Origin: Methylotenera sp. L2L1
GTDB lineage: Bacteria; Pseudomonadota; Gammaproteobacteria; Burkholderiales; Methylophilaceae
Direction of reading: 5' to 3'
Assembly (NCBI RefSeq): GCF_000744605.1
Contig: NZ_JQMG01000001.1
Coordinates: forward strand, 1,426,001 to 1,490,000
Length of the DNA: 64,000 nucleotides
Part shown: positions 1 to 64,000 of the stretch, piece after piece
Numbering within the stretch: the first letter of the stretch is position 1
Layout: the number at the start of each line of letters is the position of its first letter
Position numbers and translations under genes: made by a program
Notes under the pieces: generated by a model
Database searches by the model: none
Seen by the model: the letters and a program-made list of their open reading frames with translations, nothing else
What the model was told of the DNA's origin: nothing

Positions 1-459
1 GAGTATGGCGTAAATTGCGGCCAGTAGGTCATCCAGCATCACACCTAAGCCACCTTTTACTTTAGCATCGCATTGATGGATTGGAAATGGTTTCCAGATG
101 TCAAACAACCTGAATAACAAAAATGCAACTAACCACCAGTACCATTGGTTAATGGTGAAAGTGAGTACTAACATTATAGCGACGATTTCGTCCCAAACAA
201 TGCTGCCATGGTCTGATACGCCTAGCGCCTTACCTGTTTTCTCGCAAAAATAAATGCCCACTAAAAAGAGCAGGGTGATTAATGTTAATTGCGTTGTTAA
301 TGTGTAGGTGTGGATTAACCAAAATAGCGGCAATCCAGCCAATGTGCCAAACGTGCCGGGGGCTTTTTTGGCAAGCCCAGTCCCAAACCCTAATGCAAAA
401 AAGTGGGCAGGATGTGAGATTAATAATTCAAATGTAGGGTGCGAAAGTTTGTTAGCCAA
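1..459 (-). CDS. pgpA: Phosphatidylglycerophosphatase A, C-terminus beyond window
   Basis: Membrane phosphatase that removes phosphate from phosphatidylglycerophosphate to give phosphatidylglycerol. About 153 codons are visible; the 3' end lies outside the window. The N-terminal stretch GTGLAKKAPGTFGTLAG and the later run VKGGLGVMLDDLLAAIYA are family hallmarks, with the DD pair belonging to the probable active site. Hydrophobic segments lie between them. No ATG is available: a TTG at 459 or at 468 must start it, overlapping the end of thiL, which is the usual thiL-pgpA coupling. The identification is firm; the exact start is not. Confidence 0.88.
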   Translation of the reverse strand, partial: MANKLSHPTFELLISHPAHFFALGFGTGLAKKAPGTFGTLAGLPLFWLIHTYTLTTQLTLITLLFLVGIYFCEKTGKALGVSDHGSIVWDEIVAIMLVLTFTINQWYWWLVAFLLFRLFDIWKPFPIHQCDAKVKGGLGVMLDDLLAAIYAIL

Positions 460-1402
460 AATGATCAAACCCTTTTTTAGAAATATCTAGCGTTTGTTGG
501 TGGTGGGTAATGATTAGCGCTAATTGTGGCGTCGTTTCTCCAATTAAACTAAGTGGTAGCTGTAACTGTTGGCTTAATTGATGAAGATAATCACGTTGTG
601 ATTTAGGTGCAGTAAATAGCAGTTCGTAGTCATCGCCTCCTGCCAGTATGCACTGTTGGATATTGCTATCATTTAAGTGTGTCCGTAAATAATCGTCACA
701 GTGGATATTCTCTAGTGCGAGTTTTGCACCTAAATTGGATGCTTTAAGTATATGGCTTAGGTCTGCGGTCAGGCCATCAGAGATATCAATGCAGCTATTG
801 GCAACCCCGCGTAGCGCTAGCCCTAATGCAACGCGTGGCGTAGGCGTGTTTAAGGCTGCGAGGCAGTGAGATGAAGTTGGTTCTGCCAGTGTGACTTTGC
901 CTTGAAAGTGAGCTAGCCCTAATGCTGCGCTGCCTATCATCCCTGACACCCATATATCATCACCAGCTTTAGCCCCGCTACGCTGGATTGCTTTGCCGGT
1001 TGGTACTTCTCCCATGATTTGTATGCTGAGCGTTAATGGGCCTTTGGTTGTGTCGCCACCAATTAAATCGACATTAAATGCGTCTGCACATGCGAAAAAG
1101 CCTTTGGAGAACTCTGCCAGCCATGGCTCGTTCACTTCAGGCAAGGCAATCGCAAGCGTTGCCCACTTTGGCTGTGCGCCCATTGCGGCCATGTCTGATA
1201 TGTTCACCGCTAAAGATTTCCAGCCTATATGATAAGCCGCTGCATCATGAAAGAAGTGAGTGCCTGCTACCAGCATATCTGCTGAAATCGCTAATTGCTG
1301 GCCTTGTGCCACACGAAGTAATGCGGCGTCATCACCTACGCCTAAGTCTGCATGCTTGGTGTTGCGTGTAAAGTATTGGGCAATTAAATTAAATTCGGAC
1401 AT
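452..1402 (-). CDS. thiL: Thiamine-monophosphate kinase
   Basis: Phosphorylates thiamine monophosphate to the cofactor thiamine diphosphate using ATP. The 316-aa length is normal. GVGDDAALL at residues 21-29 is the Mg/ATP-binding glycine-aspartate motif of the AIR synthase-like fold; LIGGDTTKG near 113-121 and DISDGL near 205 are further conserved blocks, and AGGDDYELLF lies toward the C-terminus. The start ATG at 1402 leads straight into the conserved N-terminus. It sits between mog upstream and pgpA downstream on the same strand, overlapping pgpA, so the genes are probably cotranscribed. Confidence 0.95.
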   Translation of the reverse strand: MSEFNLIAQYFTRNTKHADLGVGDDAALLRVAQGQQLAISADMLVAGTHFFHDAAAYHIGWKSLAVNISDMAAMGAQPKWATLAIALPEVNEPWLAEFSKGFFACADAFNVDLIGGDTTKGPLTLSIQIMGEVPTGKAIQRSGAKAGDDIWVSGMIGSAALGLAHFQGKVTLAEPTSSHCLAALNTPTPRVALGLALRGVANSCIDISDGLTADLSHILKASNLGAKLALENIHCDDYLRTHLNDSNIQQCILAGGDDYELLFTAPKSQRDYLHQLSQQLQLPLSLIGETTPQLALIITHHQQTLDISKKGFDHFG

Positions 1403-1414
1403 GTTTGCTGTGCA

Positions 1415-2014
1415 TTAGGCGGTTGGCGCCGATTTTGGTCTAAATGCTTTTACGATGGTTTCATTGGTTTCAATTCTTGGCATTGGACTATCAGGTGTTG
1501 CAAGTAAGTCTATGCAATATGGGACTGCCGCAAATATGCCATGTACTATCGTGTTTCCAGTTTCATCTTTCAAGCCTTCCAATGTTTGTGCAATCGCTTT
1601 AGGTTGTCCAGGTAGATTGATAATCAAACATTGCTTGCGAATCACGGCGACTTGTCTGGATAAAATCGCGGTAGGCACAAAGTTTAGGCTAATCTGCCGC
1701 ATTTGTTCGCCAAAGCCTGGCATTTCCTTGTCGGCGACCGCAAGCGTTGCTTCTGGCGTGACATCGCGTAAGGCAGGCCCTGTACCGCCAGTGGTGAGGA
1801 TGAGTTGGCAGTCTTGAAAATCTACTAAATCTATTAGTGTCGATTCGATTTCATCTTGTTCGTCAGGGATGAGTCGTGCCTCAAGTGTAAATGGTGTAGA
1901 AAGTGTCTGTGTCAGCCACGCACGTAAGCTAGGGATGCCTTTATCTTCATATTCGCCGCTACTTGCACGGTCACTTATTGAAACTAATCCGATTTTAATG
2001 AATTCTTTGGTCAT
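1415..2014 (-). CDS. mog: Molybdopterin adenylyltransferase
   Basis: Activates molybdopterin by adenylation before molybdate insertion in molybdenum cofactor synthesis. The N-terminus IGLVSISDRASSGEYEDKGIP and the block TTGGTGPALRDVTPEAT are typical of MogA; the GGTG loop binds the dithiolene phosphate. I prefer the ATG at 2014 (199 aa, near the 195 aa of the E. coli protein) because conservation begins there; an upstream ATG at 2050 would add 12 residues that resemble no family member. Neither start has a clear ribosome site. It precedes thiL by 12 bases and probably shares its transcript. Confidence 0.9.
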   Translation of the reverse strand: MTKEFIKIGLVSISDRASSGEYEDKGIPSLRAWLTQTLSTPFTLEARLIPDEQDEIESTLIDLVDFQDCQLILTTGGTGPALRDVTPEATLAVADKEMPGFGEQMRQISLNFVPTAILSRQVAVIRKQCLIINLPGQPKAIAQTLEGLKDETGNTIVHGIFAAVPYCIDLLATPDSPMPRIETNETIVKAFRPKSAPTA

Positions 2015-2077
2015 TTTTGTGTCACTAGTACTTAAGCAAGACTGAATCATACCATTACCAAACTCAAAGGATATTTT

Positions 2078-2860
2078 ATGCCAGCGATTAGTGCCAAAAA
2101 TTCATATAGCAATTTAGCCAAAATGATGTTGCTTTCCCTAGCAAGTCTGGGTCTGGCAATATTTGCGCATCAGCTTTATGCTGCGGATCAGAACTCTTAC
2201 GAGCAAAATTATAAGAAGCAGAACGCGAATGATTTGAGGTCATTACTAGCTAAGCCAGAGACTAAGATTTTTGTAGGCAACCACAAAGATGAAGACAACA
2301 TTACCATGTTGGAAGATGGGTATGATTTGATGGGTACTTCAGGTTTTTCGGCAATGGAGGCATCATCTGACCTTGCGTTGCAACATGCAAAGACAATCAA
2401 CGCTGACATCGTCATGGTTTATCAGAAGTATGAGTCAGCCCAAACGGCGAGTTCAAAGTTGCAACTAATTAAAGAGGCGGCGAATAAAAGTGGCGAAATT
2501 GACCCCAGCGATTTGGAAGAGGGGCCCACGCAATATCACTATCATGCAAGTTATTGGGCTAAGCTACCAATGCCTTTGTTTGGTGTGCATGTCATCAAGC
2601 TCAAACAAACTAGCGCGGATGAGGCTACTCCTAAAGACCTGCCGGGTTTGAAGGTGATTGCAGTGATTAAAGACTCACCAGCATCAGGCATGGGTTTGGC
2701 GCGGGGGGATGCCCTGCTTAAATTGGGTGAGGTAACCTTAAATAATGCTGATGATTTATTCGCAGCAGTCAAACGGTATGCCGGCCAAAAAGTACCAGTT
2801 GAGTTTCAGCGAGGCGACGTTGAAATGAAGCACCTCGTACAGTTAAATGCGCGCAAGTAA
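2078..2860 (+). CDS. Exported PDZ-domain protein of unknown role
   Basis: A 260-aa protein with a signal peptide: hydrophobic core around residues 14-30, probable cleavage after LYA near 35. The middle (about 50-130) contains a repeated feature of envelope proteins that report metal or stress state (KIFVGNH, DGYDLMGTSGF, ADIVMVYQKY) but no motif I can name. Residues about 185-255 form a PDZ domain (GLKVIAVIKDSPASGMGLARGD, then a PVEFQRGD strand). There is no protease domain, so it is likely a periplasmic scaffold or peptide-binding protein. It is divergent from mog; AAAGGA upstream of the ATG supports the start. Confidence 0.65.
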   Translation: MPAISAKNSYSNLAKMMLLSLASLGLAIFAHQLYAADQNSYEQNYKKQNANDLRSLLAKPETKIFVGNHKDEDNITMLEDGYDLMGTSGFSAMEASSDLALQHAKTINADIVMVYQKYESAQTASSKLQLIKEAANKSGEIDPSDLEEGPTQYHYHASYWAKLPMPLFGVHVIKLKQTSADEATPKDLPGLKVIAVIKDSPASGMGLARGDALLKLGEVTLNNADDLFAAVKRYAGQKVPVEFQRGDVEMKHLVQLNARK

Positions 2861-3034
2861 ATTACGCTGTTTAAGTGAAGCGCGATTTGTCTGGCTTAAA
2901 CATGTCTAGCATCAAATGCTGGTGCTAACTTTTAGCAGTTTGAAGAACCCATTAGCGCATATACAGTACACGTCCAATGAGGCTGATTTATTTCGATGAC
3001 TGCTTGTATGAAATGAATCAGCACTTGTTTAGCA

Positions 3035-3265
3035 TTACTTTTGAATTAAAAAAACAAAGCCTTCTTCATTTTTTAGTTCTTGTAGCAACGTAAATGGATT
3101 GTTTGCCACGAGTGTACGTATGTTCTTAACGGTACTTTCTTTGCTGGTAATTACTTTTAATATATCCCCGCTAGGTAAAGCATCCAATGCCTCTTTGGTA
3201 CGAATGGTTGGAATCGGGCTATCTTCATGGCGAACATCAAGAACAGTGTTGAAATTTATAGACAT
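3035..3265 (-). CDS. TusA/SirA-like protein lacking the sulfur-carrying cysteine
   Basis: A 76-aa protein with the size and beta-alpha-beta pattern of TusA sulfurtransferases. The family's N-terminal signature places CPxP after a D-x-R strand; here it reads LDVRHEDSPIPTIRTKEAL, with serine 16 where the persulfide-bearing cysteine should be, and there is no cysteine elsewhere in the protein. It therefore cannot carry sulfur in the usual way and may be regulatory or structural. The ATG at 3265 has AAGG nine bases or so upstream; an earlier ATG at 3295 lacks support. It is a single gene, with the start facing the end of darP. Confidence 0.7.
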   Translation of the reverse strand: MSINFNTVLDVRHEDSPIPTIRTKEALDALPSGDILKVITSKESTVKNIRTLVANNPFTLLQELKNEEGFVFLIQK

Positions 3266-3370
3266 GATTTTTGCTACCTTGTTGCTGCATACCAAAATAA
3301 TTGCGATTGCAATAGTATGCGATTGACAAATGTATTATTGAATTACCTGGAGAGGTGACAAACGCAGGGC

Positions 3371-3940
3371 TTATGCTTCTGGCTCGTCTTCATCTGCAGG
3401 TGTTTCACTGCTAGTAATCTCGCGCAGTAGTTTAAAAATCTCTCTACTGCTTTTTGGAGGTTTGTTGGCGAGATGTTCTTTTTGTGCATTACGAATAAGC
3501 GCGCGGAGCTGCTGGCTGTCAGTAGCTGGATGCAGCGCCATAAACTCAGATAACGCATTGGCGTCGCTGATGAGGCGATCACGCCAGCGCTCTAGTCCAT
3601 GGAAATAAGCATTTTCGGCGGTATTTTTCCCTTCCCAACGCGATAGCTGCTCAATAATGGGCGCAGTGTCAACTTCACGCATCAGGCGGCCTAAGTATTG
3701 CCGATGGCGGCGTATTGCACCATTTGCGGTGATTTTCTTAGTATCCATCACTGCCGTGAATAACTCTTCAGGTAGATTAAGCTTGATGAGTTTATCTTTA
3801 GGTAGCTCGGATAGCCTCACACCAAGTGCCTGCTGGGCATCCGCTTCAGCTTTAAGTTTGGTTTTACTCGTAGGCAAGTCTGCATCTAAATTTGCATCAT
3901 TGCTTAATTCTGTGTCTTTTGTTGTCTTTTTAGGTTTCAT
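3371..3940 (-). CDS. darP: Ribosome-associated protein DarP (YjgA, DUF615)
   Basis: A 189-aa member of the YjgA family, which acts in late assembly of the 50S ribosomal subunit. The central run SELPKDKLIKLNLPEELFTAV, followed by RHRQYLGRLMREVD and LERWRDRLI, is diagnostic. The N-terminal 35 residues are charged and low-complexity and the C-terminus is acidic, as usual. It is divergent from pmbA across 66 bases, the classical yjgA/pmbA arrangement of Gamma- and Betaproteobacteria, which supports both calls. Confidence 0.93.
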   Translation of the reverse strand: MKPKKTTKDTELSNDANLDADLPTSKTKLKAEADAQQALGVRLSELPKDKLIKLNLPEELFTAVMDTKKITANGAIRRHRQYLGRLMREVDTAPIIEQLSRWEGKNTAENAYFHGLERWRDRLISDANALSEFMALHPATDSQQLRALIRNAQKEHLANKPPKSSREIFKLLREITSSETPADEDEPEA

Positions 3941-4006
3941 GCTGAGGTATTATATCAGTTATGCAGTTGAGTTATTAACGTACATTTTTTTATAGTAGAA
4001 AGCGTT

Positions 4007-5347
4007 ATGTCAGATTCGGGTTTTAGTTATACATTAGATGAAATTAAGCAGATGTCAGAAGACGTGCTTAAAGTTGCCAAGACGCTTGGCGCGAGTCAGG
4101 CCGAGGCTGAGTTGAGTTTGAGCATCGGACAAAACGTTTCTGTACGTATGCAGGAGGTTGAGCATATTGAATATAACCGTGATAAGGGCATGTCCGTCAC
4201 GGTTTATTTTGGCAAACAAAAAGGCCATGCCAGCACGTCAGACTTATCATCCCAAGCGCTGAAAGATACCGTTGCTGCTGCTTGCAATATCGCTAAATAC
4301 ACGGCCAAGGACGATTTTTGTGGCTTGGCTGACGCTGATTTAATGGCTAAAACCGTTCAGGACTTGGACTTGCATCACCCTTGGGATTTGTCTGTAGATG
4401 AAGCCGTTTTAATCGCTAAACAATGTGAAGAGGCGGCCTTGGCTGTAGATAAGCGTATTAGCAACTCTGAAGGGGCTAGTATATCCACAGGCACAGGTTT
4501 TTTTGCTTACAGCAATAGTCATGGATTCACAGGTGGTTACCCAAGTTCACGTCATGGACTTAGTTGCTCGGTAATTGCAGAGTCTGACGATAGCATGCAA
4601 CGTGATTATTGGTATGCCACTGCACGCGCAGCTGCAGACTTACAGCCGGCGGTAGAGATAGGTAAGCTTGCCGGAGAACGCACGGTTAAGCGTTTAAACT
4701 CAAGAAAGATAAAAACTTGTCAGGTGCCAGTGTTGTTTGAAGCGCCGCTGGCCAGTGGTTTGATTTCAACGCTGATTAGCGCAATCTCTGGCGGTAATTT
4801 ATATCGTAAATCTTCATTTTTGCTGAATAGCTTAGGTCAGCAAGTAGCGTCACCCTTATTAAATATTGATGAAGACCCCTATATTAAAAGAGGCTTGGCA
4901 AGCAGCCCGTTTGATAACGAAGGCGTGACGACTACGCCGCGCCAATTAGTGAAAGATGGTGTCTTGCAAGGCTATGTGCTTTCTAGCTACTCAGCTAGGA
5001 AACTAGGGTTAAAAACTACCGGTAATGCAGGCGGTAACCATAATTTAATCGTGCAATCTGGCGTACTGGATTTTGCTGGGCTATTAAAAGAGATGGGAAC
5101 CGGGCTGGTTGTGACTGAACTGTTGGGCCATGGTCTGAATATGGTGACAGGGGATTACTCGCGTGGCGCTGCTGGCTACTGGGTTGAGAATGGTGTGATT
5201 GTGCATCCGGTGGAAGAAATTACGATTGCCAGCAATATGGCCGAGATGCTAAAAATGATTGTGGCAATCGGTAATGATGTATTGGTACAAGGCTCTAAGC
5301 AGGTTGGCTCCATCTTAATCGAACGCATGACTGTGGCGTGTGAATAA
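4007..5347 (+). CDS. pmbA: TldE/PmbA metalloprotease subunit
   Basis: A 446-aa TldE-family protein, partner of the zinc protease TldD in peptide maturation and CcdA antitoxin degradation. As expected for TldE it has no HExxxH zinc motif of its own. The C-terminal block TTGNAGGNHNLIV and ELLGHGLNMVTGDYSRGAAGYWVENG are characteristic. Start ATG 4007 follows a GAAAG stretch. tldD is not nearby. The last 12 bases of the gene including its stop lie inside a 20-bp sequence that is repeated 59 bp downstream. Confidence 0.94.
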   Translation: MSDSGFSYTLDEIKQMSEDVLKVAKTLGASQAEAELSLSIGQNVSVRMQEVEHIEYNRDKGMSVTVYFGKQKGHASTSDLSSQALKDTVAAACNIAKYTAKDDFCGLADADLMAKTVQDLDLHHPWDLSVDEAVLIAKQCEEAALAVDKRISNSEGASISTGTGFFAYSNSHGFTGGYPSSRHGLSCSVIAESDDSMQRDYWYATARAAADLQPAVEIGKLAGERTVKRLNSRKIKTCQVPVLFEAPLASGLISTLISAISGGNLYRKSSFLLNSLGQQVASPLLNIDEDPYIKRGLASSPFDNEGVTTTPRQLVKDGVLQGYVLSSYSARKLGLKTTGNAGGNHNLIVQSGVLDFAGLLKEMGTGLVVTELLGHGLNMVTGDYSRGAAGYWVENGVIVHPVEEITIASNMAEMLKMIVAIGNDVLVQGSKQVGSILIERMTVACE

Positions 5348-5414
5348 TCTGCTTTAGCAGATATATTCCACGGACAAGACCTTTACGGTTTTAAGCGTGT
5401 GAATAATCTGCTTT
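5336..5414. repeat. Two direct 20-bp repeats, 59-bp period, across the pmbA stop
   Basis: GCGTGTGAATAATCTGCTTT occurs at 5336-5355 and again, identically, at 5395-5414. The first copy contains the pmbA stop codon. The intervening part holds a small hairpin (TCTGC/GCAGA at 5348-5361) and two 13-bp blocks, at 5361-5373 and 5378-5390, that recur with the same 4-bp spacing in the 140-bp element near 20.2 kb. This looks like the remains of a short dispersed repeat inserted beside pmbA. Confidence 0.75.
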
Positions 5415-5420
5415 GACGTA

Positions 5421-5500
5421 TGAGCCAGCATTTGGCTTCCGTGCTTCCACCATCTGGGGCTTTACCTTTTAGTAAAGCGGTGATGCCAAACTTTGGCTCA
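5421..5500. repeat. Imperfect 80-bp palindromic structure
   Basis: The outer arms TGAGCCA (5421-5427) and TGGCTCA (5494-5500) pair perfectly. An inner hairpin GCTTTAC / GTAAAGC (5459-5465 and 5472-5478) has a six-base loop, with CACC/GGTG just outside. The whole lies between the pmbA end and the shared terminator. It could be a REP-like element or a structured 3' region; no coding is apparent. Confidence 0.5.
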
Positions 5501-5523
5501 ATAGATATAGCTCACTCCCGAAA

Positions 5524-5559
5524 AATTAAAAAGCCCACTTGATAGTGGGCTTTTTAATT
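5524..5559. terminator. Bidirectional terminator between pmbA and mlaA
   Basis: AATTAAAAAGCCCAC (5524-5538) pairs perfectly with GTGGGCTTTTTAATT (5545-5559) around a six-base loop. Runs of A and T on the two sides give a T-tract in both directions, fitting the convergent genes pmbA and mlaA. Confidence 0.92.
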
Positions 5560-5569
5560 GAATACCTGT

Positions 5570-6304
5570 TTATTTATCTTCTTCGAAGAACTCGTCTTTA
5601 ATCAAGTCAGTTGGTACTAAACCATCTTGAATAAGGCTTGCACGTCTTTGTAGGTAAGCATCACGCATGAATGCATAAGGATCAAGTGATGCGTCATCAA
5701 CGAGGTCTTTTGCATCAAGTAGCTCTGTACGTTTATCAATAAACTGAGCAGCACGTAGTTGGTTGTGCAGGCGAATCTCACCAATATTGTGTGTGTAGGT
5801 AATAGGGTCTGATGTGGTTGTATCAACAATTAAACCTGTTGTGTCGCGAACAGTAGATGGGCCTACGAATGGCAGCACTAGGTAAGCACCTGAACCAACT
5901 CCCCAGTAACCTAACGTTTGGCCGAAATCTTCTTTATGAACAGGAATTTTGTCCATACCGGCAACGTCGATCAAGCCGGCTAAGCCGAAAGTGCTGTTGA
6001 TGACAAAGCGGCCCGTTTCGCTGAATGCATTGGCAAATTTAAACTGAAGTAGATTGTTCAGTATATTGGTCACCGAGCCTAGATTGTTAAAAAAGTTATT
6101 AACGCCAGTACGGATAGGCGAAGGAGCGACTGTTTTGTAGGCAGTCGCAACTGGTTTGAAAACTGCTTTGTCTGTGACGTCATTAAATTTATAAACACCA
6201 CGGTTAATGCTTTCTAACGGGTCTTTATTCGCCTGAGATGCACAACCAGTCATCATCATGGCAAGTAGACAAGACGCGAATAAACAGAATATTTTTTTAT
6301 GCAT
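5570..6304 (-). CDS. mlaA: Outer-membrane lipid asymmetry lipoprotein MlaA (VacJ)
   Basis: Outer-membrane lipoprotein that removes misplaced phospholipids from the outer leaflet and passes them to MlaC. The 244-aa protein begins with a lipoprotein signal (lipobox MTGC, lipidated Cys near residue 21). DPLESINRGVYKFND, PIRTGVNNFFNNLGSV, RFVINSTFGLAGL and the DFGQTLGYWGVGSGAYLVLPF block are all hallmarks. No other mla genes are adjacent; it stands alone, ending at the shared terminator with pmbA. Upstream, 6305-6528 is a 224-base A+T-rich spacer with no feature I can name. Confidence 0.96.
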   Translation of the reverse strand: MHKKIFCLFASCLLAMMMTGCASQANKDPLESINRGVYKFNDVTDKAVFKPVATAYKTVAPSPIRTGVNNFFNNLGSVTNILNNLLQFKFANAFSETGRFVINSTFGLAGLIDVAGMDKIPVHKEDFGQTLGYWGVGSGAYLVLPFVGPSTVRDTTGLIVDTTTSDPITYTHNIGEIRLHNQLRAAQFIDKRTELLDAKDLVDDASLDPYAFMRDAYLQRRASLIQDGLVPTDLIKDEFFEEDK

Positions 6305-6528
6305 TTTTTTATGTTTCTTATTTAAAGACTTATCGAATGTGGGGTCATTATATCAATTTATTTGCAACTAAATATGGATAGCGACTCAGCAGATTGTTAA
6401 CGTTTGTAAATTAAACCATTTGTTACATTTATGCAACAAATATTCAGTCATCAGTGATGTCTTGAATTAATGGTGTTTTTGACATGGTTGCCACCATTTA
6501 TTCTAGTTTAAATGTTAGAAAACCCTAA

Positions 6529-7953
6529 TTAAATCGTCATGTGTTTATATAAGCCCAGTACTCGTTCGCGTTGAGTGGCGTGGTCAACTATTGGTTTTGG
6601 ATAGTCTTGCCCAATCACAGTTTTGATCGTTGACTGCCGCTCTGCTGACATTAGCCATGGTGCGTGAATTTCTTTGTCGTTGCAGTTTGCTAGTTCAGTG
6701 ACATATTTGCGAATAAATTTACCATTCGCATCAAAACGCTCACTTTGGGTAGTGGGGTTGAAGATTCTAAACCAAGGCTGGGCGTCACAGCCGGTAGAGG
6801 CTGCCCATTGCCATCCGCCGTTATTGGCGCTGAAATCAAAATCAATCAATTTTTCTGCAAAATAGCGCTCACCCCAGCGCCAGTCTATGAGCAGGTCTTT
6901 GACTAAAAAGCTGGCAGCGACCATTCTGAGGCGGTTATGCATAAAGCCAGTATTGTTGAGTTGCCTCATTGCAGCATCGACTAGTGGATACCCCGTGTTT
7001 CCTTCACACCATGCTGTAAACAGTTTTGTGTCGTTTGGGAAAGGGATAGCTTCAAACTCAGGTTTAAAGGCTTTGCCTGTGTCAAGCTGTGGGTTGTGAT
7101 GTAGTATTTGAAAATAAAAATCACGCCAGATGAGCTCGGACGTCCATGTTTCTGCACCTAAGCCACCCATTTGTAATGCCGTTCTGGCAAGTTGGCGGAT
7201 AGAGATAGTGCCGAAGCGTAAATGCACTGATAGATAAGACACCCCTTTTATTGCTGGAAAGTCGCGCGCTTCTTTGTAATATTTAATGCGGTCTACAAAG
7301 TCAGCAAACAGTGATGCCGCGCCACTCATGCCGGTAGGTAGACGCATGCTGGATAAATTTGTACGTTGAAACCCTAGTGACTCAAGGCTATTAAGCGGTT
7401 GTGGCTGAACTTTGGCGAGGTTTTGTAGATAAGTATCGACTGGGTAGGGTCTAAGATAAAAGTCGTTAACGTTTTTTAGCCACATGTTTTTGTAAGGGGT
7501 AAATACGCTATATGGCTTGTGGGCCATGGTTAAAACCTCATCTTTTTCAAAAATGACTTGGTCTTTGTAATGGTGAAAATCAATGTTGTGTCTTTGTAGA
7601 CATTGCGCAACTTGAGTGTCGCGCGCGATAGCGCTGGGCTCATAGTCGTGATTAGTGAATATTGCCTGTACTTGTAAAGACTGAGCTAATTGCGGAATTT
7701 CATTCGCCGCACTGCCGTGCAGTACGATTAAATCTCCACCGTTCTTTTGGAGTGCAGCTTTGAGCTCTTTGACGCTCTCCCAAATAAACTCTACACGACG
7801 GTCTGTCTTATTGCTCAGCTGATCTAAGATCTCTGTATCAAAAATGAATACGCAATAAACTTGTTGTGATTTTTTGAGTGCGTAGTAAAGCGCTGCGTGA
7901 TCATAGTCGCGCAAATCACGACGAAACCAGACCAGAGATTTTGAATATTGCAT
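6529..7953 (-). CDS. phrB: Deoxyribodipyrimidine photolyase (class I CPD)
   Basis: Light-driven repair of cyclobutane pyrimidine dimers using FAD and an antenna chromophore. SLVWFRRDLRDYDHAAL at the N-terminus opens the antenna domain; the FAD-binding half has TGYPLVDAAMRQL and SANNGGWQWAASTGCDAQPWFRIFNP, including the WxxS/T and tryptophan positions of class I enzymes. From ATG 7953 the protein is 474 aa, matching E. coli PhrB (472); the frame stays open to an ATG at 8022 that would add 23 unrelated residues. No strong ribosome site marks either start. Confidence 0.94.
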   Translation of the reverse strand: MQYSKSLVWFRRDLRDYDHAALYYALKKSQQVYCVFIFDTEILDQLSNKTDRRVEFIWESVKELKAALQKNGGDLIVLHGSAANEIPQLAQSLQVQAIFTNHDYEPSAIARDTQVAQCLQRHNIDFHHYKDQVIFEKDEVLTMAHKPYSVFTPYKNMWLKNVNDFYLRPYPVDTYLQNLAKVQPQPLNSLESLGFQRTNLSSMRLPTGMSGAASLFADFVDRIKYYKEARDFPAIKGVSYLSVHLRFGTISIRQLARTALQMGGLGAETWTSELIWRDFYFQILHHNPQLDTGKAFKPEFEAIPFPNDTKLFTAWCEGNTGYPLVDAAMRQLNNTGFMHNRLRMVAASFLVKDLLIDWRWGERYFAEKLIDFDFSANNGGWQWAASTGCDAQPWFRIFNPTTQSERFDANGKFIRKYVTELANCNDKEIHAPWLMSAERQSTIKTVIGQDYPKPIVDHATQRERVLGLYKHMTI

Positions 7954-8040
7954 ATGGGATAAGTCAATCGTTAAGTTGAGTGATTCTACCCCAGTTGCGT
8001 CAGTACTTATCATCGACACCAACGTGTCATTGAATTTTGT

Positions 8041-8298
8041 TTAGCTTCTTGCACCCATCATATATTTGCCTGGTGTTGCTGGTGCGGCTTCGTTGCTTGA
8101 CGGCGTAAGTAAACCAAGCAGTAATTGTAAGTCTAGTGATAAAAGGATAAGTTCCTCATCGCCGAGAGCATCTACTTGTTCAAAAACTTCGGTCGCATAT
8201 TTGCGATCTTTAATTAATTTGGCTGGGTTGACTGCACCTATTATTTTTCTAGCTGCTACAGAGAATTTTGACAATACAACTAAACATTGATTATCCAT
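8041..8298 (-). CDS. Small hypothetical protein, 85 aa
   Basis: Not recognised. The sequence is rich in helix formers: KFSVAARKIIGAVNPAKLIKDRKYATEVFEQV, then a leucine-rich amphipathic run (EELILLSLDLQLLLGLL) and a flexible C-terminal tail. It has no signal peptide and no clear transmembrane segment. Its start lies 140 bases from the next upstream gene's end, and its stop is just upstream of phrB, so the two may be cotranscribed. A real gene is likely because the frame is closed tightly between neighbours and the composition is protein-like, but nothing shows its function. Confidence 0.55.
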   Translation of the reverse strand: MDNQCLVVLSKFSVAARKIIGAVNPAKLIKDRKYATEVFEQVDALGDEELILLSLDLQLLLGLLTPSSNEAAPATPGKYMMGARS

Positions 8299-8437
8299 AA
8301 TGACCCCAGAGAATTATTCTAAAAAAGTGCTTATCACTTAACAAATGCAATTTAATGGTGCGCTTGTAACCTAAATGAGGCACTTATGTGATTGATATTA
8401 CTTAACTAAGCATTAAACATGCCAGAAGCGTAAGTAT

Positions 8438-8905
8438 TTATTCTCGATGGTAGGGGTGATTTTGAATTACGGAGTGTGCGCGGTAGAGTTGTTCGCACAG
8501 CAGTACGCGTACAAAGGCGTGGGGTAGGGTGAGCTTGGATAAGCCCCACAGCCAATCAGCTTGCTGCTTAAGGCTGGCGTGAATGCCATCTGCCCCACCT
8601 ACAACGATGCTAATGTCTTTGCCTAGGGTTTGCCAAAACTTCATTTTTTCGGCAAGTTGTAGTGTGGTGACCTCTTGTCCGCGTTCGTCGCAAACGATTA
8701 AGAAGTCTTTGCCAGCAGCTTCAATAATTCGCTTGGCCTCGGCTTCTTGGACAACGGCACTGTTTTTACCATCTGCACGTTTGTCGGGTTTGATTTCAAC
8801 AATTTCAATGCTAAGTTCGCGCGGCATGCGTTTGATGTATTCTGCACAGGCTGTTTCTACCCAGCTTGGCATTTTGTGACCGACAGAAATAATCCGAAGT
8901 TTCAA
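8438..8905 (-). CDS. rlmH: 23S rRNA pseudouridine-1915 N3-methyltransferase
   Basis: SPOUT-class methyltransferase that modifies pseudouridine 1915 in helix 69 of 23S rRNA with S-adenosylmethionine. The 155-aa length is exact for the family. MKLRIISVGHKMPSWV at the start, FLIVCDERGQEV, the SAM knot VVGGADG and the C-terminal LYRAHSVIQNHPYHRE are diagnostic. It follows rsfS by about 90 bases on the same strand, the standard rsfS-rlmH pairing. A weak six-base hairpin (8962-8983) lies between the two. Confidence 0.97.
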   Translation of the reverse strand: MKLRIISVGHKMPSWVETACAEYIKRMPRELSIEIVEIKPDKRADGKNSAVVQEAEAKRIIEAAGKDFLIVCDERGQEVTTLQLAEKMKFWQTLGKDISIVVGGADGIHASLKQQADWLWGLSKLTLPHAFVRVLLCEQLYRAHSVIQNHPYHRE

Positions 8906-8996
8906 TTGGCTTTAGAGGTAACTGAAATGTGGTAGTGAACTTTAATGCAAACGCAACTAAGCCCTGCACCACTTGGCGCAGGGTATTAATATTGGT

Positions 8997-9386
8997 TTAA
9001 ACAGGTTTAATGTGGCTGCGGCGTGACTCTGCTTCGCCCCATAATTGCTCAAGATTATAATAAGCGCGGGTTGCTGGTACCATAATATGGACGACGATGT
9101 CGTCTAAGTCGACCAATACCCATTCACCTTCTTTTTCGCCTTCAGTGCCGCGAATCGCGAAGCCTTTTTCCTTGATTTTTTCTCTGACGTTATCTGCAAC
9201 AGCTTTCGCCTGGCGGCTAGAGTTGGCTGAAGCAACAATCATGTAATTAGTCATGCTAGTGAGCTTACGCACATCCATCACGCTGATATCAAAACCTTTA
9301 ATATCTTCAATTGCATCAACTACTGCGTTTTTCATAGCTTCTAAATCTACATTCTTAGAAGCGGCTTTCGGGGTGTCTTGTGTCAT
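8997..9386 (-). CDS. rsfS: Ribosome silencing factor RsfS
   Basis: Binds ribosomal protein uL14 and blocks subunit joining under nutrient limitation. The 129-aa protein has the family core DIKGFDISVMDVRKLTSMTNYMIVASANSSRQAKAVADNV and the G-EGEKEGEWVLVDLDDIVVHIM strand. Its ATG abuts the panD stop codon with no spacer, so translation is coupled. In many proteobacteria nadD precedes rsfS; here the pantothenate genes occupy that place. Confidence 0.96.
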   Translation of the reverse strand: MTQDTPKAASKNVDLEAMKNAVVDAIEDIKGFDISVMDVRKLTSMTNYMIVASANSSRQAKAVADNVREKIKEKGFAIRGTEGEKEGEWVLVDLDDIVVHIMVPATRAYYNLEQLWGEAESRRSHIKPV

Positions 9387-9767
9387 TTAAGCGGCCTGTG
9401 CTGGTATTGCATTGCGTTGAGATTTTATGCGGTTTTCTTGATCCACATAAATTAATGTTGGGGTAAATTTTTCGAGCTCAATTTCACTATAACTCGCATA
9501 ACTTGCGATAATAATAATATCTTTAGGGTCTGCCTTGTGCGCGGCAGCACCGTTCACCGAGATAATGCCAGAGTGGCGCTCAGCACGAATCGCATAAGTA
9601 GAGAAACGCTCACCATTGGTGACGTTGTAAATACTGATTTGCTCGTATTCGTGAATATTCGCCGCTTCTAGCAATTCTTCATCTATTGCACAGCTACCTT
9701 CGTAGTGTAGTTCAGAATGCGTGACGTGTACGCGGTGCAACTTAGATTTAAGCATGGTTCTTTGCAT
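9387..9767 (-). CDS. panD: Aspartate 1-decarboxylase
   Basis: Makes beta-alanine from aspartate for pantothenate synthesis, using a self-generated pyruvoyl group. From ATG 9767 the self-cleavage pair is Gly24-Ser25 (HYEGSCAID), the same numbering as the E. coli enzyme, which decides for this start (MQRTML) over the ATG four codons later. The [19 protein letters not shown] block is conserved. It belongs to a panB-panC-panD run on the minus strand and directly abuts rsfS. Confidence 0.97.
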
Positions 9768-9812
9768 GTGCTTAACCGTTTTTCAAAAGGGATTGCATTA
9801 TAGTCTTTTCAA

Positions 9813-10664
9813 TCACTTAGCGCAAAAATCAATATTATCAATCAGTCTTGTATTGCCTAGTTTCGCAGCAGCTAAGACAACAAGTTCGTTGTCTTGGTTC
9901 GTTGCGGGCTTTAACGTGCTGGTCGCGCGCACTGATATATAGTCTACCAGCCAGCCCTGCTGGGTTAGTGTTTGCGATGCTGACTGCTCTAGATCTGCAA
10001 AGTGGGTATTGCCTTGTTTTACCGCATGCACGATGTTAGCTAGGCATTGGTGTAGTTGTGCCGCTTCTGTTTTCTGTGCTGGTGTTAAATAGCCGTTACG
10101 CGAGCTCATGGCTAGTCCGCTTGGTTCACGCACGGTGTCGCCCGCAATAATCTGGATTGGTAAATTAAACTGTCTCACCAGCTCTTTAATGACAAACACC
10201 TGCTGAAAGTCTTTTTTGCCAAATATCGCCACTTGCGGCATCACTAAATTAAATAACTTCATTACGACAGTGGCTACGCCTGCAAAGTGACCTGGGCGTG
10301 AGGCGCCGCATAGCTCTGCTGCGATAGGCGGCGGGGTGATGGTCATGGTCTGGTTCAAATGTTCACCATCAAAATCTGGATACATTTCTTGAACACTAGG
10401 TACAAATACAATGTCTGCACCGGCATCTGCCAGTCTTTTACAATCCGCGTCTAGTGTGCGCGGATAGTTGGCTAAATCTTCATTGGGACCAAATTGTAGC
10501 GGGTTAACAAAGATGCTTGCCACTACATATTGACCATGCTGCTTGGCGAGGCTGACAAGGGCGATGTGGCCGTCATGCAGATTGCCCATGGTAGGTACGA
10601 ATGCAATGTTCTTTTGTGTTTTTAGTGTGCTTCTTAGTTCATTAACAGTGTGGATGCGTTGCAT
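9813..10664 (-). CDS. panC: Pantothenate synthetase
   Basis: Condenses pantoate with beta-alanine at the cost of ATP. The 283-aa protein has the nucleotidyltransferase-like FVPTMGNLHDGHIALV (HIGH-type motif) at about residues 22-38, FVNPLQFGPNEDLANYPRT, FGKKDFQQ and the KMSKS-like GLAMSSRNGYL. It lies 20 bases after panB and 45 bases before panD, so all three steps unique to pantothenate are encoded together. Confidence 0.97.
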   Translation of the reverse strand: MQRIHTVNELRSTLKTQKNIAFVPTMGNLHDGHIALVSLAKQHGQYVVASIFVNPLQFGPNEDLANYPRTLDADCKRLADAGADIVFVPSVQEMYPDFDGEHLNQTMTITPPPIAAELCGASRPGHFAGVATVVMKLFNLVMPQVAIFGKKDFQQVFVIKELVRQFNLPIQIIAGDTVREPSGLAMSSRNGYLTPAQKTEAAQLHQCLANIVHAVKQGNTHFADLEQSASQTLTQQGWLVDYISVRATSTLKPATNQDNELVVLAAAKLGNTRLIDNIDFCAK

Positions 10665-10684
10665 GGTGTTTTGCTAAGTAATAT

Positions 10685-11512
10685 TTAGTAGCTGTGCTCA
10701 GGTGCAGGGAAGGTTTTGTCTTTAACGGCTTTGACATAGTTGCTAACCGCTTGCTGAACACTATTAGTTTCACATAAAAAGTTTTTCACAAAACGGGGCG
10801 CTTTGAATTCGCTAGGGTGTTTGCTGGCTGCGCCATTATAAATACCAAGTAAATCTTGGATAACCAGTACTTGACCATCGCAATCTACGCCAGCGCCAAT
10901 GCCAATGGTGAGTGCTTTGATAGATTCGGTGATATGTTTAGCCAACGTAGCCGGTACCATTTCTAGCACAATCATGCTCACGCCGGCATTGCTCATGTCG
11001 ATGGCATCTTGCGTGATTTGATGGGCGCTTTCTTCAGTTTTACCTTGGATTTTGTAGCCACCTAGTTGATTTACAGATTGTGGTGTGAAGCCTAGATGCG
11101 CGCAGACCGGGATGCCTCGCTCAATCAGGTAGCGTGCTGTATGCACTCGGTCGCCGCCACCTTCAAACTTGACCATTTGCGCGCCTGAGCGGATTAACCA
11201 TAAGGCATTTTTGTAGGCGGCTTCGTTGTCGTGTTCGTAACTGCCTACAGGCATGTCTGCAATAATCAAAGCGTTAGGTGCACCAGCTGCAACACTTTTG
11301 GTGTGATAAGTCATGTGGTGCATGCTTACATTGAGGGTGTTTTCAGCACCCTGTAATACCATGCCGAGCGAGTCACCCACTAATAAAATATCAACGCCTG
11401 CGTGCTCCATTAATTTAGCAAATGTTGCATCGTAGCTGGTGAGCATGGCAATTTTCTCGCCACGGTCCGCCATTTCATGTAGCTTGGTTAATGTCATGTT
11501 TAGTATGCTCAA
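10685..11512 (-). CDS. panB: 3-methyl-2-oxobutanoate hydroxymethyltransferase
   Basis: First committed step of pantothenate synthesis: transfers a hydroxymethyl group from methylene-tetrahydrofolate to ketoisovalerate. The 275-aa length is normal. MLTSYDATFAKLMEHAGVDILLVGDSLGMVLQG, the metal ligand region MPVGSYE, and GIPVCAHLGFTPQSV are diagnostic. It follows the deoxynucleoside kinase gene by three bases, suggesting tight translational coupling. Confidence 0.97.
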   Translation of the reverse strand: MSILNMTLTKLHEMADRGEKIAMLTSYDATFAKLMEHAGVDILLVGDSLGMVLQGAENTLNVSMHHMTYHTKSVAAGAPNALIIADMPVGSYEHDNEAAYKNALWLIRSGAQMVKFEGGGDRVHTARYLIERGIPVCAHLGFTPQSVNQLGGYKIQGKTEESAHQITQDAIDMSNAGVSMIVLEMVPATLAKHITESIKALTIGIGAGVDCDGQVLVIQDLLGIYNGAASKHPSEFKAPRFVKNFLCETNSVQQAVSNYVKAVKDKTFPAPEHSY

Positions 11513-11515
11513 AAA

Positions 11516-12163
11516 CTATTCAAAGTTTGGATTAAAGAACTCACGTTGTCCTTTAATCTGCATGATGCGATTTAACAGTAAGTTAAGTGAGCTGTCATTT
11601 TTAAGAATATTTAATTTCTCATTATTCACAACCAGCACAGGTGAGGCATCGTAGTTGTGAAAGAATTCACTATAGGCATTTGCCAGCCGCTCTATGTATT
11701 CTCGTGGAATATCCTGCTCGTAACTCACGCTGCGCTCTTCAATGCGTTCCATTAACGCATCTATCGGTGTTTGTAGATAAATCACCAAGTCAGGTTTGGG
11801 TGCCTTAAGTTGTAAATGTTGGTAGATTTGATGATACAACGCATATTCTTCATCATCTAGATTGAGTCTTGCAAAAATCGGGTCTTTTTCTAAAAAAAAG
11901 TCTGCCACAATCGGTTTGGCAAACATGTCGCGCTGGCTTAGGTCTTTGATTTGATTGGCACGCTGAAACAAAAAGAATAGCTGCGTAGGGAGACCATAGC
12001 GTTGGGCATCTTGGTAAAAACGAGGCAGAAAAGGGTTGGCTTCTGCTTTTTCAGACAGGTAGTCGACTGGAAATTTATCAGCTAACATTTTTGCTAGCGT
12101 GGTTTTGCCACTGCCGATAGGGCCTTCAACAACGATATATGGAAATTTATTAAAAATGCTCAT
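11516..12163 (-). CDS. Deoxynucleoside kinase (dAdo/dGuo kinase family)
   Basis: A 215-aa P-loop kinase of the deoxyadenosine/deoxyguanosine kinase family that phosphorylates salvaged deoxynucleosides. VVEGPIGSGKTTLAKML (residues about 10-26) is the Walker A site; LFFLFQRANQIKDL, ADFFLEKDPIFARL and the lid-like MERIEERSVSYEQDIPREYIERL follow in family order. It sits between folK and panB with spacers of three bases each, an arrangement I recall in several Betaproteobacteria. Substrate preference cannot be read from the sequence. Confidence 0.88.
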   Translation of the reverse strand: MSIFNKFPYIVVEGPIGSGKTTLAKMLADKFPVDYLSEKAEANPFLPRFYQDAQRYGLPTQLFFLFQRANQIKDLSQRDMFAKPIVADFFLEKDPIFARLNLDDEEYALYHQIYQHLQLKAPKPDLVIYLQTPIDALMERIEERSVSYEQDIPREYIERLANAYSEFFHNYDASPVLVVNNEKLNILKNDSSLNLLLNRIMQIKGQREFFNPNFE

Positions 12164-12166
12164 GTT

Positions 12167-12661
12167 TTAACTAAGGGATGGTAATTTTTTGATACCTAAC
12201 AACAGGTCAGGTGTCATGAATGTAGCTATTTTGCCATGATTCGGAATAGAAATATCCGGTGCGATTTCAAATAATGGCAATAAAACAAACCCGCGCGTAT
12301 GCATGCGCGGGTGGGGTAGGGTTAGTTTTGTGGTCTCTAATGTTACATCTTCATATAGCAACAAATCACAATCTAATACCCGTGGTGCATTAATGTAAGG
12401 GCGTTCGCGCCCTGCGTGATTTTCTATGTCTAGAATAGCGTCTAGCAAGGCTTCAGGCTGCAATGAGGTTTCAATTTCAGCTACTGCATTGATGAAATCT
12501 GGCGCCGTATCAATACAATCAATCGGTGCGGTTTGATAAAGTGATGATTGCTTGATAAGGCGTGTTTCAGGTAGGCGGCCTAAAGCAATCAATGCCTGTT
12601 TCACCTGTGTCTTGGGGTCTTCTAAATTGCTGCCAAGCGCAACAAATGCTCGATTCATCAT
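12167..12661 (-). CDS. folK: Dihydropterin pyrophosphokinase
   Basis: Transfers pyrophosphate from ATP to 6-hydroxymethyl-dihydropterin in folate synthesis. The 164-aa protein shows AFVALGSNLEDP at the start, SSLYQTAPID, FINAVAEIET, GRERPYINAPRVLDCDLLLYED and the catalytic LPHPRMHTRGFVLLPL. The start overlaps the pcnB stop by four bases (ATGA type), giving a coupled pcnB-folK pair, which is the common order in proteobacteria. Confidence 0.97.
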   Translation of the reverse strand: MMNRAFVALGSNLEDPKTQVKQALIALGRLPETRLIKQSSLYQTAPIDCIDTAPDFINAVAEIETSLQPEALLDAILDIENHAGRERPYINAPRVLDCDLLLYEDVTLETTKLTLPHPRMHTRGFVLLPLFEIAPDISIPNHGKIATFMTPDLLLGIKKLPSLS

Positions 12662-14100
12662 GATTCGGACGGTGCAGTGCTACTTGGCTTTTTACGATTT
12701 CTTTTTCTACGTTTTTTAGGGGCGGTATCTGCCTCCAACATTGCTTGGCGTGTTTCGTTGTCGGCCTCTGCAAAGCTGGTCCACCAAGTGCCTAACTCTG
12801 CTGGTAGCTCGCCTGATTCACAGCGTAATAGTAAGAAGTCGTAGCCTGCGCGATAGCGTGGGTGTATGAGTAAGCCAAAAGGACGCTTACCTGAGCGCTG
12901 TTCAAAGCGCGGTTGCATGCCCCAAATTTCTTTCATCGTAGCGGTATAGCGATTATGAATCGCTAGTTTCTCTGCTTGTGAGGCAAGTACCTCGCTCATC
13001 GCCATATGTAGTGCTGGTATAGGTGGGTTACCATCATTTTTATACACTTCCCAAGCGGCTAACACCTCATGCCAAAGCAAAGTAGCAAATAAAAAACTAG
13101 GGTTGGCGGACTTGCCAGACAAAATGCGATTGTCTGTGTTTTGGAGTGCAAGCATGACAAAGCGCTCACCCATTGGCTGCTCTAGCACAACATCCAACAT
13201 TGGCAGTAAGCCGTGGTGTAGGTGTTGCTTGCGCAGTGCCGCGACACTTTCAATGGCGTGGCCAGATAAAAACAGTTTGAGCATTTCATCAAACAGGCGG
13301 CTAGGTGGTACGTCTTCTAATAAGTCTGCCATTTTTGCAATGGGCGCCATGGTGGCTGGGTCGATTTGCAGCCCGAGCTTGGCTGATAGTCGCACAACAC
13401 GCAGCATACGCACCGGGTCTTCGGCGTAGCGTGTCTCAGGCTTGCCTATCATGCGGAGTATGCCAGCTTGAATATCCGCAAACCCTTGGTGAAAGTCTAG
13501 TACTTCTTCGCTGGTTGGGTCGTAATACAGTGCGTTGGCGGTAAAGTCACGGCGGGTGGCGTCTTCTTCTAAGCTGCCAAATACGTTATCGCGAATGATG
13601 CGGCCACTTTCGTTGGTATGCGCGTCACCTTTGGCTTCGTGGTGACCGCGAAATGTAGAAACCTCAATGGTTTCATCGCCAAATAACACATGTACCAGCC
13701 TAAAGCGTCTGCCGATGATGCGCGAGCGTCTAAATACGCGGTTAACTTCTTCAGGCGTGGCATCTGTAGCTACATCAAAGTCTTTAGGCACGCGCTGTAA
13801 CAGTAAGTCGCGTACAGCACCTCCCACAATATAGGCTTCAAATCCTGCTTTTTGCAGGCCTTCAATCGTTTTTATTGCGGCATTGCTTAACAGTTTACGG
13901 TCTATTTGGTGCTTTTTGAATGGAATGATGGCAGCACTGTCCGTATTGCTGCCTCTTTTTTTAGCTGACTTCTTTGTGCCTAAGATGGGGCGTGTGTTCT
14001 GCTGTGATTTTGCGTTCTCTGGCTTGGCTCGTACTGGTGCTTCGTGCCCAGTTTTCGCCAGTTTAGGCTTAAAGATTTTGTTGAACAGTTTTCTTATCAT
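12658..14100 (-). CDS. pcnB: Poly(A) polymerase I
   Basis: Adds 3' poly(A) tails that speed RNA decay; it is a class II nucleotidyltransferase. The 480-aa protein has a basic N-terminal tail, AYIVGGAVRDLLLQRVPKDFDVATDA at about residues 90-115 (the GGxVRD and DxD catalytic site), RRDFTANALYYDP, and FADIQAGILRMIGKPETRYAEDPVRMLRVVR typical of PAP rather than CCA enzymes. The C-terminus ends in a lysine/arginine-rich run (KKRRKRNRKK), normal for PAP I. It is the first gene of the long minus-strand run down to rlmH. Confidence 0.95.
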   Translation of the reverse strand: MIRKLFNKIFKPKLAKTGHEAPVRAKPENAKSQQNTRPILGTKKSAKKRGSNTDSAAIIPFKKHQIDRKLLSNAAIKTIEGLQKAGFEAYIVGGAVRDLLLQRVPKDFDVATDATPEEVNRVFRRSRIIGRRFRLVHVLFGDETIEVSTFRGHHEAKGDAHTNESGRIIRDNVFGSLEEDATRRDFTANALYYDPTSEEVLDFHQGFADIQAGILRMIGKPETRYAEDPVRMLRVVRLSAKLGLQIDPATMAPIAKMADLLEDVPPSRLFDEMLKLFLSGHAIESVAALRKQHLHHGLLPMLDVVLEQPMGERFVMLALQNTDNRILSGKSANPSFLFATLLWHEVLAAWEVYKNDGNPPIPALHMAMSEVLASQAEKLAIHNRYTATMKEIWGMQPRFEQRSGKRPFGLLIHPRYRAGYDFLLLRCESGELPAELGTWWTSFAEADNETRQAMLEADTAPKKRRKRNRKKPSSTAPSES

Positions 14101-14145
14101 GGTGAAATTATAGCTTAACCTAGTATCGATTCTAAAATTGTATTG

Positions 14146-14190
14146 ATTCTAAAGTTAGGATGGTTGATTAAATTATCCTAACTTTAGAAT
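14146..14190. repeat. Perfect 16-bp inverted repeat
   Basis: ATTCTAAAGTTAGGAT (14146-14161) and its exact reverse complement (14175-14190) are separated by 13 bases, between the ATR gene end and the pcnB start. A third partial copy, GATTCTAAAATTGTATT, precedes the left arm. There is no T-tract, so it is not a standard intrinsic terminator; it could be a factor-dependent terminator, an operator or the scar of a small mobile element. Confidence 0.7.
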
Positions 14191-14250
14191 GGGTGCGATA
14201 AAAGCTCACGATATGGCTCTTGGTGGTGTAATCAAGCGAGCAACATGCGA

Positions 14251-14799
14251 TTAAGCGAGCTCGTTTTTCCATAATACGTCACTCACACCAGCTTCTTTGT
14301 TAATAATACGACACATCACAAATAATAAATCAGATAAACGATTTAAATACTGCAGTGAAATCTCAGTCACTTTTTCATTACGGTGTAATTCAATTAATTT
14401 TCGTTCTGCACGGCGGCATACTGTGCGAGCCAAATGGCAGAAAGCGGCGCTTTTGCTACCGCCTGGTAATATAAACTCTTTTAATGGGCTTAACTCGCTG
14501 TTGAGATTGTCAATCGACTGTTCCAGCGCATCAACACAAGATGGTGTTAACAGCACATAACCTGGAATGCAGATCTCTCCCCCTAGGTTAAATAAATCGT
14601 GTTGAATCTTGGTAAGGGTGTCTTGTAAATGTTGAGAGATAGGCTCCGACAAGATTAAACCAATCACTGAGTTCAACTCATCCACGTCACCCATCGCATC
14701 GACACGAATGCTGTCTTTACTGATGCGACTGCCGTCACCTAGCCCAGTAGTGCCATCATCGCCTGTGCGTGTGTAAATTTTACTTAATCGGTTACCCAT
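14251..14799 (-). CDS. ATP:cob(I)alamin adenosyltransferase, PduO type
   Basis: Forms adenosylcobalamin by transferring adenosine from ATP to cob(I)alamin. The 182-aa protein starts IYTRTGDDGTTGLGDGSRISKD, the ATP-binding N-terminal motif of the PduO/MMAB family, followed by RVDAMGDVDELNS and the C-terminal RRAERKLIELHR and YLNRLSDLLFVMCR helices. ATG 14799 has AAGGA in good position; the frame also opens at 14832 but without support. It stands alone between pcnB and murI. No cobalamin riboswitch is seen upstream. Confidence 0.93.
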   Translation of the reverse strand: MGNRLSKIYTRTGDDGTTGLGDGSRISKDSIRVDAMGDVDELNSVIGLILSEPISQHLQDTLTKIQHDLFNLGGEICIPGYVLLTPSCVDALEQSIDNLNSELSPLKEFILPGGSKSAAFCHLARTVCRRAERKLIELHRNEKVTEISLQYLNRLSDLLFVMCRIINKEAGVSDVLWKNELA

Positions 14800-14909
14800 T
14801 ACTAATCCTTTTACTCGTGAGCCAGTGCACATGGGGTGCTATATATGTTTGCGAATAGACATTGAGGATTTAATAATCCCAACAGTTTATAATATGTGCA
14901 TTGTAACTG

Positions 14910-15737
14910 ATGACCGCCTTAACGATGACCGATCAATCTACCACGCATGAGATGAAGCATAGGCCGATAGCCGTATTTGATTCAGGCGTGGGTGGTATCT
15001 CAGTTTTACAGCATATTCATGCGCTGTTGCCAAGCGAACAATTACTGTACGTGGCTGATAGCTTGCACGCTCCTTATGGCAACAAAAGCCCTGAAGAGAT
15101 TCAATCGCGCTGCATAGCACTCACGGATTTTTTAATAGCAAAGAATGCTAAGGCGATTGTGGTTGCCTGTAATACCGCTACAGCCGCGGCTATTAATATG
15201 ATGCGCGAAAAATACCCCTTGCCTATTATCGGGATGGAGCCCGCAGTAAAGCCTGCCGCAACCGCCTCACGCAATGGCATTATCGGTGTGCTTGCAACTA
15301 CCGGTACTTTAAAAAGTGCTCAGTTTGCAGGGCTGCTGGAAAGTTATGGACGAAATGTCAAGGTAGTGACACAGGCATGTGTCGGTTTGGTGGAATGTGT
15401 AGAACGAGGTGAGTTGCAAGCCGACAATACTTTGCAGTTAGTTAAAAAATATTGTCAGCCTTTGTTGGACGAGGGTGCCGATACCATTGTGCTTGGTTGT
15501 ACACATTATCCGTTTGTTCGGCCATTGATAGAACGCGTAGTAGGTGAACATATTACTTTAATTGACACTGGCGCTGCCGTGGCCAAACAGTTGCAGAAGC
15601 GCTTAATAGAGCTCGACTTACTTTCTACTAGCCCAGGGCTGGCAAGTGTGAAATTTTGGACAAATAGCCAAGATTTAGAAGCAGAGCAGGTGATAGAGGC
15701 TTTGTGGAGGCAGAAGGCGGAAGTTAATTTTTTATAG
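14910..15737 (+). CDS. murI: Glutamate racemase
   Basis: Supplies D-glutamate for peptidoglycan. The two catalytic cysteines are visible in VVACNTATAA and VLGCTHYPFVRP, the first in the AIFDSGVGG-type N-terminal fold (here AVFDSGVGGISVL). The family usually runs 260-285 aa; this is 275 from ATG 14910, but ATGs at 14925 and 14952 are possible starts and none has a strong ribosome site. It overlaps the convergent GNAT gene by six bases. Confidence 0.95.
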   Translation: MTALTMTDQSTTHEMKHRPIAVFDSGVGGISVLQHIHALLPSEQLLYVADSLHAPYGNKSPEEIQSRCIALTDFLIAKNAKAIVVACNTATAAAINMMREKYPLPIIGMEPAVKPAATASRNGIIGVLATTGTLKSAQFAGLLESYGRNVKVVTQACVGLVECVERGELQADNTLQLVKKYCQPLLDEGADTIVLGCTHYPFVRPLIERVVGEHITLIDTGAAVAKQLQKRLIELDLLSTSPGLASVKFWTNSQDLEAEQVIEALWRQKAEVNFL

Positions 15738-16175
15738 CTTGATATCGTAAGTCAGCCATTGAGTTTTAGTGGCTAATTTGTCGTAGGTGTTTCGTGCTCG
15801 ATAGTTGTTTTCAGCAGTAATCCAACGGATAACAGACCAGTTTTTCTCTTTGCCGATTTGTGCAACTGCCTCAATTAATTTTTTGCCTATTTCGTTACCA
15901 CGTGCCGATGGCGTTACAAATAAATCGTCAATGAAACCACCAGTTGATGCAGATAGTGGTCGAGAGAATGGACGGTAGTGCGCTAAGCCAACAGCAGTAC
16001 TTGCATTATCTAAGGCAATCAAACCATTTACCTCATGATTGATATCGTGTAACCAAGACCAAACTTGGTCACGCATTTCCTTAGTTTGTGTTACTTGATA
16101 AAACGCTGCATACGCTGAATATAAAGTACACCAATCCTCATAATCAGCGTTAGAGATTGGACGTACTGAGATCAT
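15732..16175 (-). CDS. GNAT-family N-acetyltransferase
   Basis: A 147-aa acetyl-CoA-dependent acyltransferase of unknown substrate. The pattern ISVRPISNADYEDWCTLYSAYAAFY, then GLAHYRPF, FIDDLFVTPSARGNEIGKKLIEAV (the acetyl-CoA pyrophosphate loop, R/Q-x-x-G-x-G/A) and RWITAENNYRARNTYDKLA fits the family throughout. The ENNYRARNTY ending resembles RimI-like and diamine acetyltransferase-like members. It is transcribed toward murI; the next gene upstream encodes a small zinc-finger protein. Confidence 0.88.
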   Translation of the reverse strand: MISVRPISNADYEDWCTLYSAYAAFYQVTQTKEMRDQVWSWLHDINHEVNGLIALDNASTAVGLAHYRPFSRPLSASTGGFIDDLFVTPSARGNEIGKKLIEAVAQIGKEKNWSVIRWITAENNYRARNTYDKLATKTQWLTYDIKL

Positions 16176-16199
16176 TTAAGGGTGCAAATTATTTTCAGA

Positions 16200-16391
16200 T
16201 TAGTGGTGGTGACCAACAACTTCGCCAGCTTTTAATTTGTATTTCGTTCCACAGTAAGGGCAGGCGACATGGCCTGTTTTTGCCACGTCTAAAAACACAC
16301 GTGGATGCGATGACCACAACGCGACTTCTGGCGTTGGGCAGTGAAGCGGTAGGTCTTTGGCTGAAACTTCGATTTCTTTTACATCAGACAT
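16200..16391 (-). CDS. Small zf-CHCC zinc-finger protein
   Basis: A 63-aa protein with the zf-CHCC pattern found in bacterial homologues of the complex I accessory subunit NDUFS6: LHCPTP near residue 16, then a histidine in WSSHPRVFL and CPYCGTKYKL near 45. The tail is histidine-rich (GHHH). Betaproteobacteria commonly carry this small gene directly downstream of ilvE, as here. The function is not established; zinc binding is inferred from the ligands. Confidence 0.85.
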   Translation of the reverse strand: MSDVKEIEVSAKDLPLHCPTPEVALWSSHPRVFLDVAKTGHVACPYCGTKYKLKAGEVVGHHH

Positions 16392-16408
16392 TAAAATATC
16401 CTTATTTC

Positions 16409-16434
16409 ACCATTCCCACTCATGCGGGAATGGT
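16409..16434. repeat. dRS3-like hairpin (ATTCCC-N8-GGGAAT)
   Basis: ACCATTCCC (16409-16417) pairs with GGGAATGGT (16426-16434) around an eight-base loop in the space between ilvE and the zinc-finger gene. The ATTCCC/GGGAAT core matches the dRS3-type repeat common in Neisseria and other Betaproteobacteria, and resembles the ends of the element at 20.14-20.28 kb. Confidence 0.7.
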
Positions 16435-16444
16435 GTGCTAGTTT

Positions 16445-17389
16445 TTATACTAAGGTTAACCAGTCTGCGTGTTTTGCAGATTTACCTGTCACTACATCAA
16501 AGTACAGCTTTTGTAATTGTTTAGTGATCGGGCCAGCTGTACCTGCGCCGATTGCGCGGTTGTCTAGCTCACGGATTGGCGTTACTTCAGCGGCTGTGCC
16601 AGTGAAGAATGCTTCATCAGCGCCATAAACTTCGTCGCGCGTGATACGTTTTTCAATCACTGGAATACCTAGTTCAGTCGCTAATTGCACGATAGTGTCG
16701 CGCGTGATGCCTTCTAGCGCGCTGGTTAGGTCTGGCGTGTAAAGTTTGCCGTTACGCACGATAAATATGTTTTCGCCAGATCCTTCTGCAACAAAGCCGT
16801 CAACATCCAGCAATAAAGCCTCTTGGTAGCCGTCTTGGGCAGCTTCTTGGTGTGCCAAAATGCTGTTCATGTAGTTGCCGTTAGCTTTGGCTTTACACAT
16901 AGTGATGTTTACATGGTGACGTGAGAACGATGATGTTTTCACGCGAATGCCATTATCTAAAGCATCTTGGCCCATGTACGCGCCCCATTTCCATGCAGCT
17001 ACAATTACGTGCGTAGAAAGTGTTTTTGCAGAGATGCCCATTGCTTCTGCACCGTAAAATGCCATTGGACGCATGTAAGCAGACTCTAGGTTGTTGTCGC
17101 GTACTGCTGCTTTTTGCGCTTCCATCAATTCTTCTTTGCTGTAAGGCATTTTCATGCCAAGAATATGCGCAGAGCGGAATAATCTGTCTGTATGCTCTTT
17201 CAAACGGAAAATTGCAGTACCTTTGTCTGTTTTGTAAGCGCGAACACCTTCAAATACGCCCATGCCGTAGTGCAAAGTGTGTGTTAAAACGTGAGTGGTG
17301 GCGTCGCGCCAGTTCACCATTTTACCGTCATACCAGATTACGCCATCGCGGTCTGCCATACCGCCAGAAGTTGCTGCAGGGTTAGCCAT
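16445..17389 (-). CDS. ilvE: Branched-chain amino acid aminotransferase
   Basis: PLP enzyme for the last step of valine, leucine and isoleucine synthesis. The 314-aa length is typical of fold-type IV BCATs. VLTHTLHYGMGVFEGVRAYKT, the PLP-lysine region CKAKANGNYMNSILAHQEA, LLDVDGFVAEGSGENIF and EGITRDTIVQLA are characteristic. Start ATG 17389 has AGGAC upstream. The downstream neighbour is the zf-CHCC gene, probably cotranscribed. Confidence 0.95.
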   Translation of the reverse strand: MANPAATSGGMADRDGVIWYDGKMVNWRDATTHVLTHTLHYGMGVFEGVRAYKTDKGTAIFRLKEHTDRLFRSAHILGMKMPYSKEELMEAQKAAVRDNNLESAYMRPMAFYGAEAMGISAKTLSTHVIVAAWKWGAYMGQDALDNGIRVKTSSFSRHHVNITMCKAKANGNYMNSILAHQEAAQDGYQEALLLDVDGFVAEGSGENIFIVRNGKLYTPDLTSALEGITRDTIVQLATELGIPVIEKRITRDEVYGADEAFFTGTAAEVTPIRELDNRAIGAGTAGPITKQLQKLYFDVVTGKSAKHADWLTLV

Positions 17390-17559
17390 GCTGAGTCCTT
17401 AAAATGCTTGAAATTTGCAAAAGTAATATTGTAAACGAGTGCGGACTTGGTTTGCAGTAATTTATAGCATTTACAGATAAATTTATCATGCAAGGTGTTG
17501 AATTTATTGTGCATGGTAGAATCTTTATCTATTAATGTTGCTACAAAAGGTGTGATTCA

Positions 17560-18147
17560 GTGAATAAATTCATGAGATTAATATTGCTTGGGCTTTTCAT
17601 GGTTGTGTTAGCGGGATGTAGCGCACCCAATAATGAGCAAAAGTTTAATGCGACAGATATTACAGGGGTGGATTTCGGTAACACGCTTAACTTGACTGAC
17701 CATACTGGTAAGCCTAGGTCGTTAACTGACTTTAAAGGTAAGGTGGTTGCCTTGTTTTTTGGCTATACCCATTGTCCTGATGTGTGCCCAACAACGCTCA
17801 CCGATATGAAGCAAGCCATGAAATTGCTTGATGGGCATGCTAATGAACTACAGGTGTTATTTGTGACGCTAGACCCAGAACGCGATACGCAAGCGTTGCT
17901 GGCAGAGTATGTGCCAGCATTTGATGCTAGTTTTCTTGGTTTGTATGGCACGAAAGAACAAACAGCATCTGTATTAAAAGATTTCAAAATCTTTGCGGCA
18001 AAGGTTGAGAATAACGGTCGTAGCGGCTACACCATTGACCACAGCGCGGGTGTATATCTGTTTGATAAAACCGGCAAGATTCGCCTGTATGTGGATTACG
18101 GCACTAAGCCAGATGCAATTGCGAGTGACGTTAAGCAGTTGCTGTAA
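17560..18147 (+). CDS. SCO1/SenC-family copper chaperone lipoprotein
   Basis: A 195-aa thioredoxin-fold protein that delivers copper to the CuA site of cytochrome c oxidase or acts as a thiol reductase. It has a lipoprotein signal (LAGCSAP, lipidated Cys near residue 19). The copper ligands are present: the CxxxC in FGYTHCPDVCPTTL and the histidine in TIDHSAGVYLFD. The start is a GTG at 17560 with AAAGG upstream; an in-frame ATG at 17572 is a weaker alternative. No oxidase genes are close. It is divergent from ilvE. Confidence 0.93.
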   Translation: MNKFMRLILLGLFMVVLAGCSAPNNEQKFNATDITGVDFGNTLNLTDHTGKPRSLTDFKGKVVALFFGYTHCPDVCPTTLTDMKQAMKLLDGHANELQVLFVTLDPERDTQALLAEYVPAFDASFLGLYGTKEQTASVLKDFKIFAAKVENNGRSGYTIDHSAGVYLFDKTGKIRLYVDYGTKPDAIASDVKQLL

Positions 18148-18174
18148 AACTAATTGAATAGTTTTATATACTGC

Positions 18175-18882
18175 TTACATAACATGTAGTTTTGGCGACC
18201 AAGCTTTGAGTTCTTTTTCTGCCGTTTTGTAATCTGGAAAGATGCTTTCAACCACCGCCCAAAACTTGGCAGAATGGTTCATTTCTTTCAGGTGTGCCAG
18301 CTCATGGCAGACCACGTAATTGATAATGTGCGGCGGCGCTTGCAATAAGCGCCAGTTTAGCCGAATTTCTTTTTTTGAATTGCAACTGCCCCAGCGCGAA
18401 CGTGCATTGGATAGAAATAATTCAGGTGTAGCTACGCCTAATTTGGTGGCGAAAAGTGATAAGCGTCTGGAAAAGTCAGTGAGTGCCTGTTTTTTATACC
18501 ATTGCAGTACTTTTCTCTCAACTGCGCTTGGTTCATCGTGATTAGGCATAGACAATTGTAAAAAACCAGGCGTATATTCAACCGCTCTTGAGCGGGTATC
18601 CTGCTTGGTCACAAGCGTGATAGCGTTGCCCAGCAATAGCAGCTGATTTCCATCTTGCCATTGCATCGGTGGATATTGGTTGGCGCTACGTGCTTCTAAT
18701 TTTTTAAGAATCCAATCCGCTTTAAGTACAATCAGGCTTTCTAGGTACGATTGCACAATGCGCTTGGGCGCATGTATTACTAAGCCATCTTGTGTGATTT
18801 TTAGGCCTACGGTACGGCGCTGCCTACGTTCAAGTGTGTAGTGAATTTGCTCGCCAGACGGCAGCTTAATGGTGTGGCTCAT
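18175..18882 (-). CDS. YgjP-type metal-dependent hydrolase (DUF45)
   Basis: A 235-aa member of the YgjP/DUF45 metallopeptidase-like family, some of which hydrolyse UTP. CHELAHLKEMNHSAKFW contains the HExxH zinc motif with the third ligand downstream; RWGSCNSKKEIRLNWRLLQAP is the second signature. The N-terminal half binds no recognised ligand. It overlaps the upstream plsC stop by four bases. In this clade of genomes it often terminates the glyQ-glyS-gmhB-plsC cluster, as here. Confidence 0.88.
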   Translation of the reverse strand: MSHTIKLPSGEQIHYTLERRQRRTVGLKITQDGLVIHAPKRIVQSYLESLIVLKADWILKKLEARSANQYPPMQWQDGNQLLLLGNAITLVTKQDTRSRAVEYTPGFLQLSMPNHDEPSAVERKVLQWYKKQALTDFSRRLSLFATKLGVATPELFLSNARSRWGSCNSKKEIRLNWRLLQAPPHIINYVVCHELAHLKEMNHSAKFWAVVESIFPDYKTAEKELKAWSPKLHVM

Positions 18883-19586
18883 GCGTTAAGCGTTGCCATT
18901 TCAGATTCTATCCAATGTTCAACTTGGCTATTTAATGCGTCGGTTTTTACATCGGTGGTTTGAATCGGTTCGCCGATGTGTATCTGAATAACGCCAGGCT
19001 TCTTGATAAATGAATTTTTAGCCCAGAACTCACCAGCATTGTGTGCGACTGGAACCACTTGCGTTTGTGTATGACTGGCAAGCCATGCGCCACCAATGTG
19101 GTACTTGCTACGCTCCCCTGGTGCTATACGTGTACCCTCTGGAAAAATCACGACCCATAAGCCTTTTTCTAGCCTTGCTTTACCTTTGGCGACGAGTTTT
19201 TTTAGTGCTTCACGTCCTGCGCTACGGTCAATCGCAATCGGTGATGACATAGCCAAACCCCAGCCAAATATTGGAATCCATAATAACTCACGTTTAAGCA
19301 CGTAAACTTGGGTAGGGAAAATGGCCTGAAATGCCAGAGTTTCCCAAGCGGACTGATGTTTTGCCAGAATGATGCTAGGCGTGGAGGGTAAATTTTCTAA
19401 ACCTTTAATCTCATGGCGGATATTGCAAGTAATGCGTAGCCACCAAATCATGCTACGCGCCCAGCCTGAGATAAGCACGTTACGTGTGACAGGGTGCAGT
19501 GGCATTGAGAGCAATGCAATGAATGTAAAGATTGGCGCAGTAATAACCTGCCCGAGTAAAAATAGGGTGGAGCGTAACAGCAGCAT
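18879..19586 (-). CDS. plsC: 1-acyl-glycerol-3-phosphate acyltransferase
   Basis: Makes phosphatidic acid from lysophosphatidic acid at the inner membrane. Residues 3-33 form a membrane segment. The catalytic HX4D/E block is present as AKHQSAWETLAF (glutamate rather than aspartate, as in many betaproteobacterial members), followed by the substrate-binding WVVIFPEGTRIAPG. The 235-aa length is normal. It overlaps ygjP and lies four bases after gmhB, in one transcription unit. Confidence 0.92.
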   Translation of the reverse strand: MLLLRSTLFLLGQVITAPIFTFIALLSMPLHPVTRNVLISGWARSMIWWLRITCNIRHEIKGLENLPSTPSIILAKHQSAWETLAFQAIFPTQVYVLKRELLWIPIFGWGLAMSSPIAIDRSAGREALKKLVAKGKARLEKGLWVVIFPEGTRIAPGERSKYHIGGAWLASHTQTQVVPVAHNAGEFWAKNSFIKKPGVIQIHIGEPIQTTDVKTDALNSQVEHWIESEMATLNA

Positions 19587-19589
19587 GGT

Positions 19590-20132
19590 TTAAGTGTTTT
19601 CTGAAATGATATGTTGCGCTGCCTCGCTTAGGTCTGCAAACACGAGGGTATTAGCTGGTAGTTCGTCAGATTTTAGCGTAGCCTCGCCTTTGCCTGTGCG
19701 CACTAAAATAGGCTGGCAGCCTGCATTGGCGAATGCTTGCAAATCTCTAAGTGCATCACCAATGCCAATGACTTGGCTAAGATCGACAGAAAAACGTTTG
19801 CCAATTTCTTTGATCATGCCAGTTTTTGGTTTACGGCAGTTGCAGTTGTCATCAGCGGAGTGCGGGCAATAAAATACCGCGTCAATACGTCCCCCTATCA
19901 TAAGAAGTTCGCGGTGCATTTTGTCATGAATGCTATTGAGCGTTGCCATGTCAAACAAGCCACGGCTCACCCCTGATTGGTTAGTGGCAATCACCACTCT
20001 GAACCCGGATTGATTCAATAGTGCGATGGCTTCTAGACTGCCCGGGATAGCAATCCACTCATTAGGATTTTTAATGAAATTGGCGGAGTCTTGATTAATA
20101 ACACCGTCGCGGTCAAGGATGACAAGTTTCAT
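19590..20132 (-). CDS. gmhB: D-glycero-beta-D-manno-heptose 1,7-bisphosphate phosphatase
   Basis: HAD-superfamily phosphatase in ADP-heptose synthesis for lipopolysaccharide core. The 180-aa protein opens LVILDRDGVINQDS (HAD motif I, DxD). VIATNQSGVSRG supplies motif II, and a four-ligand zinc site is visible in FYCPHSADDNCNCRKPKTGM. IGIGDALRDLQAF is motif III/IV. It follows glyS after the 140-bp repeat element and leads into plsC. Confidence 0.94.
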   Translation of the reverse strand: MKLVILDRDGVINQDSANFIKNPNEWIAIPGSLEAIALLNQSGFRVVIATNQSGVSRGLFDMATLNSIHDKMHRELLMIGGRIDAVFYCPHSADDNCNCRKPKTGMIKEIGKRFSVDLSQVIGIGDALRDLQAFANAGCQPILVRTGKGEATLKSDELPANTLVFADLSEAAQHIISENT

Positions 20133-20142
20133 ATTTACACTC

Positions 20143-20282
20143 CGTCATTCCCGCGTAGGCGGGAATCCAATTTTCTTTTCAGATAAAGGTTTAACAATGG
20201 ATTCCCGCTTGTCACGTGAGAATAATGCATTTTAACGCATATATTCCACGGGGATGACCTTTACGGTTACGCGGGAATGACG
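20143..20282. mobile_element. 140-bp MITE-like element with 15-bp terminal inverted repeats
   Basis: CGTCATTCCCGCGTA at 20143-20157 is matched by its exact reverse complement at 20268-20282, enclosing 140 bp between gmhB and glyS. The left end also forms a dRS3-like hairpin with GCGGGAATCC, and GGATTCCCGC recurs inside near 20199. It has no coding capacity. The right half shares two spaced 13-bp blocks (20239-20251 and 20256-20268) with the repeat at the pmbA end, so at least two copies of a family are in this window. Confidence 0.75.
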
Positions 20283-20298
20283 ATTGAGAAACATAGTG

Positions 20299-22509
20299 TT
20301 AACCTGCCAATTTAGATAAATCAGCAACGCGGTTCATGGTTTGGTGCAATGTTGCTAACAAACCTAGGCGGTTTGCTTTAAGCGCTGCATCTTCTGCATT
20401 CACCATCACGTTGTCGAAGAAGTCATCGACTGGTACTTTTAATGCTGCGAGTGACTGCAATGATACTGTGTAATCACCACGCTCAAAAGCGCTGTCAGCG
20501 ATAGGCTTCACTTTTATTAATGCATCATTTAAAGCTTTTTCAGCAGGTTCTTGTAATAAGTCAGCATTTACTTCAGCATTTACTTCACCCTCTACCTTTT
20601 TCAAGATATTACCAACGCGTTTGTTGGCAGCGGCTAAGGCTGGCGCTTCAGGTAGCTTGGCAAAGTTAGCAACTGCAGAAATTCTGATCTGTATGCTTGA
20701 TAGATGCATTGGGTACAAGGCGAAAATAGACTCTATTTCGACAGAGTTACATCCTTGATCTTTTAAGTAATTTGAGAGTCGGTCAAATACAAAAGTTATT
20801 AAATCTGAAGCAAGTGTGGCTAATTCACTTTGGTATTTGATCTCTAAGTAGGATTTAGCTTTTATATGCATCATCTCAAGAAGGAGCTTATCGAGTGAAG
20901 TTTTTGTGTTAAATCCAGCTTTCCAGTCTAGGGATTTCTCAAACTGCATTATTGATTTGATTATTAGATTATCAAGATCTAAGGTTAAATCTTTTTCGAT
21001 TAATAATCTAATTAACCCTAAGGCATGCCTTCTGAGTGCGAACGGGTCTTTGTCACCAGTCGGTTTTTCGCCAATACTGAACATACCAACTAAAGTTTCC
21101 AACTTGTCTGCTAACGCTACACAAATACCTACTTGATTGCGTGGGAGTTCATCGCCAGCAAAGCGAGGTTTGTAATGATCTTCAATCGCATAAGCCACCT
21201 CATCATCTAAGTCCTCATGTTGTGCATAGTAGCGCCCCATAATGCCTTGCAATTCAGGGAACTCACCTACCATGTCGGTAATCAAGTCAGTTTTTGCCAA
21301 TTGTGCGGCTAAGCTCGCTTTTGCTGCTAAATCGTCGCCACCTAGTTGTTGGCCAATGGCCTTAGCAATTGCACGTACACGCTCTGTACGCTGGCCTTGT
21401 GAGCCTAGTTTGTTGTGGTAAACCACTTTTTCTAAGCTACTAATGCGTGATTCCAGTGTTTTTTTGCGGTCTTGGTCAAAAAAGAACTTGGCATCGGCTA
21501 AGCGTGGACGTACCACGCGCTCGTTACCGCCAATCACTGCCGACGGATCGGCAGGGCAAATGTTAGACACGATTAAGAACTTGTTCGTTAGTTTGTTATT
21601 ACTGTCTAGCAATGGGAAGTACTTTTGATTCGCCTTCATGGTAAGAATCAAACATTCTTGCGGTACTTCTAAATAAACCTCTTCAAACTGGCCAAGTAGC
21701 ACATTGGGGCGCTCTACCAGAGCAGTTACTTCATCGAGCAAGGCATCATCGTCAATCGGTTTCAGGCCTTCTTTTGCGGCAGCTGCGGTAAGTTGGCGTA
21801 CGATTTCAGCGCGACGCTCTGCAAAGCTGGCAATCACTGCACCTTCTGTTTTGAGTTGCTCGGCGTAACTGTCTGCGTTTTTAATCACTACATTGGCTGA
21901 TTTAGCCTCAAAGCGGTGGCCTTGCGTTTGGTTGCTTGCAGTTAGGCCAAGCACACTAGTGGCGACGATGTTGCTACCATGTAGTGCGATTAAGCCATGC
22001 GCTGGGCGCACAAAGTTAACGCTGCTCCAGCCATCGGCTAGTTGGTAGGTCATCACTTTAGGAATAGGCAGTTTTTGGATAGCTTCTTCAATCGCTTTTT
22101 GTAAGCCATCGTTCAGCACAGCGCCTTTTTGTGTCACTTCTAAAAACAGGGCTTCATTTTTGCCGTCCATTTGTTTGGTTAGCTGTGAAACTGCGGTTTC
22201 GTCTAAGCCCATGCCATTTAAGCGTTTAATCAGGGCCGGGGTGGCATTACCATTTGCATCCAAACCTACGCTCACTGGCATCAGTTTTTGCGAGATTTGT
22301 TTATCTTTAGCTTGCGCTGCTATGGCGGTAATATGCGCTGCCAAACGGCGCGGTGTAGCAAAAGATGTCACTACTGAGTTTTCAGCAGATAAGTCCTGAA
22401 GTTTCAAGGTTTCAAATAGGGTGCTGCTGAATGCGTCGCCTAGTTTTTTCAGTGCTTTTGGCGGCAGCTCTTCTACAAATAATTCTACAAGTAAGTTTTG
22501 TTGTGACAT
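20299..22509 (-). CDS. glyS: Glycyl-tRNA synthetase beta subunit
   Basis: Beta chain of the bacterial alpha2beta2 glycyl-tRNA synthetase; it binds tRNA. The 736-aa protein is somewhat longer than the usual 690-700. NLLVELFVEELPPKAL, GFPELQGIMGRYYA-like sequence, DPFALRRHALGLIRLL and the C-terminal DFFDNVMVNAED are characteristic. A stretch of about 330 bases (roughly 20690-21015, residues ~500-610) is clearly A+T-richer and uses different codons from the rest, suggesting local sequence replacement. It lies three bases after glyQ. Confidence 0.96.
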   Translation of the reverse strand: MSQQNLLVELFVEELPPKALKKLGDAFSSTLFETLKLQDLSAENSVVTSFATPRRLAAHITAIAAQAKDKQISQKLMPVSVGLDANGNATPALIKRLNGMGLDETAVSQLTKQMDGKNEALFLEVTQKGAVLNDGLQKAIEEAIQKLPIPKVMTYQLADGWSSVNFVRPAHGLIALHGSNIVATSVLGLTASNQTQGHRFEAKSANVVIKNADSYAEQLKTEGAVIASFAERRAEIVRQLTAAAAKEGLKPIDDDALLDEVTALVERPNVLLGQFEEVYLEVPQECLILTMKANQKYFPLLDSNNKLTNKFLIVSNICPADPSAVIGGNERVVRPRLADAKFFFDQDRKKTLESRISSLEKVVYHNKLGSQGQRTERVRAIAKAIGQQLGGDDLAAKASLAAQLAKTDLITDMVGEFPELQGIMGRYYAQHEDLDDEVAYAIEDHYKPRFAGDELPRNQVGICVALADKLETLVGMFSIGEKPTGDKDPFALRRHALGLIRLLIEKDLTLDLDNLIIKSIMQFEKSLDWKAGFNTKTSLDKLLLEMMHIKAKSYLEIKYQSELATLASDLITFVFDRLSNYLKDQGCNSVEIESIFALYPMHLSSIQIRISAVANFAKLPEAPALAAANKRVGNILKKVEGEVNAEVNADLLQEPAEKALNDALIKVKPIADSAFERGDYTVSLQSLAALKVPVDDFFDNVMVNAEDAALKANRLGLLATLHQTMNRVADLSKLAG

Positions 22510-22512
22510 GAT

Positions 22513-23469
22513 TTAAGCAACCTTCTTATCTTTTTCTTGTTTTTCTTTATCAAGCTTAGCTAGCACTTCATCTGCCCAATCTTTTGGGGCCATTGGGAAG
22601 CCAAGTCTGGCGCGGCTATCTAAGTAGCTGGCAGCAACTGAACGTGCCAAGTTGCGAATGCGGCCAATATAGCCAGCGCGCTCAGTCACAGAAATCGCAC
22701 CGCGTGCATCAAGTAAGTTAAAGGTGTGCGCGGCTTTGAGTACTTGCTCATAAGCTGGCAGCGCCAATTGGTTTTCCATCAAGTGCTTGGCTTGTTTTTC
22801 ATGCGCATTGAATGCGGTAAATAAGAAGTCAGCATCGGAATGCTCAAAGTTGTAAGCACTTTGCTCTTGTTCATTTTGTAGGTACACATCACCATAGCTT
22901 AAGGCTTTACCGTTTGCATCACGTGTCCAAGTCAGGTTGTATACGTTATCCACTCCTTGCAGGTACATGGCTAAGCGCTCTAAACCATAAGTGATTTCGC
23001 CGGTAATCGGTTTGCAGTCAATGCCGCCCACTTGTTGGAAATAAGTAAATTGCGTCACTTCCATGCCGTTCAGCCAGACTTCCCAGCCTAAGCCCCATGC
23101 GCCTAGTGTTGGGTTTTCCCAGTCATCCTCTACAAAGCGGATGTCATTTTGTTTTAAGTCAAAGCCTAGCGCTTCTAGTGAGCCTAAGTACAGTTCCAGA
23201 ATATCGGCTGGTGCTGGTTTTAATACGACTTGGAATTGATAGTAATGTTGTAAACGGTTTGGGTTTTCGCCATAACGACCATCTTTAGGGCGGCGGCTTG
23301 GTTGCACGTAAGCGGCTTTCCAAGGCTCAGGGCCTAATGAGCGTAAAAAGGTAGCGGTGTGCGAGGTGCCAGCGCCAACTTCCATGTCGTAAGATTGTAG
23401 AAGCGCACAGCCTTTGTCGCTCCAGTATTTTTGTAGGGTGAGAATAATCTCTTGAAATGTTAAAGCCAT
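22513..23469 (-). CDS. glyQ: Glycyl-tRNA synthetase alpha subunit
   Basis: Catalytic class II chain that forms glycyl-adenylate. [64 protein letters not shown] and [22 protein letters not shown] are strongly conserved family blocks. The 318-aa length is right, with a lysine-rich C-terminal tail. It is followed at once by glyS and preceded by lnt on the same strand. Confidence 0.97.
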
Positions 23470-23533
23470 GATGTGTTTGTTGAAATTGGCGAAAAGTGCA
23501 ATTTTACTTGGTTTTGTAATCTTGCAATAGGTT

Positions 23534-25045
23534 TTATCTTGATGACACTCTGTTACGTTGCCATAGGAACAGTAATAAGCCGAAACATATGGTTAGAAAT
23601 AGCCAGTTTCCCCAATATACATAAGGGGTTGTGCCGGTGTAGCCTTGGGCGTACCCATTCAGCGAGGTTTGCACAAAGTGCGGCGCGTGTGCTGTGAGAT
23701 AGCCTTTTTGGTCAATAATCGCGGTAGCGCCGGTGTTGGTGGCACGTAGCATCATGCGCCCGGTTTCCAGTGCGCGGGCTTGAGAAAACTGTAAATGCTG
23801 ATCTGCTGCGTAAGACTCACCGTACCATGCGTCGTTACTTACATTCACTAATAGCGAGGCAAGGGGCAACTGGCGTATGATTTCCTCGCCAAACACGTCT
23901 TCGTAACAAATGTTGACGGCTACTTTTTCGCCAGCGACTGACATTGGCTGCTGATATTGAGCGCCACGCGATAAATCGCTCAATGGCATGTTGAGCCAGT
24001 CGCGGTATATCCAGCCAAATGCCACTTTCAGCGGAATAAATTCACCAAATGGTACTAGGTGCGATTTACGATAAGTATACGTGCCAGCACTGCCGTAACT
24101 GAGGACACTATTAAAGTATTCACCATTTTCACGTTCGACCACACCAACCAGAACATCCCCTTGGTTTCTATGTGCGTGGGCAAGCAGTCTGGTTTGTAAA
24201 TCCTCTGGAATATTACTGGCAACTACTGGCAGTGCTGTTTCTGGCAGTACGATTAATTTTGCATCGCTGCTTTCTACCATGGCAAGGTATTGCTGCATGG
24301 TGTGCTCGGCGATTTCTGGCGCCCATTTGAGGTTTTGTTCAATATTGCCTTGCAACAGGCTGACACTCAGCGGTTTGTCTATAGGTGTTGTCCACTCAAC
24401 TTGTTTTAACAAATAGCCTGTGACGGATAGTAATAAAACAGCACCAATCGCTTTGCTTTGCCAAGGCTTTCTACTTTGTTTTTCTGCAAGTAAATATCCA
24501 ACAATACTAGCAATGAGTACGGTGATTAGCGTCACGCCATACACGCCTATCACTGGCATGTAGCCAGCTAACGGGCTTGTTGGCACTTGGCTATAGCCCA
24601 TCGTCAACCATGGGAACCCAGTAAAAATCCAGCTTCTTACCCAGTCTGCTAATGCCCAGAATACAGGAATAGCGATAACTAGCATGGTTGGTTGTTGTTT
24701 GCACAGCTGCTTGCTTAATGCGCCGACCATGGCAGGAAATAAAGCCAAGAATGCAGCCAACACAAAAGTAGAGAACGCCGCCATGACACTAGGCATGCCG
24801 CCATAGGTATGTAGGCTAATATAAATCCAATAAATACCTATCCCAAACAAGCCTAATCCATAAGTAAAGCCTGCCATCGCGGCAGATTTAGCTGAGTCAC
24901 TTACTACAATAAAGTAAATGACACTAATCAGAGACAGTATGCTGGCAGGGTAAAAGTAAAAAGGTGCAAAGCCTAATACGCCAAAAGCGCCTAAGCTGAG
25001 CAGTACTATTGTTTTTAATAACGGGTTGGATATAGGTAATCGCAT
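23534..25045 (-). CDS. lnt: Apolipoprotein N-acyltransferase
   Basis: Inner-membrane enzyme that adds the third acyl chain to lipoproteins, needed for Lol-dependent export of proteins such as MlaA and LolB encoded in this window. The 503-aa protein has about six hydrophobic segments in the first 200 residues, then the nitrilase-like domain with the catalytic triad regions [10 protein letters not shown] (Glu), [15 protein letters not shown] (Lys) and [12 protein letters not shown] (Cys). A final membrane segment follows. It heads the lnt-glyQ-glyS run. Confidence 0.95.
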
Positions 25046-25237
25046 GCTGCGAATTGTAGCTTGTTACGCGCTGATATAACAAAGATTAACCGCTAAATTG
25101 CGTTTAAAGCTATTCGCTATGTTGACACAATGGTTAGATAAGACATATATTTCTTCGGCTAGTGGAAATATTTAAATTAATCATACCCATTTAAAGATGT
25201 GGCGTGTATTTATTAACTTTATGACATGGAGAAATGC

Positions 25238-25660
25238 ATGAGTATCGCGTCGGAATTTAAACAGTTTGCCTTAAAAGGCAATGTCATGGATTTGGCAGTG
25301 GGTGTCATTATTGGCGCTGCTTTTGGAAAGATTGTCGATTCTTTAGTGGGCGATATCATTATGCCGCTAATTGGAAAAGTGGTGGGTAATGTAGATTTTA
25401 GTAATATGTTTGTTGCTTTGGCAGCAGTGCCAGAGGGTAATGCCGGTACTTACGCAGCGCTTAAGCAAGCAGGCGTGCCGATGCTTGCTTATGGTAATTT
25501 CTTAACGATCGTGATTAATTTTGTCATCTTAGCGTTTGTGATTTTTATGTTGGTTAAGCAAATGAATCGCATGAAAAAAGCAGAACCAGCACCAGCGCCT
25601 GCACCAACAGCTGAAGATATTATTTTGCTACGTGAAATTCGTGATGCTTTAAAGAAATAG
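25238..25660 (+). CDS. mscL: Large-conductance mechanosensitive channel
   Basis: Pentameric inner-membrane channel that opens under hypo-osmotic stress. The 140-aa protein starts [37 protein letters not shown], the near-invariant first helix and TM1. TM2 lies at about residues 78-100 and the cytoplasmic helix carries an alanine-proline linker ([11 protein letters not shown]). ATG 25238 has GGAG seven bases upstream, so it is preferred over the ATG at 25226. It is the only plus-strand gene in this stretch. Confidence 0.97.
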
Positions 25661-25684
25661 ATACTTAAACGCATTAAGCCTTAA

Positions 25685-25716
25685 AGTAAAAAGCGCCATT
25701 CAAGGCGCTTTTTACT
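25685..25716. terminator. Bidirectional terminator after mscL
   Basis: AGTAAAAAGCGCC (25685-25697) pairs perfectly with GGCGCTTTTTACT (25704-25716) around a six-base loop, with T-runs in both directions. It serves mscL and the convergent gene at 25729. Confidence 0.93.
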
Positions 25717-25728
25717 TGGTGGGGTCTG

Positions 25729-26115
25729 TTATTTCACTGGCACTTCATATTGCTGACCAGTTTCAGCGCCCTCGCTACCGTCATTTTTTAAAAATGCCAC
25801 CATCACAACTTTATCATCAATAAAGTCTAATTCGGTTGTTTCATAATACGAGCCATCTTCTGCGGTATTAATGAAATGGTATAACCAAATGGAAGCTACT
25901 ACTTTACCGGTGCCTTTTACTTTTACATCGTCTGCTTTTGCAGGTTCGCCAAACTGTTCAATAATCTGCGCTTTGCTAAATCGATTAATTGACTTTACAA
26001 AGTCCTGCTCCATGGTCGGAATAGCAGTCTTAGCACTGACGGCTTCATCTGCCGTTGCTGTTTGTATCAATAACATCTGCGCAATTAAAAGCCAAACAAA
26101 CACTAAGTATTTCAT
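25729..26115 (-). CDS. Exported protein of unknown function, 128 aa
   Basis: Not recognised. It has a clear signal peptide (hydrophobic residues 3-18, probable cleavage after ATA near 22). The mature part has a motif, FSKAQIIEQFGEPAKADDV, like the helix-turn-strand of BamE/OmlA-type SmpA folds, followed by strands ASIWLYHF, YYETTELDFIDDKVVMVAFL. That layout suggests a small periplasmic BLIP/SmpA-like domain, but this is inference from pattern only. GAGCTC precedes the ATG as a plausible ribosome site. It lies between mscL and corC. Confidence 0.6.
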   Translation of the reverse strand: MKYLVFVWLLIAQMLLIQTATADEAVSAKTAIPTMEQDFVKSINRFSKAQIIEQFGEPAKADDVKVKGTGKVVASIWLYHFINTAEDGSYYETTELDFIDDKVVMVAFLKNDGSEGAETGQQYEVPVK

Positions 26116-26243
26116 AAAGAGCTCCAGTAAAATTGGACTAGGGAATTGAAATTCATCACAACATAAAGCTATGAAATAAATCTCAGGACTTAGTTCCCTA
26201 TGTAATTAATTTTAAATGGAATATTTCGACTTAAACTGAGTGT

Positions 26244-27119
26244 TTATTGTGCAACACTGGCGGTCACAGGCGCTGTGATGGCTGATACCAAAATGCTGTG
26301 CAGGCGGCGGCTATCTGCGCGTAACACTTTTACATGGATGCCGTTAAAGCTGACTTCTTCATTGCGTTTTGGTAGGTGGCCAAACTTGCTGACGACTAAG
26401 CCGCCAATCGTTGAGAACTCTTCGTCACTGAATGTAGTACCGATAGTTTCATTAAAATCTACAATTTCTGTGAGTGCTTTAACGCGGAACTGACCATCTG
26501 CATTTTGAATGATGTTGTCTTCATCTTCGTCGTAGTCGTACTCGTCTTCAATATCGCCAACAATTTGCTCGAGTACATCCTCAATTGTCACCATGCCAGC
26601 GACACCACCGTATTCATCGACGACAATCGCAATATGGTTGCGGCTGCTACGAAACTCTTTTAATAGCACGTTTAAACGTTTAGCTTCAGGGATAAATACC
26701 GCTGGACGCAACATGTCGCGTACTTCAAAGTCATCGCCTGCGTAATAACGTAGCAAATCTTTTGCAAGCAAAATGCCGATTACATCATTTTTATTGCCTT
26801 CAATGACAGGGAAGCGCGAGTGAGCAGTTTCAATGACATTGGGAATAAATACTTCAGGAGGGTCTGTGATGTCGATGACATCCATCTGTGAGCGCGGAAT
26901 CATGATGTCACGCACTTGCATTTCGCTGACTTGCAATACGCCTTCAATCATGGCGAGAGAGTCTGCATCCATTAGGCTATTTTCGTAGGCGCTGTGTAGT
27001 AGCCCTACAAGCTGCTCGCGGTCTTCAGGTTCCCGCAATAATAAATGACTTAAACGTTCCAACAAGCTAGGCTTGTTACTTAATTTAGGATTACTGGGTT
27101 TTTCCGAGTCGGTTGCCAT
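26244..27119 (-). CDS. corC: CorC/YbeX-type CBS-domain protein
   Basis: A 291-aa cytosolic CBS-pair protein associated with magnesium/cobalt handling and, as YbeX, with ribosome metabolism. MQVRDIMIPRSQMDVID opens the first CBS motif; HIAIVVDEYGGVAGMVTIEDVLEQIVGDIEDEYD closes the second, followed by the CorC_HlyC transporter-associated domain. Unlike HlyC-like relatives it lacks an N-terminal membrane region, which fits CorC. It follows ybeY by 11 bases, in the conserved phoH-ybeY-corC order. Confidence 0.93.
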   Translation of the reverse strand: MATDSEKPSNPKLSNKPSLLERLSHLLLREPEDREQLVGLLHSAYENSLMDADSLAMIEGVLQVSEMQVRDIMIPRSQMDVIDITDPPEVFIPNVIETAHSRFPVIEGNKNDVIGILLAKDLLRYYAGDDFEVRDMLRPAVFIPEAKRLNVLLKEFRSSRNHIAIVVDEYGGVAGMVTIEDVLEQIVGDIEDEYDYDEDEDNIIQNADGQFRVKALTEIVDFNETIGTTFSDEEFSTIGGLVVSKFGHLPKRNEEVSFNGIHVKVLRADSRRLHSILVSAITAPVTASVAQ

Positions 27120-27130
27120 TAGTTGGCGTC

Positions 27131-27568
27131 CTATGTAATGAGATAGGGTGAAGCATACCCTAATTTTGTGACAATTGCAGTCTCTAAGCCTTCCATCAGT
27201 TCGGCTTGTGCGTCTGTTTCATGGTCATAACCATGTAAATGGAGAATGCCATGTACTGTTAAGTGCGCATAATGGGCATCAAGATTTTTCTGCTGCGCTT
27301 TGGCTTCAGCCTCAACCACTGGCGCGCAAATAATAATGTCGCCCATCAAATGAGGCTCTTCGGTAAGGGGGAAGGTCAGCACGTTAGTTGCATAATCTTT
27401 GCCACGGTAGGTGTTGTTGAGCATTTGGCCTTCGTCTGCATCTACAATACGGATGGTGACCTCGGTATCTACTCTGAGTGCGGCTTTCGCCCATAGTCGA
27501 AATTGGCTAGCAGTTGGAAGGTTGCTAGCCTCGCTTGCATATTGAATGGTGGCGGCTAATTTAGGCAT
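27131..27568 (-). CDS. ybeY: Endoribonuclease YbeY
   Basis: Single-strand endoribonuclease needed for 16S rRNA 3' maturation and ribosome quality control. The zinc site HLTVHGILHLHGYDHETDAQA (HGxLHLxGYDH) is intact, preceded by LNNTYRGKDYATNVLTFPL. The 145-aa length is normal. It lies between psiE-like and corC genes; in enterobacteria it directly follows phoH, but here a small membrane protein gene intervenes. Confidence 0.96.
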   Translation of the reverse strand: MPKLAATIQYASEASNLPTASQFRLWAKAALRVDTEVTIRIVDADEGQMLNNTYRGKDYATNVLTFPLTEEPHLMGDIIICAPVVEAEAKAQQKNLDAHYAHLTVHGILHLHGYDHETDAQAELMEGLETAIVTKLGYASPYLIT

Positions 27569-27588
27569 ATCTACTCTTAATTTTTCTC

Positions 27589-28008
27589 TTAATCGCTCTT
27601 CGATTGTAAGTCTGTACCGTCGGTGTATGGAAACTTCACATGTCCGTAACGCACCACTAGAATAGATAGTGCAATCAATAAGATCGAGCCTGAAAGTGCG
27701 AACATCGTCATTGCGTCCAGCTCTTTGATATCGAGCACCAAGAAGCGAGCCAATGCAATAATGCCGATATATAGCGGATACCTGACCGGCAACTTGCCTG
27801 CGGTTAGATAATGGCTAAGCATAGACATCACTTCAAGATATAAGAATAACAGTAGCAAATCGCCAACGTGGATAGTGCGTGCATCCCAAATATTGATAAT
27901 TGCCTGTAGTACGCCCAGTATGGTTGCGAGGCCAATCACAATTAATACTAACTGCTCAACTGCACTTAAGCCCTTTTGCATGATTTTGCTGTATTTATTT
28001 GGTGTCAT
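27589..28008 (-). CDS. PsiE-family membrane protein
   Basis: A 139-aa integral membrane protein with four hydrophobic segments: about 13-38, 50-66, 78-95 and 105-125. AVEQLVLIVIGLATILGVLQAIINI, LLFLYLEVMSMLSHYL and PVRYPLYIGIIALARFLVLDIKELD fit the phosphate-starvation-inducible PsiE family, whose function is unknown. It lies inside the phoH-ybeY operon with small spacers, suggesting cotranscription. No Pho box is obvious to me upstream. Confidence 0.85.
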   Translation of the reverse strand: MTPNKYSKIMQKGLSAVEQLVLIVIGLATILGVLQAIINIWDARTIHVGDLLLLFLYLEVMSMLSHYLTAGKLPVRYPLYIGIIALARFLVLDIKELDAMTMFALSGSILLIALSILVVRYGHVKFPYTDGTDLQSKSD

Positions 28009-28098
28009 TTTTTATCCCAAAGTTACCCATTATTATTTTGATTATACCTTGCTGAATCTTAGCCTAGGTACGCCAGTCTTTGTCGGTACTTTAATGCA

Positions 28099-29046
28099 TT
28101 ACTCTCTACGTTGAGACTCGTACTCTTCATAAGCATTAACGATTTTTTGTACCAGCGGGTGGCGCACGACATCTCCAGATAAAAAATGCGTCATGGCAAT
28201 GCCTTTGATATCTTTTAATACTTTTTGCGCTTCTACTAAACCGCTTTTTTGATGCCGCTGTAAGTCGATTTGCGTCACATCACCAGTAATCACTGCTTTA
28301 GTGCCAAAGCCGATACGTGTCAAAAACATTTTCATTTGCTCAGGTGTCGTGTTTTGCGCTTCATCCAAGATAATAAAGCTTTGATTTAACGTGCGTCCAC
28401 GCATGTAGGCGAGTGGTGCGACTTCAATCGCGCCGCGTTCAAACATTTTGTTCACAGTGTCGTATCCAGCTAAGTCATATAGCGCATCGTATAGTGGGCG
28501 TAAGTAAGGGTCTACTTTTTGGTTTAAATCGCCAGGTAAAAAGCCCAAGCGCTCACCAGCTTCAACAGCTGGGCGTACCAACACAATACGCTTAACGCGG
28601 TCGCGGGTCATTGCATCCACTGCACAGGCAACGGCTAAATAAGTTTTACCTGTACCCGCCGGACCAATGCCAAACGTAATGTCATGTTCCTGTATTTGCT
28701 GCAAATACGCCACTTGGCGTGGTGTGCGGCCATGTAAGTCACCGCGGCGTGTCATGAGCACCGGCATGGCGGTAGAAACCACGTCTTCCGGTTTGAGCTT
28801 GTCGATTTCCACTAAACCCAGTTGCACGTCTTCTAGCTCGATAGGTTTTTTTGCGCGGACGTAAAAGTTTTCAATCAGTTGCGCGGCAAGGCGTGTGTTG
28901 TCTAGTTTGCCACTGATGTTAAACGTGCTGCTCCGGCGATTAATGTTCACCTCAAGTGCGGTTTCAATTTGTTTGATGTTTTCATCAAGCGGCCCACAGA
29001 GGTTAGCAAGGCGAGCATTATCTTCAGGGGTTAAGGTAATTTCCAT
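28099..29046 (-). CDS. phoH: PhoH-like ATPase (YbeZ)
   Basis: A 315-aa cytosolic ATPase related to RNA helicases that works with YbeY. Walker A is GIGPAGTGKTYLAVACA at about residue 130; FIILDEAQNTTPEQMKMFLTRIG is Walker B, and VVRHPLVQKIV the C-terminal conserved arginine block. An N-terminal KH-like region precedes the ATPase. It starts three bases after miaB ends, the conserved miaB-ybeZ junction. Confidence 0.95.
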   Translation of the reverse strand: MEITLTPEDNARLANLCGPLDENIKQIETALEVNINRRSSTFNISGKLDNTRLAAQLIENFYVRAKKPIELEDVQLGLVEIDKLKPEDVVSTAMPVLMTRRGDLHGRTPRQVAYLQQIQEHDITFGIGPAGTGKTYLAVACAVDAMTRDRVKRIVLVRPAVEAGERLGFLPGDLNQKVDPYLRPLYDALYDLAGYDTVNKMFERGAIEVAPLAYMRGRTLNQSFIILDEAQNTTPEQMKMFLTRIGFGTKAVITGDVTQIDLQRHQKSGLVEAQKVLKDIKGIAMTHFLSGDVVRHPLVQKIVNAYEEYESQRRE

Positions 29047-29048
29047 GG

Positions 29049-30377
29049 TTATACGATCTCGCCAATTAAGCGTCTTGGGTTAGAAACGTCGGTGATTTTT
29101 ACATGTACAAACTGATGCACCAAGCTTGCATCGCCTGCGATATCGACCACTCGGTTATTATCAGTTTTGCCAGCTAGCAAACTAGCATCTTTCCACGATG
29201 CGCCTTCAATCAGTACGCGTTGTGTAGTGCCTAGCATTGCTTCAGAGATTGCTTTGGCTTGCGCTTCGTTGATTGCTTGTAATTTATCTAAACGTGCCAG
29301 TTTAACTTCTTGTGTAGTGTCATCTTTTAAAAATGCGGCAGGCGTGCCAGGGCGCGGGCTGTATAAAAAGCTAAAGCTTGCATCAAAGCCTACGTCCTGC
29401 ATCAGTTTTACCGTTGCCTCAAAATCTGCATCGCTTTCACCGGGGAAGCCAATGATAAAGTCGGACGTAAAGGTTAAATTAGGATTGGCCGTTTTAAGTT
29501 TGCGGATAATCGATTTAAATTGCAGGGCTGTGTAATTGCGTTTCATCGCCATCAGAATACGGTCACTGCCGGCTTGTACAGGTAAATGTAATTGCGCTGC
29601 CAGTTTTGGCACAGTGGCAAAACAGTTAATTAAACGCTCATTCATTTCATTAGGATGGCTGGTAGTAAAACGAATGCGCTCAATCTGCGGAATTTCTGCA
29701 ATGGTTTCAATCAGCATGGCCAAGTCAGCCTCCACATCATCATACTCTGTGCGGTAAGCATTGACGTTTTGCCCTAACAGCGTAATTTCTTTCACGCCTT
29801 GTTCTGCAAGCTGTACGGCTTCGGTCAAAATATCAGCAAATGGGCGGGAAACCTCTTCCCCTCGTGTGTAGGGCACAACGCAAAAACTACAATATTTGCT
29901 ACAGCCTTCCATAATGCTTAAAAACGCACTCACCCCTTCCACACGTGGTGGTGGTAAGTGGTCAAACTTTTCAATTTCTGGAAAGCTAATATCCACTTGT
30001 GAAGTACCGCTTGCTTGCTTGTTTTTAATCATCTCTGGCAGGCGGTGTAAGGTTTGTGGGCCAAATACAACATCAACGTATGGTGCACGTTTGATGATGT
30101 TGTCACCCTCTTGTGAGGCCACGCATCCGCCCACGCCAATCACTAAATTCGGATTTTTCTCTTTTAACGGAATAAAGCGACCAAGGTGGCTAAACACTTT
30201 ATCTTCAGCTTTTTCACGTACGGAGCAAGTGTTGAGCAAAATCACATCTGCATCATCAGGGGTTAGCGTTTCTACCATGCCATCTGACGCAGATAGCATG
30301 TCTGCCATCCTAGATGAGTCGTACTCGTTCATCTGGCAGCCGAAGGTCTTAATAAAAACTTTTTTAGGTGTATTCAA
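29049..30377 (-). CDS. miaB: tRNA-2-methylthio-N6-isopentenyladenosine synthase
   Basis: Radical-SAM methylthiotransferase acting on A37 of tRNAs. The 442-aa protein has the N-terminal UPF0004 domain with its three iron-sulfur cysteines ([33 protein letters not shown]), the radical-SAM [15 protein letters not shown] (CxxxCxxC) at about 155-170 and a C-terminal TRAM domain (RVLIEG ... VHVKITDV). It is the promoter-proximal gene of the miaB-phoH-psiE-ybeY-corC unit and is divergent from cysG. Confidence 0.97.
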
Positions 30378-30493
30378 GGTGTTATAGCCAAAGCGTAAAA
30401 TATGATTTTAACGTATTTGCTCACTTGCCTCACGCAAAGTTGTTGACTACAAGGTAAAATGATTAACTTAATGAATAAATAGCTATTTAAAAC

Positions 30494-31882
30494 ATGCAAG
30501 CACTCCCAATTTTTATCAATATCACTCATCGCTTATGTGTCGTGATTGGCGGCGGTGATGTCGCCACGCGCAAGGTCAGCATGTTGTTAAAAGCAAATGC
30601 TGCAATTACCTTGGTTTCACCAGAAATATGTCCTGAGTTAACAGCATTAGCTAATGATGGAAAAATTAAATGTATTCAATCCAATTATCACAAGCAGCAG
30701 CTTGAAGGCGCGTGTTTGGTCGTTGCTGCAACAGACGATATGTCGGTTAATCAAGCGGTCTCAATCGATTCAAAAGCATTGGGTATCCCTGTTAACGTGG
30801 TAGATGCTCCGGATTTATGTACTTTCACAATGGGTTCAATTATTGAGCGTAGCCCTGTTGTGATAGCGGTTTCCAGTGAGGGTAATGCGCCGGTGTTAGC
30901 GCGTTATATTCGTACCAAAATTGAAACAATGTTGCCTGCGGGCTATGGACGCATCGCGGGTATTGCCGGTGAGTTTCGCGATAAAGTAAAAGCAAAGTTT
31001 ACCACCACGCAAGCGCGTCGCCGCTTTTGGGAAGATGTGCTACAAGGCCCGTTAGTCGAGCGTGTTTTATCAGGGCAAGAACAATCAGCACGTGCTTTGT
31101 TGCAAGATTTGATCGATCAGGAAAATGTCACCACGAATAAAGGTGAGGTGTTCTTAGTTGGCGGCGGCCCGGGGGACCCAGATTTATTAACGTTCAGGGC
31201 GCTACGCTTGATGCAGCAGTGTGATGTATGTGTCTACGATAAATTGGTGAGCCCCGAGGTGATGGAGTTGGTGCGCCGTGATGCTGAGCTGATTTACGTA
31301 GGTAAATCGCGTGACCAACATACACTTCCACAAGAAGAAATTAATGCGTTACTTGCTAAGCTAGCATTGCAAGGTAAGCGGGTACTCCGCTTGAAAGGCG
31401 GCGATCCATTTATTTTTGGCCGTGGCGGCGAAGAAATTGAAACGCTGATGGAACACGGTGTTCCATTTCAGGTGGTGCCTGGTATCACCGCTGCGAATGG
31501 TGTTTCTAGCTATGCAGGTATACCACTGACACATCGAGATTACGCACAGGCTTGTTTGTTTATTACCGGGCACTTAAAAGATGGCAGTTTAGATTTGGAT
31601 TGGGAAGCCATGGCTAGACCAAGACAAACCGTTGTCATTTACATGGGTTTAGTTGGTTTGGCAGAAATCTGCGTGCAGCTAATTAAGCACGGCGTTTCCC
31701 CTGACATGCCAGTCGCTGTGGTGCAGCAGGGCACAACGCAACGTCAAAAAGTAGTAACGGCAACGTTGGCAGATTTGTCTGAGAAGGTCACTGAGGCAGG
31801 GCTAAAACCACCATGCCTCACGATCATTGGTGAAGTGGTGCATCTGCGCGAGAAATTGGCTTGGTTTGAGCCTAGTGTCTAG
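30494..31882 (+). CDS. cysG: Siroheme synthase, trifunctional
   Basis: Converts uroporphyrinogen III to siroheme for sulfite and nitrite reductases. The N-terminal half is the precorrin-2 dehydrogenase/ferrochelatase: CVVIGGGDVATRKVSMLL (NAD site), VVAATDDMSVN, and SSEGNAPVLARYIRTKIE. The C-terminal half is uroporphyrinogen methyltransferase: LVGGGPGDPDLLTFRAL, RLKGGDPFIFGRGGEE and VVPGITAANGVSSYAGIPLTHR. The 462-aa length is that of full CysG. No sulfur-assimilation genes are adjacent. Confidence 0.96.
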   Translation: MQALPIFINITHRLCVVIGGGDVATRKVSMLLKANAAITLVSPEICPELTALANDGKIKCIQSNYHKQQLEGACLVVAATDDMSVNQAVSIDSKALGIPVNVVDAPDLCTFTMGSIIERSPVVIAVSSEGNAPVLARYIRTKIETMLPAGYGRIAGIAGEFRDKVKAKFTTTQARRRFWEDVLQGPLVERVLSGQEQSARALLQDLIDQENVTTNKGEVFLVGGGPGDPDLLTFRALRLMQQCDVCVYDKLVSPEVMELVRRDAELIYVGKSRDQHTLPQEEINALLAKLALQGKRVLRLKGGDPFIFGRGGEEIETLMEHGVPFQVVPGITAANGVSSYAGIPLTHRDYAQACLFITGHLKDGSLDLDWEAMARPRQTVVIYMGLVGLAEICVQLIKHGVSPDMPVAVVQQGTTQRQKVVTATLADLSEKVTEAGLKPPCLTIIGEVVHLREKLAWFEPSV

Positions 31883-31989
31883 TCTTTAACGGCATTGCTA
31901 GTGATTGGTTTCTGAGTCAGCAATTATAGTTTTCCGTTCGAAAACTTGCCATTTAAAGCAGCTGTTTAAACCTATATTGCCGTGAGATG

Positions 31990-33297
31990 TTAGTTTTTAA
32001 TCGGGATGCTCAGGCGCGCCTCTAGGCCACCTTCAGGCCGATTGATCAACTCAAGTTTGCCATGATGTAATTTTGCAATACGGTCTGCAATCGCTAAGCC
32101 TAAACCACTGCCTCCCGCATTGCTGCGAGCAGTATCAAGCCGTTCAAATGGGCGCAATATTTTTTCTAAATGCGTTTCTGGAATACCAGGGCCATTATCA
32201 AAGACGCTAATCACAATGCAGTCTGCCAATATCTGGCTGCTCACCCGTACTTGTCCACCCCCATAGTTGTAAGCATTACCAACGAGGTTATCTAGTAAGC
32301 GCTGCATCGCAAGTGGCTTAATCGGCACTTTGTAGGTAGGTGCTAGTTGAATCACCAAATCGCGTCCAGCACGTTCTTGCCTATCATGTAGGCCTTGCAG
32401 CAAGGTATTGATGTCGACCATCAGTGTTGGTTCACCCTCTGTGCCGCGTACAAAATCTAAGAACTGGTGGATGATATTGTCCATGTCGGCAATATCCTGC
32501 ACCATGCCAGACTTCAGGTAGCCACAATCTTTTTCAGGTAGCATTTCTACCGCAAGACGTAGCCGTGCTAAGGGTGTACGAATGTCGTGAGACACGCCGG
32601 CAAGAATCAGTGTTCTTTCAGCATCGAGCTCTGCTAGCGATTCCGCCATTTTATTAAAAGTGGTGCTCACTTCACGTAGCTCTGTCACGCTATCTTCTGG
32701 TAGCTTTTCTGGGCGCTGGCCTTTACGCAGCCTATCAGCAGCGCTTACCAGCAGGTTGAGTGGCTTGTTAATACGGGCAGCAATTAAATAGCCACCGGCT
32801 AATGATAAGCTTAGTACTAAGCCAATCCAACCTAGCCATTGCCAAGGAAAAGAGCGCTCTACATGCACGTTGGGGATCACTACCCAAAAGTCATCTTGGT
32901 CGATGCCAAAGCTTACCCACAAGCCATCGATGCCATAGTGATTTGTCGTGATAATGGTTTGTACGCCCAGACGCTCGCGGATTTTATCTGCCACCATGTT
33001 AATAAATGGGTCATTTGGCAGTGGGGCAATTTCTTCCATAAAGTCTGCGTAATAAATACGCACACCTTCTTTGCCAGTTAGCTCTGAAAGTAATGCTAAG
33101 CGAAGGTTTTCTTGAGATGCAATTAAGGACGCGCGCGTGTAGTTAACAACGGTGACCGCTTGTAATGCAGTTGCCTGCGCGCGAGGTTCTCGTTCGAAAT
33201 ACTCAAAAATCTTTAGGGATGCAAACTGGCCAATCGCTAATAACAGCGCGATCAGCAGCATAATTCTTGAGAGTAGTTTTTTGGGTAAGAGGCGCAA
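31990..33297 (-). CDS. envZ: EnvZ-type osmosensor histidine kinase
   Basis: A 435-aa inner-membrane sensor kinase. TM1 is at about 10-27 and TM2 near 155-178, with a periplasmic domain between; a HAMP segment follows (RINKPLNLLVSAADRLRKG). The H-box GVSHDIRTPLARLRLAVEML carries the phosphorylated histidine, then the N-box (LLDNLVGNAYNYGG), D-box (FDNGPGIPE) and G-box (GGSGLGLAIADRI). It lies 81 bases downstream of ompR on the same strand; in enterobacteria the two overlap. Confidence 0.93.
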   Translation of the reverse strand: MRLLPKKLLSRIMLLIALLLAIGQFASLKIFEYFEREPRAQATALQAVTVVNYTRASLIASQENLRLALLSELTGKEGVRIYYADFMEEIAPLPNDPFINMVADKIRERLGVQTIITTNHYGIDGLWVSFGIDQDDFWVVIPNVHVERSFPWQWLGWIGLVLSLSLAGGYLIAARINKPLNLLVSAADRLRKGQRPEKLPEDSVTELREVSTTFNKMAESLAELDAERTLILAGVSHDIRTPLARLRLAVEMLPEKDCGYLKSGMVQDIADMDNIIHQFLDFVRGTEGEPTLMVDINTLLQGLHDRQERAGRDLVIQLAPTYKVPIKPLAMQRLLDNLVGNAYNYGGGQVRVSSQILADCIVISVFDNGPGIPETHLEKILRPFERLDTARSNAGGSGLGLAIADRIAKLHHGKLELINRPEGGLEARLSIPIKN

Positions 33298-33378
33298 AGG
33301 TGTTAGCTTTAGTAATAAAAGTGAGCATTAAATCAGGCAATCACAGCATGCAGGATTGCCTGTTGCATAAATTTCTGA

Positions 33379-34107
33379 CTAATTGTCTGCTTCGCCATCT
33401 GGTATGAATACGTAGCCAAATCCCCACATGGTTTGTAGATAGCGCGGATGCGCGGGATCCGGTTCAATCAATTTACGTAGACGCGATACTTGCACATCAA
33501 TACTGCGATCGTAAACATCCAGTTCACGTCCGCGTGCTAACTGCATGAGTCTGTCGCGCGATAAAGGCTGGCGCGGGTGGTCTACAAATACTTTCAGCAA
33601 TGCAAACTCACCGCTAGTAATCGCAATGGCAGTCCCTTGGCGGCTCAGTGAGCGTGTTGCTGCATTAAATACAAAGTCACCAATCGTGATATTCTCTGCG
33701 GCATTGGCGGGTGCGCTTGGCACCAATCGTTCATGCCTGCGTAGCACTGCATTAATGCGGGCTAATAATTCTCTTGGGTTAAACGGTTTTGGCAAATAGT
33801 CATCTGCCCCCATTTCTAGACCGATAATGCGGTCCACTTCATCGCCACGTGCCGTTAGCATCACAATCGGCATCATGGTTGCGCTACCGCGCATTCTTCG
33901 ACAGATGGATAAGCCATCTTCACCGGGTAACATCAAATCTAGCACTAATAAATCAATAGCATCACTGTTCAGTATGCTATCCATTTCTTTAGCGTCATTT
34001 GCAGTTTTGACGTTAAAGCCTTGTTCGGTGAGATAGCGTTGCAACAGTTCACGTAAACGCACATCGTCATCTACGACTAAGATTTTTTTATTTTGATCTG
34101 CCATCAT
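33379..34107 (-). CDS. ompR: OmpR-family response regulator
   Basis: A 242-aa regulator with an N-terminal receiver (acidic pair VVDDD, phospho-acceptor Asp in LLVLDLMLPGEDG, Lys in DDYLPKPF) and a C-terminal winged helix (GEFALLKVFVDHPRQPLSRDRLM, YDRSIDVQVSRLRKLIE, RYLQTMWGFGYVF). The last part is nearly diagnostic for OmpR. Start is one of two adjacent ATGs at 34107/34104 with AAGG upstream. It is divergent from an EF-hand gene, with a tandem 10-mer site between. Confidence 0.93.
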   Translation of the reverse strand: MMADQNKKILVVDDDVRLRELLQRYLTEQGFNVKTANDAKEMDSILNSDAIDLLVLDLMLPGEDGLSICRRMRGSATMMPIVMLTARGDEVDRIIGLEMGADDYLPKPFNPRELLARINAVLRRHERLVPSAPANAAENITIGDFVFNAATRSLSRQGTAIAITSGEFALLKVFVDHPRQPLSRDRLMQLARGRELDVYDRSIDVQVSRLRKLIEPDPAHPRYLQTMWGFGYVFIPDGEADN

Positions 34108-34400
34108 TATGTTTAAACCTTAATTTTTTAATAGAATGATATTGAATGCTAGTAAAACAATATTATTTTCAATAACTGCAAAGTGTATGCTAAATTTATA
34201 TTTATATTCAATTTTATGTGATTAAACTTAAAAAATTATTCATTGTCACATCACTTATATTGTAAAAATTTACAATTTCTTACAATTTCACCGTTTAATG
34301 AAACATTCAATTAACAAACGTGCTTCATGATAATGCAACTTAAAATCGTAATGCTCAACATTGGAAACTTGATTCTTTGGATTTGATCTTGCTAAACAAT
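34108..34400. promoter_or_regulatory. A+T-rich divergent control region with tandem 10-mers
   Basis: The 293 bases between ompR and the EF-hand gene are strongly A+T-rich. At 34270-34289 the decamer TTACAATTTC occurs twice in direct tandem, giving same-face spacing as in OmpR-family binding sites. A palindrome TTGTAAA-AA-TTTACAA at 34260-34275 overlaps it. Binding by the neighbouring OmpR is inference; the repeats themselves are plain. No open frame of note is in this stretch. Confidence 0.5.
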
Positions 34401-34997
34401 ATGTCATTGACCAAGTATGCGTGCCTAGTTCTATGCATGGGCTTAAGCCTTTCTTCAGGTGTGAGTGCAGAGAGTCGGAATAATTTGTCTGCAGCATCTG
34501 ACAAAGCTAAGCGAATGGCAGAGGACGAACGTTTTGCTGAAGATGATAACAAAGGCGATGGATACCAAAAAACCCTCAACTTAAACTTCAGCCCTGAACG
34601 CAGAGAAATGTTACGCAAAGCGCTTGAAGAGTATGCGCGCTCTATTGATCCAAGTCATGACCAAATTGAAGAGCGCAGACGCGCAATGCAAGAAAGTATT
34701 GAAGCGCGCTTTTTTGAGGCAGATACCAATAACAACAGCACTATAGACCGACAAGAAGCGACAGAGAAACTGCCGCAAATTGCTAGACATTTCAACAGTG
34801 TAGATAGCAATCAAGATGGCGTCATTTCATTAAATGAGCTAGTTGAAGCCCAAGCGAGAATCTTAGAGCGTCGCAGAGCAGCTGAAGCTGCAATTCAATT
34901 GGAAAAGCAAAAAAGAATGATTGAGGCTGAGGCGCTAGAAGAAGCTAAAGCGAAAAACAAGCAAGCAACCAATACCCCCAAAAAGAAGTCATTATAG
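34401..34997 (+). CDS. Exported EF-hand calcium-binding protein
   Basis: A 198-aa secreted or periplasmic protein. A signal peptide covers about residues 1-23 (ending VSAES). Two EF-hand loops are visible: DTNNNSTIDRQE at residues 108-119 and DSNQDGVISLNE at 135-146, with acidic ligands at positions 1, 3, 5 and 12 mostly kept (the first loop has N at 3 and 5). Charged helical, coiled-coil-like segments flank them. ATG 34401 is preferred to the TTG at 34377 because the signal peptide begins there. The role is unknown; calcium binding is inferred. Confidence 0.8.
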   Translation: MSLTKYACLVLCMGLSLSSGVSAESRNNLSAASDKAKRMAEDERFAEDDNKGDGYQKTLNLNFSPERREMLRKALEEYARSIDPSHDQIEERRRAMQESIEARFFEADTNNNSTIDRQEATEKLPQIARHFNSVDSNQDGVISLNELVEAQARILERRRAAEAAIQLEKQKRMIEAEALEEAKAKNKQATNTPKKKSL

Positions 34998-35166
34998 CGC
35001 TACATTTAGCCTGTATCTTTATCCCGGCATCTAGTTGTTATGCCGACTGTCAGTCGATATCTTCACAGTAATATTTATCCCCAGATTTTAAATCTAGTGT
35101 CTATACCGTAGGTGTATACATTCATGCATAATAGGCACCAATGATGAATCAATACGGTGCTTGTGT

Positions 35167-36294
35167 ATGGCGTTAAGGCTAGAAGTTGCAGAAGGCATTA
35201 CCCAGCTTCCTATTGATGCATGGAATGCACTGGCGGGAGATATGCCGCTACTTAGCCATGCTTTTCTAAGCGCGTTTGAAACTTCAAACTCTGTAGGTGT
35301 TGGTACTGGTTGGCAGCCTTGCTTCTTATTATTGTACGATGATGCGCAGTTAATAGGCGCGATGCCTCTGTACGTGAAACACCATTCTTATGGTGAGTAT
35401 GTGTTTGATTGGGCATGGGCCGAGGCCTATGAACGTAACGGTTTGCCCTACTACCCTAAGCTTGTTTCAGCTATTCCATTTACACCAATTACCAGTGCGC
35501 GCCTTCTCACAACACGTCCCGATGCTAAGGCCCTGATGATTAATGCCGTGTCGCAAATCATGCAACAAAACAAAATGTCATCGGCACATGTATTGTTTCC
35601 CGATGATGATTCTGCACAGTTATTTAAAGAAGCAGGGTGGATGCAACGGCATGGTGTACAGTTCCGTTGGCAGAATCAGAATTACTCTGATTTTGACGAC
35701 TTTCTATGTCAATTAAGCCATGATAAGCGTAAAAAGATTCGGCAAGAAAGGAAAAAGGTCACGGCCTCTGGTGTGATATGTCGGTCAATAAGAGGGGTGG
35801 AAATTACTGCTGAGCAGTGGGATTTTTTCTACCAATGTTATGAAAATACTTATCGTGAGCATCGTTCTTCACCATACCTAACACGTGATTTCTTTAAGAT
35901 TATCGGCAGCAGCATGCCACAGAATATTCTGTTGATTATGGCTTATGTGGATGAACAGCCAATCGCTGCTGCGCTAAATATTTATGATAAAACAACGCTG
36001 TATGGTCGGTATTGGGGAGCGCTGCGCTATATTCCCAATCTGCACTTTGAGCTTTGTTATTATCAAGCACAAGAATTTTGTATCGCAGAAAAAATTGAAT
36101 ATTTCGAAGGTGGAGCGCAAGGCGAGCATAAGCTGGCTCGCGGGTTCAAGGCAAGGTCAACTTGTTCTTTTCATCGGATTGCAAACCCTGACTTTGCCAT
36201 CGCTATTCAAGACTTTGTGGTGCAGGAGTCAAAAGGGCTGGCCGAGTATACCAACGAGCTTGATGAGCGGGCGCCATTTAAATCTAAAGACTAA
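35167..36294 (+). CDS. FemAB-like GNAT acyltransferase (DUF482)
   Basis: A 375-aa protein of the FemAB_like/DUF482 family, annotated elsewhere as a peptidogalycan or GNAT N-acyltransferase. Family blocks include LPIDAWNAL, PLLSHAFLSAFE at the N-terminus, FDWAWAEAYERNGLPYYPKLVSAIPFTP, and CYYQAQEFCIAEKIEYFEGGAQGEHKLARGF near the C-terminus. The substrate is not known. ATG 35167 is used; the frame also opens two codons earlier at a TTG. It stands alone, with an imperfect 13-bp hairpin (36303-36345) just downstream that lacks a T-tract. Confidence 0.9.
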   Translation: MALRLEVAEGITQLPIDAWNALAGDMPLLSHAFLSAFETSNSVGVGTGWQPCFLLLYDDAQLIGAMPLYVKHHSYGEYVFDWAWAEAYERNGLPYYPKLVSAIPFTPITSARLLTTRPDAKALMINAVSQIMQQNKMSSAHVLFPDDDSAQLFKEAGWMQRHGVQFRWQNQNYSDFDDFLCQLSHDKRKKIRQERKKVTASGVICRSIRGVEITAEQWDFFYQCYENTYREHRSSPYLTRDFFKIIGSSMPQNILLIMAYVDEQPIAAALNIYDKTTLYGRYWGALRYIPNLHFELCYYQAQEFCIAEKIEYFEGGAQGEHKLARGFKARSTCSFHRIANPDFAIAIQDFVVQESKGLAEYTNELDERAPFKSKD

Positions 36295-36383
36295 CCACAA
36301 TAAGTACTGGCTCTTATCATCTGGACGTGATGAAGAGCCAGTGCTGTCTGGGCGATAGCTTTATTATTAGCAAACTGATATTA

Positions 36384-36671
36384 CTATTTCTTGTCTTCTT
36401 TTGAGTATCGATGGCCAACACCTTCGTGTGCTGCTTTGCGCTCATCAGCATCAATCTTACCGTCATTATTGGCGTCTAATTTACTGAACATTTTTTCAGC
36501 ACGAGCCTGATGCTTTGCCATAAACTCGTCACGCGAGATTGCGCCATCATTGTTGGTATCTGCTTTTTGGCAGCCATGTTTGCCAGCTTCACCACCGTGA
36601 TGATCAGCATGTGCGACTTGTGCTAGGCCAAACAAGAGCGTGCTTGTTAATAAAATCTGTGTAATTTTCAT
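36384..36671 (-). CDS. Small exported EF-hand protein
   Basis: A 95-aa secreted or periplasmic protein with a signal peptide at residues 1-22 (ending VAHA) and a histidine-rich start of the mature chain. Two nearly canonical EF-hand loops follow: DTNNDGAISRDE (38-49) and DANNDGKIDADE (66-77). It resembles calmodulin-like small proteins common in Gram-negatives; their function is largely unknown. ATG 36671 has AAGGAAA in place; an upstream ATG at 36692 is unlikely. It is convergent with the FemAB-like gene. Confidence 0.85.
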   Translation of the reverse strand: MKITQILLTSTLLFGLAQVAHADHHGGEAGKHGCQKADTNNDGAISRDEFMAKHQARAEKMFSKLDANNDGKIDADERKAAHEGVGHRYSKEDKK

Positions 36672-36972
36672 ATAATTTCCTTTATTGATCACTAAAAAGC
36701 AACTTCTGGCTTAATTAACGCTACAGTCAGTATACTGTTGACATGTTTTTTGTGGAAAAATTTCGTCACTGGTAGCACGGGTTAAAGTAGATTCATTTAA
36801 TGAAATTAATAATAGCAACTAATGTATTGTTTAGTAATATGCTTGGTTGCTAAAGTAAGCGTGAAAGAAAATAGGTGTAAATATTCAGAGAGCTGTTGTG
36901 TTTAAATTGGTACGTGATTGGAGGCTCTTCCAGTGCGGTTGATTAGTATGCAGTAGATAGGGCAGTAGTATT

Positions 36973-37389
36973 ATGATTAGATTGTTATACAGCAGCCAGG
37001 CTGCACAAGATATTACAGAGCAGGGCATTGCAGATATTTTAGGAAAATCTCAGAAGAATAATGATGAGGCGGGCATCACTGGCATTCTGGTCTATGGTGG
37101 TCAATTGTTTATGCAAGTATTAGAAGGCCCAGAGCTTGCTGTACTTAAGCTATATGTCACTATTTGTGAAGATGCACGCAATAGCCTTAATAAAATTATT
37201 TATATTTCGTATACTGATAAACGTATGTTTGGAGATTGGTCAATGGGCATTATTCAATGTGACCCAATCGCTTATCAAAAAATATTCGATTTAAATTCAA
37301 GAGCAACAGAAACCATTGAGCCGGGTAGCTTTAGAGATACGATGCGTGATTTTTTGCGCAGATTGAATAGTGCAAAAAAAGATACTTAG
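36973..37389 (+). CDS. Stand-alone BLUF blue-light photoreceptor
   Basis: A 138-aa flavin photoreceptor consisting of a BLUF domain only. All key positions appear at canonical spacing: Tyr6, Asn30, Gln48 (FMQVLEG) and Trp89 (FGDWSMG), which form the FAD hydrogen-bond network. The last 35 residues form the capping helices. With no output domain it must act through a partner. It is monocistronic, ends at a strong terminator, and neighbours the flhD-flhF-flhG block, so a link to motility is possible but unproven. Confidence 0.95.
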   Translation: MIRLLYSSQAAQDITEQGIADILGKSQKNNDEAGITGILVYGGQLFMQVLEGPELAVLKLYVTICEDARNSLNKIIYISYTDKRMFGDWSMGIIQCDPIAYQKIFDLNSRATETIEPGSFRDTMRDFLRRLNSAKKDT

Positions 37390-37421
37390 GATTTTTGCAT
37401 CTATGATGTGGAAGTGAAATG

Positions 37422-37451
37422 AAAAACGGCTCTTTATTCAGAGCCGTTTTT
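37422..37451. terminator. Terminator between BLUF gene and flhG
   Basis: AAAAACGGCTCT (37422-37433) pairs perfectly with AGAGCCGTTTTT (37440-37451) around a six-base loop; T-runs lie on both strands, so it can end both the BLUF and the convergent flagellar transcripts. Confidence 0.93.
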
Positions 37452-37477
37452 TTATTGTGTAGACGTTGTTCAATGCG

Positions 37478-38311
37478 CTATATCATGGCGCTGTTGCTGT
37501 AGAGCATGTCTATATTGGGTGTACGTGTACTTTTGCTGTTTAGGCGTTGAGCAATTTGTTGGAACGCATTAGAAGCTGGCGTGAGTGGGAACGCATCAGT
37601 GACTGGGCGACCAAGTTTTGCAGCTTTACCTAAATGCACATCGGCAGGAATTGCACCAAAGAACTCTAGTTCAATTTGCATAAAACGTTTAGCTACTTGC
37701 GCGATGTTGTTAAAAACCACCTCTGCCTGTGCTTCATTGGCATCATCGACAATAATGCCAAAAGAGCGCCTGCCAAGTTGGCTGCAAATGCGTTTAATCA
37801 GGGTGTATGCATCTTTAATTGACTCTGGCTCGCGTGTGAGTTGAATCAAAATGTCGCTATCATTCAGTGTTTTTAATGGTAACAAATCATCGTTATTCAG
37901 TGTTGCATCTACTAATACAATTTCGTATTGCAGTACTAATTCATCAAATAGTTGGTTCAATACTTGACCGGCATCGCTATTGAGCGGAGTACTTACCTGA
38001 TTTTTTGGCAATAATTTGGCAACAGCAAACTCTTGTTTCGTATTTTTGATTGCTACGGACAGGGATGTGGATGTCTTTGCCACCTCTAAAAGCGCAGGTG
38101 TTTTATCTATTTCATAGCTAGCTTCGCGCGTAGTTTTTGATGCATGCACAATCAGCACATCGCTACCTTGGGCGCGAATGGACGCAGCCAGATTAATCAT
38201 CATGCGTGATTGATCTGCAGACGATGCTGAAATAATAGACACTACACGAGGCTTAGGTGCAGCCATGATGCGGCGTAAGCCAGCCGCTTGGTCATTCTTA
38301 AAACTAACCAC
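37478..38311 (-). CDS. flhG: FlhG/FleN-like MinD homologue with degenerate P-loop
   Basis: A 277-aa protein in the position and shape of FlhG, which limits flagellar number with FlhF. The N-terminal activator helix that stimulates FlhF is present as NDQAAGLRRIM (residues 6-16, the DQAxxLR motif). But the deviant Walker A (KGGVGKT) is replaced by SIISASSADQSRMMINLA: no glycine run and no lysines. Later MinD-like strands remain (YEIVLVDATLN, DILIQLTREPESIKDAYTLI). It overlaps flhF by eight bases. ATP binding is therefore doubtful; it may act only through FlhF. Confidence 0.8.
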   Translation of the reverse strand: MVSFKNDQAAGLRRIMAAPKPRVVSIISASSADQSRMMINLAASIRAQGSDVLIVHASKTTREASYEIDKTPALLEVAKTSTSLSVAIKNTKQEFAVAKLLPKNQVSTPLNSDAGQVLNQLFDELVLQYEIVLVDATLNNDDLLPLKTLNDSDILIQLTREPESIKDAYTLIKRICSQLGRRSFGIIVDDANEAQAEVVFNNIAQVAKRFMQIELEFFGAIPADVHLGKAAKLGRPVTDAFPLTPASNAFQQIAQRLNSKSTRTPNIDMLYSNSAMI

Positions 38312-39671
38312 GGCTAGTCTCTGTAGATAAAGTATTTACAGATTGTCTGGTGTTACCCATGATAAAAGGCAGTTCTTCGTTTTTGAACTGCAATGAGCGA
38401 CCGTCCGCGCCAATTTTTAGCGCTTTTTGAATCAGGTAGCTCTTATTCGCAAGATGGATATCTTCAGGCACACGCTGGCCATTAGCTAAGTAATAAAGTT
38501 TTAACTTGCCTCTGATAATCACGTCTAGTACACCACCAATCGTGACAGCTTCATCAAGCTTGGTGATAATCGTACCATCCAAACCTTTGCCTTTATAGGC
38601 TCTAATCACATCGGTTAACGTCTCACCTGTGCTGGTTGCATTCAGGCATAGTAGCTTTTTAATACTAGAGTTGGTGTTTGATAACATGGCAATTTGCTCT
38701 GTTACCATGGTGTCGCGCTGACTTACACCAACTGTATCAATTAAGATAGTGCGTTTGTTCTTTAGCTCGTTTAAAGCAATCTTAAGATCAGCTTCATCTT
38801 TAACTGCGTGCACCATCACGCCAAGAATCTTACCGTATATTCTTAATTGTTCATGACCCCCGATACGATACGCATCGGTAGTAATTAGACCTAGGCTCTC
38901 TGTACCATGCTTCATCACATAGCGCGCTGCAAGTTTAGCCGTGGTAGTTGTTTTACCAACACCAGTAGGGCCGATTAACGCAAAGATGCCGCCTTGGTCT
39001 AGCATGCCAACTTCATTGGGAATGCTATCCAGATTCTTACTTAGAATAGATTTAACCCAAGCAAGGGCTTTTGCTTCATCAAGATTAGCCGGTAGTTTTT
39101 CCGATAACATTCTCGCTAATGCCGCACTAAAGCCAGACGACAGCAATATATTCATGATTTGTGTTTTTGTTGGGTACTGCTGCTGCACATTGCTCCAAGC
39201 AATGGTGGTGAGTTGAGATTCAAACACGTCGCGCATGCTGCGCATCTCGTTCAAAATCTCAGTCATTTTTTGGCTAGCATCTAGCATAGATGCTTGCATA
39301 AAGGTATCTGTGGCAGGTTGGATGCTTACTGGCGTTGCTTGTGTTTGTACTGTTGGCGCTTCTGGCTCCATCATGCTTGGTGCAAAGGGCTGCGCTTGGT
39401 TGGTATGAAAACCTTCAATTTTTTTATTAATCACTGAGATTAACGCAGATGGATTATCTTCACCAAAACCTTCTGTATGGTTGCGATAAGATGCCTCCAT
39501 GATGGCTGCATTATCAACAATCGCGTCTAAGTCCTCTTCCTTCAACGCGGTGATTCTATTTCCGCCCTCTACGGCACGGTTAGATAAAATAATGGCATCC
39601 TCGCCTAGCTCCATACGCACTTGTTTAAGTGCTTCGCGAGAGTTTATGCCAAAAAATTGCTTAATATTCAT
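38304..39671 (-). CDS. flhF: Flagellar SRP-like GTPase FlhF
   Basis: A 455-aa SRP-family GTPase that places the polar flagellum. The N-terminus MNIKQFFGINSREALKQVRMELGEDAIILSNRAVEGG is the FlhF B domain; the GTPase core has GPTGVGKTTTTAKLAARY, LGLITTDAYRIGGHEQLRIYGKILG, ILIDTVGVSQRD and ITKLDEAVTIGGVLDVI. It lies 12 bases after flhD and overlaps flhG, so the three form one unit. Confidence 0.95.
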   Translation of the reverse strand: MNIKQFFGINSREALKQVRMELGEDAIILSNRAVEGGNRITALKEEDLDAIVDNAAIMEASYRNHTEGFGEDNPSALISVINKKIEGFHTNQAQPFAPSMMEPEAPTVQTQATPVSIQPATDTFMQASMLDASQKMTEILNEMRSMRDVFESQLTTIAWSNVQQQYPTKTQIMNILLSSGFSAALARMLSEKLPANLDEAKALAWVKSILSKNLDSIPNEVGMLDQGGIFALIGPTGVGKTTTTAKLAARYVMKHGTESLGLITTDAYRIGGHEQLRIYGKILGVMVHAVKDEADLKIALNELKNKRTILIDTVGVSQRDTMVTEQIAMLSNTNSSIKKLLCLNATSTGETLTDVIRAYKGKGLDGTIITKLDEAVTIGGVLDVIIRGKLKLYYLANGQRVPEDIHLANKSYLIQKALKIGADGRSLQFKNEELPFIMGNTRQSVNTLSTETSRG

Positions 39672-39683
39672 ACTAAATTCTAA

Positions 39684-40001
39684 CTAGGAAATTTGCTCAG
39701 CCGATTGACTAGCCAGCAGAACAGATGTGTGTAAATGTGCTTGATCACGATCTTTTGAATAGTTGGTCAGCATGCCTAGCACCGCGCTGTCATCAAATCG
39801 GAAACGTGTCAGCATCATATTGGTACTGCTCAGCTTCACAACCTGCATATTGCTTAGGCTTTCCAGCAAATCAGCAATCTCTTTGCTGATTCCTAAAAGA
39901 AACATCGCGGTCGCTTTATCTGAACTGATGAGCTGCTTCGCCATCATCAAATAGTTGAGATTTGCGTCCTTAATTTCAGACATCATATCCTTTACATTCA
40001 T
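39684..40001 (-). CDS. flhD: Flagellar master regulator subunit FlhD
   Basis: A 105-aa protein matching FlhD along its length: EIKDANLNYLMMAKQLISSDKATAMFLLGISKEIADLL, then VVKLSSTNMMLTRFRFDD and LHTSVLLAS. FlhD forms a hexamer with FlhC to activate early flagellar operons. ATG 40001 has AGGA at good distance; an upstream ATG at 40046 is less likely. No flhC follows; instead flhF begins 12 bases later. An flhD-flhF-flhG order is unusual compared with the flhDC operon. Confidence 0.88.
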   Translation of the reverse strand: MNVKDMMSEIKDANLNYLMMAKQLISSDKATAMFLLGISKEIADLLESLSNMQVVKLSSTNMMLTRFRFDDSAVLGMLTNYSKDRDQAHLHTSVLLASQSAEQIS

Positions 40002-40365
40002 TTTGCGTCCTAATTCTTTGTTTCTATTAAAAAAACCGTGGTGCATTTGGCTTGGTGAAATGTAACTCTTTAGATTGATTCAACCAATGGGCTGTGGTCT
40101 GTTTGTTTTGTAGGTGTTTGTCTTACAGTATTGAATGGGGTGTCATTGTCATATTAGTCGTTGCTAATAGGCATATTTTATATGTAGAGCTAAAGGTCTA
40201 GCCTATAGAAAGACGTTATTAATTAAACGATAAATGCGTTGGTTTAATCGATGTGATGAATCAAGAGTATAAACATGCGTATGTTTAGTTGAGCCATTCA
40301 TGTTTGAATCAAGCTGAAATGACAAAGCGCTAACTTAAAAGAAGGGCAGTTCACAATCTTTAGAC

Positions 40366-40396
40366 AAAAAAATAGCGCTTCTGCAAAAAAGCGCTA
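40366..40396 (-). terminator. Minus-strand intrinsic terminator upstream of flhD
   Basis: On the minus strand TAGCGCTT and AAGCGCTA (forward 40389-40396 and 40373-40380) pair around an eight-base loop and are followed by seven T (forward A-run 40366-40372). It would stop leftward transcripts coming from the tRNA or island before they reach flhD. Confidence 0.75.
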
Positions 40397-40455
40397 CAAA
40401 CTTTGAGAGAGTATATATTGCTAAACAACATATGCTTGCATATTACAAGGCAATA

Positions 40456-40513
40456 ATTAATGAATTATTTCATATAGTTAACCAATTGTTTCAGTGTGAA
40501 ATAATTGATTAAT
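40456..40513. repeat. 17-bp inverted repeat just outside the island
   Basis: ATTAATGAATTATTTCA (40456-40472) and TGAAATAATTGATTAAT (40497-40513) are reverse complements at 16 of 17 positions, with 24 bases between. It lies about 75 bases outside the left att copy; its role is unknown. Confidence 0.55.
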
Positions 40514-40586
40514 TATATGCTATTTAGTCATTGAGTGTTTTTAAAAGAAAAACGTCCCATTCTTTCGAATGAGGCGTCTTTATTGG

Positions 40587-40625
40587 GAAAGAGGGACTTG
40601 AACCCTCGACCCCAGGATTATGAAT
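40587..40625. repeat. Left attachment site with tRNA-Met remnant
   Basis: Identical over 39 bases to 49514-49552. Homology continues left through the tRNA terminator hairpin (from 40551) with substitutions and a four-base deletion in the acceptor-CCA region, so this copy is a nonfunctional remnant. Beyond 40625 it diverges abruptly from the tRNA, marking the recombination boundary. Confidence 0.9.
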
Positions 40626-40756
40626 TTGAGCTGTAAGTTATTGTTTATTATTGAAATTGTACTAATTTCTTTTAAGAAACATGAATTTAGTAGCCAGATG
40701 ATTGCTACCAATTTTTACATAGATATACTGCGTTTTAAGTACTTTTTCTCGATTTG

Positions 40757-40777
40757 GGCTACTAGGTGGCTACTAAT
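40757..40777. repeat. Candidate integrase arm sites, left end
   Basis: A 21-bp sequence consisting of two copies of GGCTACTA separated by three bases; it recurs identically at 49433-49453 inside the right end. An inverted TGGCTACTA also lies at 40688-40696. Repeated nonamers at both ends of a tyrosine-recombinase element are typical of arm-type integrase or excisionase sites; binding is inferred. Confidence 0.65.
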
Positions 40778-40811
40778 TTTTTAACGAGAAAATAGTAGAA
40801 CGGAGTATAAA

Positions 40812-42053
40812 ATGCTGCACAAATTAACTAAATCATTTGTAGATAAAGTTTCATTTGAACAATCAGGTCAAATTTTTTATCGTGATTCTGAATTATTGGG
40901 TTTTGGTTTACGCGTAGGTAAATCAGCAAAAGTTTATTATGCTGAAGCCAAGCTTCACGGAAAAACTGTCAGAAAATCTATTGCAAGACATAATGTTGTT
41001 TCATTAGATGAAGCACGCTCACAAGCTAAATCTTACTTGGCTGAAATCTCCCGTGGTAAAAATCCACATGATGAAGAAAAAGCCAGGAAAGCAAAATTAG
41101 TTACCTTATCCGAAGTGCTAGAAAACTATATTGAAGCACGTGGCAATTTGCAGCGTAGCACCATTCAAGATTATCGACATACCTTTGATGCATATCTACA
41201 TGATTGGTTAAAAAAGCCAGCCATTGAAATATCAAAAGATATGGTGGAGCTTAAATTTAGAAAGATCAGCCAAACGAGTCCATCGCAAGCAAATAAAACC
41301 ATGCGTAACTTTAGAGCGGTCATGAATTACGCCATTATGAAATATGAAGATAGTAATGGCGACTCTATCTTTAGGCATAACCCTGTTATCAGAATTACAC
41401 AGTTACGTGCTTGGCATCGTGCAGTCAGAAGAGACACATTAATCAAGCATTATGATCTTGCTCCCTGGTATCAGGCTGTTATGAACTTATCTAATGACTC
41501 AATTGCACCCAATAGAGAAGTTGTTAAAGACTTTCTGCTGCTTGTTTTGTTTACAGGATTAAGACGAAATGAAGCTGCCAAACTCACTTGGAACAGAGTC
41601 GATCTTAAAGATAAAACTATCGTGATTAAAGACACTAAAAATCATACTGACCATATATTGCCACTTACGGACTTTTTACATGATTTGCTGACTAAAAGAA
41701 AAGCTGAAGCAAAAACCAAATATGTTTTTCCGAATGAAACAAATACTGGATACATGACGGATCCTAAAAAGCAGATCGCCAATGTGATAAAAGAAAGTGG
41801 CGTCAACTTTAGCACCCATGATTTAAGGCGTACATTTATCACGATTGCAGAAAGTTTAGATATCTCAGCTTATGCTCTAAAGCGGCTGCTCAATCATAAA
41901 ATGACCAATGATGTGACTGCTGGTTATATTATTTCTGATGTTGAGCGTTTGAGAGTGCCTATGCAAAAAATTACGGATTACATTTTGTATAAAATTGGTC
42001 AGAAAGAAAAAGCCGATGTAATCCCGATTCAGATGTTGCAAGCTAGCGCATAA
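40812..42053 (+). CDS. int: Tyrosine integrase (DUF4102/P4-like)
   Basis: Site-specific recombinase that integrates and excises the element. The 413-aa protein has an N-terminal DUF4102 arm-binding domain (about 1-90: LGFGLRVGKSAKVYYAEAKL), a SAM-like core-binding domain (about 100-200: NLQRSTIQDYRHTFDAYLHDWL) and a catalytic domain with Arg251 in FTGLRRNEAAKLTW, Lys near 277, His336 and Arg339 in STHDLRRTF, LLNHKM, and nucleophile Tyr372 in TAGYIIS. All active-site residues are present. It starts 187 bases inside the left att site; GAGT-rich sequence before the ATG (AACGGAGTATAAA) serves as ribosome site. Confidence 0.95.
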   Translation: MLHKLTKSFVDKVSFEQSGQIFYRDSELLGFGLRVGKSAKVYYAEAKLHGKTVRKSIARHNVVSLDEARSQAKSYLAEISRGKNPHDEEKARKAKLVTLSEVLENYIEARGNLQRSTIQDYRHTFDAYLHDWLKKPAIEISKDMVELKFRKISQTSPSQANKTMRNFRAVMNYAIMKYEDSNGDSIFRHNPVIRITQLRAWHRAVRRDTLIKHYDLAPWYQAVMNLSNDSIAPNREVVKDFLLLVLFTGLRRNEAAKLTWNRVDLKDKTIVIKDTKNHTDHILPLTDFLHDLLTKRKAEAKTKYVFPNETNTGYMTDPKKQIANVIKESGVNFSTHDLRRTFITIAESLDISAYALKRLLNHKMTNDVTAGYIISDVERLRVPMQKITDYILYKIGQKEKADVIPIQMLQASA

Positions 42054-42059
42054 TACACA

Positions 42060-42088
42060 TTGACATCTGTAACGTTACGCATTACATT
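42060..42088 (+). promoter_or_regulatory. Strong promoter with palindromic operator for higBA
   Basis: TTGACA (42060-42065) and TACATT (42083-42088) are spaced by exactly 17 bases. The spacer holds the perfect palindrome GTAACGTTAC (42069-42078), a likely HigA operator for autorepression. Transcription would start about 15 bases before the higB ATG. Confidence 0.7.
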
Positions 42089-42109
42089 GTGAAGCAAATA
42101 CCATAAAAT

Positions 42110-42388
42110 ATGATTAAAACATTCAAACATAAAGGGCTCAAAGATTTCTTTGAGAGCGGAAGTAAAGCAGGGATAAGACCCGATCACGCTTCTAAGTTAA
42201 GTCGTCAGTTAGTGCGTTTAGATATTGCTAAAGTACCTGCTGATATGAATCTACCAGGATGGAGACTTCACCCATTAGAAGGTGAATTAGCAGGTCATTA
42301 CTCAGTCACCGTCAACGGTAACTGGCGCATGACTTTTATGTTTGATGGTGAAGATGCAATCCTGGTTGATTATCAGGACTATCACTAG
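42110..42388 (+). CDS. higB: HigB-type (RelE superfamily) toxin
   Basis: A 92-aa ribosome-dependent mRNA interferase. IKTFKHKGLKDFFESGSKAGI, LSRQLVRLDIA, LPGWRLHPLEGELAGHYSVTVNGNWRMTFMF fit the HigB/GraT subfamily, including the late basic-aromatic active-site strand. The toxin gene comes first, 12 bases before higA, as usual for this family. It may stabilise the element in the chromosome or take part in defence. Confidence 0.94.
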   Translation: MIKTFKHKGLKDFFESGSKAGIRPDHASKLSRQLVRLDIAKVPADMNLPGWRLHPLEGELAGHYSVTVNGNWRMTFMFDGEDAILVDYQDYH

Positions 42389-42400
42389 AAAGGAATTGAT

Positions 42401-42706
42401 ATGAGCAGAATACATAACCCACCACACCCTGGTGAAACATTGAGAGAAGATATTCTTCCTGCGCTCGGCTTGAGTGTTACCGAGGCTGCCGAACAGTTAG
42501 GCGTAGCACGCCCTTCTTTATCGCGTGTACTAAACGGCCATGCAGCGATTTCGCCTGAGATGGCGTTACGTATTGAAAAGTGGTTAGGTGTCGAGAATGG
42601 CGGTAGTGCTGACTTATGGATATCTGAGCAAGCCTCATATGATCTTTGGCAAGCAAGAAGCAAATTTAATGCAAAAGTAACACCAGCAGAACTTTTAGTC
42701 GCCTGA
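42401..42706 (+). CDS. higA: HigA-type antitoxin
   Basis: A 101-aa Xre-family antitoxin and autorepressor. [29 protein letters not shown] opens the helix-turn-helix, completed by [27 protein letters not shown]; the tail contacts the toxin. AAAGGA precedes the ATG closely. It pairs with higB and probably binds the palindrome in the upstream promoter. Confidence 0.94.
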
Positions 42707-42722
42707 ATGCTAAAAACACTTT

Positions 42723-42759
42723 GAACTAGACCAGCTTGTATTTAAGGTTGGTCTGGTTC
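42723..42759. terminator. Hairpin after higBA
   Basis: GAACTAGACCA (42723-42733) pairs with TGGTCTGGTTC (42749-42759), one G-T pair, and the stem can extend inward. The T-tract is poor, so termination would be weak or factor-aided. Confidence 0.5.
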
Positions 42760-42773
42760 ATATCAACAAATAT

Positions 42774-42791
42774 ATGGTTTATATAAACCAT
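42774..42791. promoter_or_regulatory. Perfect 18-bp palindrome upstream of the mrr-like gene
   Basis: ATGGTTTATATAAACCAT at 42774-42791 is fully self-complementary, about 190 bases before the Mrr-like gene. Such a site usually binds a dimeric regulator; the likeliest resident regulators are HigA or the AlpA-like protein. The function is inferred. The 278-base spacer (42707-42984) has no other evident gene. Confidence 0.5.
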
Positions 42792-42984
42792 CACCCCAAA
42801 GAAAACCAATTAAATTCACGCTGGATTAATTGCTATCCGTTTGAATCATATAATAAATTCATCATAGATGAAGGCTGCGAAATCTAGGAATGATTCTTGC
42901 AATCTCAGTTTGGATAAAATTTACAGGTATCTAAAATAAGGATATTCAAAAAGTAAATTTCAACGCTGAGGAATAGAGGCAAGA

Positions 42985-44109
42985 GTGCGCTATAAGAAAA
43001 AGAAAACTTCACTTTTAGAGCAAGTGTTAAGTTCCGATTGGAAATTTTCGGCAGTATTGGCTGCAATCATCCTCGGATTTTCGTTTGTGATACTTCCAAT
43101 AGTTGGACTTTCAAACAAAATTATCAAAATGCTGATGCCGTTCATTCAATCGCTTTCAGTGTTGGTGATTGTATTCTTATCAATGGTTGCAATCGTCAAA
43201 GTCTTAATCGCCATCATCTTAAAAAACAAAGAGAAAAGAAGTACTGATTTTCTTAATCCACGCTTGGCAAGATTTAGTGATCAAGATAAAGACGACAAAA
43301 GCTTTGATCGTGTAGCGCCATTCATTACGCATCAAGAAGAATCAAATAACTCTGATCAGCCCTCATCCTCATCTTCTGATGTAAAGAAAAGTCACCAGTA
43401 TGGTTACGCACCTGTCGTCAATCCAAGTTTAAATAGAACCAATACGCGAGTAGAACCGTTTATTGCAGAGCAAAATAAAGCTACCTACGAAGCACCGAAA
43501 GTTGAAGATGTTCGGGATAAGTGGACGCTGGACTTTATCAACTCACTTGAGTGGAAAAGGTTTGAAGATATCACTAGTGCATATTTTCATGAAATCGGGA
43601 TTAAGAATAAACAAACTGGTCTTGGCGCAGATGGCGGTATTGATTTGCTTTTGTATGAAACAAATGCAGAGCAACCTACGGCGATTGTGCAATGTAAGAA
43701 ATGGTCAAATGTAGTCGGGATAAAACTTTTAAGAGAGTTTTTAGGCGTGATGTCGCATCAAGGCGTTGCTAAAGGATATTTCTTTACGACTGATAAATTT
43801 AACCAGGAAGCAATCAAATTTTCCAAAGAGCACAATATAGAGTTAGTTGACGGTAAAACACTCATCGCTAAGTTGCAGCGATTATCTCCTGAGTCACAAT
43901 ATCGAGTTTACACAAACATCACAAGCGGTGATTACACTACGCCAACTTGCGTACGTTGTGGCGCTAAGATGGTGTTAAGAAAAACAGAAGAAAAAGAATT
44001 TTGGGGATGCAAAAACTTTCCTAAGTGTAGAACGGTAATTAATATTAAAACACCACCTAAACCTAAGCCGCCAAGAAAGTTTGGTTTTAGATTAAAGAAA
44101 GTTAGGTAA
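42985..44109 (+). CDS. Membrane-anchored Mrr-like endonuclease with zinc finger
   Basis: A 374-aa protein. Two transmembrane helices lie at about 19-42 and 50-77; a low-complexity Ser/Asp-rich linker runs to about 175. Residues ~180-300 form an Mrr-type PD-(D/E)xK nuclease: ADGGIDLLLYE (catalytic Asp), IVQCKKW (QxK), and REFLGVMSHQGVAKGYFFTTDKF. The C-terminus is a topoisomerase-type zinc ribbon (CVRCG ... WGCKNFPKC, four Cys). Start is GTG 42985 behind AGAGG. Mrr-family proteins cut modified DNA; membrane tethering suggests action on incoming DNA, by inference. Confidence 0.85.
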   Translation: MRYKKKKTSLLEQVLSSDWKFSAVLAAIILGFSFVILPIVGLSNKIIKMLMPFIQSLSVLVIVFLSMVAIVKVLIAIILKNKEKRSTDFLNPRLARFSDQDKDDKSFDRVAPFITHQEESNNSDQPSSSSSDVKKSHQYGYAPVVNPSLNRTNTRVEPFIAEQNKATYEAPKVEDVRDKWTLDFINSLEWKRFEDITSAYFHEIGIKNKQTGLGADGGIDLLLYETNAEQPTAIVQCKKWSNVVGIKLLREFLGVMSHQGVAKGYFFTTDKFNQEAIKFSKEHNIELVDGKTLIAKLQRLSPESQYRVYTNITSGDYTTPTCVRCGAKMVLRKTEEKEFWGCKNFPKCRTVINIKTPPKPKPPRKFGFRLKKVR

Positions 44110-44127
44110 AACCTGAGAAGTTGTTAA

Positions 44128-44955
44128 GTGGCGAGGATGCAAGATTTTTCTAAGATAAGTTTGTGGGACATATGTCATTATTGGCATGGATACAATCCGC
44201 AAAGGACTCTACCTTCTAAGCTACCAACGAAGGTTCAAATTTCAATTAGATCACTAGCACTTAAACTTTCAAAGACGCTATATTTTAGGATTAATGTAAA
44301 TACTATTCCATATCGAGTTTTTTATGAGGAACCTACACCAGTTAGATATATCGCTCGTATCTATCAACGTGAATTAAAAAGTGCCTATACGGGCAAACGG
44401 TATAAGAAAAAATTTCTACAAAGCATTGAAATCGGTCGATTAAGTCTACTTAAATGGTGCCAAGAGACAAACACGCCAGCCCCCAGTTTTTGGTTTGATG
44501 AAAATGATCCAATACTAGCCAAACCTGTAGAAAGTCCATTCTTTGATTGGTCTGAAGATGAAAAAAGAAAACATGGCTATTTTGCACTTTTTGAGACCGC
44601 TGAATCTGATCCTAAAGTAAAGGCGACCAGTCAATCTTCCGATATTAACCCATCGTCTTTTGATAGCACTGAATTTAAAGAAAAAGATAACATCATCAAG
44701 AAAGCATTGAGCGAGCTAAATTCGAAAAATGCAAAATCACGTTATGTAGCGGCAGATAAAATTAAAAGTGACTACAAAGATTTTTTTAGAGCGAATGAAT
44801 CTAAATATAAATACAAAAGCCATGCTGCGCGAGACTTCTTTAATAATCTAAACGAAAAAGATAAAAAAGAGATTGTTCCTACATATTTTGAAAAAAACCA
44901 TGAGAGCTGCCTAGAAAAGGCTGTCCTTAACCTGAATAAGGTATTGAAAGACTAG
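44128..44955 (+). CDS. Unrecognised island protein, 275 aa
   Basis: Not recognised. The N-terminal 130 residues (FSKISLWDICHYWHGYNP, IRSLALKLSKTLYFRIN) contain many aromatic and basic residues; the middle has an acidic WSEDEKRKHGYF stretch; the C-terminal 70 are lysine-rich and helical (NIIKKALSELNSKNAKSRYVAADKI). It resembles the general style of satellite-element accessory proteins with a C-terminal helix-turn-helix-like region, but no motif is diagnostic. It follows the Mrr-like gene by 18 bases and is probably cotranscribed. Start GTG 44128 or ATG 44137 is undecided. Confidence 0.55.
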   Translation: MARMQDFSKISLWDICHYWHGYNPQRTLPSKLPTKVQISIRSLALKLSKTLYFRINVNTIPYRVFYEEPTPVRYIARIYQRELKSAYTGKRYKKKFLQSIEIGRLSLLKWCQETNTPAPSFWFDENDPILAKPVESPFFDWSEDEKRKHGYFALFETAESDPKVKATSQSSDINPSSFDSTEFKEKDNIIKKALSELNSKNAKSRYVAADKIKSDYKDFFRANESKYKYKSHAARDFFNNLNEKDKKEIVPTYFEKNHESCLEKAVLNLNKVLKD

Positions 44956-44965
44956 TTCGTTATAT

Positions 44966-45001
44966 ATCTGCGCGCACACGTATATACCTCTGCGCGCAGA
45001 T
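44966..45001. other. GC-rich inverted repeat upstream of alpA-rep (possible replication origin)
   Basis: ATCTGCGCGCA (44966-44976) and its exact complement TGCGCGCAGAT (44991-45001) enclose a 14-base A+T-rich loop (CACGTATATACCTC). A GC-rich stem with an A+T-rich loop just before a HUH Rep gene is what a rolling-circle nick site looks like. This is inference; an operator is the alternative. Confidence 0.5.
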
Positions 45002-45033
45002 GTAATTTCAACACTATTCAATAGCCAGCAAAC

Positions 45034-45064
45034 TGTGTCCTCCATTTACCAAATAAAGGACACA
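45034..45064. promoter_or_regulatory. Inverted repeat over the alpA ribosome site
   Basis: TGTGTCCT (45034-45041) and AGGACACA (45057-45064) pair exactly, and the right arm contains the AAAGGA ribosome site of the AlpA-like gene. Either an operator or an RNA hairpin that hides the site could result. A related GTCCT/AGGAC repeat lies after rep at 46281-46309. Confidence 0.55.
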
Positions 45065-45069
45065 ACAAA

Positions 45070-45279
45070 ATGCAAATTCAAACTGAACTGCTGCATACCA
45101 AAGATGCAGCAAAATTTCTTAATGTAAGCGTGGCTTTTTTAGAGCGAGATCGCTGGGCAGGTGCAAGAATCCCATTTGTCAAAGTGGGATCGCGTGCCGT
45201 GCGTTATCGTTTAGAAGATCTACACGCATATATCAACAATCAACGCCAAGACTCTGTATTGGAGTCTCGCCATGATTAA
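45070..45279 (+). CDS. AlpA-like helix-turn-helix regulator/excisionase
   Basis: A 69-aa DNA-binding protein of the AlpA/excisionase (helix-turn-helix 17) class. LLHTKDAAKFLNVSVAFLERDRWAG is the winged-helix start, followed by IPFVKVGSRAVRYRLEDLHAYI, the typical second half. Such proteins activate excision or the integrase in satellites. AAAGGA precedes the ATG. It overlaps rep by eight bases, so both are translated from one message. Confidence 0.88.
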   Translation: MQIQTELLHTKDAAKFLNVSVAFLERDRWAGARIPFVKVGSRAVRYRLEDLHAYINNQRQDSVLESRHD

Positions 45280-46222
45280 TTTGGATAAATTTATCATTGG
45301 TGGCGAAGTCGTGCATGAAACTTTGCCCTCTGACCATCCTTTGGTGAGAGGGCAGCCAATCAATACACCTATTTACGATCAAGATTATCAATGGCGATTA
45401 AAAATACAGGCATTTACCCAAGGCGGATTTGAAGCCAAAGCGGTATTAGTCAATCGCAACCATTTAAACCGTTTGGTCAATCTCAATAGAGAACGTGGTA
45501 AGCGACCAGCACCTAAAGAGAAAGACGAAGAGGCAACTAAAAGAGATTTAGAAAAGTGTGCTTACCGTGCCGCAAGAAGAGTACGCCATCTTTGTTTAGA
45601 AATACGTGCAGATCGCTTACTCACTCTGACCAGTCGTAATTTACTGACAGATTATGATCAGCTCACCGCTACCTGGAAACGATTTATGCGCTTATTAGAA
45701 AGTGCTGGTGAATCATTTGAATATGTTGCAGTGCCAGAGCTCCATAAAAACGGTGAGCATTACCATATTCATGCTGCGATTAATGGCTTTGCTCGCGTCG
45801 AACTACTGCGTAAATGCTGGCAGATTGCGCTCGGTGGAAAGGGTAGTGAAAGGGGTGCAGATGCGCTTGGTAATGTTGATATTAAGTCGACAAGGCGTAA
45901 GGGGCAGCACAAAAGTAAACAAGCCATAGGCGTTGCAAAATACATCTCTAAGTACATTACCAAAAGCTATATTGAACATCACCAATTCAACCGAAAACGC
46001 TATTGGGCGCCTCGTTCTATTAAGCTACCTGAGACAACGGCAGAATGGATGCAAGCAGAGTATTTAGCCGATGCTGTACAAGAGCTTTACTCACGATTTG
46101 ATACTGCCATTATGGTTGAAGCGGTGAAAGACAGAAGCTTATACATAACAGAAGCAAACGTACCAATGATATTTATGCGCTATTTACCGAACGAAGAAAA
46201 ACCTTTACCAACGCCATTTTAG
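45272..46222 (+). CDS. rep: HUH replication initiator (Rep)
   Basis: A 316-aa rolling-circle replication initiator-like protein, of the REP_ORF2/Gp2 kind seen in inovirus-like and integrative plasmid elements. Metal-binding HUH: His165-Ile166-His167 in GEHYHIHAAINGF, preceded by EYVAVPELHKNG. Two candidate nicking tyrosines, Tyr224 and Tyr228, lie in VAKYISKYITK, a Y-x3-Y arrangement. RLLTLTSRNLL is the first motif. It should nick an origin on the element; hairpins before and after are candidates. Confidence 0.87.
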   Translation: MINLDKFIIGGEVVHETLPSDHPLVRGQPINTPIYDQDYQWRLKIQAFTQGGFEAKAVLVNRNHLNRLVNLNRERGKRPAPKEKDEEATKRDLEKCAYRAARRVRHLCLEIRADRLLTLTSRNLLTDYDQLTATWKRFMRLLESAGESFEYVAVPELHKNGEHYHIHAAINGFARVELLRKCWQIALGGKGSERGADALGNVDIKSTRRKGQHKSKQAIGVAKYISKYITKSYIEHHQFNRKRYWAPRSIKLPETTAEWMQAEYLADAVQELYSRFDTAIMVEAVKDRSLYITEANVPMIFMRYLPNEEKPLPTPF

Positions 46223-46225
46223 GCA

Positions 46226-46309
46226 TCGGTCGCACGCACCGCGCGCCACGCGTCAGCGTGCCGCACGGAGCGGAGCGACGATGTCCTTTAGACTAGATAT
46301 AAAGGACAT
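46226..46309. other. GC-rich structured block and 10-bp inverted repeat after rep
   Basis: 46226-46280 is strikingly G+C-rich in an A+T-rich region, with short palindromes (CACGC-GTCA-GCGTG at 46247-46260; GTCGC/GCGAC outside). Then ATGTCCTTTA (46281-46290) pairs exactly with TAAAGGACAT (46300-46309). The rest of the 197-base space up to the next gene is A+T-rich. It may be a second origin, a terminator or a regulator site; no coding is apparent. Confidence 0.5.
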
Positions 46310-46437
46310 TTAAGTACAGAAAATAATGAAATATTAATAATCATTTATTAGTGCTATTAATTTAAATATTAAAGTTGGACTTATGATCTTAAATAATTTA
46401 TAAACTAATAAACAATAATTTGAAAAGTACACGACCT

Positions 46438-48126
46438 ATGCAAGATGATTTCATTAGCTCATTACAAATCAACAAATACTCTTTTACTAAAGCTAGCTCA
46501 GAAGCGTTTACCCTAAACAATTACATGAAGAATTCATGGCCGATTGTTTACGTTATTAAAGATGATGACAAAAAAGAAGCATATGTTGGTGAATCAACTG
46601 ATGCTATCACTCGTATGAAAAGTCATTTGTCTAATAAAGAGCGCTCTAAGCTTAAAGATCTACTCATTATTAGCTGTGATAAGTTTAATAAATCTGCTGC
46701 CTTAGATATTGAATCTAACTTAATACAATATATGTCCGCAGATAAAACTTACACATTGCAAAATGGAAATGCTGGGTTAGCAAATCATAATTATTATCAG
46801 CGTGACCAATATACAATGTTATTTAAAAGTATATGGGGGCAGCTAATAAGCCGAAAATATGCTAAAAATCCTCTATCTAGTTTAGAGAACTCTGAACTAT
46901 TCAAATATTCACCTTATAAATCCTTAACATCCGATCAGCATAATTCTGTGTCAGAAATACTTGGCAGACTGAGCACTAAACAAAGAAGCACATTTTTTGT
47001 AGAAGGTGGAGCAGGAACAGGTAAAACAATATTAGCTGTGTACCTGATGAAGCTACTAAAAACAGATATTATTGATTTTAACCTTGATGAAGTCAATGAA
47101 GTCCATGCCTCAGAATTAGCACAGATTCTACAGCTTAAAGAAAACAACCCACTCCCTCGTATAGCATTGGTCGTTCCAATGACATCGTTGCGTAAAACAC
47201 TTCAAAAAGTCTTTCGAAATGTTAAGGGCTTAAGTGCAAGTATGGTTATAGGGCCATCAGAAGTTTCTAAAAATGAATACGACTTACTGATTGTAGATGA
47301 GGCTCACCGTTTACGTAAGCGTAAAAATATTACCAACTTTAAAAGCTTTGATGATGCAAATAAATTACTTGGTTTTGATAAGGAAACAGGAACAGAAATC
47401 GACTGGATTTTAAAGCAGTCAAAAAACCAAATTTTCTTTTACGACTCACATCAATCAATTAAGCCATCTGATATTGATCAAAGTAAATTTGAGTCAGTCA
47501 GAATGGGGGAAAATGTTTACTCATTAAAGTTGCTTTCTCAACTTAGAGTAAAGGGAGGAGTAGATTATATTAGTTACATTGATAACTTATTACATTGTCG
47601 GCTTGAAGAAAGCGATAATAAGTTTAAGAGCGATAACTATGAATTCAAGCTATATGATTCATTAAAAGAGCTTTACTCAGATCTTAAAATTAAAGAGGAA
47701 GAGTTTGGTTTGTGTCGGCTACTTTCTGGTTATTCCTGGGAGTGGAAATCTCTTAAGGAGAATGTACCAGATATTACTATTGAAGGTTTAGATTTAAAGT
47801 GGAACGCCACCAATGAAGATTGGATCAATTCAGAAAATGCTTTTAATGAAGTAGGTTGTATTCATACAACACAGGGATACGACTTAAATTACACAGGTAT
47901 TATTTTTGGAGAAGAAATCACCTACAACCCTGATACAAAAAGTATCGAAATTATTGCTAAGAATTACTTCGATAAGAAGGGGAAAAACGGCATTAAAAAC
48001 CCAGCATTATTAAAAGAGTATATTTTGAATATTTATAAAACGATGATGCTACGCGGTATAAAAGGGACGTATGTATATGTCTGTAATGATGCTCTTAGAA
48101 AGTACTTCAAAAGCTTTATCTTATAA
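46438..48126 (+). CDS. GIY-YIG nuclease fused to DUF2075 helicase-like ATPase
   Basis: A 562-aa protein from ATG 46438 (a TTG at 46420 is in frame; the residue numbers here count from it). A GIY-YIG nuclease at about 40-130 shows IVYVI (42-46), AYVGES (54-59), an Arg at 65, and a glutamate in ALDIESNLIQY. The DUF2075 NTPase follows: Walker A EGGAGTGKT (Lys202), Walker B LLIVDEAHRLRK (Asp293, Glu294), late motifs LLSGYSWEWKS, EVGCIHTTQGYDLNYTGIIFG and LRGIKGTYVYVC. Likely a nucleic-acid-cleaving helicase. It ends six bases inside the convergent MazG-like gene. Confidence 0.88.
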   Translation: MQDDFISSLQINKYSFTKASSEAFTLNNYMKNSWPIVYVIKDDDKKEAYVGESTDAITRMKSHLSNKERSKLKDLLIISCDKFNKSAALDIESNLIQYMSADKTYTLQNGNAGLANHNYYQRDQYTMLFKSIWGQLISRKYAKNPLSSLENSELFKYSPYKSLTSDQHNSVSEILGRLSTKQRSTFFVEGGAGTGKTILAVYLMKLLKTDIIDFNLDEVNEVHASELAQILQLKENNPLPRIALVVPMTSLRKTLQKVFRNVKGLSASMVIGPSEVSKNEYDLLIVDEAHRLRKRKNITNFKSFDDANKLLGFDKETGTEIDWILKQSKNQIFFYDSHQSIKPSDIDQSKFESVRMGENVYSLKLLSQLRVKGGVDYISYIDNLLHCRLEESDNKFKSDNYEFKLYDSLKELYSDLKIKEEEFGLCRLLSGYSWEWKSLKENVPDITIEGLDLKWNATNEDWINSENAFNEVGCIHTTQGYDLNYTGIIFGEEITYNPDTKSIEIIAKNYFDKKGKNGIKNPALLKEYILNIYKTMMLRGIKGTYVYVCNDALRKYFKSFIL

Positions 48127-48450
48127 ATCTGTGTATTTCTTTGCATTGCCTTTTGCTTTATTGATAGGGTATTTCAACGCATTTTTTTCTATCTTATCAA
48201 TCATGATTTTTTTAATGTCGAAGTCATATTTATTTGCGATGAGTAGTGCAAATGCTAGGATGTCTGCTAATTCTTCTTTGATACGCTCTTGATCAGGATC
48301 ATCTGCAGATTTCCAGAGAAATAATTCAAGTAGCTCGCTTGACTCAATATTTAAAGCAATTGCTAAATCTTTTGCGTTATGAAATTGTGACCAATCTCGC
48401 TCGTCTCTAAATTGAACTAATGCATTTGTTAAATATTTAATATCAGACAT
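48121..48450 (-). CDS. MazG-like nucleotide pyrophosphohydrolase
   Basis: A 109-aa all-alpha NTP pyrophosphatase of the MazG/RS21-C6 type. The Mg site is visible as ESSELLE (IESSELLELFLW) and EELADIL (IKEELADILAF), the EExxE...ExxD pattern. It may hydrolyse dCTP-like or modified nucleotides. It is tail to tail with the GIY-YIG/DUF2075 gene and upstream of no other minus gene. Start ATG 48450 is preceded by GGGGGAT. Short island MazG proteins are known from defence contexts and phages; its partner is not proven. Confidence 0.88.
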   Translation of the reverse strand: MSDIKYLTNALVQFRDERDWSQFHNAKDLAIALNIESSELLELFLWKSADDPDQERIKEELADILAFALLIANKYDFDIKKIMIDKIEKNALKYPINKAKGNAKKYTDL

Positions 48451-48537
48451 TTTTGATCATCCCCCTAAAAATTTGATTGCTTTAGTTTTCAGCAAATATT
48501 AACTTGGTTCTGCAATCCCTACTGACAGTTTTTAGCT

Positions 48538-49203
48538 TTATTTAGAAAATAGATTTAGTGGGAAACTTGCCTTTTTAGCATTTACATATTTCGCCATTTT
48601 TTCAATTCTTCGGTAGTGTGCCATTATAAGTTTGGATGATTCTTCTATATCTTTAGTGTGTTTGTCTAATTCAGCGAGGCTGTTAAATCCCAAACCTTTT
48701 GCCAACTCGTCATTAAGTTTATTTACAAGAGCTATCTGATCTTTCTCTAATTTTAGAATGTTGTTTTTTTCTTTTATTCTTCTATTTTTCAAATCTATAT
48801 AAATCTTATGCAATTTTTGATAACTGACGTATAGACCACCACCCGTAGACGCCATAGTTGCTATATAGATTCCCATGGATTTTGCTACTTGTAATGCTAC
48901 ATCTGGATTAAGGGCTAGTTCTATCCAGCCGGGAGAGTTGTATTGAATGGATTTAACTTGGGGCTTCTCATTAATGGCAATGTGACTCCGGAAAATATCA
49001 TACATATTTACGTAACTAAGCCCATCTCTAAGTTCGTACGTTTCTAAAACTGATTTAATTCTCGAAGGTGCTATGTCTACTGCCTCGGTATCTAAGCAAT
49101 ATATAAAAGAGTAGTTTTGAAAGTAAAGTCTTGAAAAATTCATTAAATCTTCGAGAGACCAATCTCCATCTATCAAAATCCCATAGTTTTTTTCATTAGC
49201 CAT
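48538..49203 (-). CDS. Unrecognised island protein with coiled coil, 221 aa
   Basis: Not recognised. The N-terminal ~85 residues look globular (NYGILIDGDWSLEDLMNFSRLYFQNYSF). In the middle, VKSIQYNSPGWIELALNPDVALQVAKSMGIYI resembles the S-P-x-x-I/E-hydrophobic pattern, followed by a membrane-like or buried segment, found in uncharacterised proteins near NTPases. Residues ~140-205 are a long charged coiled coil. GGGAGATAAAAA upstream of the ATG is a good ribosome site. It is 87 bases from the MazG-like gene and in the same direction, so they may be an operon. Confidence 0.6.
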   Translation of the reverse strand: MANEKNYGILIDGDWSLEDLMNFSRLYFQNYSFIYCLDTEAVDIAPSRIKSVLETYELRDGLSYVNMYDIFRSHIAINEKPQVKSIQYNSPGWIELALNPDVALQVAKSMGIYIATMASTGGGLYVSYQKLHKIYIDLKNRRIKEKNNILKLEKDQIALVNKLNDELAKGLGFNSLAELDKHTKDIEESSKLIMAHYRRIEKMAKYVNAKKASFPLNLFSK

Positions 49204-49470
49204 TATTTTTTATCTCCCGAGATATTAAACCCACACTATTTTCCGATTATGTGAAACTAGGTTGGATTATTTTTATAAAACAGTAACAGGCTATATAAAA
49301 GTAATCAATAAAATGACAGTAATTAAGATGAATATTGCTCATTGACCTAGCGCCGCTAATTAGACGTCTAAGAGTTGTAATGAAATATAACTATAACAAT
49401 CACTTGAAAACACGAGTTATAATGACTTGTATGGCTACTAGGTGGCTACTAATCGAGAAATTAGCAGAAA
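49204..49470. other. Right end of the island, non-coding
   Basis: A 267-base A+T-rich stretch without a supported gene. It holds the promoter region of the 221-aa gene and, at 49433-49453, the 21-bp direct repeat that matches 40757-40777 (two TGGCTACTA-type sites at 49432-49440 and 49443-49451), the right-hand candidate integrase arm. Confidence 0.55.
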
Positions 49471-49501
49471 AAAAACGCCCCATTCTTTCGAATGAGGCGT
49501 C
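49471..49501 (-). terminator. Terminator of tRNA-Met
   Basis: On the minus strand ACGCCTCATTC pairs with GAATGGGGCGT (one G-T pair) over a GAAA tetraloop, followed by a T-run (forward A-run from about 49467). It ends the tRNA transcript. The left-hand homologue (40551-40580) has mismatches in the stem. Confidence 0.85.
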
Positions 49502-49506
49502 CTTAT

Positions 49507-49583
49507 TGGTGGTGAAAGAGGGACTTGAACCCTCGACCCCAGGATTATGAATCCTGTGCTCTAACCAGCTGAGCTACATCACC
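49507..49583 (-). tRNA. tRNA-Met (CAT)
   Basis: Seventy-seven bases including an encoded CCA. D-stem AGCTC...GAGC, anticodon arm CAGGA-TTCATAA-TCCTG with anticodon CAT, T-arm GAGGG-TTCAAGT-CCCTC. Anticodon-arm context and body match elongator tRNA-Met better than the lysidine-modified tRNA-Ile. The acceptor stem pairs GGTGATG with TTTCACC, leaving a U-U mismatch at the sixth pair and a G-U at the seventh. The 3' half (49514-49552) is the integration site of the island. Confidence 0.9.
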
Positions 49584-49775
49584 TTGTAAACCGGTTGCTA
49601 AAACATTAGCAAGGGCGCAATTCTAGTGTTTTAGTCGTGAATTGTCAAAAAAAGTTTGTTAAAAAGTGCGGTTATTTTCATTAAATCGCACAAATTTCTT
49701 TAGCGTTAACAAACTGGGTGTTTTAAGTCTGATAACGCCATGTGGTTTAGCTGAAATTAGGGCTTAATCTTGAAC

Positions 49776-50861
49776 CTAGACGTTGAATCTAAAGTGCATG
49801 ACATCGCCATCTTGCACAATATATTCTTTGCCTTCTAGGCGCATTTTCCCCGCCTCCTTTGAGCCTTGCTCGCCTTTGTTTTTTACGTACTCATCATAAG
49901 CGATGACTTCTGCACGAATAAATCCACGCTCAAAGTCGGTATGAATCACGCCAGCTGCTTGTGGTGCTGTAGAGCCTTTTTTAACGGTCCAGGCGCGAAC
50001 TTCTTGCACGCCAGCAGTAAAGTAGGTTTGCAGGCCTAGTAAATCATACGCAGCACGGATGACGCGATTTAGGCCTGGTTCATCTTGGCCTAGTTCTGCT
50101 AAGAATACGGCTTTGTCTTCATCATCTAGTTCTGAGATTTCGCCTTCGATTTTTGCGCAAATACAAACTACTGGTGCGCCTTCGGTTTTACCTAGTGCGA
50201 CTACTTTGTCTAAGTATGGGTTGTTTTCAAACCCTCTTTCATCCACGTTGGCAATGTACATCACAGGTTTTACTGTAATTAGGCATAGTGGTTTGATAAT
50301 GTTGAGTTCATCAGCATCTAGGCCTAGTGTGCGCACTGGTGCGCCTGTGTCTAAATGTTTTTGGATTCTTTCACAAAGGCCTGCAAGTGCAATGGCGTCT
50401 TTGTCGCCAGATTTGGCTTTTTTACTTTCGCGCTGCAGTGTTTTTTCTACAGTTTCCATATCTGCAAGTGCAAGCTCTGTGTTAATCACTTCAATATCTG
50501 ACAGTGGATCTACTTTACCTGCCACGTGCACAACGTTGCCATCATCAAAGCAGCGCACTACGTGTGAAATTGCGTCAGTTTCACGAATGTTCGCTAAGAA
50601 TTTATTACCTAAGCCTTCACCTTTTGATGCGCCAGCAACTAGGCCAGCAATATCAACAAACTCTACAATCGCTGGTTGTACGCGTTGTGGATTTACAATA
50701 TCAATCAACGGTTGTAAGCGAGTATCTGGTACTTCAACAATGCCTACGTTTGGTTCAATGGTGCAGAACGGGTAGTTTTCAGCCGCAATCCCTGCTTTGG
50801 TAATTGCATTGAATAAAGTTGATTTTCCTACGTTAGGTAGGCCCACGATTCCACATTTCAT
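49776..50861 (-). CDS. ychF: Redox-regulated ATPase YchF (OLA1)
   Basis: A 361-aa Obg-like P-loop NTPase that prefers ATP and binds ribosomes. [18 protein letters not shown] begins at residue 4, [21 protein letters not shown] is G3/switch II, and the C-terminal TGS domain ends [11 protein letters not shown]. The NxxE-type G4 deviates as in all YchF. It follows pth by some 150 bases on the same strand, the widespread pth-ychF order. Confidence 0.97.
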
Positions 50862-51010
50862 ATTTTCCCAATCATCTTTAACGCAATAGTTGCGTTGTGT
50901 TCGTCTTTATCAATTCGCCGTACTTTTCGTACTGTCTTCATCTCTTCATTTTCCACGCCTTATTTTTGCGTCAAATCTGAATGGAAAACAGCGTGTTCAG
51001 GTAAGGTAGT

Positions 51011-51586
51011 TTATTTCTTTGTATGCAATTTTAACATGGCGCTATCAAATTCGCCTGCAAGCAGTAAATCTACTAATTTAGTGCTATCGATAAGGTTATC
51101 TTCAATCGCCACTTGTTCATCTTTAGTGGGTGCTTTGAGCACAAAATTGACCACTTCAGTTTTTGAGCCAGGGTGGCCGATGCCTACACGCATACGCCAA
51201 TAGTCTGGCGTACCAAGTGCGGCGTGAATATCACGCAAGCCATTATGGCCGCCATGACCACCGCCAAACTTCATTTTGGTGCTGCCGGCTGGGAGGTCTA
51301 GCTCATCATGAATCACCAAGATTTCCTTTGGTGTAATTTTGTAGTAATTAGCTAGTGCAGCAACTGCTTTGCCGCTGGCATTCATAAACGTGGTGGGTTT
51401 AATTAGCCAAGTGTCTGTGCTTGGATTTAATTTGCCCGCAGCGCCAAAGAATTTAGCATCAATCGCTAATTTGCTATTGGTGGCGGCAGCAAGTTGATCT
51501 ATCCACCAAAAACCTGCGTTATGGCGCGTGGCTGCATATTTTTCACCAGGGTTACCTAGGCCTACAAATAATTTAATTCCGCTCAT
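51011..51586 (-). CDS. pth: Peptidyl-tRNA hydrolase
   Basis: Releases peptidyl-tRNAs shed from ribosomes. From ATG 51586 the 191-aa protein opens IKLFVGLGNPGEKYAATRHNAGFWW (catalytic His in RHNAG), then KPTTFMNASGKAVAAL, VIHDELDLPAGSTKMKFGGGHGGHNGLRDI, and RMRVGIGHP. An in-frame ATG at 51622 would add 12 residues not seen in homologues. It is separated from rplY by a terminator. Confidence 0.97.
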   Translation of the reverse strand: MSGIKLFVGLGNPGEKYAATRHNAGFWWIDQLAAATNSKLAIDAKFFGAAGKLNPSTDTWLIKPTTFMNASGKAVAALANYYKITPKEILVIHDELDLPAGSTKMKFGGGHGGHNGLRDIHAALGTPDYWRMRVGIGHPGSKTEVVNFVLKAPTKDEQVAIEDNLIDSTKLVDLLLAGEFDSAMLKLHTKK

Positions 51587-51641
51587 ATAGTCACTTAATG
51601 TAAATACATTTTTTGAGCGCATGTTTGTATGATGTTGCTTT

Positions 51642-51688
51642 TAGGGTGCGCCCTAAAAAAAACGCGCACTTTAATAATAAAGTGCGCG
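51642..51688 (-). terminator. Intrinsic terminator after rplY
   Basis: CGCGCACTTTA (51663-51673) pairs perfectly with TAAAGTGCGCG (51678-51688) over a four-base loop, with eight T on the minus strand (forward A-run 51655-51662). A small palindrome TAGGG-TGCG-CCCTA (51642-51655) lies just beyond. It separates prs-rplY from pth-ychF transcripts. Confidence 0.92.
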
Positions 51689-51716
51689 CTATTTAACTAG
51701 CTTACGTAATTAATAC

Positions 51717-52325
51717 TTAAGCTGCTGGAGTTTCAGCTGCTGCATCAGCAACGCTACCGCGTGTTTTAGCGATAGAAGCAACTGCTGCGTCATCACCGTG
51801 CGCCAATTGTACAAACTCAACACCTTTTGGTAGTTTGATTTGTGACAAGTGGATTGATTGACCGATTTCTAACGCTGCAACGTCAACTTCGATAAACTCT
51901 GGCAAGTCTTTTGCCAAGCAGCTTACGTCAGCTTCTGTTAATACGTGAGCAACAATACCACCACCTAATTTAACACCAGGTGCTGCATCAGCGTTTGTGA
52001 AGTGGAATGGTACTTTAACGTGGATTTTTTCAGTTGCACTAACGCGTTGGAAGTCAACGTGTTGAATCGTGTTTCGTACTGGGTGCATTTGGAAGTCACG
52101 TAGTAATACGCTTTCTTTTTTACCCTCAACGATAAGTGTTAACACTGAAGCGTGGAACGCTTCGTGACGGAATTGTAAGAACAATTCTTTAGCGTTGATT
52201 TCTAGTGGGTATGCATCTTTACCACCACCATATACTACACCAGGCACAGAGCCAGCATGACGTAGGCGGCGGCTCGCACCCGTACCTTTAGCGTCACGTT
52301 TTACTGCATTGATTTCAATAGCCAT
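51717..52325 (-). CDS. rplY: 50S ribosomal protein L25/general stress protein Ctc
   Basis: Binds 5S rRNA. The 202-aa protein is the long Ctc form: the L25 domain (about 1-90: GTGASRRLRHAGSVPGVVYGG) plus the C-terminal TL5 beta domain (KVPFHFTNADAAPGVKLGGGIV, LPEFIEVDVAALEIGQSIHLSQIKLPKG) and an alanine-rich tail. AGGAGT precedes the ATG. It follows prs by about 70 bases. Confidence 0.96.
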   Translation of the reverse strand: MAIEINAVKRDAKGTGASRRLRHAGSVPGVVYGGGKDAYPLEINAKELFLQFRHEAFHASVLTLIVEGKKESVLLRDFQMHPVRNTIQHVDFQRVSATEKIHVKVPFHFTNADAAPGVKLGGGIVAHVLTEADVSCLAKDLPEFIEVDVAALEIGQSIHLSQIKLPKGVEFVQLAHGDDAAVASIAKTRGSVADAAAETPAA

Positions 52326-52398
52326 TTTACTACTCCTAAGTTTACTGCTTTACTACAATGAATCTGCCTTCCGCGACCAGAAAGCAGGGTGAAAACCT

Positions 52399-53352
52399 TT
52401 AGTCCATAAATAATGAGCTGACAGAGTCTTCGCAGCTAATGCGGCGAATGGTTTCTGCTAGCAATGCTGCTGCGCTCAATTGACGGATTTTTTTACAATT
52501 TGCAGTGTCATCTTGCAATTGAATTGTGTTTGTGACGACTAGCTCGTCTAGCTCAGAGTTCATAATGCGCTCTGCAGCACCGCCAGATAATACTGGGTGA
52601 GTTGCGTAAGCGACTACTTTTACTGCGCCATGTTTTTTTAATGCAGCAGCTGCTTCACATAGTGTGTTTGCAGTGTCTACCATGTCATCCATAATGACAC
52701 AGGTACGGCCAGCAACATCACCAATGATGTTCATGACTTTAGCTACGTTTGGTTTTGGACGACGTTTATCAATAATCGCAAGATCAGAGCTTAGTTGTTT
52801 TGCACATGCACGCGCACGTACTACACCGCCAACATCAGGAGAAACTACCACGAGGTTCTCATGTTTTTGCTCTAACAAGTCTGCTAACAGAATTGGTGTT
52901 GCGTAGATGTTGTCCACTGGAATATCAAAAAAGCCTTGGATTTGGTCTGAGTGCAAATCCATCGTTAGTACACGGTTAACACCAACACCCGTTAGCATGT
53001 TGGCAACTACTTTAGCAGTAATGGCAACACGAGCTGAACGTGGGCGGCGATCTTGACGTGAGTAACCGAAATAAGGGATAGCGGCAGTAATACGACCAGC
53101 AGATGAGCGACGAAGCGCATCCACCATGACCATGACTTCCATTAAACTATCGTTGGTAGGGTGGCTGGTAGATTGCAATACGAAAACATCGCGACCGCGC
53201 ACATTTTCAAGTAATTCAACCATGACTTCGCCATCGCTAAATTTACCTACATGCGCTTGGCCAAGCTCAATACCTAAGTGTTTTGCAACTTCCTGCGCGA
53301 GCACTGGGTTGGCGTTGCCAGTAAAGACCATCATGTTGCCGTTAGACGCCAT
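52399..53352 (-). CDS. prs: Ribose-phosphate pyrophosphokinase
   Basis: Makes PRPP from ribose 5-phosphate and ATP for nucleotide, histidine and tryptophan synthesis. The 317-aa protein shows [26 protein letters not shown], the flexible-loop region [41 protein letters not shown] and the PRPP loop [14 protein letters not shown]. tRNA-Gln and ispE are directly upstream, a strongly conserved order. Confidence 0.97.
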
Positions 53353-53463
53353 TCGATTTCCTATCGTGCCGGCTCACCAAGATTGACCAGCAAACTAATA
53401 AAAAAAACTCACTAAAAAATAAAAGCGTGTAAATCAAATAATCTACACGCTTCTACAAAAATT

Positions 53464-53540
53464 TGGCTGAGGAGGAAGGACTCGAACCTTCGGATGCTGG
53501 GATCAAAACCCAGTGCCTTAACCAACTTGGCGACTCCCCA
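53464..53540 (-). tRNA. tRNA-Gln (TTG)
   Basis: Seventy-seven bases with encoded CCA, beginning with T as glutamine tRNAs do. Acceptor TGGGGAG/CTCCTCA has one G-U pair; anticodon arm CTGGG-TTTTGAT-CCCAG gives anticodon TTG; T-arm GAAGG-TTCGAGT-CCTTC. It lies between ispE and prs, its usual place in Betaproteobacteria. Confidence 0.96.
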
Positions 53541-53554
53541 ATATTTAATCAGAT

Positions 53555-54433
53555 TTATTTACTTAAAAAAGGATGCTGATTCAACCCTTTTGCAACAAAC
53601 CCAAAATATTCTTTCGGTTTTTGTTGGTAAATACTATTTGCAACTTCCTGATCAGCTACTTCTAAAAAGACCGAAGCACCTGAGCCGCTCATTCTAGCAT
53701 CTCCGTACTGTTTTAGCCAGCCTAAGCATGCTTTTACTTCAGGATAAATGCTACAAACTACTTTTTCCAGTTGATTTGTAAACCCATCGTGGATGTTTCC
53801 TAACGCTGAGTTTTCAGTGCTTAATTTCGCTATCTCTGAAAAGGCGGCTATTTTCTTAGGAATCGTATTCTTTGTCAATTGTTTATTGGAAAAAATTTGT
53901 GCTGTTGATACATGAACGTTTGGCGTTAGTACAACATAGTAAGCATTGTGTAGTGTAATGGCTTGTAATTGCTCGCCAATACCTTCTGCCCAAGCATTGC
54001 TACCATAGATAAAAAACGGTACGTCTGCGCCTAGTTGTAATCCTAATTTTAGTAGTTCTTCGCGCGGTAGATTTAGTTGCCAGCGCTTGTTTAATGCAAG
54101 TAACACGGTTGCTGCGTCTGAACTGCCGCCACCAAGTCCACCACCCATCGGTATTTTTTTATCTACCAATATCTCGGCGCCAAGTTGGCAGCCTGTATGT
54201 TTCTGTAGTAATTGCGCGGCACGAACACATAAATCATTGGCCTCTGGAACCCCTGCAACTTCATTGACTCGTTTAATGGTGTTGTTTGTTGTGGTTTTTA
54301 AATGAATCGTGTCGTAGTAATCAAGTAGTCTAAAAACCGTTTGTAGCAGATGATAACCATCGTTGCGTTGACCGGTGATGTGTAGGAATAGATTAATTTT
54401 TGCAGGGGCTAAAAAGGCTTCAAAGTCTTGCAT
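53555..54433 (-). CDS. ispE: 4-diphosphocytidyl-2-C-methyl-D-erythritol kinase
   Basis: GHMP kinase of the non-mevalonate isoprenoid pathway. [29 protein letters not shown] opens the protein; the ATP loop is [19 protein letters not shown], and [14 protein letters not shown] is the C-terminal motif. The 292-aa length is normal. It lies between lolB and tRNA-Gln. Confidence 0.97.
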
Positions 54434-54495
54434 GGCTGTGGTGTTGAGTAGGCTTATAAAATAGACGGTATTAAAGGTGTTGAGTCGGTGATTGT

Positions 54496-55161
54496 TTAGT
54501 ACGGGGTGTTATCCCAACTTTCTACCAGTAGCTTAAGGTTGACTTGGTCGCTTTTGAGGAAGATTTTCCCCGGTAACCAGTATCCATTCAGTTCTGCGTA
54601 GTTTGAGAACTCTATTTTCCAGCCATCTTGGTTGAGTGTGGTGAGCAGGCCTTGTTCATCCCAAGTGCTGGCTAGAATAGGGCCGCTAGATGGGCGACCT
54701 AAAGACCAGTCAGCTAGCCCTGTTAACGGTAGTGACCAGCCTAGTGCATTATAGGTGAGTGTTTCTGCATCTGCTGCTGATACTTTTTTACCATTAGCAT
54801 CCGTGAGTGTGATTTGGTCGCTGGATTTTGTGATTTGAGCCACTTGGCTGCCGAGTGGTGAGAATAAGGCGATGTTGTCGGCTGCGGTTGAGTGGTGCCA
54901 TTTTAGGCCACCCGAAAAACCTTTACTGTTGGTTTGCACACCGATTCTGCCCTGAAGCGAAAATTGCTGAATCGCTGCATTAGCTTGTAAGTGTTTTTGA
55001 TGGCGTAAAGTTGAGTCTGCACTGATGGTCACCTGACTAGGCGTACTTGCGCACGCAGCCAGTAAAGTGACCAAGGCTAGCGTTAAAAAATGACGTGTCA
55101 ATTGAGTCGCTCTCACTAATGTAGATTGAGCGCCGTTGGAAAGTGTTGCTGTGGCATTCAA
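54496..55161 (-). CDS. lolB: Outer-membrane lipoprotein receptor LolB
   Basis: Accepts lipoproteins from LolA and inserts them into the outer membrane. The 221-aa protein has a lipoprotein signal (LLAACAS, Cys near residue 37; the signal is long because of an N-terminal extension), then [37 protein letters not shown], and [17 protein letters not shown]. It overlaps the TPR gene stop by four bases and precedes ispE. Confidence 0.93.
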
Positions 55162-56933
55162 GATTTAAATTTGTTTGCAGTGATTAATAAAATTTCATTG
55201 TCAGGGTCTGCCGTCAACGCGTCACTCCATATCTTTTTGGCTTTTTCATACTCCCCTTTTTGCCAGAGCACTTCACCTAAATGTGCTGCAATTTCAGGGT
55301 CTGGGTTAATGTTGAATGCTTGCTCCAGATAGTGAATCGCTTTATCTAAATTACCTTTGCGATAGTGTGCCCAACCTAGACTATCTAACATGTAGTGGTC
55401 GTTAGGGGAGAGTGTCAGTGCTTTTTCAATGAGGCTGATGGCCTCTTTAAGCCTGACATTGCGGTCTGCAAATGAATAGCCAAGAGCGTTGTAGGCAGCT
55501 GCAAAATCTGGTTTCTCAGCAATAGCTCTACGCAACTCTAGCTCCATAAGGTCAAACTTGCCTACGCGCTCTGCGGCAAGTGCGTAGTCATAAACCAGTT
55601 CTGGGGTGTTTGGCAGATTCTTGACAGCTTTATCTAATAATTCAAAAGCTTCTTGATTGCGCTTCTCTTTAGCGAGTAAAGCCGCTTGCGCTTTGATGAC
55701 TAAGATTTGCTGTTCAACGTTTAAGTCTTCTAAGCTATCTAGTAATTCGATAGCTTTGTCGGTTGATTGCGTGCGTGCGATGACGTTGGCTAAATTAAAC
55801 TGAGCCTCAAGGTGGCGTGGTCCTGCTGGTACTTTGTTATACCACGACATGGCGGCGACATCATGTTTTTGCTTTTCAGCGGTTTGCCCAAGGTACAGAT
55901 AAATTTGGTCTGTATCTTTAAAATGGTTGTCGATTGCTTGTTTGAAGTACTTTTCCGCTTCGTTATAATCAGTTGCTTGGAAAGATAGTAATCCAACAAT
56001 GGCATAAATCTCGGCGTTGTTATTCTCTTGAGCGTTTTTAGCATATTCTAATATTGTTGGAAACTCTGCCTTTGCAGCAGCATATTGTTTCTGATTGACT
56101 AAAATTTTAGCGAGGTTGATGCGAATTTCATTTGCATCAGGCTGTACTTTTAAGTGCTCATAATAGAAAGCAATGGCTTTATTGGGTGATTGGCGAAAAA
56201 GGACTTGGCCTTTCAGTAATGCTGCGATGACCCAGTTAGGACGCGTGTCTTCAGCTTTTGCGAGTGCATTAAGCACTACGTTATCTTGATTAGCAATGTA
56301 TGCAGCCTGCGCAACTGCAAAATTGGCTTCGGCTAATGTTGGGTATGGTTTGGCTAGTGACTGAACTAGCTTTAGTACAGCGCTTTTGTCTGGGCTTCTG
56401 TTAAGTAATGAGTTAATAAATAAGAAGCCACCAGGTCTAGATTCTTCTTTGACTAGTAATTGCGCTAAGTAAGGTTCTGCTTCATTGAGTCGTCCAGTTG
56501 CAATCAACATTTCTGTCATTGCTTGTTGCGCCTCTGTTGATGTTGGGTCTAACTCTGCCCAAAGCTTTACAGCAGGAATCGCTAAACTTGGAATGTTGGC
56601 ATATGCTGCGATTTTTGCTGCACGTTCTGCTAGGCGTGAGTCTTGCTCAGCGCGGGCGAGATCGTAAAAGATAGCGCCGGCAGTACCGATTTCGCCACGT
56701 TGCCCTGCAACTTCACCAACTAGATACTTATAAACAAATTCTGCAGAGAGTGTTCTTTCCTGTGGGGTGGTTGACTCATTGCTGCTTGCTAGGGTGTCTG
56801 AATGATAACGGTTGGGTTGATTGCTTGCGCAACTAGCCATGCCTAGCATCAATATGCATAAGGCGACGTTCACCGCGGCTGAAATTGGATAGGCTTTTTT
56901 AAGCGGTGTATTCAAATCTAGTTTTTTTGTCAT
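55158..56933 (-). CDS. TPR-repeat lipoprotein
   Basis: A 591-aa tetratricopeptide protein with a probable lipoprotein signal (MLGMASCAS, Cys near residue 35). TPR-like helices run from about 70 to the end, clearest at the C-terminus (ALGYSFADRNVRLKEAISLIEKALTLSPND, then LGWAHYRKGNLDKAIHYLEQAFNINPD). A homologue directly upstream of lolB and ispE is common in Betaproteobacteria and is probably an outer-membrane assembly or scaffold protein; the function is not established. Start ATG 56933 is the only long option. Confidence 0.88.
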   Translation of the reverse strand: MTKKLDLNTPLKKAYPISAAVNVALCILMLGMASCASNQPNRYHSDTLASSNESTTPQERTLSAEFVYKYLVGEVAGQRGEIGTAGAIFYDLARAEQDSRLAERAAKIAAYANIPSLAIPAVKLWAELDPTSTEAQQAMTEMLIATGRLNEAEPYLAQLLVKEESRPGGFLFINSLLNRSPDKSAVLKLVQSLAKPYPTLAEANFAVAQAAYIANQDNVVLNALAKAEDTRPNWVIAALLKGQVLFRQSPNKAIAFYYEHLKVQPDANEIRINLAKILVNQKQYAAAKAEFPTILEYAKNAQENNNAEIYAIVGLLSFQATDYNEAEKYFKQAIDNHFKDTDQIYLYLGQTAEKQKHDVAAMSWYNKVPAGPRHLEAQFNLANVIARTQSTDKAIELLDSLEDLNVEQQILVIKAQAALLAKEKRNQEAFELLDKAVKNLPNTPELVYDYALAAERVGKFDLMELELRRAIAEKPDFAAAYNALGYSFADRNVRLKEAISLIEKALTLSPNDHYMLDSLGWAHYRKGNLDKAIHYLEQAFNINPDPEIAAHLGEVLWQKGEYEKAKKIWSDALTADPDNEILLITANKFKS

Positions 56934-57323
56934 CAGGGTATGTGAAACTATTTATAAAATTGATTGATTTACGCTATATAGTAAATTACGTGTTTGTAGT
57001 TTGCATTAGTTTTAATGGGCTTAAGTTAAAATATTTACCCAGCATTACTAATAATTGCGCTGCATCACCAAATGTGTCTATCTAAGTATTTAGCTTAACT
57101 AACAATTAGCTTAACACTGTATCATGCCTCGTTGCTTCTTAGTCCGTGACAGCGGCTGCAAGTTCCGACATAATTATAGATTGACTATAACGCAAGTGTA
57201 GTGAACTGTCGCCTATAGATTAGCATCTATAGATTTGTTTTATCTGGGTCAGACTTTTGATGATGTATTTATAAAGTTAGCAATAACCGTCTGTATTTAA
57301 ACCAATGTTTTAATTGAGTACCT
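56934..57323. promoter_or_regulatory. 390-base divergent spacer with a hairpin
   Basis: No gene is seen between the TPR gene and the ABC operon. The perfect repeat CTATAGAT-TAGC-ATCTATAG is at 57213-57232, and TTAGCTTAAC is repeated near 57090-57115. Promoters for both directions must lie here; TTGACT at 57181 is a candidate -35 for the ABC operon. Confidence 0.45.
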
Positions 57324-58259
57324 ATGAATAATTTTACAGTTGAAGCAATTGAGCTTACGCGGCTTTATGGAGGCCGTGAAGCAGTAAGTAATGTGAATTT
57401 CACCTTAAGTAAGGGTGAGGTTTTAGGGTTCCTAGGCCCTAATGGGGCTGGTAAGTCTACTACCATGAAAATGCTCACTGGTAATTTGGCACCTAGCCAT
57501 GGCAGTGTCAAAATATGTGGTATCGATATGATAGAAAACCCAAAAGAGGCTAAAGCACTCATTGGATATCTGCCAGAAATGCGTCCCTTATACAAAGAGT
57601 TAACTGTAGATGAATATTTAACGATGGCAGCTAGGTTGCATCGTGTAAGTAGTAAGCACATTAAAGCTGCCGTGGAACATGCGAAAGAGCGTTGTGGCCT
57701 CACGCACATGAGTAAACGTCTGATTGAAAACTTATCTAATGGCTATCAGCAGCGTGTTGGTATTGCACAAGCGATTATTCATAAGCCTATGGTAGTGATT
57801 CTTGACGAGCCGACAGTAGGCCTAGACCCGATTCAAATTCGAGATATTCGTACATTAATTCGTGAAGTTGGTACGGACCATAGCGTGATTATCTCTACGC
57901 ACATTCTGCCAGAGGTGGAAATGGTGTGTGATCAAGTACAAATCATTGATAAAGGTAAGTTGGTTTTTAACGGCTCGATTGATGTACTTAAACGTCAACG
58001 TGTTGGCAATAAACTACTTATCGGTTTGCGTAACCCGCCAGCGATTGAAGAGATTTTGAGAATATCAGGTGTTTCAGAGGCTGAAAGCTTAGCTAATGGC
58101 TTGATTCGTGTACGTTATGCAGAAAGCACAGAGCCAGCAGAAGCAATTGTACAAGCGGCCGTTCAGCAAGGTTGGGGGTTACATCAAATCGCACCAGACC
58201 AAACCAGTTTGGAAGACGTGTTTATGCAGCTGACTTATCAAGAGCAAGTGGCTGTTTAA
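57324..58259 (+). CDS. ABC transporter ATPase (GldA-type)
   Basis: A 311-aa ATP-binding subunit. Walker A is GPNGAGKSTTMKML at about residue 39; the signature is ENLSNGYQQRVGIAQAI, Walker B is MVVILDEPTVGLDP, and the H-loop lies in IISTHILPEVE. The C-terminal 80 residues form the extension found in gliding-type/ABC-2 ATPases. It is the first gene of a four-gene operon with a permease, a GldG-like protein and a DUF4340 protein. The substrate is unknown. Confidence 0.93.
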   Translation: MNNFTVEAIELTRLYGGREAVSNVNFTLSKGEVLGFLGPNGAGKSTTMKMLTGNLAPSHGSVKICGIDMIENPKEAKALIGYLPEMRPLYKELTVDEYLTMAARLHRVSSKHIKAAVEHAKERCGLTHMSKRLIENLSNGYQQRVGIAQAIIHKPMVVILDEPTVGLDPIQIRDIRTLIREVGTDHSVIISTHILPEVEMVCDQVQIIDKGKLVFNGSIDVLKRQRVGNKLLIGLRNPPAIEEILRISGVSEAESLANGLIRVRYAESTEPAEAIVQAAVQQGWGLHQIAPDQTSLEDVFMQLTYQEQVAV

Positions 58260-58346
58260 TCCACTCACTGTTAACTATACCGCTGTTTGATTTGGTTCAA
58301 TCGAGTCACTTTTCAGTATAACAATCGGTTATTTAAGGTTTTATTT

Positions 58347-59093
58347 ATGATTATTAATGTCGCAAGAAAAGAACTTAAAAGTGTGTTTGCCTCGCCGATG
58401 GGGTGGGTGATTTTATCGTTGTTGATGTTTGCTTTTGGTACGCAATACCTAAATGCAGTGAATGACTACTTTGCAGTGATGTCTGGTGCGATGCGTCCAG
58501 CTGAGCGTACTGGCGTTACGCAGTTTGTGGGGCAGTCGGTATATGGTTTGGCTTCATTTATTATGTTGTTTGCCGTGCCGTTATTGTCGATGCGACTTAT
58601 TTCTGAAGAGCGCCGTAGCCAAACCCTACCGTTTTTATTTAGTGCGCCTATTTCATTGACTGAAATCGTGGTGGGCAAGTTTGTCGGTCTTGTGGCGTTT
58701 TTAAGCATCTTGATTTTATTTATTGGCGCAATGTTGTCTACGCTTAATATTTGGGCAGATATCGACTTTGGCTTTTTATTGACCAACTCGCTTGGTTTGT
58801 TGCTGATGGTTGCGGGCTTTTCTGCGTTGGGTATTTACTTCTCTAGCTTAACGCAACAGCCAGTGATTGCTGCCATTTTAACGTTCATCGCACTATTTGC
58901 ATTGATGATGTTAGACCGCTTTTTCGGGGATGACCCAACCAACGTATTAGGTAGCTTATCACTCACGCGTCACTTTCAGTCATTTGCTAGCGGTTTGATT
59001 GATAGTGCAGATATCGTCTATTTTATTTTATTCGCTGTGACATTTTTAACCTTAACAGTGCGTCGCTTAGATGCTGACCGCTTACGTGGTTAA
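58347..59093 (+). CDS. ABC-2 type permease (GldF-like)
   Basis: A 248-aa integral membrane protein with about six segments (residues ~18-40, 60-82, 105-130, 140-160, 170-190, 225-245). It opens IINVARKELKSVFASPMGWVILSLLMFAFG, typical of ABC-2/GldF permeases. ATG 58347 has AAGG upstream; the frame is open from 58287 but those 20 residues have no counterpart. It follows the ATPase and precedes the GldG-like gene. Confidence 0.92.
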   Translation: MIINVARKELKSVFASPMGWVILSLLMFAFGTQYLNAVNDYFAVMSGAMRPAERTGVTQFVGQSVYGLASFIMLFAVPLLSMRLISEERRSQTLPFLFSAPISLTEIVVGKFVGLVAFLSILILFIGAMLSTLNIWADIDFGFLLTNSLGLLLMVAGFSALGIYFSSLTQQPVIAAILTFIALFALMMLDRFFGDDPTNVLGSLSLTRHFQSFASGLIDSADIVYFILFAVTFLTLTVRRLDADRLRG

Positions 59094-59107
59094 TTGGAAT
59101 TTTTGAC

Positions 59108-60493
59108 ATGAACATTAATCGTAAATTACGTTTTCAGTTATTAGTACAAAATTGGTTTTTTGTCGTATTGTTTTTAATGCTTGTTGTGTTGCTAGGTTAT
59201 TTTGCTAGCCAGTACCGCGTTGCCAAAGATATTACGCAGGCTAATCGTAATATCTTGACGCAAGGCAGTGTGAATGTGCTCAAGCAGATGAAAGCGCCAG
59301 TGAACATTACCGTATATGCGACTAAAGACGACGCATCAAACGGTGATGTGTTCCGTAAAGGAATTGTGGATTTTGTTGCACGTTACCAACGCGATAAACA
59401 AGATATTAGACTTAAGTTTATTAACCCGTCTGAAGAGCCAAAGCTGGCACAAGACGCTGGTGTTAAAGTGGATGGCGAAGTGGTGGTCGAGTACCAAAAG
59501 CGTGTGGAACACATTACGCCACCATTTGCTGAACAAGAGTTTACTAACTTGTTGGTAAGACTATCTCGTACTAATCAGCAGGCTGTGATGTATTTAGATG
59601 GACATGGCGAGCGTAACTTGATTGGTGTTAAGAATCATGACTTGGGTGAATTTGGTAAGCAGTTAGAGACCAAAGGCTTTAAATTTGCTAATCCAGATTT
59701 AACGATTGCACAGGCCGTGCCAAGCAATGGTGCAATGTTGGTAGTAGCGAGCCCGCAAGTCGATATTAGCGAAATTGAAGCGCAAAAAATTAAAGCCTAC
59801 CTAGAGGCAGGCGGTAATTTGCTATGGTTGTTAGATGATAACGACTTTAAAGGCATGCAAAACGTTGCTGATTACTTAGGTTTGCAAGTGTCTCCAGGTG
59901 TGGTGCTGGATATGGCCTCAGCTCAGTATGGTGCTGATGCGCGCGTTGCGTTTGCAAGCTTATACGGTGAGCATCCAGTTACGACTAACTTTATGTTGCG
60001 TACTTTATTCCCAGAGTCTCATGAAGTGAGCGCGGTAGGTACTGATGAAAATGGATGGAAAGTAAGCAAGCTTGTTGAAGTGGCGCCTAATGGCTGGTTG
60101 TCTTCTACGAAGCTGGAAAAAGGTGCTAAACCTGTTTTTAATGAAAAGACAGATAAGCGCGGCCCAATCAATATCGGTGTGGCATTAGAGCGTATTTATG
60201 GCAAAAAAGGCCAGCGCGTAGTGGTGATGGGTAATGCTAACTTCTTATCTAACACCTTTATTACCAATGGCGGAAATTTGGACTTAGGCGTGAATATCGT
60301 GAATTGGTTAGCTGGTGATGATAACCTGATTACGATACAGCCAATGCCGTTGAAAGACATCAATGTTTCAATTCCAGATACTGACCAAGGTCGTTTAGTT
60401 GCTTGGACTGTGTTTCATAGCTTCCAATACTTTATCCCGCTGGGCTTCATGATTGCAGGCTTGTATTTCTGGTGGAAACGCAGAAGAGCTTAA
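59108..60493 (+). CDS. GldG-like ABC-type auxiliary protein
   Basis: A 461-aa protein with one N-terminal (about 12-32) and one C-terminal (about 435-455) membrane helix and a large extracytoplasmic domain between. NITVYATKDDASNGDVFRKGIVDFVARYQRDK, YLDGHGERNLIGVKNHDLGEFGKQLETKGF and NLLWLLDDND are hallmarks of the GldG/IFT52-like family. It is the third gene of the operon, 14 bases after the permease. Confidence 0.92.
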   Translation: MNINRKLRFQLLVQNWFFVVLFLMLVVLLGYFASQYRVAKDITQANRNILTQGSVNVLKQMKAPVNITVYATKDDASNGDVFRKGIVDFVARYQRDKQDIRLKFINPSEEPKLAQDAGVKVDGEVVVEYQKRVEHITPPFAEQEFTNLLVRLSRTNQQAVMYLDGHGERNLIGVKNHDLGEFGKQLETKGFKFANPDLTIAQAVPSNGAMLVVASPQVDISEIEAQKIKAYLEAGGNLLWLLDDNDFKGMQNVADYLGLQVSPGVVLDMASAQYGADARVAFASLYGEHPVTTNFMLRTLFPESHEVSAVGTDENGWKVSKLVEVAPNGWLSSTKLEKGAKPVFNEKTDKRGPINIGVALERIYGKKGQRVVVMGNANFLSNTFITNGGNLDLGVNIVNWLAGDDNLITIQPMPLKDINVSIPDTDQGRLVAWTVFHSFQYFIPLGFMIAGLYFWWKRRRA

Positions 60494-60558
60494 TACTGGA
60501 AGAACTTAATATTAGAGATGTTTAATCTGGTGTTGTAATGAGTTGTTGAGGGAGTGGC

Positions 60559-61455
60559 ATGAAAAAACGTTGGTTATTAAATCTATTTTTGCTTGCTGTG
60601 GTGGCGAGCTTAGTGACATTTTTGTATGTTCGTCCTAAAACAGAAGCTAATAAGGGGGCTGAGTACGAAGTTTCAACGTACAAGCTGGCAGAGTTCAATG
60701 CAATTGCGATTGAGTTTCCAGCTAAGGCAGCCGTTACTTTTGAAAAAATAGATGGGTACTGGCGTTTAACTGCACCCTATAAAACACGTGCGGATCAGTT
60801 ATCAGTGCAACGTATTTTAGCGATTATCGCGGCTAAAAGTCGTGAAAAAATCGTATCAGATGATATGGCTAAGTTTGGCTTGGTTAACCCAGCACTCAAG
60901 TTAAAGTTGTTTAGAGACAAAAACAACTCAGAAGAGTTTTTATTTGGTACTTACAACCCACTGACCGACGAGCAATATATTTCACACAAAAATACGGTTT
61001 ATTTAATATCTAATACGTATGCTGAGGCAGCTTCTACTCAGGTGGTGGAGATGGTAGATAAAGCACCATTAAAACCTACGGAGAAAGTGGCTGGCTTTGA
61101 TTTTAGCCGACTAGAACAATGGGAAGCCTCTAGATTAAATGTCGATTTAGTGGATGGTCAATGGAAGGTTTCCATTAAAGAAGCTAAACCATTGCAAAAT
61201 GAAATGAATGAATGGGTTGATTATTCATGGATACATACGCTAGCTAAATCAGTTGAGCTTTACACCCCTGACCGTAAAACTGTTTACCCTTCACTTGAAA
61301 TTAAAATGGCAGACGGTAGTAAAGTGCATTTTGATAAGATTCAAGAGTCGCCAGATTTATTGTTGGGACGTCCAGATGAAGGCCTTATGTATACATTCCC
61401 ATCTGACTCCGGTTTTGTGATGTTAAACCCACCAATTAATGTCCCAAGTAAGTAA
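60559..61455 (+). CDS. DUF4340 domain protein
   Basis: A 298-aa protein anchored by one N-terminal helix (about 5-22). Its YKLAEFNAIAIEFPAKAAVTFEKIDGYWRLTAPY and QLSVQRILAIIAAKSREKIVS segments match the DUF4340 pattern found downstream of GldG-like genes. Its role is presumably periplasmic, with the ABC complex. It ends the operon, followed by a strong terminator. Confidence 0.88.
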   Translation: MKKRWLLNLFLLAVVASLVTFLYVRPKTEANKGAEYEVSTYKLAEFNAIAIEFPAKAAVTFEKIDGYWRLTAPYKTRADQLSVQRILAIIAAKSREKIVSDDMAKFGLVNPALKLKLFRDKNNSEEFLFGTYNPLTDEQYISHKNTVYLISNTYAEAASTQVVEMVDKAPLKPTEKVAGFDFSRLEQWEASRLNVDLVDGQWKVSIKEAKPLQNEMNEWVDYSWIHTLAKSVELYTPDRKTVYPSLEIKMADGSKVHFDKIQESPDLLLGRPDEGLMYTFPSDSGFVMLNPPINVPSK

Positions 61456-61503
61456 TATTTACAAGCAAGTAATGTTTGATTGATACACTTACTTTACTAA
61501 CTT

Positions 61504-61545
61504 AAAAAATCCCTCACGGTACAGTCGCATCGTGGGGGATTTTTT
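61504..61545 (+). terminator. Terminator of the ABC operon
   Basis: AAAAAATCCCTCACG (61504-61518) pairs with CGTGGGGGATTTTTT (61531-61545), one wobble pair, around a 12-base loop; six T follow the stem. It separates the ABC operon from mutM. Confidence 0.9.
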
Positions 61546-61561
61546 CTAGGAAATCACGCGT

Positions 61562-62377
61562 ATGCCAGAACTACCAGAAGTCGAGACCACGAGACTAGGA
61601 TTGTTGTCCCTTTTAGATCAGACCGTTGCCGAAGTGGTGATTCGTAACGGATCATTACGCTGGCCTATTCCTGAAAACTTACCCGCTTTACTTAATGGAC
61701 AAACCCTACGTGCGTTAACGCGCCGCGCTAAGTATATTCTGGCGCATTTTGACAATGGTGTTTTATTACTGCATTTGGGTATGTCTGGACGTATTTGTTT
61801 GTTAGCGAATAACGAACCAGCACAAAAGCATGATCACTTTGATATTGTGTTTACGGATGGGCAGGTGCTACGCCTGCGCGACCCCAGGCGCTTTGGTGCA
61901 GTGCTATGGGCAGGCGAGCAATATGCTCAGCATAAACTGCTCAGTGTATTGGGCCCAGAGCCTCTGGATGACGTGTTTACAGGTAAATATTTGCAACAAC
62001 ACATGCGTACACGCACTGCCGCCATTAAAACTACCATTATGGATAGCCATTTAGTGGTGGGCGTGGGCAATATTTACGCGAGTGAGTCTTTATTCCGTGC
62101 GGGAATCCACCCAGCAACACCAGCCAACAAGCTCAGTTTGAAACAGTGTGAAAAGTTAGTCACTGAAATTAAAGCAACATTAAACGATGCGCTTAAAGCC
62201 GGCGGTAGTAGCCTGCGTGACTTTTTTGGTACAGATGGTAACCCTGGTTATTTCCAGCAGCAGTATTTTGTTTATGGCAGAACTGATGAGCCATGCAGGG
62301 TATGCGGCAAGCCTATTTTAAATATTAGGCAAGGGCAACGCTCAACATTTTATTGTGGGGTATGTCAGAAGCCCTGA
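61562..62377 (+). CDS. mutM: Formamidopyrimidine-DNA glycosylase
   Basis: Removes 8-oxoguanine and Fapy lesions. The catalytic N-terminus MPELPEVE (Pro1 after Met removal, Glu2) is exact; RRAKYILAHF, LHLGMSGR, LRDPRRFGAV and GVGNIYASESLFRAGI follow. The C-terminal zinc finger has four cysteines (CRVCGKP and FYCGVCQKP). The 271-aa length is typical. The usual neighbour TPR/lolB cluster is separated from it by the ABC operon. Confidence 0.97.
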   Translation: MPELPEVETTRLGLLSLLDQTVAEVVIRNGSLRWPIPENLPALLNGQTLRALTRRAKYILAHFDNGVLLLHLGMSGRICLLANNEPAQKHDHFDIVFTDGQVLRLRDPRRFGAVLWAGEQYAQHKLLSVLGPEPLDDVFTGKYLQQHMRTRTAAIKTTIMDSHLVVGVGNIYASESLFRAGIHPATPANKLSLKQCEKLVTEIKATLNDALKAGGSSLRDFFGTDGNPGYFQQQYFVYGRTDEPCRVCGKPILNIRQGQRSTFYCGVCQKP

Positions 62378-62436
62378 TGATGCGATGGCACTAGTCGTGG
62401 GCTTACTCGGGGTTTGAGGTTGTAGCTTCATTGTTA

Positions 62437-62724
<288 letters not shown>

Positions 62725-62826
62725 TCAACGTATTTTTCTGATAGTTATGTATCCAAAGTCATTTGATGCTTTTTGGTTGAATAACTCCTGATCCACTACA
62801 AAAAGTAGGTCGTGCTTCAATCGGCG

Positions 62827-64000
62827 TTAATGTGGCCTTGCCGCATGCTCATGTAGATAACCTGCTGGTCTATCTGGGCTGCCGCCGATTCTTTGAGGAA
62901 GTAGTGAACCTAGGATCATAGCAATAATACTTACTCCCAAGCCTATGAGTTGCGGTGGAATCAAGCATTCTTCACCTATCAATACTTCAATGAGTACCCA
63001 AGTGCTGATGCCACCTATGATGGCTGCGAGCGCACCTTGTGAAGTGGACTTTTTCCAGAATGCGCCAAAAACCAGAGGTACAAATGCCCCTGCTAAGGTA
63101 ATCTTATAAGCAGATTCCACCATGCCGAAAATTGAACGTTCAGAATTAAGTGCATAGATTAAAACGCATAAACCAAAGCTTAGTAGGCAAATACGCATGA
63201 CCTTGAGAAAGCCTTTGTCACTTAAATTGGGCATGTAACCTTTGACGATATTTTCTGCAAATGACACTGATGGTGCTAATAGTGTTGCTGATGAACAGCT
63301 CATAATGGCAGAAAGCACCGCGCCAAAGAAAATGACTTGAGCAAACAGTGGTGTGTGCTCTAGCACTAAGTATGGGAGTACGCGCTGAGAGTCTTCTACT
63401 ACTAGCGCGCCAAAGTGTGCTGGGTCGATTAATGTGGCCGCATAGGCAATAAACATGGGTACAAAAGTAAAACAGAAATAGACCGTAGCGCCTAAAAGAG
63501 AACCCCATAGTGCGATGTTTGCACTTTTGGCAGAGGTGATGCGCTGAAATACATCTTGCTGTGGAATAGAGCCTAGCATCATGGTCACCCAGCCGCCAAT
63601 GAATGTAAGCCATACCCAGATATCGGCCCCCTTAGGAAAGAAGTCTAGCTTGCCTGCTGCACGCGCGTGCTCAATCACGGGAGCAACGCCGCCTGTCATA
63701 CCAGAAACGATACTGCCTATATAAAGTAACCCGCCTATGACGACTATCATTTGCACAAAGTCTAATACGGCAACTGAGAGCATGCCGCCGAATGTTGTAT
63801 AAGTCAGCACGATAGCAGTGCCTAATATCATGCCAGTTTCTTCGCTTACCACGCCATCTGTAATGATGTTAAAGATGAGGCCCAGTGCTTTGATTTGTGC
63901 GGCAACCCAACCTAGGTATGAAATCACAATCGCAATGGTGGTGAGCACCTCCACCGAGCGGTTATAGCGCATGCGGTAAAAGTCACCGAGGGTGAGGATG
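62827..64000 (-). CDS. Sodium:solute symporter (SSS family), 5' end outside window
   Basis: The last ~391 residues of a symporter are visible; the reading frame continues to the right edge (ILTLGDFYRMRYNRSVEVL), so its start is outside. About ten hydrophobic segments can be counted. GWVAAQIKALGLIFNIITDG, YTTFGGMLSVAVLDFVQMIVVIGG and SIPQQDVFQRITSAKSANIALWGSLLG fit the SSS family, probably the proline/pantothenate/choline-like branch. The C-terminus lacks a fused kinase domain. The substrate cannot be told from what is seen. Confidence 0.9.
   Translation of the reverse strand, partial: ILTLGDFYRMRYNRSVEVLTTIAIVISYLGWVAAQIKALGLIFNIITDGVVSEETGMILGTAIVLTYTTFGGMLSVAVLDFVQMIVVIGGLLYIGSIVSGMTGGVAPVIEHARAAGKLDFFPKGADIWVWLTFIGGWVTMMLGSIPQQDVFQRITSAKSANIALWGSLLGATVYFCFTFVPMFIAYAATLIDPAHFGALVVEDSQRVLPYLVLEHTPLFAQVIFFGAVLSAIMSCSSATLLAPSVSFAENIVKGYMPNLSDKGFLKVMRICLLSFGLCVLIYALNSERSIFGMVESAYKITLAGAFVPLVFGAFWKKSTSQGALAAIIGGISTWVLIEVLIGEECLIPPQLIGLGVSIIAMILGSLLPQRIGGSPDRPAGYLHEHAARPH

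Follow-up and report, generated by a model that had tools for sequence, protein, structure and literature searches.

A ~9-kb tRNA-Met-targeted integrative element with an HUH-type Rep and a variable defence-like slot in Methylotenera

The window, meaning the whole stretch of DNA analysed, comprised 64,000 nt of Methylotenera sp. L2L1 (contig NZ_JQMG01000001.1, positions 1,426,001 to 1,490,000 of the forward strand; genome G000 below). It carries, in a methanol-eating bacterium, a ~9-kb island that is a complete integrative element, targeted to tRNA-Met and equipped with a Rep gene. The features, in window coordinates, are as follows.

40545..40586, minus strand: chromosomal tRNA terminator copy, outside the element, 93% identical to 49468-49509
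40587..40625, minus strand: distal attachment site, a displaced tRNA-Met 3′ half of 39 bp, then a 4-nt acceptor-end deletion
40757..40777, no strand: inner repeat, 21 nt, with TAGTAGCCA units; candidate arm sites of the integrase
40812..42053, plus strand: tyrosine integrase, 413 aa, Arm-DNA-bind_3 and Phage_integrase (profile match)
42110..42388, plus strand: HigB toxin (profile match, 3.1e-21)
42401..42706, plus strand: HigA antitoxin (profile match, 4.9e-28, over cut-off)
42985..44109, plus strand: Mrr-type nuclease with a Top1-like zinc ribbon, first cargo slot (profile match)
44128..44955, plus strand: U protein, 275 aa
45070..45279, plus strand: AlpA/excisionase-like HTH protein, 69 aa (profile match)
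45272..46222, plus strand: HUH-type Rep, 316 aa (profile match)
46229..46309, plus strand: conserved hairpin region, candidate rolling-circle origin, with an invariant motif at 46289-46308
46420..48126, plus strand: Schlafen group 3 helicase with a GIY-YIG domain, defence slot (profile match)
48121..48450, minus strand: MazG-like pyrophosphohydrolase, defence slot (profile match)
48538..49203, minus strand: PD-T4-10_B-like protein (8.2e-33), no A partner recognised, defence slot
49433..49453, no strand: inner 21-nt repeat, tRNA end
49468..49509, minus strand: element-borne tRNA terminator copy
49507..49583, minus strand: intact tRNA-Met (CAT), its 3′ part from the element, with a repeat copy at 49514-49552

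The two copies of the 39-nt direct repeat (40587-40625 and 49514-49552) were 100% identical and spaced 8927 bp apart, the right-hand copy lying inside the tRNA gene called intact by ARAGORN. Beyond the repeat, homology ran on for 42 nt into the tRNA terminator, and the left copy, the displaced tRNA half, had its 4-nt deletion at the acceptor/CCA end. Repeat search and ARAGORN bore out a sequence-only reading of this DNA, which had described a perfect 39-bp repeat with an intact tRNA at one end and a decayed tRNA half at the other; the tyrosine integrase that it named was matched by profiles, but adjoins the displaced half, not the intact tRNA. A tRNA-targeted element should have a tyrosine integrase and a direct repeat that overlaps the 3′ end of a tRNA, and the island has both. 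The perfect 21-nt repeat just inside both ends (GGCTACTAGGTGGCTACTAAT) fits candidate integrase arm sites. GC content in 1-kb windows was 0.33-0.43 within 41001-49000 and mostly 0.40-0.49 outside.

Profile searches were run on 10 proteins (those of at least 92 aa, plus the 69-aa HTH protein) and confirmed the identities of the integrase, HigBA, Mrr nuclease, HTH protein, Rep, SLFN helicase and MazG. The pair previously read as AlpA and HUH Rep was recovered, but its "AlpA" matched HTH_17 and excisionase models and not Phage_AlpA (PF05930), the family matched by E. coli AlpA. In Rep, the HxH (165/167) and YxxxY (224/228) motifs were invariant across 7 aligned sequences. In related elements, genes located upstream of the HTH gene showed similarity to the N-terminal part of U. 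Predicted structures were poor (pLDDT 44 for U, whose model was unusable, and 35 for Rep), and a PDB sequence search returned 8 matches for the Rep profile, all with E of 0.29 or worse, and none for the PD-T4-10B-like protein, which stands alone, as no PD-T4-10 A antitoxin was matched among the 10 scanned proteins.

Among these 10 proteins there was no P4-type primase-helicase or capsid-sizing gene. Nor did any match a terminase family or, as the earlier reading had held, a virion or transfer family, with the exception of relaxase-type matches of Rep below threshold; no packaging or helper-related gene was recognised in the element. Those Rep matches (Relaxase 0.009, MobL 0.053, below Pfam cut-offs), and the known use of plasmid Reps by conjugative elements, would suit an integrative mobilizable element in which Rep serves as relaxase for a conjugative plasmid. 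We consider this very improbable: Rep is far closer to its best families, which are phage-type (phrog_3419, 7.5e-50; PF23343, 3.6e-13), and no coupling or accessory mob gene was recognised.

The hairpin region that follows rep on its 3′ side and contains the invariant 20-nt motif is a candidate rolling-circle origin, new to this analysis. Its fold z scores were -5.6 (plus strand) and -7.5 (minus strand) in G000, -3.9 in G138 and -5.5 in G197. Of 187 genomes of the family, 11 had the motif (at most 2 mismatches), and at 10 of these 11 loci tRNA-Met or the tRNA 3′ half lay on the 3′ side of the motif. Column alignment failed to register the outer stem, and single folds were compared by eye: the small hairpin formed in 4 of 8 folded copies (absent in G138, G149, G151 and G019), and the long hairpin was mostly missing at three more motif loci (G150, G154 and G155). 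Intact rep was missing at 7 of the 11 loci; decayed copies had retained the motif, cassette and tRNA and lost the rest.

Same-type elements with exact tRNA-Met repeats were found in three other Methylophilaceae genomes. All four full elements (G000, G062, G138 and G197; 3 genera) have exact repeats at tRNA-Met and open Int, HTH and Rep frames, and none places the region at a site without the tRNA repeat, an outcome that the sequence-only reading had named as contrary to it. The empty-site relatives that it called for exist, since 8 of 13 genomes had the full tRNA and no additional 3′ half, three of them (G149, G151 and G147) with element remnants. In G014 the tRNA and terminator carry no element but are followed by 2 kb with other genes and by another terminator-like match (82%), so this genome is not a scar-free comparison.

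Between G000 and Methylotenera mobilis 13 (G062), the core was 96.2% identical over 5735 bp, against 85.9% (2029 bp) and 88.5% (5412 bp) for the host flanks, which suggests that the element moved between species after the hosts split. A 96% core could also result from a slower rate of change or from exchange via the flanks. Int and Rep identities order the lineages differently (Int: 88.5 for G000-G197 and 71.5 for G000-G138; Rep: 69.0 and 77.8, respectively), a pattern that fits module exchange, with unequal rates an alternative for these three lineages and the Rep tree indecisive.

Because the displaced half lacks 4 nt, excision of the G000 copy would probably damage the tRNA, and this copy may be locked in. 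After excision, 3 of 7 acceptor-stem positions would be mismatched, or 2 in another register, compared with 1 now; ARAGORN still calls a 73-nt tRNA in the post-excision sequence. Of the claim that the unit is complete and excisable, completeness holds and excisability is doubtful. Decay of the displaced half suggests how such elements may become locked in. The same damage (4 nt in G000, 1 nt in G197, thus 2 of 4 full elements), the motif loci without intact rep, and the presence, by reading, of defence-like genes between tRNA-Met and flhD both in G026 and in the listed part of G061, neither of which had a match to the element integrase at E 1e-60, would be expected of an island that entered once by integrase and is now fixed, its defence genes reshuffled by homologous recombination only. 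Such an island is unlikely given the undamaged tRNA halves in G062 and G138, the open frames in all four full elements, and the contrast of core and flanks, subject to the alternatives just given.

The slot between the hairpin region and the tRNA holds differing defence-like cassettes across elements, as judged from profiles and likewise new here: most relatives examined had different anti-virus-like genes in it, and 8 of 10 scanned loci matched defence profiles. At 1e-5, PADLOC models matched 12 of 16 slot proteins, against one in a set of 10 host genes chosen by hand (Fisher p 0.0018), and no complete known system was matched by the G062 525-aa ATPase or the SLFN/MazG/PD-T4-10B-like set. The cargo earlier called anti-invader is thus defence-like by profile match, and the defined slot is a place to mine for defence systems. 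Similarity between G000 and G062 ends at 46321, 13 bp past the motif end at 46308. From this, and from the decayed copies that keep motif, cassette and tRNA, it might be conjectured that the Rep hairpin is both origin and exchange point for the defence slot, in that single strands which Rep makes and which begin or end at this point would let elements trade cassettes, giving a self-replicating cassette-swapping platform with two interchangeable kinds of HUH initiator (G2P-like and P2 GPA-like); we regard this as a long shot. In 4 of 5 sibling elements examined, a P2-GPA-type initiator, also matching PF23343, lay behind a similar HTH gene, an arrangement new here.

Distant relatives of Rep occur in inovirus-type records (pMsip02 and ctiKU136) and, in three Methylophilaceae genomes (G199, G198 and G130), a few kb from Zot, and 9 kb fits a filamentous-phage particle. 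On these grounds the element might be a filamentous-phage satellite or a stripped-down descendant of such a phage, with Rep-made ssDNA packaged by a helper inovirus. This reading was weakened by the Rep tree and the Zot search, and we hold it to be improbable: the tree (long branches, midpoint root) joins the Reps of the elements to those of G041 and of a 2.3-kb Comamonas plasmid and separates them from inovirus Reps (98/95), no Zot was found in G000, G062, G138 or G197, and the element has no coat or Zot match.

In E. coli K-12, CP4-57 has an IntA-AlpA-YfjJ set in which IntA shares the main Pfam domains of the integrase and YfjJ matches PF23343, the same Rep family; the neighbouring abpB we take to have an anti-phage role. 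It differs in its true Phage_AlpA, YagK_YfjJ_C Rep type, extra DUF3987 gene and 22-kb size, and presumably sits at the tmRNA site, unlike the tRNA-Met used here. The available text on Pseudomonas I23, I44 and I55 describes IntY, AlpA, an inovirus Gp2-like protein, defence genes, an RNA-gene target with direct repeats and no transfer genes, I55 being moved by a jumbo phage (PMC12595487). The Methylotenera element likewise has a tyrosine integrase, a counterpart of the Gp2-like protein, defence cargo without transfer genes and a repeat-flanked RNA-gene target; there, however, sizes are 23-55 kb, the target is tmRNA with a 14-bp repeat (~9 kb, tRNA-Met and 39 bp here), and YqaJ and other genes not found in the Methylotenera element are present. 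The place of an I55-type AlpA regulator may be taken here by the HTH protein, with its HTH_17/excisionase match and no PF05930 match. The plan of P4-like integrase plus rolling-circle Rep, earlier called non-standard, is shared by CP4-57 and these elements, and a unique plan was rejected.

PICMI satellites of Vibrionaceae are, in the text available, small, with int, AlpA, one replication gene and defence genes before the target gene; they are described as rolling-circle replicated and without capsid-remodelling genes, require iolg, an additional gene of unknown function, for excision, and were shown to be transduced by a helper (PMC10803314). The element resembles them in size, integrase, AlpA-like gene, single replication gene, lack of capsid-remodelling genes and a slot for defence genes that lies between the replication gene and the target, but they use a primase and a fis site where it has an HUH-type Rep and tRNA-Met. 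The tycheposon-like fGI-3 of Ca. Methylopumilus and OM43, from the same bacterial family, has a tRNA-Met(cat) border and a tyrosine recombinase in common with the element, but carries metabolic and core genes, with no Rep or defence slot in the available description (PMC10872708).

We favour, at a probability of roughly 0.68, a tRNA-Met-targeted integrative element of the satellite or hitcher type, entering by integrase, replicating by Rep and carried as a passenger, with a swappable defence slot. As the anatomy shows, the integrase recombines an attP, consisting of a tRNA 3′ end and terminator, with the tRNA gene, which stays functional because attP brings these parts. The HTH protein, perhaps with U, may trigger excision, and Rep, by its family and the conserved sequence, would nick the hairpin region and copy the circle by rolling circle. 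No transfer genes were recognised, which points to passenger movement; carriage in helper-phage particles is the likeliest route and the weakest step, at somewhat under an even chance. The element would pay its way through the candidate defence cassette between origin and tRNA, which differs by element on comparison; with its displaced tRNA half decayed, the G000 copy may now be fixed.

A Rep search at E 1e-40 across 399 genomes sampled from the order recovered the element's own genome and no other, and IMG/VR yielded no match to Rep or to the exact motif. The core matched 54 plasmid records, the 10 listed being HigBA pieces (9, one unannotated) or an integrase piece (1), and the integrase gave 32 matches in phage records, all below 60% identity. 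This compact family, seen here in Methylophilaceae only, joins helper-dependent-looking islands that spread anti-phage genes. M. methylotrophus DSM 46235 is, like M. mobilis 13, a carrier whose displaced tRNA half is undamaged.

The following features of the window frame the element:

40587-49552, integrative element
49507-49583, minus strand, intact tRNA-Met

Profile searches of the element identified a tyrosine integrase (Int), HigBA, an Mrr nuclease with a zinc ribbon, a 275-aa protein of unassigned function (U), an excisionase-like HTH protein, an HUH-type Rep, a Schlafen group 3 helicase with GIY-YIG, a MazG-like protein and a PD-T4-10_B-like protein. The HxH and YxxxY motifs of Rep were invariant in 7/7 aligned sequences, which included those of the window's element and of G062 (Methylotenera mobilis 13) and two from inovirus-type records. 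Virion, packaging and transfer genes were not recognised among the ten element proteins scanned, in agreement with the sequence-only reading. Its perfect 39-bp direct repeat with an intact tRNA at one end was likewise recovered, the repeat being the 3′ part of tRNA-Met. Homology extends beyond the 39 bp, through the tRNA terminator; the tRNA 3′ end, the terminator and the arm-type sites all come with the element.

The window's genome (G000; single contig, 2.64 Mb) and G062 belong to the same genus, and the G062 element core lies at the same place with 96.2% identity over 5735 bp, versus 88.5% and 85.9% for the host DNA flanking the element. Two further full elements use the same tRNA-Met, in Methylophilus methylotrophus DSM 46235 (G138; 46-bp repeats, 6.6 kb apart) and in G197 (39-bp repeats, 9.9 kb apart). 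All four are alike at the tRNA end, where the tRNA is followed by a terminator-like hairpin and TAGTAGCCA-type units are repeated; similar units lie near the integrase end. A full-length tRNA-Met match occurred once per genome in 13/13 genomes searched. When flanks were joined in silico to mimic excision, a normal tRNA gene was restored in G062 and G138, the tRNA end was 1 nt shorter in G197, and the acceptor stem in G000 was left with additional mismatches; ARAGORN still called a tRNA in 4/4, G000 included. Predicted tRNA damage on excision suggests, without proving, that the window's copy is locked in.

Directly 3′ of rep, a GC-rich block with an invariant 20-nt motif, TAGACTAGATATAAAGGACA, was common to the four full elements, which span three genera. 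This hairpin region is a candidate origin, as judged from sequence. In G000 it comprises a long imperfect hairpin and a small one (fold z -5.6 for the plus strand and -7.5 for the minus strand). The long hairpin folded in 8/8 copies, with outer stem letters differing between copies, and the small one in 4/8 (G000, G062, G197 and G147); at three further motif loci (G150, G154 and G155) most of the long hairpin was missing, judged by eye. With up to 2 mismatches the motif was found in 11/187 family genomes (reversed control, 2 matches in all), and the exact motif in 0 IMG/VR contigs. Intact rep was missing at 7/11 motif loci. tRNA-Met or its 3′ half lay on the 3′ side of the motif at 10/11, as the half only in G019 and with the half first in G150; the remaining locus, G155, is a contig of 4.65 kb. 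The G150 locus (L145, 8548-16028) is an array of motif, tRNA 3′ half, cargo, damaged 71-nt tRNA-Met, transporter-like gene and intact tRNA-Met.

Rep relatives (E 0.001) were found in 18/187 family genomes. The close ones, in the four full elements and as rep pieces in G149, G151, G147 and G019, constitute this tRNA-Met family; distant ones in G199, G198 and G130 lie near Zot. Int and Rep identities ranked the lineages in different order, a pattern compatible with module exchange without proving it.

Cargo occupies a slot between the hairpin region and tRNA-Met. In G062 a single gene for a 525-aa ATPase-like protein replaces the window's cargo there. G197 encodes relatives of the window's SLFN helicase (28%) and MazG (65%) between Int and U, a second slot, and cassettes therefore change place. 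In G019 (L074, 7535-10363) rep is split, and an AbiEi/AbiEii-like pair, named by reading, separates its two pieces. At least one slot protein had a PADLOC match at 1e-5 at 8/10 loci scanned (G150 left out).

PADLOC matches of slot proteins, by genome
G000: PD-T4-10_B, SLFN
G062: no match
G138: HEC-06
G197: PDC-M36A
G149: AriA/AriB of PARIS
G151: retron III-A RT and PRTase
G147: type IIG RM with specificity subunit
G019: DzbA
G154: no match; NACHT protein by Pfam
G155: NsnA/PD-T4-2_A

Matches were obtained for 12/16 slot proteins versus 1/10 neighbouring host proteins (p 0.0018; host controls hand-picked, small slot ORFs of 110 aa in G151 and 141 aa in G155 left out). Several are candidate systems or single components, and the defence role is predicted. 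PD-T4-10 is described as a toxin-antitoxin defence system with the B protein as toxin.

CP4-57 has the order Int-AlpA-YfjJ, and its YfjJ matches the same Rep family as the window's Rep. I23, I44 and I55 are described as combining IntY, AlpA, an inovirus Gp2-like protein and defence genes, I55 being carried by a jumbo phage (PMC12595487). PICMIs are described as having int, AlpA and a primase, with the defence genes lying in the interval from the primase to the target, and as rolling-circle replicated and transduced (PMC10803314). The window's element would function as a passenger island in the manner of PICMIs or I55; it lacks the PICMI primase and fis target and the I55-type tmRNA site, and is thus a variant of that kind outside both families. 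By analogy, transfer by a helper phage is possible, at slightly below even odds. tRNA-gene islands are described in Methylophilaceae, strain 13 among them, and tRNA-Met tycheposon-like islands in pelagic Methylophilaceae (PMC10872708); an earlier description of this tRNA-Met element family was not found in the open-licence literature searched.

An Int search at 1e-60 gave matches in 10/187 genomes. Five more distant carriers were compared as siblings (G110 left out). In four, a gene for a P2 GPA-type initiator comes after the HTH gene (57-69% identity), and the initiator also matches PF23343 in 4/4; P2 GPA is an HUH enzyme. Neither gene was found in the fifth, G028, whose contig ends ~3.4 kb after the integrase. 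U-like genes occurred in 2/5. In G199 (L097, G199:C9, 1-5021) the GPA-type sibling adjoins genes named by reading as Cas9-like (1128 aa) and cas1/cas2-like, as well as five 42-nt repeats arrayed at 67-bp spacing.

With 1 mismatch tolerated, the 39-mer was present in 80/187 genomes, with two copies in 23 (counted by hand from the match table), many on separate contigs. At four other pairs (L154-L157; G117, G001, G072 and G196) the integrases were distant (26-31%) or unmatched to the window's Int and the gene sets differed; several element kinds therefore use the tRNA-Met site. The G001 and G072 islands appear to be copies of a single 8-kb type, and G117 has two tRNA-Met 3′ halves and no full tRNA within the stretch fetched. 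Small units of integrase and a distant Rep lie beside tRNA-Pro in G135 (L081, 7885-11400) and G207 (L082, 3569-6157); Zot was not found in either genome. The integrase of the circular, 14.6-kb Legionella fallonii plasmid III (L152) is related (81% over 170 nt), and the plasmid also carries an ATPase/helicase pair resembling Gabija by reading and a DUF927 gene.
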